Shown here in pieces: positions 1 to 13,721 of a DNA stretch of 13,721 bases (position 1 is its first letter; each line of letters begins with the position of its first letter). The DNA is from an uncultured Atopobium sp. (GTDB taxonomy: Bacteria; Actinomycetota; Coriobacteriia; Coriobacteriales; Atopobiaceae). Location of the stretch: NCBI GenBank assembly GCA_946647055.1, contig CAMPCT010000036.1, forward strand, positions 1 through 13,721, given 5' to 3'. The notes under the pieces are model-generated. The model saw nothing but the letters and a program-made list of their open reading frames with translations, made no database searches and was not told the origin of the DNA. A program made the translations under genes and the position numbers.

Positions 1-1005
1 TGGGGCTCCTTCGGCGACGGCGTCATCGACATGGGCGGCGAGGGTGCCAAGCACACCTACTGGTCCAAGCTCATCAACATCTGCCTGGTCGGCGACACCG
101 ACGAGGAGTTCGAGCGTCACGAGCAGCAGAAGTGCAACCACGCCCTGCGTTGGGCTGGCCACCGCTTCGCCGAGTACATCGGCAAGATCGCCAAGGACCT
201 CGAGGCCGAGGACACCGAGGTCTACGAGTTCGACCCCATCCTCAAGCGTGACGAGGCCCGCAAGAACCTGCCCAACGTGGCCATCGTCCTGCAGCCCCAG
301 TCCCAGATGGAGGCCCTCGGCTACAACGACCTCCTCTATGGTTGGGACATGAACCGCTACCTGCCCAGCTTCCTGAGCCCCACCGAGATCTTCGACGGCT
401 GCATCATCTCCGGCTCGTTCATGCCCGCCTCCTCCAAGTGGTCGACCTACGAGTTCCAGAACTTCCCGACCATCAAGGAGATGTTCAAGTACGACGGCAT
501 CGACTACAACTTCGTTGGTGTCATCATGTCCAACCTCAACGTCGCCCTCGAGCAGAAGGAGCGCTCCGCGGTCATGGTCCGCAACATCGCGCTGAACCTT
601 GGCGTCGACTACGCGATCGTCACCGAGGAGGGCTACGGCAACCCCGACACCGACTACGTCCGCTGCCAGGTCATCCTCGAGGATGCCGGCATCCCCGTGG
701 TTGGCATCTCCAACGAGTCCGACGGTCGTGACGGCGCCGGCCAGCCGCTGGTCGTCATGAACGAGAAGACCACCGCTCTCGTCTCCACCGGCAACGTCGG
801 CGAGCTTTGCGAGCTTCCCGCCTGCGCCACGGTCATCGGCAACCTCGAGGCCATGAATCGCGACGGCATGTCCGGCTCCTGGGGCTACGACGAGATCCTG
901 GGCAAGTCCGCCCGCGACGACGGCTCCATCATCATGGAGGACAACAACTGGTTCTGCGGAGACCACATCTCTGGTTTCTCCCTCAAGACCATGCGTGAAG
1001 TCTAA
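1..1005 (+). CDS. grdI: Betaine (or sarcosine/glycine) reductase component B proprotein, alpha/beta subunits; 5' truncated
   Basis: This is the 3' part of the proprotein that self-cleaves into the alpha and beta subunits of component B of the glycine/sarcosine/betaine reductases. The new N-terminal cysteine of one product becomes a pyruvoyl group, which binds the substrate amine as a Schiff base for reductive cleavage to acetyl phosphate. The frame is open from base 1 and gives 334 residues before TAA. The family is about 430 aa, so roughly 95 N-terminal residues lie outside. Recognisable stretches include 'YGWDMNRYLPSFLSP' and 'GSFMPASSKWSTYEFQNFP'. By position, the TGC at 400-402 (in DGCIISGSF) is a candidate cleavage cysteine, but I cannot prove it. 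The gene sits 16 bp upstream of the selenoprotein subunit, clearly as one operon. GrdE, GrdG and GrdI are hard to tell apart; the BCCT transporter downstream favours betaine. Confidence 0.88.
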   Translation, partial: WGSFGDGVIDMGGEGAKHTYWSKLINICLVGDTDEEFERHEQQKCNHALRWAGHRFAEYIGKIAKDLEAEDTEVYEFDPILKRDEARKNLPNVAIVLQPQSQMEALGYNDLLYGWDMNRYLPSFLSPTEIFDGCIISGSFMPASSKWSTYEFQNFPTIKEMFKYDGIDYNFVGVIMSNLNVALEQKERSAVMVRNIALNLGVDYAIVTEEGYGNPDTDYVRCQVILEDAGIPVVGISNESDGRDGAGQPLVVMNEKTTALVSTGNVGELCELPACATVIGNLEAMNRDGMSGSWGYDEILGKSARDDGSIIMEDNNWFCGDHISGFSLKTMREV

Positions 1006-1021
1006 GAAAGGAGGAAACAGA

Positions 1022-2350
1022 ATGGCCAAGAAGGTAATTTATTACGTCAACCAGTTCTTCGGCGGCATCGGCGGTGAGGACACGGCCGATTTCGAGCCCG
1101 AGATCCGCGAAGGCCAGGTCGGCCCCGCAATGGCTGCTCAGGCCCAGCTGAAGGATGCCGAGATCACCCACACCATCATCTGCGGTGACAACTTCATGGG
1201 CTCCAACACCGACGAGGCGCTCTCCCGCATCCTCGCCATGCTGGAGGACAAGGAGTTCGACCTGCTGATCGCTGGTCCCGCGTTCCAGGCCGGCCGCTAT
1301 GGCGTCGCCTGCGGCAACGTGTGCAAGGCCGTCGGCGAGAAGTTCGGCGTCCCCACCGTCACCTCGATGAACGTCGAGAACCCCGGCGTCGACATGTTCA
1401 AGAAGTACACCTACATCATGGATGGCGCCAACGCCGCCGCCAAGATGCGCAAGGACCTCAAGAACCTGTGCACCTTCGCCAACAAGCTGCTTGCCGGCGA
1501 GCCCCTCATGGGTGCCGAGATCGAGGGCTACTTCCCCCGTGGCATCCGTCATGAGATCTTCCTCGAGGACAAGCACGAGAACACCGCGGCCTATCGTGGC
1601 GTCCAGATGCTCATCAAGAAGATCAAGGGCGAGCCCTTCCAGACCGAGCTCGTCGTTCCCGTCAAGGACGTCGTGCCCGTCGCCGATCCCGTCAAGCTCG
1701 ACGAGGCCGTCATCGCGATGGTCACCACCGGTGGCATCGTGCCGGTCGACAACCCCGACCGCATCCAGTCCGCCTCCGCCACCCGCTGGGGCCGCTACAG
1801 CATCAAGGGCGTCGACTCGCTGCCCAACCGCGCTTCCGGTGGCTACAAGACGATTCACGCCGGCTTCGACCCCGCTGCGGCCGACGCCGACCCCAACGTC
1901 ATCATGCCCATCGATGCCATGCGTCAGCTCGAGAAGGAGGGCAAGTTCAAGCGCCTCCACGACTACTTCTACGCGACGGTCGGCACCGGCACCACTGAGT
2001 CCGAGGCCGCCCGCATGGCGAGCGAGATCATCCCGTACCTCCAGGAGGACGGCGTCAACGCCATTATCGTCGGCAGCACTTGAGGCACGTGCACTCGTTG
2101 CGGTGCAACGATGGTTAAGGTTTTCGAGCGTGCCGGCTTCCCCGTGGTCCACATGTGCAACCTGATTCCCGTGTCCACCACGGTTGGCGCCAACAGGATG
2201 GTCCCGACCATCTCCATTCCGTACCCCCTGGGCGACCCCAACACGCCGAAGGAAGAGCAGTGGAAGCTCCGCTACCACCGCTGCGGCGTTGCTGTCGACG
2301 CTCTCGCCACGCCTGTTGAGGGCCAGACCGTCTTCAAGGTCAAGATCTAG
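1022..2350 (+). CDS. grdH: Betaine reductase component B selenoprotein (gamma) subunit, UGA at 2081-2083 read as selenocysteine
   Basis: This is the Sec-containing subunit of component B of betaine/sarcosine/glycine reductase. Its selenol attacks the Schiff-base substrate and passes a carboxymethyl group to selenoprotein A. Read through the UGA, the protein is 442 aa, the normal family length. Sec is residue 354 in the motif U-G-T-C-T-R-C (U354, C357, C360), the UxxCxxC redox motif of GrdB/GrdF/GrdH. The 89 residues after it (VFERAGFPVVHMCNLIPVS..., GANRMVPTISIPYPLG) are typical of the family. The start at 1022 follows a strong SD (AAAGGAGG, 1007-1014, spacing 7); a GTG at 995 would lie inside the previous gene and has no such signal. 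A naive call would split this into two ORFs ending at 2083 and starting near 2111. Substrate assignment (betaine) rests on the neighbouring transporter. Confidence 0.93.
2081..2111 (+). promoter_or_regulatory. Bacterial SECIS element of grdH
   Basis: Directly after the UGA (2081-2083) lies a perfect 7-bp stem, TCGTTGC (2095-2101) with GCAACGA (2105-2111), closing a GGT loop (2102-2104). The loop begins 18 nt after the UGA, inside the spacing used by bacterial SECIS hairpins, and has G at its first two positions, as SelB-binding loops usually do. It should bind SelB and direct Sec insertion. Confidence 0.82.
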
Positions 2351-2374
2351 TCCTCGCTCGTGAGATTGACACCA

Positions 2375-2402
2375 GGTGCCTAGGGCATTAGCCCTAGGCA
2401 CC
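2375..2402 (+). terminator. Hairpin after grdH, probable transcription terminator without U-tract
   Basis: A perfect 12-bp inverted repeat, GGTGCCTAGGGC (2375-2386) and GCCCTAGGCACC (2391-2402), with loop ATTA, begins 24 bp after the grdH stop. No T-run follows on either strand, so it is not a classical intrinsic terminator. It may end or attenuate the grdIH transcript, protect its 3' end, or be an operator for the transporter gene. The rest of 2351-2515 shows a GGGCCAA direct repeat near 2483-2501 and no convincing promoter. Confidence 0.55.
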
Positions 2403-2515
2403 CGGAATCACGCATCCATTTGGCTGGCCTGTCTAGGAAGAAGCTTACGGGTGATTGTCTTGTATCGTTTGGCGGTCATCCGGGCCAACCTTAAGGGCCA
2501 ATACCGGGGGTCTCT

Positions 2516-4054
2516 ATGAATAAAGATGAGTTCAAGAATCCTGTCTTTCTGTGTGCCCTGGTTCTGTGCGGCGTCATTGCCGTGTGGGCCATCGCATTCA
2601 ACCCGAGCTTCTCTGCAGTCTCCAATGCGATCTTCAGCTTCCTGACTGTCAACTTTGGCTGGCTGTACCTGCTTGCCATGCTCTCTTTCGTCATCTTCTG
2701 CGTCATCCTCGCGTTCTCGAAGTTTGGTGACATCAGGCTTGGTCCGGATGACTCCAGGCCTGAGTACACCACCGTCACCTGGTTCGCCATGCTGTTCGCG
2801 TGCGGCATGGGCGTCGGCCTGGTGTTCTGGGGCATCGCAGAGCCTCTCAGCCACTATGCCAGCCCCATTGCGGGCGTCGAGCCCATGTCTCCTGAGTCCG
2901 CCAAGTTCGCCATGGGGGCCTCGTTCATGCACTGGGGCATCCATCCCTGGGCCAACTACGCCATCATCGGCCTCTGCCTCTCGTACTTCATGTTCCGTAA
3001 GGGCAAGACCGCTCTGATCAGCTCCTCGCTCTATCCCATCATTGGCGAGAAGAACTCCAAGGGTATCCTCGGCACGATCATCGACGTCCTCGCCGTGTTC
3101 GCAACGATGGCGGGCGTCGTCACCTCCTTGGGCCTTGGCGTTCTGCAGATCAACGCAGGCCTCAACTACCTGTTTGGCATTCCCAACAACCTGATCGTCC
3201 AGATCGTCATCCTCGTGGTGGTGTCCTGCGTCTTCATCACCTCCGCCACCGTCGGCATCGACAAGGGCATCGCCAAGCTCTCCGACTTCAACCTCATCGT
3301 TGCCGTCGTCGTGCTTGTCCTGTGCTTCCTCGTCGGCCCCAAGATTGACGCCCTGAACAACCTCGTCTGCGGCCTGGGCGAGTACATCAACAACTTCTTT
3401 GCCGACTCCCTTGCCATGACCGGCTACGGCGACAACAGCTGGATGCTCAGCTGGCGCATCTTCTACTGGGCATGGTGGATCGCATGGGCGCCCTTCGTCG
3501 GCGTCTTCATCGCCCGTATCTCCAAGGGCCGTACCATCCGTGAGTTCATCGCTGGCGTCGTGCTGGTTCCCGCCATCGCATCCCTGCTCTGGTTCTCCGT
3601 CTTTGGCACGCTGGGCCTGACCCTTGCCAACTCTGGCGCCATTGACGCCGAGACCGTCGCTGCGGTCGCCGGCTCGCCCGAGACCGGCCTGTTCGTCGTC
3701 CTCAACATGTATCCGTTCGGCAGGATCCTCTCGATCGTCATCACGATCCTGCTCGCCACGTTCTTCGTCACCTCCGCAGACTCCGGCACCTTCGTCATGG
3801 GCATGCTTTCCTCCAACGGCAACATGAACCCGCCGGCTGCCAAGAAGATCCTGTGGGGTGTCGTCCAGGTCGTCATGGCCATTGGCCTTCTCATGGCAGG
3901 TGGCCTCAAGCCGCTCCAGACGATCTCCATCGCCGCTGCGTTCCCGTTCATCTTCATCATGCTCGCATGCATGGCGTCGCTTGTCGTGGGCCTCATACAT
4001 GACCACGACACGCCCAACGTCGGCGATCCGGACTTCGTTCCCGAGAGCGAGTAG
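2516..4054 (+). CDS. BCCT-family betaine/choline/carnitine transporter
   Basis: This is a 512-aa inner-membrane secondary transporter of the betaine/carnitine/choline family, with about 12 predicted membrane segments. G97-M-G-V-G101, just before FWGIAEPLSHY, matches the GMGIG motif of Na+-coupled members such as BetP. W318-A-W-W-I-A-W324 reproduces the spacing of the BetP tryptophan box that holds the trimethylammonium group. FIARISKGRTIREF is the family signature. The C-terminal tail is short (about 25 residues) and acidic, unlike the long basic osmosensing tail of BetP. That suggests uptake for catabolism rather than osmoprotection. It lies 165 bp after grdH on the same strand, so it likely feeds betaine (or a related quaternary amine) to the reductase. 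The ribosome site is weak: GGGGG at 2506-2510. Exact substrate is inferred. Confidence 0.93.
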   Translation: MNKDEFKNPVFLCALVLCGVIAVWAIAFNPSFSAVSNAIFSFLTVNFGWLYLLAMLSFVIFCVILAFSKFGDIRLGPDDSRPEYTTVTWFAMLFACGMGVGLVFWGIAEPLSHYASPIAGVEPMSPESAKFAMGASFMHWGIHPWANYAIIGLCLSYFMFRKGKTALISSSLYPIIGEKNSKGILGTIIDVLAVFATMAGVVTSLGLGVLQINAGLNYLFGIPNNLIVQIVILVVVSCVFITSATVGIDKGIAKLSDFNLIVAVVVLVLCFLVGPKIDALNNLVCGLGEYINNFFADSLAMTGYGDNSWMLSWRIFYWAWWIAWAPFVGVFIARISKGRTIREFIAGVVLVPAIASLLWFSVFGTLGLTLANSGAIDAETVAAVAGSPETGLFVVLNMYPFGRILSIVITILLATFFVTSADSGTFVMGMLSSNGNMNPPAAKKILWGVVQVVMAIGLLMAGGLKPLQTISIAAAFPFIFIMLACMASLVVGLIHDHDTPNVGDPDFVPESE

Positions 4055-4080
4055 ATTTGGGTCTGACAAGCCTGCCGCAA

Positions 4081-4096
4081 TGACGCATGAGCGTCA
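4081..4096 (+). repeat. Small perfect hairpin after the BCCT gene
   Basis: TGACGC (4081-4086) and GCGTCA (4091-4096) form a 6-bp stem with loop ATGA, 27 bp after the transporter stop. It may help to end the transcript together with the stronger hairpin just downstream. No function can be shown. Confidence 0.35.
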
Positions 4097-4121
4097 CCGA
4101 CAGAGCTAAGGCGCACAATGG

Positions 4122-4153
4122 TAGTGGCCGTCGCAATCTTGCGGCGGCCACTA
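4122..4153. terminator. Strong hairpin between convergent genes, probable bidirectional terminator
   Basis: TAGTGGCCGTCGCAA (4122-4136) pairs with TTGCGGCGGCCACTA (4139-4153) over 15 positions with a single G-U wobble, and the tip is TC (in practice a slightly larger loop). It lies between the transporter stop (4054) and the radical SAM stop on the other strand (4184), where a two-way terminator is expected. No T-run follows on either side, so termination efficiency is uncertain. Confidence 0.6.
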
Positions 4154-4183
4154 TGCATATCGAGGCATTGGGGGAGGGCGAAG

Positions 4184-5086
4184 CTAGCGAGCCTGGAGCG
4201 CCTGGTCTATCTGGGCGATCAGGCGATCGCGGTCCTTTGGCAGCATGCCGCGGGTGTGGGTCCAGTCGGTGATGAAGTCGTTGAACTCGGCGGTGTCACC
4301 GGTGCACTCGGGGCAGTTCGCCTTTTCGCGGTCGTAGGAGAAGTGGAAGCCCTCGAAGCGGGTGGGGATGTCGAGGAGACTGATGAGCTCACGCTCCTCC
4401 TCGAGGCACTCGCGATCGCTTGCTGGCTCGAAGCGTCCCTCCTCGACCCATGCGCCAAGCGTGGTGGTGGGGGAGATGCCCATCGAGAAATTGCAGATGG
4501 ACACGGGGCGCGTCTCGTTGAGCAGCGTCGCCGTCGCCCGTGCGTTCTCGATGCCACGACCTGCGCCGGCAACGCCCGTCATGATGTGGGCGCCATAGTC
4601 GATGCCCGCCTCGTGCAGTCGGGCTATCTGGCGGCGACACTCGGTGTTGTCGTGGTCCTTGATCATGAAGTCAAGGACGTCGTCGAGTCCAGACTCGATG
4701 CCGACGTAGGCCACCCTGTACTTGTGGGCGGCGAGCCACGCCAGCTCCTCGTCGGTCTTGGCGGCGATGGAGGGTATGGAGGCGTCGCTCGAGATGTACG
4801 AGCAGGAGGGGAGGTACTCCTCGATGAGGCCGATGATGGTCGACAGCCGCTCGAAGCTGGCAAAGAAGGCGTTGCCATCTCCCAGCATGATGCGCCCGGG
4901 CTTGCCGCCAGCGTCGCGGACGCGGGCGAGGTCCTCCTCGATCTGATCCAGTGGCAGCTCGCGATAGGTCAGGTCCTTGAACAGGTCGCAGAAAGCGCAG
5001 GCGTTGTAGGGACACCCGACGGAGATGGGAAGCTTGTACGAACCTCTCTCGCCTGGGGTACGGCAGATGCGGCCTTCGTAGTCCAT
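4184..5086 (-). CDS. Radical SAM protein with Cx4Cx2C cluster motif, function unknown
   Basis: This 300-aa protein looks like a cytoplasmic [4Fe-4S] radical SAM enzyme. The cluster ligands are C25, C30 and C33 in GCPYNACAFC, a Cx4Cx2C variant of the canonical Cx3Cx2C. Further family-like stretches are MLGDGNAFF, VAYVGIESGLDDVL (TIM-barrel strand with GIESG) and a glycine-rich GVAGAGRG segment. No cobalamin-binding or TRAM domain is visible. The start at 5086 is chosen because GGGAGG lies 6 nt upstream; the longer 330-aa reading has no such signal and its extra residues look non-conserved. It is divergent from the metallo-hydrolase and selD genes and convergent with the transporter. The substrate cannot be named; it resembles COG1032-type Fe-S oxidoreductases common in anaerobes. 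Confidence 0.82.
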   Translation of the reverse strand: MDYEGRICRTPGERGSYKLPISVGCPYNACAFCDLFKDLTYRELPLDQIEEDLARVRDAGGKPGRIMLGDGNAFFASFERLSTIIGLIEEYLPSCSYISSDASIPSIAAKTDEELAWLAAHKYRVAYVGIESGLDDVLDFMIKDHDNTECRRQIARLHEAGIDYGAHIMTGVAGAGRGIENARATATLLNETRPVSICNFSMGISPTTTLGAWVEEGRFEPASDRECLEEERELISLLDIPTRFEGFHFSYDREKANCPECTGDTAEFNDFITDWTHTRGMLPKDRDRLIAQIDQALQAR

Positions 5087-5139
5087 GGAATGCCTCCCGT
5101 CATGAAAGGGAAGACGAAACCGAAACAAACTCGTCTCTG

Positions 5140-5169
5140 AGAATAGCAAATGCCTATCATCAAATACAA
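5140..5169 (-). promoter_or_regulatory. Possible promoter of the radical SAM gene
   Basis: On the minus strand, TTGTAT (complement of 5164-5169) and TATTCT (complement of 5140-5145) are separated by 18 bp in an AT-rich stretch that contrasts with the GC-rich surroundings. The match to the sigma-70 consensus is moderate. On the plus strand TACAAT (5165-5170) could be a -10 for the hydrolase/selD unit, but it has no good -35. Confidence 0.35.
5143..5157. promoter_or_regulatory. LysR-type T-N11-A dyad in the divergent intergenic region
   Basis: ATAG (5143-5146), seven bases, then CTAT (5154-5157) form a 15-bp dyad with T5144 and A5156 spaced as T-N11-A, the classic LysR-type box. It overlaps the candidate promoters between the radical SAM and hydrolase/selD genes. 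A LysR regulator is encoded at 9574-10479, but the link is only inferred. Confidence 0.3.
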
Positions 5170-5202
5170 TAATCATGGTAGGGAATCAGCGTCACGGGAA
5201 GG

Positions 5203-5862
5203 ATGGCTGAGACCGTGGACAGGATCACGAACACCTGCGTGAGCGTCATACGTCTGGTGATGGGCATGATTGGCAACAACGTCTACGTCATCGACGATGG
5301 GGAAGGGTGCCTTGTCATCGACCCATCCTGTGACGAGGGGGAGATCCTGACCGCGCTCGAGGGCCGCAGGCTCGATGCCATCGTCCTCACCCATGGTCAC
5401 GGGGACCACGTGGGCGCCGCCGCCGCCCTGCGCGAGGCCACTGGCGCCAAGGTCATCGCGAGCGCCGAGGAGAGACCCTATGTCGAGGGCACGTGTACGT
5501 ACGATGTCTTTGCCGACGTCGACCCCTGCCCCGTCGACCGTGTCGTGGGCGATGGCGACATGCTCGAGTTTGGCAGCGTCAAGCTGCAGGTCATCGCCAC
5601 TCCCGGCCATACCACGGGAGGCATCTCCCTGTATGTGGCACCAACGGACAACCATCCCGGGGCGCCCGTCCTGTTCTCGGGCGACACGCTCTTTGCCGGG
5701 ACGCACGGCCGCGTTGACCTCGCCGGGGGTGACATCGACGCCATGCGCGACTCGCTCGTGAGGCTCTCGTACCTACCCCCCGAGACCGTGGTCATGCCCG
5801 GGCACAACGCCTTGACCACCATTGCCCGCGAGCTCGGGTGGCTCAAGATCTGTCGCCTATAA
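5203..5862 (+). CDS. Metallo-beta-lactamase-fold hydrolase (glyoxalase II-like)
   Basis: This 219-aa cytoplasmic protein has a complete MBL-fold metal site: H64-x-H66-x-D68-H69 in THGHGDH, then H136 (TPGHTTGG), D161 (SGDTLF) and H201 (MPGHN). It belongs to the glyoxalase II/YcbL-like hydrolases, which cleave thioesters or related bonds; the substrate is unknown. There is no flavodiiron or rhodanese extension. The start is uncertain. The ATG at 5203 has GGGAAGG directly abutting it, too close for normal use. The in-frame GTG at 5215 would leave about 11 nt from AAGGA and give a 215-aa protein beginning MDRITNTCV. It ends 49 bp before selD on the same strand and is probably co-transcribed with it, which hints at, but does not prove, a role alongside selenium metabolism. 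Confidence 0.85.
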   Translation: MAETVDRITNTCVSVIRLVMGMIGNNVYVIDDGEGCLVIDPSCDEGEILTALEGRRLDAIVLTHGHGDHVGAAAALREATGAKVIASAEERPYVEGTCTYDVFADVDPCPVDRVVGDGDMLEFGSVKLQVIATPGHTTGGISLYVAPTDNHPGAPVLFSGDTLFAGTHGRVDLAGGDIDAMRDSLVRLSYLPPETVVMPGHNALTTIARELGWLKICRL

Positions 5863-5877
5863 TGAGGAGGGGCGACG

Positions 5878-5925
5878 ATGTGCGCCCTGCTTGATATGAA
5901 GGAGAAGCGCCATGGAGGCCTCTGA
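5878..5925 (+). CDS. Possible 15-codon leader ORF overlapping the selD start
   Basis: ATG at 5878 is preceded by a strong SD (AGGAGG, 5865-5870, spacing 7) and encodes MCALLDMKEKRHGGL, ending with UGA at 5923-5925. That stop lies 12 bases inside selD in another frame. Its reading covers the selD ribosome-binding site (AAGGAG, 5899-5904), so translating it could open or block selD initiation. It is too short for homology to judge, and it may be a chance ORF. Confidence 0.3.
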   Translation: MCALLDMKEKRHGGL

Positions 5926-6979
5926 GAACAACGAGAAGATCAGGCTCACCAACTATACCTGTCACGGTGGCTGAGCCGCCAAGTGGGCTCCGGGGGAGCT
6001 GGAGGAGATCCTTGCCCAGATAGCCGCGCCGCCCATGGACGCGGATGTGATGCTTGGGTTCGAGACGAGCGACGACTGCGCCGTGTACAAGCTGCGCGAC
6101 GACCTGGTGGCCGTGCTCACGCTCGACTTCTTCACGCCGGTGGTCGACGACCCCTACGAGTTTGGCTGCGTCGCGGCGGCAAACGCCCTCTCCGACGTGT
6201 TCGCCATGGGTGTCAAGCCGCTTGCCGCCCTCAACATCCTGGCGTTCCCCGTCGCGCTGGGCACCAAGGTGGTGGCCGAGGTCATGCGCGGCGGCTCCGA
6301 CAAGGTGCGCGAGGCTGGCGCCTTCATCGTCGGCGGCCACTCCATCGACGACGACGAGCCCAAGTATGGTCTCGCGGTGTTTGGCACCGCCCACCCCGAC
6401 GAGATCCTTCGCAACGGCGGTGCCACCGCCGGTGACGTGCTCTACTACTCCAAGCCCATCGGCATGGGCATCATGAACTCCGCCTTCACGGCAAAGATGG
6501 AGGACGACCAGAGCATGCGTCCCGTCATCGAGGCCATGATGGAGCTCAACCGCTATGCGGCGGAGGCGTTCGAGGGCCTCGACGTGCACGCATGCACTGA
6601 CGTGACCGGCTTTGGCCTGGCAGGCCACCTGCACGAGATGCTCGAGCCCAGCAAGATGGCCGCCATCATCGATTGGGACAGGCTACCGCTGTTCGACAAG
6701 GTGTACGAGTACTCCTCGATTGGCTGCCGCCCCGGGCGTGGCTATGACGTGCAAGACTGGGCGGAGGAGTTCGTCCGCAAGGGGACGCTCTCCGAGGAGG
6801 AGTACAACAACCGCATGGGCGTGCTCTGCGATCCGCAGACGTCAGGCGGCCTCTTGGTCGCCCTGCCGGCGGAGCAGGGTCCTGCCTACGAGGCCAAGTT
6901 CGAGGAGCTGCTTGGTCGCAAGCCCGCGCGCATCGGCGAGATCGTGGACGGTCCCGTCGGCACCATCTTCATCCGCTAG
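5912..6979 (+). CDS. selD: Selenophosphate synthase, itself a selenoprotein (UGA at 5972-5974 = Sec21)
   Basis: SelD makes selenophosphate from selenide and ATP, the selenium donor for Sec-tRNA formation. Read through the in-frame UGA, the protein is 355 aa (E. coli SelD is 347). The catalytic Cys17/Lys20 pair of E. coli corresponds to U21/K24 in CHGGUAAKW. The metal-binding aspartates D51, D68 and D91 correspond to D55, D72 and D95, a constant offset of four. Glycine-rich IVGGHS and the C-terminal DPQTSGGLLVALP are also typical. AAGGAG at 5899-5904 lies 7 nt before the ATG. An ORF call that stops at UGA would start at the internal ATG (6035) and lose the active site. It probably forms a unit with the hydrolase upstream, and it ends only 17 bp from the convergent DUF3841 gene. 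Because SelD needs Sec for its own synthesis, its output depends on existing SelD activity. Confidence 0.96.
5972..6000 (+). promoter_or_regulatory. Bacterial SECIS-like element of selD
   Basis: Downstream of the UGA, GCTCC (5987-5991) pairs perfectly with GGAGC (5995-5999) around a GGG loop (5992-5994), with a possible extra G-U pair (5986/6000). The loop starts 17 nt after the UGA, nearly the same distance as in grdH (18 nt), and is G-rich. The stem is shorter than in grdH. Confidence 0.68.
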
Positions 6980-6996
6980 ACACGGCTGCGCCGGGG

Positions 6997-7569
6997 CTAT
7001 CCTTCCGCCTTCAGGGATCGTATCCACTCGCGTCGTATCTCCCAGATGCCAGCCTCGAGGTAGGCATCGGGGCAGCCTTCCGCCGAGTCGAACAGACGCT
7101 GCCAGCTCTGGGTGATCTCGCGCTTGACGGTGGGATAGAACGCCGTGGCAAACGCATCAGACGAGCTCCTGAGGCCCATGGCGACGATGCGCCTCTCGAA
7201 GGCCTCCTCGTCCGCCTCGTCCCTGCCGATGTACTCGAGGTTGAGCATGCGGTTCCAGACCCGTGAGTCGAACAGGATCACCTGGTCCCGGGGCACGGCC
7301 AGCTCGATGAGCGTGCAGCCCGCACCAGCCACGGCCAGGCGCCAGTCACGGAAGCACCAGATGCCGGACTCGGCGCCTTCGGGCGGTGCCACATAGCGGG
7401 GGGCGTTCTGGGCGAAGAACGCATAGGCTTGCCGGAAGACCCAAGACTGGTCGTCATACTTGTGACGGATGTAGTCCCATCTCACCCGCGAGAAGCCATC
7501 GCGCTCGATGGCATCGAGGACGACCTGCGTCTGGGCGGTGTACAGGGTGATGGTCTCGTCACTCCTCAA
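6997..7569 (-). CDS. DUF3841-like protein, second copy of a tandem pair (TTG start)
   Basis: This 190-aa soluble protein resembles the DUF3841 family, whose function is unknown. Family-like features are the N-terminal 'LYTAQTQVVLDAIERDGF' segment, the IELAVPRDQVILFDSRVWNRMLN core and the C-terminal ITQSWQRLFD, which parallels ASWQRVLAG in the neighbour. No catalytic motif, signal peptide or membrane segment is seen. The start is TTG (7569), supported by AAGGAGGT inside the preceding gene with 8 nt spacing; it overlaps that gene's TGA by 11 bp, so translation is probably coupled. There is no in-frame ATG near the N-terminus. It runs against selD, with the two stops 17 bp apart and no clear terminator between them. 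Confidence 0.75.
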   Translation of the reverse strand: MRSDETITLYTAQTQVVLDAIERDGFSRVRWDYIRHKYDDQSWVFRQAYAFFAQNAPRYVAPPEGAESGIWCFRDWRLAVAGAGCTLIELAVPRDQVILFDSRVWNRMLNLEYIGRDEADEEAFERRIVAMGLRSSSDAFATAFYPTVKREITQSWQRLFDSAEGCPDAYLEAGIWEIRREWIRSLKAEG

Positions 7570-8125
7570 AGAACTCGACCTCCTTCACCCACTCGGGCCG
7601 GAGCTCCCAGACGCATCCCACGTTGAGGTCCATGCGCTCGTTGGGGCCGGCCAGCACGCGCTGCCAGCTGGCCTCGATCTTGCGTTTGAGGGCAGGGTAG
7701 TAGTTACCCAGCTCGCCTGAGATGATGGACGCCTCGTTGCCAATGCCCAGCCGTGCCAGCTCCTCGTTGTGCCGGGCCTCGTCAGCGGCGTCCAGTGGCA
7801 CATACCAGAGGTTCACGCGATAGCCCCACTTGTCGTAGTCGAGGACGTAGACGTACTCGTCGGGGATGTCCAGCGTGAGCGAGATGGTGTTGGGGGCAAG
7901 CGGAAGGCGCTGCTCCTCGGTGAGGGCAAGCCAGACGGGGAACTTCGCGTCGACCGGCATGGCCACCTTGCCACGCAACATCTCCGTCAGCCAGCGGTAC
8001 AGGCCTATGTAGTAGTCGGAGATCTCGAGGTTCTTGGCGCGGACGTACTCCTCGCGCACGAGATAGCGACCCGTTGTCTGGAGCTCGTCCCAAACCTGTG
8101 GAACCTGTCGTGTCCAAGCCCTCAT
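7559..8125 (-). CDS. DUF3841 protein, first copy of a tandem pair
   Basis: This 188-aa protein of unknown function has the DUF3841 pattern: N-terminal WTRQVPQVWDELQTTGR, YRWLTEMLR, a central LTLDIPDEYVYVLDYDKW, WYVPL and C-terminal SWQRVLAG. The ATG at 8125 is chosen because GGAGG (complement of 8131-8135) sits 5 nt upstream; the longer 209-aa reading adds residues from the intergenic region with no ribosome site. It ends in TGA, the only UGA terminator among the eleven genes whose ends are in the window. Reading on gives non-homologous sequence, so it is a true stop and not Sec. The two copies are diverged paralogues, probably from an old duplication. Their place inside the Sec locus may be incidental. 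Confidence 0.82.
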   Translation of the reverse strand: MRAWTRQVPQVWDELQTTGRYLVREEYVRAKNLEISDYYIGLYRWLTEMLRGKVAMPVDAKFPVWLALTEEQRLPLAPNTISLTLDIPDEYVYVLDYDKWGYRVNLWYVPLDAADEARHNEELARLGIGNEASIISGELGNYYPALKRKIEASWQRVLAGPNERMDLNVGCVWELRPEWVKEVEFFEE

Positions 8126-8150
8126 TGCAACCTCCGTGAAGCCTGATTGG

Positions 8151-8170
8151 GTTATCATGGCAATGATAAC
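8151..8170. promoter_or_regulatory. 20-bp palindrome, probable operator, between DUF3841 and reductase genes
   Basis: GTTATCAT (8151-8158) and ATGATAAC (8163-8170) form a perfect dyad with a GGCA spacer, 26 bp upstream of the DUF3841 start and 171 bp upstream of the reductase start. Its even centre excludes a symmetric T-N11-A LysR box, so another regulator, or a cruciform, is more likely. The remainder of 8126-8340 shows only a weak -35-like TTGTAA and the hairpin listed next. Confidence 0.5.
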
Positions 8171-8292
8171 AAAGGGACTCAGCGGCATACTCTGCCTTTC
8201 GTGCCATCCGGGTGTCCTTGTAACACGTGAGCCGACGTCTGCATTAGGCCGGCCCTTCCTCTCTGCGAGACAGGCCCAAAACGCATCTTCAT

Positions 8293-8318
8293 CCCTTTTG
8301 CATACCCTCCCAAAAGGG
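8293..8318 (+). promoter_or_regulatory. Hairpin in the 5' leader of the double-cubane reductase gene
   Basis: CCCTTTTG (8293-8300) and CAAAAGGG (8311-8318) form a perfect 8-bp stem with a 10-nt loop, ending 12 nt before the SD (AGGAG, 8331-8335). It lacks a following T-run. It could be an mRNA stabiliser, an attenuator or a protein-binding site. Confidence 0.4.
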
Positions 8319-8340
8319 GGATGGACACCAAGGAGTAATC

Positions 8341-9510
8341 ATGACAGACCAGGAACTGGCACCCCTGCCCAAGTCGTTCGAGGAGTACAACGAGCAGCGC
8401 AAGGCGAGCTTCTTGAAGGTCAAGGAGTTCAAGGAGCAGGGCGGCCGTCTGGTCGGGTTCCTGTGCTCATACACCCCGCTCGAGGTCATTGACGCCTCGG
8501 GCGCCGCCGCCGTGGGCCTGTGCGGCACGAGCAACGAGACCGTGCCCGTCGCAGAGACCAAGCTCCCCGCCAACCTGTGCCCCCTCATCAAGTCGACCTA
8601 CGGCTTCGCCCTGTCCGACAAGTGCCCCTTCACGTACTTCTCCGACCTCATCGTGGGCGAGACCACCTGCGACGGCAAGAAGAAGATGTACGAGCTCCTG
8701 CGCGACATCAAGGACGTCCACATCCTGCACCTTCCCCAGGGCCAGGACCGCCCGTGGGCAGGTGACGTCTGGTACGAGGAAGTCAAGCTCCTGAAGGAGT
8801 CCCTCGAGGCACGGTATGGCGTGACGATCACCGACGATGACCTCAGGGAGGCCGTGCGCAAGCGCAACCGCCAGCGCCGCGCCATGCTCGCCCTCTACCA
8901 GGCACAGGCGCAGGACCCGGCACCCTTCAGCGGCGTCGAGCTCATGAGCACGATGGCGGCGGGCAACTTCAACTTCGACGTCGAGGCCTACACCCAGAAG
9001 CTCGAGAAGATGGCCGAGGACGCCCAGGCGCGCATCGAGGCGGGCACGGGTGCCGAGGGCATCGCGAAGGGGGCCAAGCGCATCCTGCTCACGGGCTGCC
9101 CCGCGAGCGGTCTCATCAACAAGGTCGGCCGCACCATCGAGCGCAACGGCGGCAACATCGTCTGCCTCGACGACTGCTCCGGCGAGCGCACGATGGGAAT
9201 GATGATCGACGAGGACGCCGACGACATCCTTCGTGCCATCTCCGACCGCTACCTGTCCATCCACTGCTCGGTCATGACCCCCAACACGGGCCGTATGGAG
9301 CACACGCTCGCCCAGGCGCGTCGCTATCATGCCGACGGCGTCGTCGACGCGGTGCTGACCGCCTGCCACACCTTCAACGTCGAGAGCGCGCTCATGCAGG
9401 ACGTGATCGAGGGTGCGGACATCCCCTACATGAAGCTGGAGACCGACTACTCCGAAGGTGACATGGGCCAGCTCGAGACGCGTCTGAGCGCATTTATAGA
9501 GATGCTGTAG
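8341..9510 (+). CDS. Double-cubane-cluster reductase, lone 2-hydroxyacyl-CoA dehydratase D-family subunit (YjiM-like)
   Basis: This 389-aa protein is of the HGD-D family (2-hydroxyglutaryl-CoA dehydratase component D). It stands alone, with no partner subunit or activase (component A) in the window, as in the double-cubane-cluster proteins. Those hold an [8Fe-9S] centre on six cysteines and carry out ATP-dependent low-potential reductions. Spaced cysteines here include C80 (NLCPL), C95 (DKCPF), C110 (TTCDG), C279 (DDCSG), C309 (HCSV) and C342 (TACHTF). These six are plausible ligands, with C42, C61, C253 and C275 in addition. [15 protein letters not shown] and the C-terminal [20 protein letters not shown] are characteristic. 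The start has AGGAG 5 nt upstream. It precedes the LysR gene by 63 bp and sits between selD and selAB. Its substrate is unknown; a role in selenium or sulfur reduction is only suggested by context. Confidence 0.88.
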
Positions 9511-9536
9511 GTATTGGTCGATAGCGAATAGAATGA

Positions 9537-9559
9537 CCAGAGTGGTGACGACGCTCTGG
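9537..9559 (+). promoter_or_regulatory. Hairpin between the reductase and LysR genes
   Basis: CCAGAGTG (9537-9544) and CGCTCTGG (9552-9559) pair over 8 positions with one G-U wobble around a 7-nt loop, ending next to the weak LysR ribosome site (AGGT, 9562-9565). It may limit LysR translation or mark the 3' end of the reductase message; no T-run follows. A wider dyad, TGGTC (9515-9519) with GACCA (9535-9539), overlaps it and might be an autoregulatory site. Confidence 0.35.
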
Positions 9560-9573
9560 ATAGGTATGGCCTT

Positions 9574-10479
9574 ATGGACTTTAAACAGCTACGCTCCTTT
9601 GTCGCGGTGGTTCGCTACGGCAGCTTCACGACTGCCGCGTCAAAGCTGCGTATTTCTCAGCCCACGGTAAGCACGCACATCCGCCAGCTCGAGGAGGAGA
9701 TCGGCGTCCCCCTCGTCCTGCGTAACGCGAAGCACGTGGAGCTCACGGCCAGCGGCTACAAGATGTACGACCAGGTCGTGTCGATGCTCGCCATGCATGA
9801 CAGGATGCTGCAGAGCATGAAGCGGCACGACAGCGACGCCGTGTATCTGGGTGCGTCGACCATCCCCTCGGGCTACGTCCTGCCCGACATCATCGCGTCG
9901 TTCTGTGCATCGAGGCCCGAGGTGCAGTTCGCCGTCACGCAGGGCTCGAGCCAAACCGTCATGAACGGAATGCTCTCTGGCCTGTATGACCTGGGGTTCG
10001 TTGGGATGCCCGCTAGGGATGACTCCCTCGACTGCGTGCCGTTCTGCGATGACAAGATCGTCATCGCAACGGCAAACAGCAAGCGCTTCCGCTCCATCGA
10101 CCGCAACGACCCCGAGGTCCTCGCGAACATGCTGAGGACCGAGCGCGTCATCATGCGCAATGCCGACAGCGCGACCCGTGCCATGGGCAACAGCCTCCTC
10201 GAGCAGCTGGGACTTGACGAGAGCGACCTGTCCGTCTTCGCGCACCTGGACGACCAGGAGGCCACGAAGAGCCTGATCGAGCGGGGCCTCGGCATCGCCA
10301 TCATGTCCGAGCGGTCCGTGCGCGGCAGGGTCGATGGCGGGTGGATGCTCTCGTTCGACGTTCCCGGGGTGGAGGTGACGCGGAAGCTGTATGTCATCAA
10401 GCGGAGGAACGTGCTGCTGAGCGATGCCGCGGAGGCGTTCTACAGCCACGTCGTCGACCATGTGGCCAACGTGGACTAG
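9574..10479 (+). CDS. LysR-family transcriptional regulator within the Sec locus
   Basis: This 301-aa regulator has the standard LysR layout. An N-terminal winged helix-turn-helix spans about residues 1-60 (MDFKQLRSFVAVVRYGSFTTAA, then LRISQPTVSTHIRQLEEEIG). A linker helix follows, then a periplasmic-binding-protein-like effector domain at about 90-295 (YLGASTIPSGYVLPDIIASF, GLYDLGFVGMP). The ligand cannot be read from sequence. It lies 63 bp after the reductase gene and 129 bp before selA, all on the + strand. That position makes it a candidate regulator of the reductase, selAB and perhaps the hydrolase/selD unit. LysR-like genes near Sec machinery have been noted in comparative genomics (from memory, not checked). 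The start at 9574 has only a weak SD. Confidence 0.92.
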   Translation: MDFKQLRSFVAVVRYGSFTTAASKLRISQPTVSTHIRQLEEEIGVPLVLRNAKHVELTASGYKMYDQVVSMLAMHDRMLQSMKRHDSDAVYLGASTIPSGYVLPDIIASFCASRPEVQFAVTQGSSQTVMNGMLSGLYDLGFVGMPARDDSLDCVPFCDDKIVIATANSKRFRSIDRNDPEVLANMLRTERVIMRNADSATRAMGNSLLEQLGLDESDLSVFAHLDDQEATKSLIERGLGIAIMSERSVRGRVDGGWMLSFDVPGVEVTRKLYVIKRRNVLLSDAAEAFYSHVVDHVANVD

Positions 10480-10523
10480 TGCGTGCCGAGATACTCCTTG
10501 GGGGGACACCAAACGTCCATCCT

Positions 10524-10545
10524 CGGACTGTCCTAAAATGGTCCG
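10524..10545. promoter_or_regulatory. Inverted repeat upstream of selA
   Basis: CGGAC (10524-10528) and GTCCG (10541-10545) form a 5-bp dyad with a 12-bp spacer. It lies just upstream of the TATAAT element at 10562, where an activator would bind. The repeat is short enough to be chance in GC-rich DNA. Confidence 0.25.
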
Positions 10546-10561
10546 CACATGGAAGAACATT

Positions 10562-10576
10562 TATAATCACGATTAT
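10562..10576 (+). promoter_or_regulatory. Candidate selA -10 element overlapped by a perfect palindrome
   Basis: TATAAT (10562-10567) is a perfect -10 match, 42 bp before the preferred selA start. No good -35 lies 16-18 bp upstream (TGGTCC at best), so activation by a regulator is plausible. ATAATC (10563-10568) and GATTAT (10571-10576) form a perfect dyad with spacer AC on top of it, a position suited to repression. The rest of 10480-10608 shows nothing further that I can call. Confidence 0.45.
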
Positions 10577-10608
10577 GCTTGTCAATACTGAGACCGTAGG
10601 AGCGAATG

Positions 10609-12042
10609 ATGACCCCGCCCGTCAACACAAAACTGTTCAGGCAGCTTCCCCAGGTCGAGGAAGTGCTGCATGACGAGGCGCTTGCCTCGATCAAGGACGT
10701 CCCGCGCGACGTCGCGACGAGCGCAGTTCGCGCCGAGGTCGACGCACGTCGCCAGCAGATCATGGACGGGGAGACGCCGGAGCTCAGCCTGAAGGACATC
10801 GCCCGCGCCGCCGCCGCCCGCGTGCAGCTGCTCACGGCACCGTCACTCAGGCGCGTCGTCAACGCCTCGGGCGTCATCATCCACACCAACCTCGGCCGCA
10901 GCGCCTTGGCCGAGGAGGCCGTCGCCGCCGTCAACGAGGTCATCGTCGGCTACTCCACGCTCGAGTACGACCGCAAGACCATGTCCCGCGGCAGCCGCCA
11001 CGACCACTGCGAGTCGCTCATCTGCACGCTGACCGGTGCCGAGGCGGCCATCGCGGTGAACAACAACGCCGCCGCCGTCATGATGGTCCTCTCCACCTTC
11101 GCCGCCGGCCACGACGCCATCGTGTCGCGTGGCGAGCAGGTCGAGATTGGCGGGTCCTTCCGCATCCCCGACATCATGCAGCAGTCCCATGCCCACATGA
11201 TCGAGGTGGGTGCCACCAACAAGACGCACCTGAGCGACTACGAGCGTGCCTTGACCGACGACACCGCCATGATGCTCAAGGTGCACCCGTCCAACTACCG
11301 TATGACGGGCTTTACCGAGTCGGTGTCCATCCGCGACCTGCACAACCTCGCCCTCGAGCACGAGAAGAACACCGGCAAGAAGGTGCTTGTCTACGAGGAC
11401 CAGGGCTCTGGCGCCTTCCTGAGGCTCGCGGCGTTTGGCAAGTACGCCGAGCCTGCCGTGGCCGAGTCCCTCGCCGCCGGTGCCGACATCGTCTCCTTCT
11501 CCGGGGACAAGCTTCTGGGCGGCCCCCAGGCGGGCATCATCGTCGGCCGCGCTGACCTCATTGCCAAGCTCAAGAAGAGCCCGCTCGCCCGTGCGCTGCG
11601 CCTCGACAAGATGACCCTCGCCGCCCTCGAGGCGACCCTGCGCATCTACCTGCACCCCGAGAAGGCCATGACCCGCATCCCGACGGTGCGCATGCTCGTG
11701 GAGACCGCCGAGGACGTGCGCGTGCGCGCCTGCAAGCTGCTCGACACCGTCGCGAAGCACCTTGACCCCAATATGGCCGAGCTCGACATCGTGGAGGAGA
11801 CGTCCCGCGCGGGCGGCGGAGCGCTGCCGATGTGCGACATCCCCACCTACGCGATGCGCCTGCGCTTCCACAAGGGCAACGCCCAGGACTGCGAGCGCTT
11901 CCTCGTGCAGGAGTCCCCGATCATCGTCATCGCCCGCATCCACGACGAGTCGATCCTCTTCGATGCGAGGACCATCCTCGACGACGAGGAGATGACGGCG
12001 ATCGCGCTGGGCCTCTCCATGTACTTCGACAAGATCTCGTAA
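10609..12042 (+). CDS. selA: L-seryl-tRNA(Sec) selenium transferase (selenocysteine synthase)
   Basis: SelA is a PLP enzyme that converts seryl-tRNA(Sec) to selenocysteyl-tRNA(Sec) using selenophosphate. The 477-aa protein (E. coli SelA is 463) shows the N-terminal LRRVVNASGVIIHTNLGRS block, NNNAAAVM, and the PLP-lysine motif SFSGDKLLGGPQAGI, with the lysine codon at 11509-11511 (K301). The C-terminal domain ends in ALGLSMYF. Two ATGs stand in tandem at 10606 and 10609. AGGAG at 10598-10602 is 3 nt from the first and 6 nt from the second, so the second is preferred. selB follows 33 bp later in the same direction, the usual selAB operon. Confidence 0.96.
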   Translation: MTPPVNTKLFRQLPQVEEVLHDEALASIKDVPRDVATSAVRAEVDARRQQIMDGETPELSLKDIARAAAARVQLLTAPSLRRVVNASGVIIHTNLGRSALAEEAVAAVNEVIVGYSTLEYDRKTMSRGSRHDHCESLICTLTGAEAAIAVNNNAAAVMMVLSTFAAGHDAIVSRGEQVEIGGSFRIPDIMQQSHAHMIEVGATNKTHLSDYERALTDDTAMMLKVHPSNYRMTGFTESVSIRDLHNLALEHEKNTGKKVLVYEDQGSGAFLRLAAFGKYAEPAVAESLAAGADIVSFSGDKLLGGPQAGIIVGRADLIAKLKKSPLARALRLDKMTLAALEATLRIYLHPEKAMTRIPTVRMLVETAEDVRVRACKLLDTVAKHLDPNMAELDIVEETSRAGGGALPMCDIPTYAMRLRFHKGNAQDCERFLVQESPIIVIARIHDESILFDARTILDDEEMTAIALGLSMYFDKIS

Positions 12043-12075
12043 GGCGTCGCTCAGACGCAGGAAGCAGGTGCTCCG

Positions 12076-13721
12076 ATGGGTGCGCTCCAGCAGCCAAACC
12101 TCGTCCTGGGTACGGCCGGTCACATCGATCACGGCAAGTCGTCGCTGGTGCTTGCCCTGACCGGGAAGGATCCCGACCGCCTGGTGGAGGAGAAGAAGCG
12201 CGGCATCACCATCGAGCTCGGCTTTGCCCAGCTCGACCTGGGAGATGGTCGCGCCATGGGCGTCGTCGACGTGCCTGGTCACGAGAAGTTCGTTCGCCAG
12301 ATGATCGCCGGATCCACCGGCATCGACGTCGCCCTGCTGGTCATCGCCGCAGACGACGGCGTCATGCCCCAGACCCTCGAGCACCTTGCGGTCCTGCAGA
12401 CGCTGGGCGTTCCCACCTGCGTGGTGGCACTCACCAAGATCGACCTGTGCGACCCCGACTGGGTCGAGCTCGTCACCGAGGACGTCCGCGCCCTGCTCGC
12501 GACCACCCCGTTCGCGGACGCCCCCATCGTGCCCTGCTCGAGCCGTACGGGAGAGGGCGTCGAGGACGTCCGCGCGGCGCTGGCAAAGGTGAGCAAGAAC
12601 GCCGAGGCGCTGCACCGCGGCAGTGCCATGCGCCAGCCGGTCGACCGCGTGTTCAGCATACGCGGCGCGGGCACGGTCATCACCGGCACCCTGTGGAGCG
12701 GCGAGGTCCGCCCAGGCGACACCGTCGAGATCCTTCCCCAGAAGAGGCAGTGCCGCATCCGTTCGGTGCAGATGCACGACAAGCCCGTCGACGTGGCGCT
12801 GGCCGGCAACCGCGTCGCCCTCAACCTCGTCGACGTGAAGACCGACGAGATCCGCCCCGGCGACTTCCTGGCGACTCCCGGCCTCATCGAGCCCACGACG
12901 CGCTTTGACGCGCGCTTCACCTACCTCGACACTGCCAAGAGCGGCAAGCCCCTCGAGAGCGGTGCCCGCATGCACGTGTCCCATGGCACCAAGGAGGTCT
13001 TGGGCCGCGTCCTGTTCGCCAACAGGCTCGAGCGGCTCTCGCCAGGCGAGAGCTGCTTCGCCCAGATCCGCCTCGAGGAGCCGCTGCCCGTCTCGCTGGG
13101 CGACCGCTACATCGTGCGGACCTACTCCCCCGTGCACGTCGCCGGCGGTGGGCAGATCCTGCAGGCGCATCCCCGCGCGAGCACCAACCTGCACGACAAC
13201 GAGGTGGCCGTCCTCGAGGCCCTCGCGTCCGGCGACCGTCAAGCCGCCGTCAGGAACCTGCTCGGGCACCTCACCGTCCCGCTGACGGCGCATGACCTCG
13301 CCGTGCAGTTTGGCATCGACGAGGCCTCAGCCCGCGAGCTGCTGCAGAACGAGGTCGATGCCCGCCGTGGCTGCAAGGTGGGGGAGGAGTGGTTCACCAC
13401 GCCCTCGACGCTCAGCAGGTCGGTCTCTGCCATCAAGAACGAGCTCATGTCCTTCCATGCCGACAACCCCTCCAAGCCAGGCCTCCAGAAGGAGGAGCTG
13501 CGCCAGCGCTGCCTGCCGCACCTGGACGCGGCGTGCTTCGACGCGATCTTGTCCGAGGCGGTCGCCGCAAAGGTGGCCGTGGTCGTGGGCGGCCTCGTCG
13601 GCCACCCGTCCGCGCAGGGTGCGGCGAAGGCGGCCGAGGACGACGCGGCAGCAAGGCTCTCCGCCGCCCTCAAGGCGTACGGGCTCACCCCGCCGCCGCT
13701 CGCCGAGCTCACGAAGGAGGC
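12076..13721 (+). CDS. selB: Selenocysteine-specific elongation factor, 3' truncated by the window
   Basis: SelB is the GTPase that carries Sec-tRNA to the ribosome and binds SECIS hairpins with its C-terminal winged helices. 548 codons are present with no stop, against about 620-640 aa for the family, so the last winged-helix region is missing. The G domain has G1 G15-H-I-D-H-G-K-S22, G2 RGITIELG (42-49), G3 D65-V-P-G-H69 and G4 T120-K-I-D123. EF-Tu-like domains II and III follow (VFSIRGAGTVITGTLWSG; LGDRYIVRTYSP). The winged-helix part then begins near residue 375, with helix-rich segments such as LTAHDLAVQFGIDEASARELL. The ribosome site is weak (AGGTG, 12066-12070, spacing 5), consistent with coupling to selA 33 bp upstream. 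The frame stays open to the window edge, so it is easily missed by calls that need a stop. Confidence 0.95.
   Translation, partial: MGALQQPNLVLGTAGHIDHGKSSLVLALTGKDPDRLVEEKKRGITIELGFAQLDLGDGRAMGVVDVPGHEKFVRQMIAGSTGIDVALLVIAADDGVMPQTLEHLAVLQTLGVPTCVVALTKIDLCDPDWVELVTEDVRALLATTPFADAPIVPCSSRTGEGVEDVRAALAKVSKNAEALHRGSAMRQPVDRVFSIRGAGTVITGTLWSGEVRPGDTVEILPQKRQCRIRSVQMHDKPVDVALAGNRVALNLVDVKTDEIRPGDFLATPGLIEPTTRFDARFTYLDTAKSGKPLESGARMHVSHGTKEVLGRVLFANRLERLSPGESCFAQIRLEEPLPVSLGDRYIVRTYSPVHVAGGGQILQAHPRASTNLHDNEVAVLEALASGDRQAAVRNLLGHLTVPLTAHDLAVQFGIDEASARELLQNEVDARRGCKVGEEWFTTPSTLSRSVSAIKNELMSFHADNPSKPGLQKEELRQRCLPHLDAACFDAILSEAVAAKVAVVVGGLVGHPSAQGAAKAAEDDAAARLSAALKAYGLTPPPLAELTKE

Follow-up and report, generated by a model that had tools for sequence, protein, structure and literature searches.

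Little is understood of how reduced, toxic selenium reaches SelD in the cell, and the locus described here raises the question of whether a reductase of the HGD-D family, encoded together with a LysR regulator near selD, selA and selB, contributes to this step. The window (i.e. the whole stretch of 13,721 nucleotides, contig CAMPCT010000036.1 of an uncultured Atopobium sp.) had initially been annotated as carrying a lone reductase and a LysR gene between selD and selAB, with a possible role in either the reduction of selenium compounds to selenide or the activation of Sec enzymes. Open reading frame positions and profile scores (Table 1) confirmed that both genes are located on the same strand, before selA. 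The placement between selD and selAB was borne out in that selD lies upstream and selAB downstream, although two DUF3841 genes on the opposite strand intervene after selD. As this pair separates selD from the reductase gene, the latter adjoins LysR/selA and is located ~1.4 kb from selD. The selD reading frame is listed from position 6035, while a start at 5912 is also readable if TGA is translated as U (CHGGUAAK).

Table 1. Coordinates of genes and candidate regulator sites in the window, with the evidence for each
Feature	Position	Strand	Evidence
selD, selenophosphate synthetase; in-frame TGA (U21) if the start is 5912	5912..6979	+	TIGR00476, 332 bits on 6035-6976
Two overlapping DUF3841 genes (6997-7569, 7559-8188) between selD and DCCP	6997..8188	-	PF12952, 194 and 172 bits
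Perfect inverted repeat GTTATCAT-4-ATGATAAC upstream of DCCP, candidate regulator site	8151..8170		Repeat search
DCCP, HGD-D family, 389 aa	8341..9510	+	NF040772, 489.1 bits (cut-off 350)
Inverted repeat CCAGAG-11-CTCTGG in the DCCP-LysR gap, weak candidate	9537..9559		Repeat search
Selenium-metabolism-associated LysR (LysR_Se / HrsM type), 301 aa	9574..10479	+	NF040786, 263.4 bits (cut-off 250)
Inverted repeat ATAATC-2-GATTAT in the LysR-selA gap, candidate regulator site	10563..10576		Repeat search
selA	10606..12042	+	TIGR00474, 545 bits
selB, Sec-specific elongation factor, runs past the window end	12076..13719	+	TIGR00475, 321 bits

The reductase is a member of the double-cubane cluster protein (DCCP) family, exceeding the membership cut-off of NF040772, with a PF06050 (HGD-D) score of 365 bits and a match of 272 bits over 361 aligned residues to the solved DCCP 6eno_A. 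Eight cysteines (42, 61, 80, 95, 110, 279, 309 and 342) align with those of 6eno_A, and each is retained in 209-212 of the 212 sequences aligned. Structures 6ENO and 7YYL, of the DCCP of Carboxydothermus hydrogenoformans, belong to the same family; compared with that protein, the window DCCP has a shorter N-terminus, and no activase gene adjoins its gene within the window. An identity as (R)-2-hydroxyacyl-CoA dehydratase or benzoyl-CoA reductase was rejected, since the scores against HadC (89.8 versus 700 bits), BzdN (79 versus 453.8 bits) and BcrC (78.9 versus 421 bits) were far under the respective cut-offs.

The term 'undescribed' was too strong, given that the LysR belongs to a named family of selenium regulators and that a like gene setting is on record. 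For Slackia heliotrinireducens, Lin et al. 2015 (PMC5322559, their Table 1) list the arrangement selB-selA-LysR-2-hydroxyglutaryl-CoA dehydratase-...-selD (Shel_25300 to 25360), which by locus-tag order alone matches the window in gene content and gene order; Shel_25330 is likened to the window DCCP by its annotated name (2-hydroxyglutaryl-CoA dehydratase) only. In that article the term 'hydroxyglutaryl' occurs twice, both times in this table, and the gene is not discussed. In addition, a 2023 preprint describes the dicubane protein as 'provisionally linked' to selenium (PMC10418091). Beyond these two sources, no literature linking DCCP, yjiM or ytiA to selenium was found in the titles and abstracts among the matches listed. 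The latter two genes belong to Escherichia coli K-12, in which a DCCP gene (yjiM; NF040772, 531 bits), an activase gene (yjiL) and a gene for a small Se/S-carrier-like protein (ytiA; PF11823 Se_S_carrier, 48.9 bits against a cut-off of 25) adjoin one another. These genes bear only putative or uncharacterized labels and, unlike in the window, no sel gene is annotated in the 18 kb region inspected.

The distribution of DCCP across genomes was compared with that of selD in three samples. In sample 1 (109 genomes, the only one to which a completeness filter of 90 was applied), selD was present in 45/45 genomes with DCCP and in 45/64 without (Fisher 1.4e-5); the corresponding counts were 9/9 versus 12/109 in sample 2 (118 genomes; 3.3e-8) and 47/48 versus 44/81 in sample 3 (129 genomes; 1.6e-8), with Fisher tests that ignore shared ancestry. 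When pooled, 101 of 102 DCCP genomes carried selD, whereas DCCP was found in 1/154 genomes lacking selD and in 101/202 genomes possessing it, these last two totals counting twice G171 (neither gene) and G175 (selD only), as samples 2 and 3 overlap by at least two genomes. Matches below the cut-off were excluded from these counts, for example those in G182 (270 bits, no selD) and G345 (211 bits, selD). DCCP is thus restricted near-perfectly to selD-bearing genomes, the sole exception found being G373, an assembly of at least 155 contigs. The selenium link suggested by the initial annotation, which an absence of co-occurrence with Sec genes was to refute, therefore withstood this comparison and is well supported as a correlation. 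As 101 of the 202 selD-bearing genomes lack DCCP, selenium use is possible without it.

A general effect of HGD-D proteins was judged insufficient to explain this pattern, as the PF06050 control followed selD less tightly. Of the 16 DCCP-negative genomes that encode another HGD-D protein, 11 had no selD, although other HGD-D proteins, too, were weakly enriched with selD among DCCP-negative genomes (5/16 versus 7/93, p 0.015). Among 14 named control genomes, those positive for DCCP were E. coli and M. jannaschii, which were also the two positive for selD and for PF06050, so these controls do not separate DCCP from HGD-D proteins generally.

The association was observed with selD rather than with Sec. 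Within the 90 selD-positive genomes of sample 1, selA was carried by 32/45 of those with DCCP and by 33/45 of those lacking it, and 12 of the 13 DCCP genomes devoid of selA (of 45) possessed yqeB. DCCP is consequently not restricted to selA-bearing genomes, and a Sec-specific role was rejected as the main reading. In a separate selA search of genomes representing 37 loci chosen from the best 80 matches (36 searched), 28/36 were positive. Because DCCP tracks selD and not Sec, activation of Sec enzymes is the weaker of the two roles initially offered; reduction of selenium compounds to selenide would appear to fit better.

Relatives of the window DCCP frequently adjoin an activase, a Se/S carrier, YedF, a Sec-lyase-like enzyme or LysR_Se, and such clusters, which may also include SelD, are recurrent. 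In the clade of the window DCCP, 26/29 other members were located within 10 kb of SelD, SelA, YedF, DUF3343 or a lyase-like gene, whereas in the 129-genome sample just 1/60 DCCP genes was within 10 kb of selD, as measured for selD on contigs shared with DCCP. Furthermore, for 40/57 loci of the latter sample, some of which are cut by contig ends, the flanking 5 kb showed none of SelD, SelA, YedF, DUF3343 and lyase. Taken together, these two counts indicate that tight clustering is frequent only in sample 1 and among the loci nearest to the window. The first 80 loci, being the best 80 matches, are biased and served for clade and neighbour context rather than co-occurrence; neighbour regions of sample 1 (L081-L120) span 36/45 DCCP genomes, the remainder being judged by coordinates or from the first 80 loci. 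Lyase neighbours were assigned by tblastn similarity, and ordinary cysteine desulfurases may be among them. A second DCCP type in sample 1 (L085-L109 except L092 and L107) is mostly located away from selD, and the activase with which it pairs is a more distant one.

The designation of the reductase as lone holds within the window, but not for its relatives, as an activase (BadF/BcrA family) was encoded within 10 kb in 28/29 other clade members. Searches of the 13.7 kb window by tblastn with 13 activase, 12 YedF and 7 carrier (DUF3343) seeds yielded no match, and nine lyase seeds gave one weak match (32 bits), inside selA. A nearby activase, which is common among DCCPs without strictly defining them, was accordingly not observed for this DCCP within the window.

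For the reaction of DCCP, its substrate, the direction of electron flow, its partner contacts and its regulation, we infer the following. An ATP-hydrolysing activase, the gene for which would lie outside the window in this organism, would drive DCCP, which would pass very-low-potential electrons to oxidised or zero-valent selenium species, probably bound to a carrier or lyase (DUF3343, YedF or a Sec-lyase-like enzyme). The resulting reduced selenium (selenide) would then go to SelD, so that more than one use of selenophosphate, and not selenocysteine alone, would be served. That reductase and LysR constitute a selenium-utilisation module, in which ATP-driven DCCP helps to give reduced selenium to SelD, is a proposal for which we consider the chances evenly balanced. 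A more far-reaching version is offered more tentatively: DCCP and activase would be the ATP-driven reductase, so far missing, by which many anaerobes and E. coli (YjiM-YjiL, together with the carrier YtiA) form selenide for SelD from elemental selenium or selenium bound to a carrier. In favour of the proposed role, DCCP, a nitrogenase-like reductant, is without an accepted physiological role, the relevance of its activity on acetylene, hydrazine and azide being described as unclear (PMC11971306). According to PMC5187540, on the other hand, H2Se has a reduction potential near that of H2, which alone does not demand an extreme reductant.

Alternatively, DCCP and activase may reductively activate or repair selenoenzymes (formate dehydrogenase, GrdH or Se-dependent molybdenum hydroxylases) instead of supplying SelD. 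A very strong reductant would suit such a role, the window encodes a grdH with Sec codon and SECIS, and a molybdopterin-oxidoreductase gene (PF04879) is located ~3 kb past DCCP, beyond selD, in the closest relative (L009). Selenoenzyme neighbours examined were grdE and grdH only. We regard this reading as unlikely; DCCP follows selD both in genomes with selA and in those with yqeB minus selA, a pattern for which no single selenoenzyme type accounts.

Somewhat less probable still is an action on organic selenium (or sulfur) compounds, methylated ones among them, in salvage with corrinoid methyltransferases. Methyl-selenium metabolism was put forward by the above-mentioned preprint, in which mlp methyltransferase clusters contain DCCP and its reductase alongside selD, selR and grd genes (PMC10418091). 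Among the neighbours sought here, the clusters carry Sec-lyase-like enzymes and carriers.

A selenium-independent task such as small-molecule detoxification, with the overlap with selD reflecting a shared preference for certain anaerobic lineages, is considered equally improbable: acetylene, hydrazine and azide are reduced by the DCCP that has been characterised (PMC11971306), and the loci without selenium neighbours, the ancestry-blind tests and the weak enrichment of other HGD-D proteins agree with it, yet those proteins track selD less tightly than DCCP, selenium genes recur beside DCCP in unrelated lineages, including E. coli, and within the class of Tissierella selD was present in just 21/118 genomes, among them all nine (9/9) with DCCP.

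If DCCP indeed provides selenide to SelD, the double-cubane protein would gain a physiological function and SelD one natural selenium donor. The near-perfect dependence of DCCP on selD in three samples joins the questions of selenium delivery and DCCP function, which thereby become testable, even in E. coli K-12.

The LysR scored above the curated cut-off of LysR_Se / HrsM and is encoded beside selA, directly after the DCCP gene. In Methanococcus, HrsM has been studied experimentally as a regulator that responds to selenium (PMC11097638). LysR_Se may tune the expression of DCCP and/or selAB to selenium status. In the 129-genome sample, a LysR_Se above the cut-off was located within 1.6 kb of DCCP at 5/57 loci, a count based on an HMM built from LysR_Se seeds, by which some may be missed. 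A scan for promoters and terminators revealed nothing above shuffles. With up to three mismatches allowed, the repeat upstream of DCCP was matched in 2/200 shuffles, and its lack of an exact match among 189 fetched loci gives no support for a shared operator. The repeat in the LysR-selA gap, a pattern picked after the sequence had been seen, was matched in 0/200 shuffles.

The initial annotation, in which a reductase and a LysR gene were placed between selD and selAB, was found to be correct in substance, as judged by the gene order and family matches of the window (see table). The window reductase scored 489 bits against the double-cubane-cluster protein (DCCP) model NF040772 (cut-off 350) and gave a 272-bit alignment to the solved protein 6eno_A. 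A wider alignment comprised 212 sequences (210 distinct ones from fetched loci, two of these being distant outgroups, together with the window protein and, again, Escherichia coli YjiM), and eight cysteines were conserved in 209 to 212 of them. An identity as a CoA dehydratase or benzoyl-CoA reductase was rejected, with scores far below the cut-offs of those families. The window LysR scored 263 bits against NF040786, the selenium-metabolism LysR (LysR_Se) model (cut-off 250). Its relative in archaea is HrsM, which has been studied as a selenium-dependent repressor (PMC11097638) and is stated to be the archaeal ortholog in PMC5322559.

Features of the window, in order from left to right
Feature	Position	Strand	Placement	Match or sequence mark
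Component B subunit gene, glycine/sarcosine/betaine reductase			Leftmost	PF09338
grdH			Between component B subunit gene and BCCT transporter	Sec codon and SECIS_4 element
BCCT transporter			Right of grdH	PF02028
Radical SAM gene, then MBL-fold gene			Between BCCT transporter and selD	
selD	5912-6979			In-frame TGA if read from 5912
Two overlapping DUF3841 genes	6997-8188	-	Between selD and DCCP	PF12952
DCCP (reductase)	8341-9510	+	Left of LysR	NF040772
LysR	9574-10479	+	Left of selA, which is followed by selB	NF040786

Genomes encoding DCCP were shown to carry selD almost without exception in three samples. In sample 1 (109 genomes from Coriobacteriia, the class of Eggerthella sinensis), DCCP, selD and selA were present in 45, 90 and 65 genomes, respectively, with selD found in all 45 DCCP genomes vs 45 of the 64 others (p 1.4e-5). 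The same held for the 118 genomes of sample 2, drawn from the class of Tissierella praeacuta (DCCP in 9 and selD in 21), with selD in 9/9 vs 12/109 (p 3.3e-8), and for the 129 of sample 3, drawn from the phylum of Colibacter massiliensis (DCCP in 48 and selD in 91), with 47/48 vs 44/81 (p 1.6e-8). A single genome (G373) encoded DCCP among the 154 genomes lacking selD (19, 97 and 38 per sample, with G171 counted in two samples). Other members of the HGD-D family (PF06050) were used as a control: PF06050 was matched in 25 sample 2 genomes, and among DCCP-negative genomes selD occurred in only 5 of the 16 with PF06050, though this is a weak excess vs 7 of the 93 without it. In 14 further control genomes, DCCP and selD were matched in the same two, but PF06050 was as well.

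The selenium link proposed in the initial annotation is strengthened, while its attachment to Sec gives way to one with SelD. In sample 1, selA was present in 32/45 DCCP genomes vs 33/64 others (p 0.049); within selD genomes alone it was equally frequent with (32/45) and without (33/45) DCCP. The occurrence of DCCP is therefore tied to selD and not to Sec. A yqeB gene was detected in 26 sample 1 genomes, including 12 of the 13 DCCP genomes without selA (the exception being G076), and LysR_Se (E <= 1e-55) in 57 of the 109, mostly not adjoining DCCP.

Gene neighbourhoods were examined within 10 kb of the 58 DCCP genes of sample 1, where selD, full-length YedF and selA were found near 22, 27 and 4, respectively, against about 1% expected by chance if the site were random and the genome 2.2 Mb long (our own arithmetic). 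In sample 3, selD was located within 10 kb of only 1 of 60 DCCP genes. Within 5 kb (57 loci), the BadF/BcrA-family activase was present in 40, DUF3343 in 13, a lyase-like gene in 7, YedF in 6, and selA and selB in 1, with any of SelD, SelA, YedF, DUF3343 or lyase in 17; LysR_Se above its cut-off lay within 1.6 kb in 5, and the LysR of another locus (L149) fell just under it (241 bits). Sample 2 loci contained the activase in 9/10 and a selenium gene in 7/10.

The window DCCP belongs to a 30-member clade (support 0.984, FastTree of the 212 aligned sequences), in which 28 of the 29 other members have an activase within 10 kb and 26 have SelD, YedF, DUF3343, SelA or a cysteine-desulfurase/Sec-lyase-like gene within this distance. 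No such selenium gene was found within 10 kb in L001, L010 (whose contig ends soon after DCCP) and L015. The commonest block among relatives consists of DCCP, activase, (SelD), YedF, DUF3343 and lyase; the lyase-like protein of L002 scored 422 against TIGR01977, over its cut-off of 377, and 351 against SclA, under its cut-off of 525. In L009, the closest relative among the fetched loci, an activase-like stretch at the contig end is followed by DCCP, a single L,D-transpeptidase gene and, on the opposite strand, SelD. Whereas the window carries a single DCCP between selD and selAB, four sample 1 genomes (L081-L084) carry at the same site the complete block, which includes a second DCCP type (activase, DUF3343, lyase, YedF, DCCP), inverted relative to selD and selAB. 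Near second-group DCCP-activase pairs of sample 1, AIR-carboxylase-like (PF00731) and nickel-insertion (PF01969) genes, probably LarB and LarC, were also observed (L093, 13052-13915; L105, 2955-4274). ORFs of the former kind were present in 15 of 36 loci and of the latter in 14.

In this superfamily, electrons of low potential pass one at a time from an ATP-driven activase to the HGD-D-type protein. For the related benzoyl-CoA reductase, reduction steps below -600 mV have been reported (PMC11971306). As SelD, carriers and a Sec-lyase-like enzyme recur as neighbours, the simplest use of DCCP would be reduction of selenium to the state needed by SelD. Since DCCP is absent from half of the selD genomes, an extra supply route, e.g. 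from Se(0) or oxidised carriers, would fit better than an essential step.

A DCCP-selenium link is already in print as a suggestion, given a table in one paper and the wording of another. Lin et al. 2015 (PMC5322559) named LysR_Se, YedF, YedE and DUF3343 as candidates, and Table 1 of that paper, the passage concerned for the words hydroxyglutaryl and dehydratase (two occurrences each), gives, in its Slackia heliotrinireducens entries, a 2-hydroxyglutaryl-CoA dehydratase subunit as the first LysR partner, and pairs YedF, YedE and DUF3343 with an activase. In PMC10418091, a 2023 preprint, the dicubane protein is 'provisionally linked' to selenium metabolism, and one figure legend names DCCP, DCCP reductase, selR and sel genes together. 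A word search of two 2008 selenium papers and a 2016 survey returned no words starting with hydroxyglutaryl or dehydratase. Literature searches, which took in few subscription journals and, for several topics, the top-ranked matches, returned no earlier report of quantified selD dependence, Sec independence, a specificity control or the E. coli carrier neighbour. The function of DCCP-type loci is now sharply testable.

In E. coli K-12 MG1655, yjiM, yjiL and ytiA are contiguous (L189, 5669-7851). PF11823 (Se_S_carrier) is matched both by YtiA, whose annotation is uncharacterized, and by the DUF3343 protein of other loci, DUF3343 being the older name of this family. In a tabulated LysR-mutant comparison, the shifts of yjiM and yjiL share their direction with those of hyc and hyb genes (PMC9068703).

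Elsewhere in the window, positions 1-2121 and 2516-4054 (component B subunit gene, grdH and BCCT transporter) represent a betaine-reductase type cluster. The grdH TGA corresponds to U363 (GSTUGTCTRC), directly 5' of the SECIS_4 match (51.7 bits). Judging from its reading frame, SelD of the window is probably a selenoprotein. Its in-frame TGA occupies the catalytic position (CHGGUAAK), and by our own count a TGA also lies inside 68 of the 90 selD matches of sample 1. DUF3841-like similarity was likewise observed in L056, close to DCCP, and at one edge of L120.
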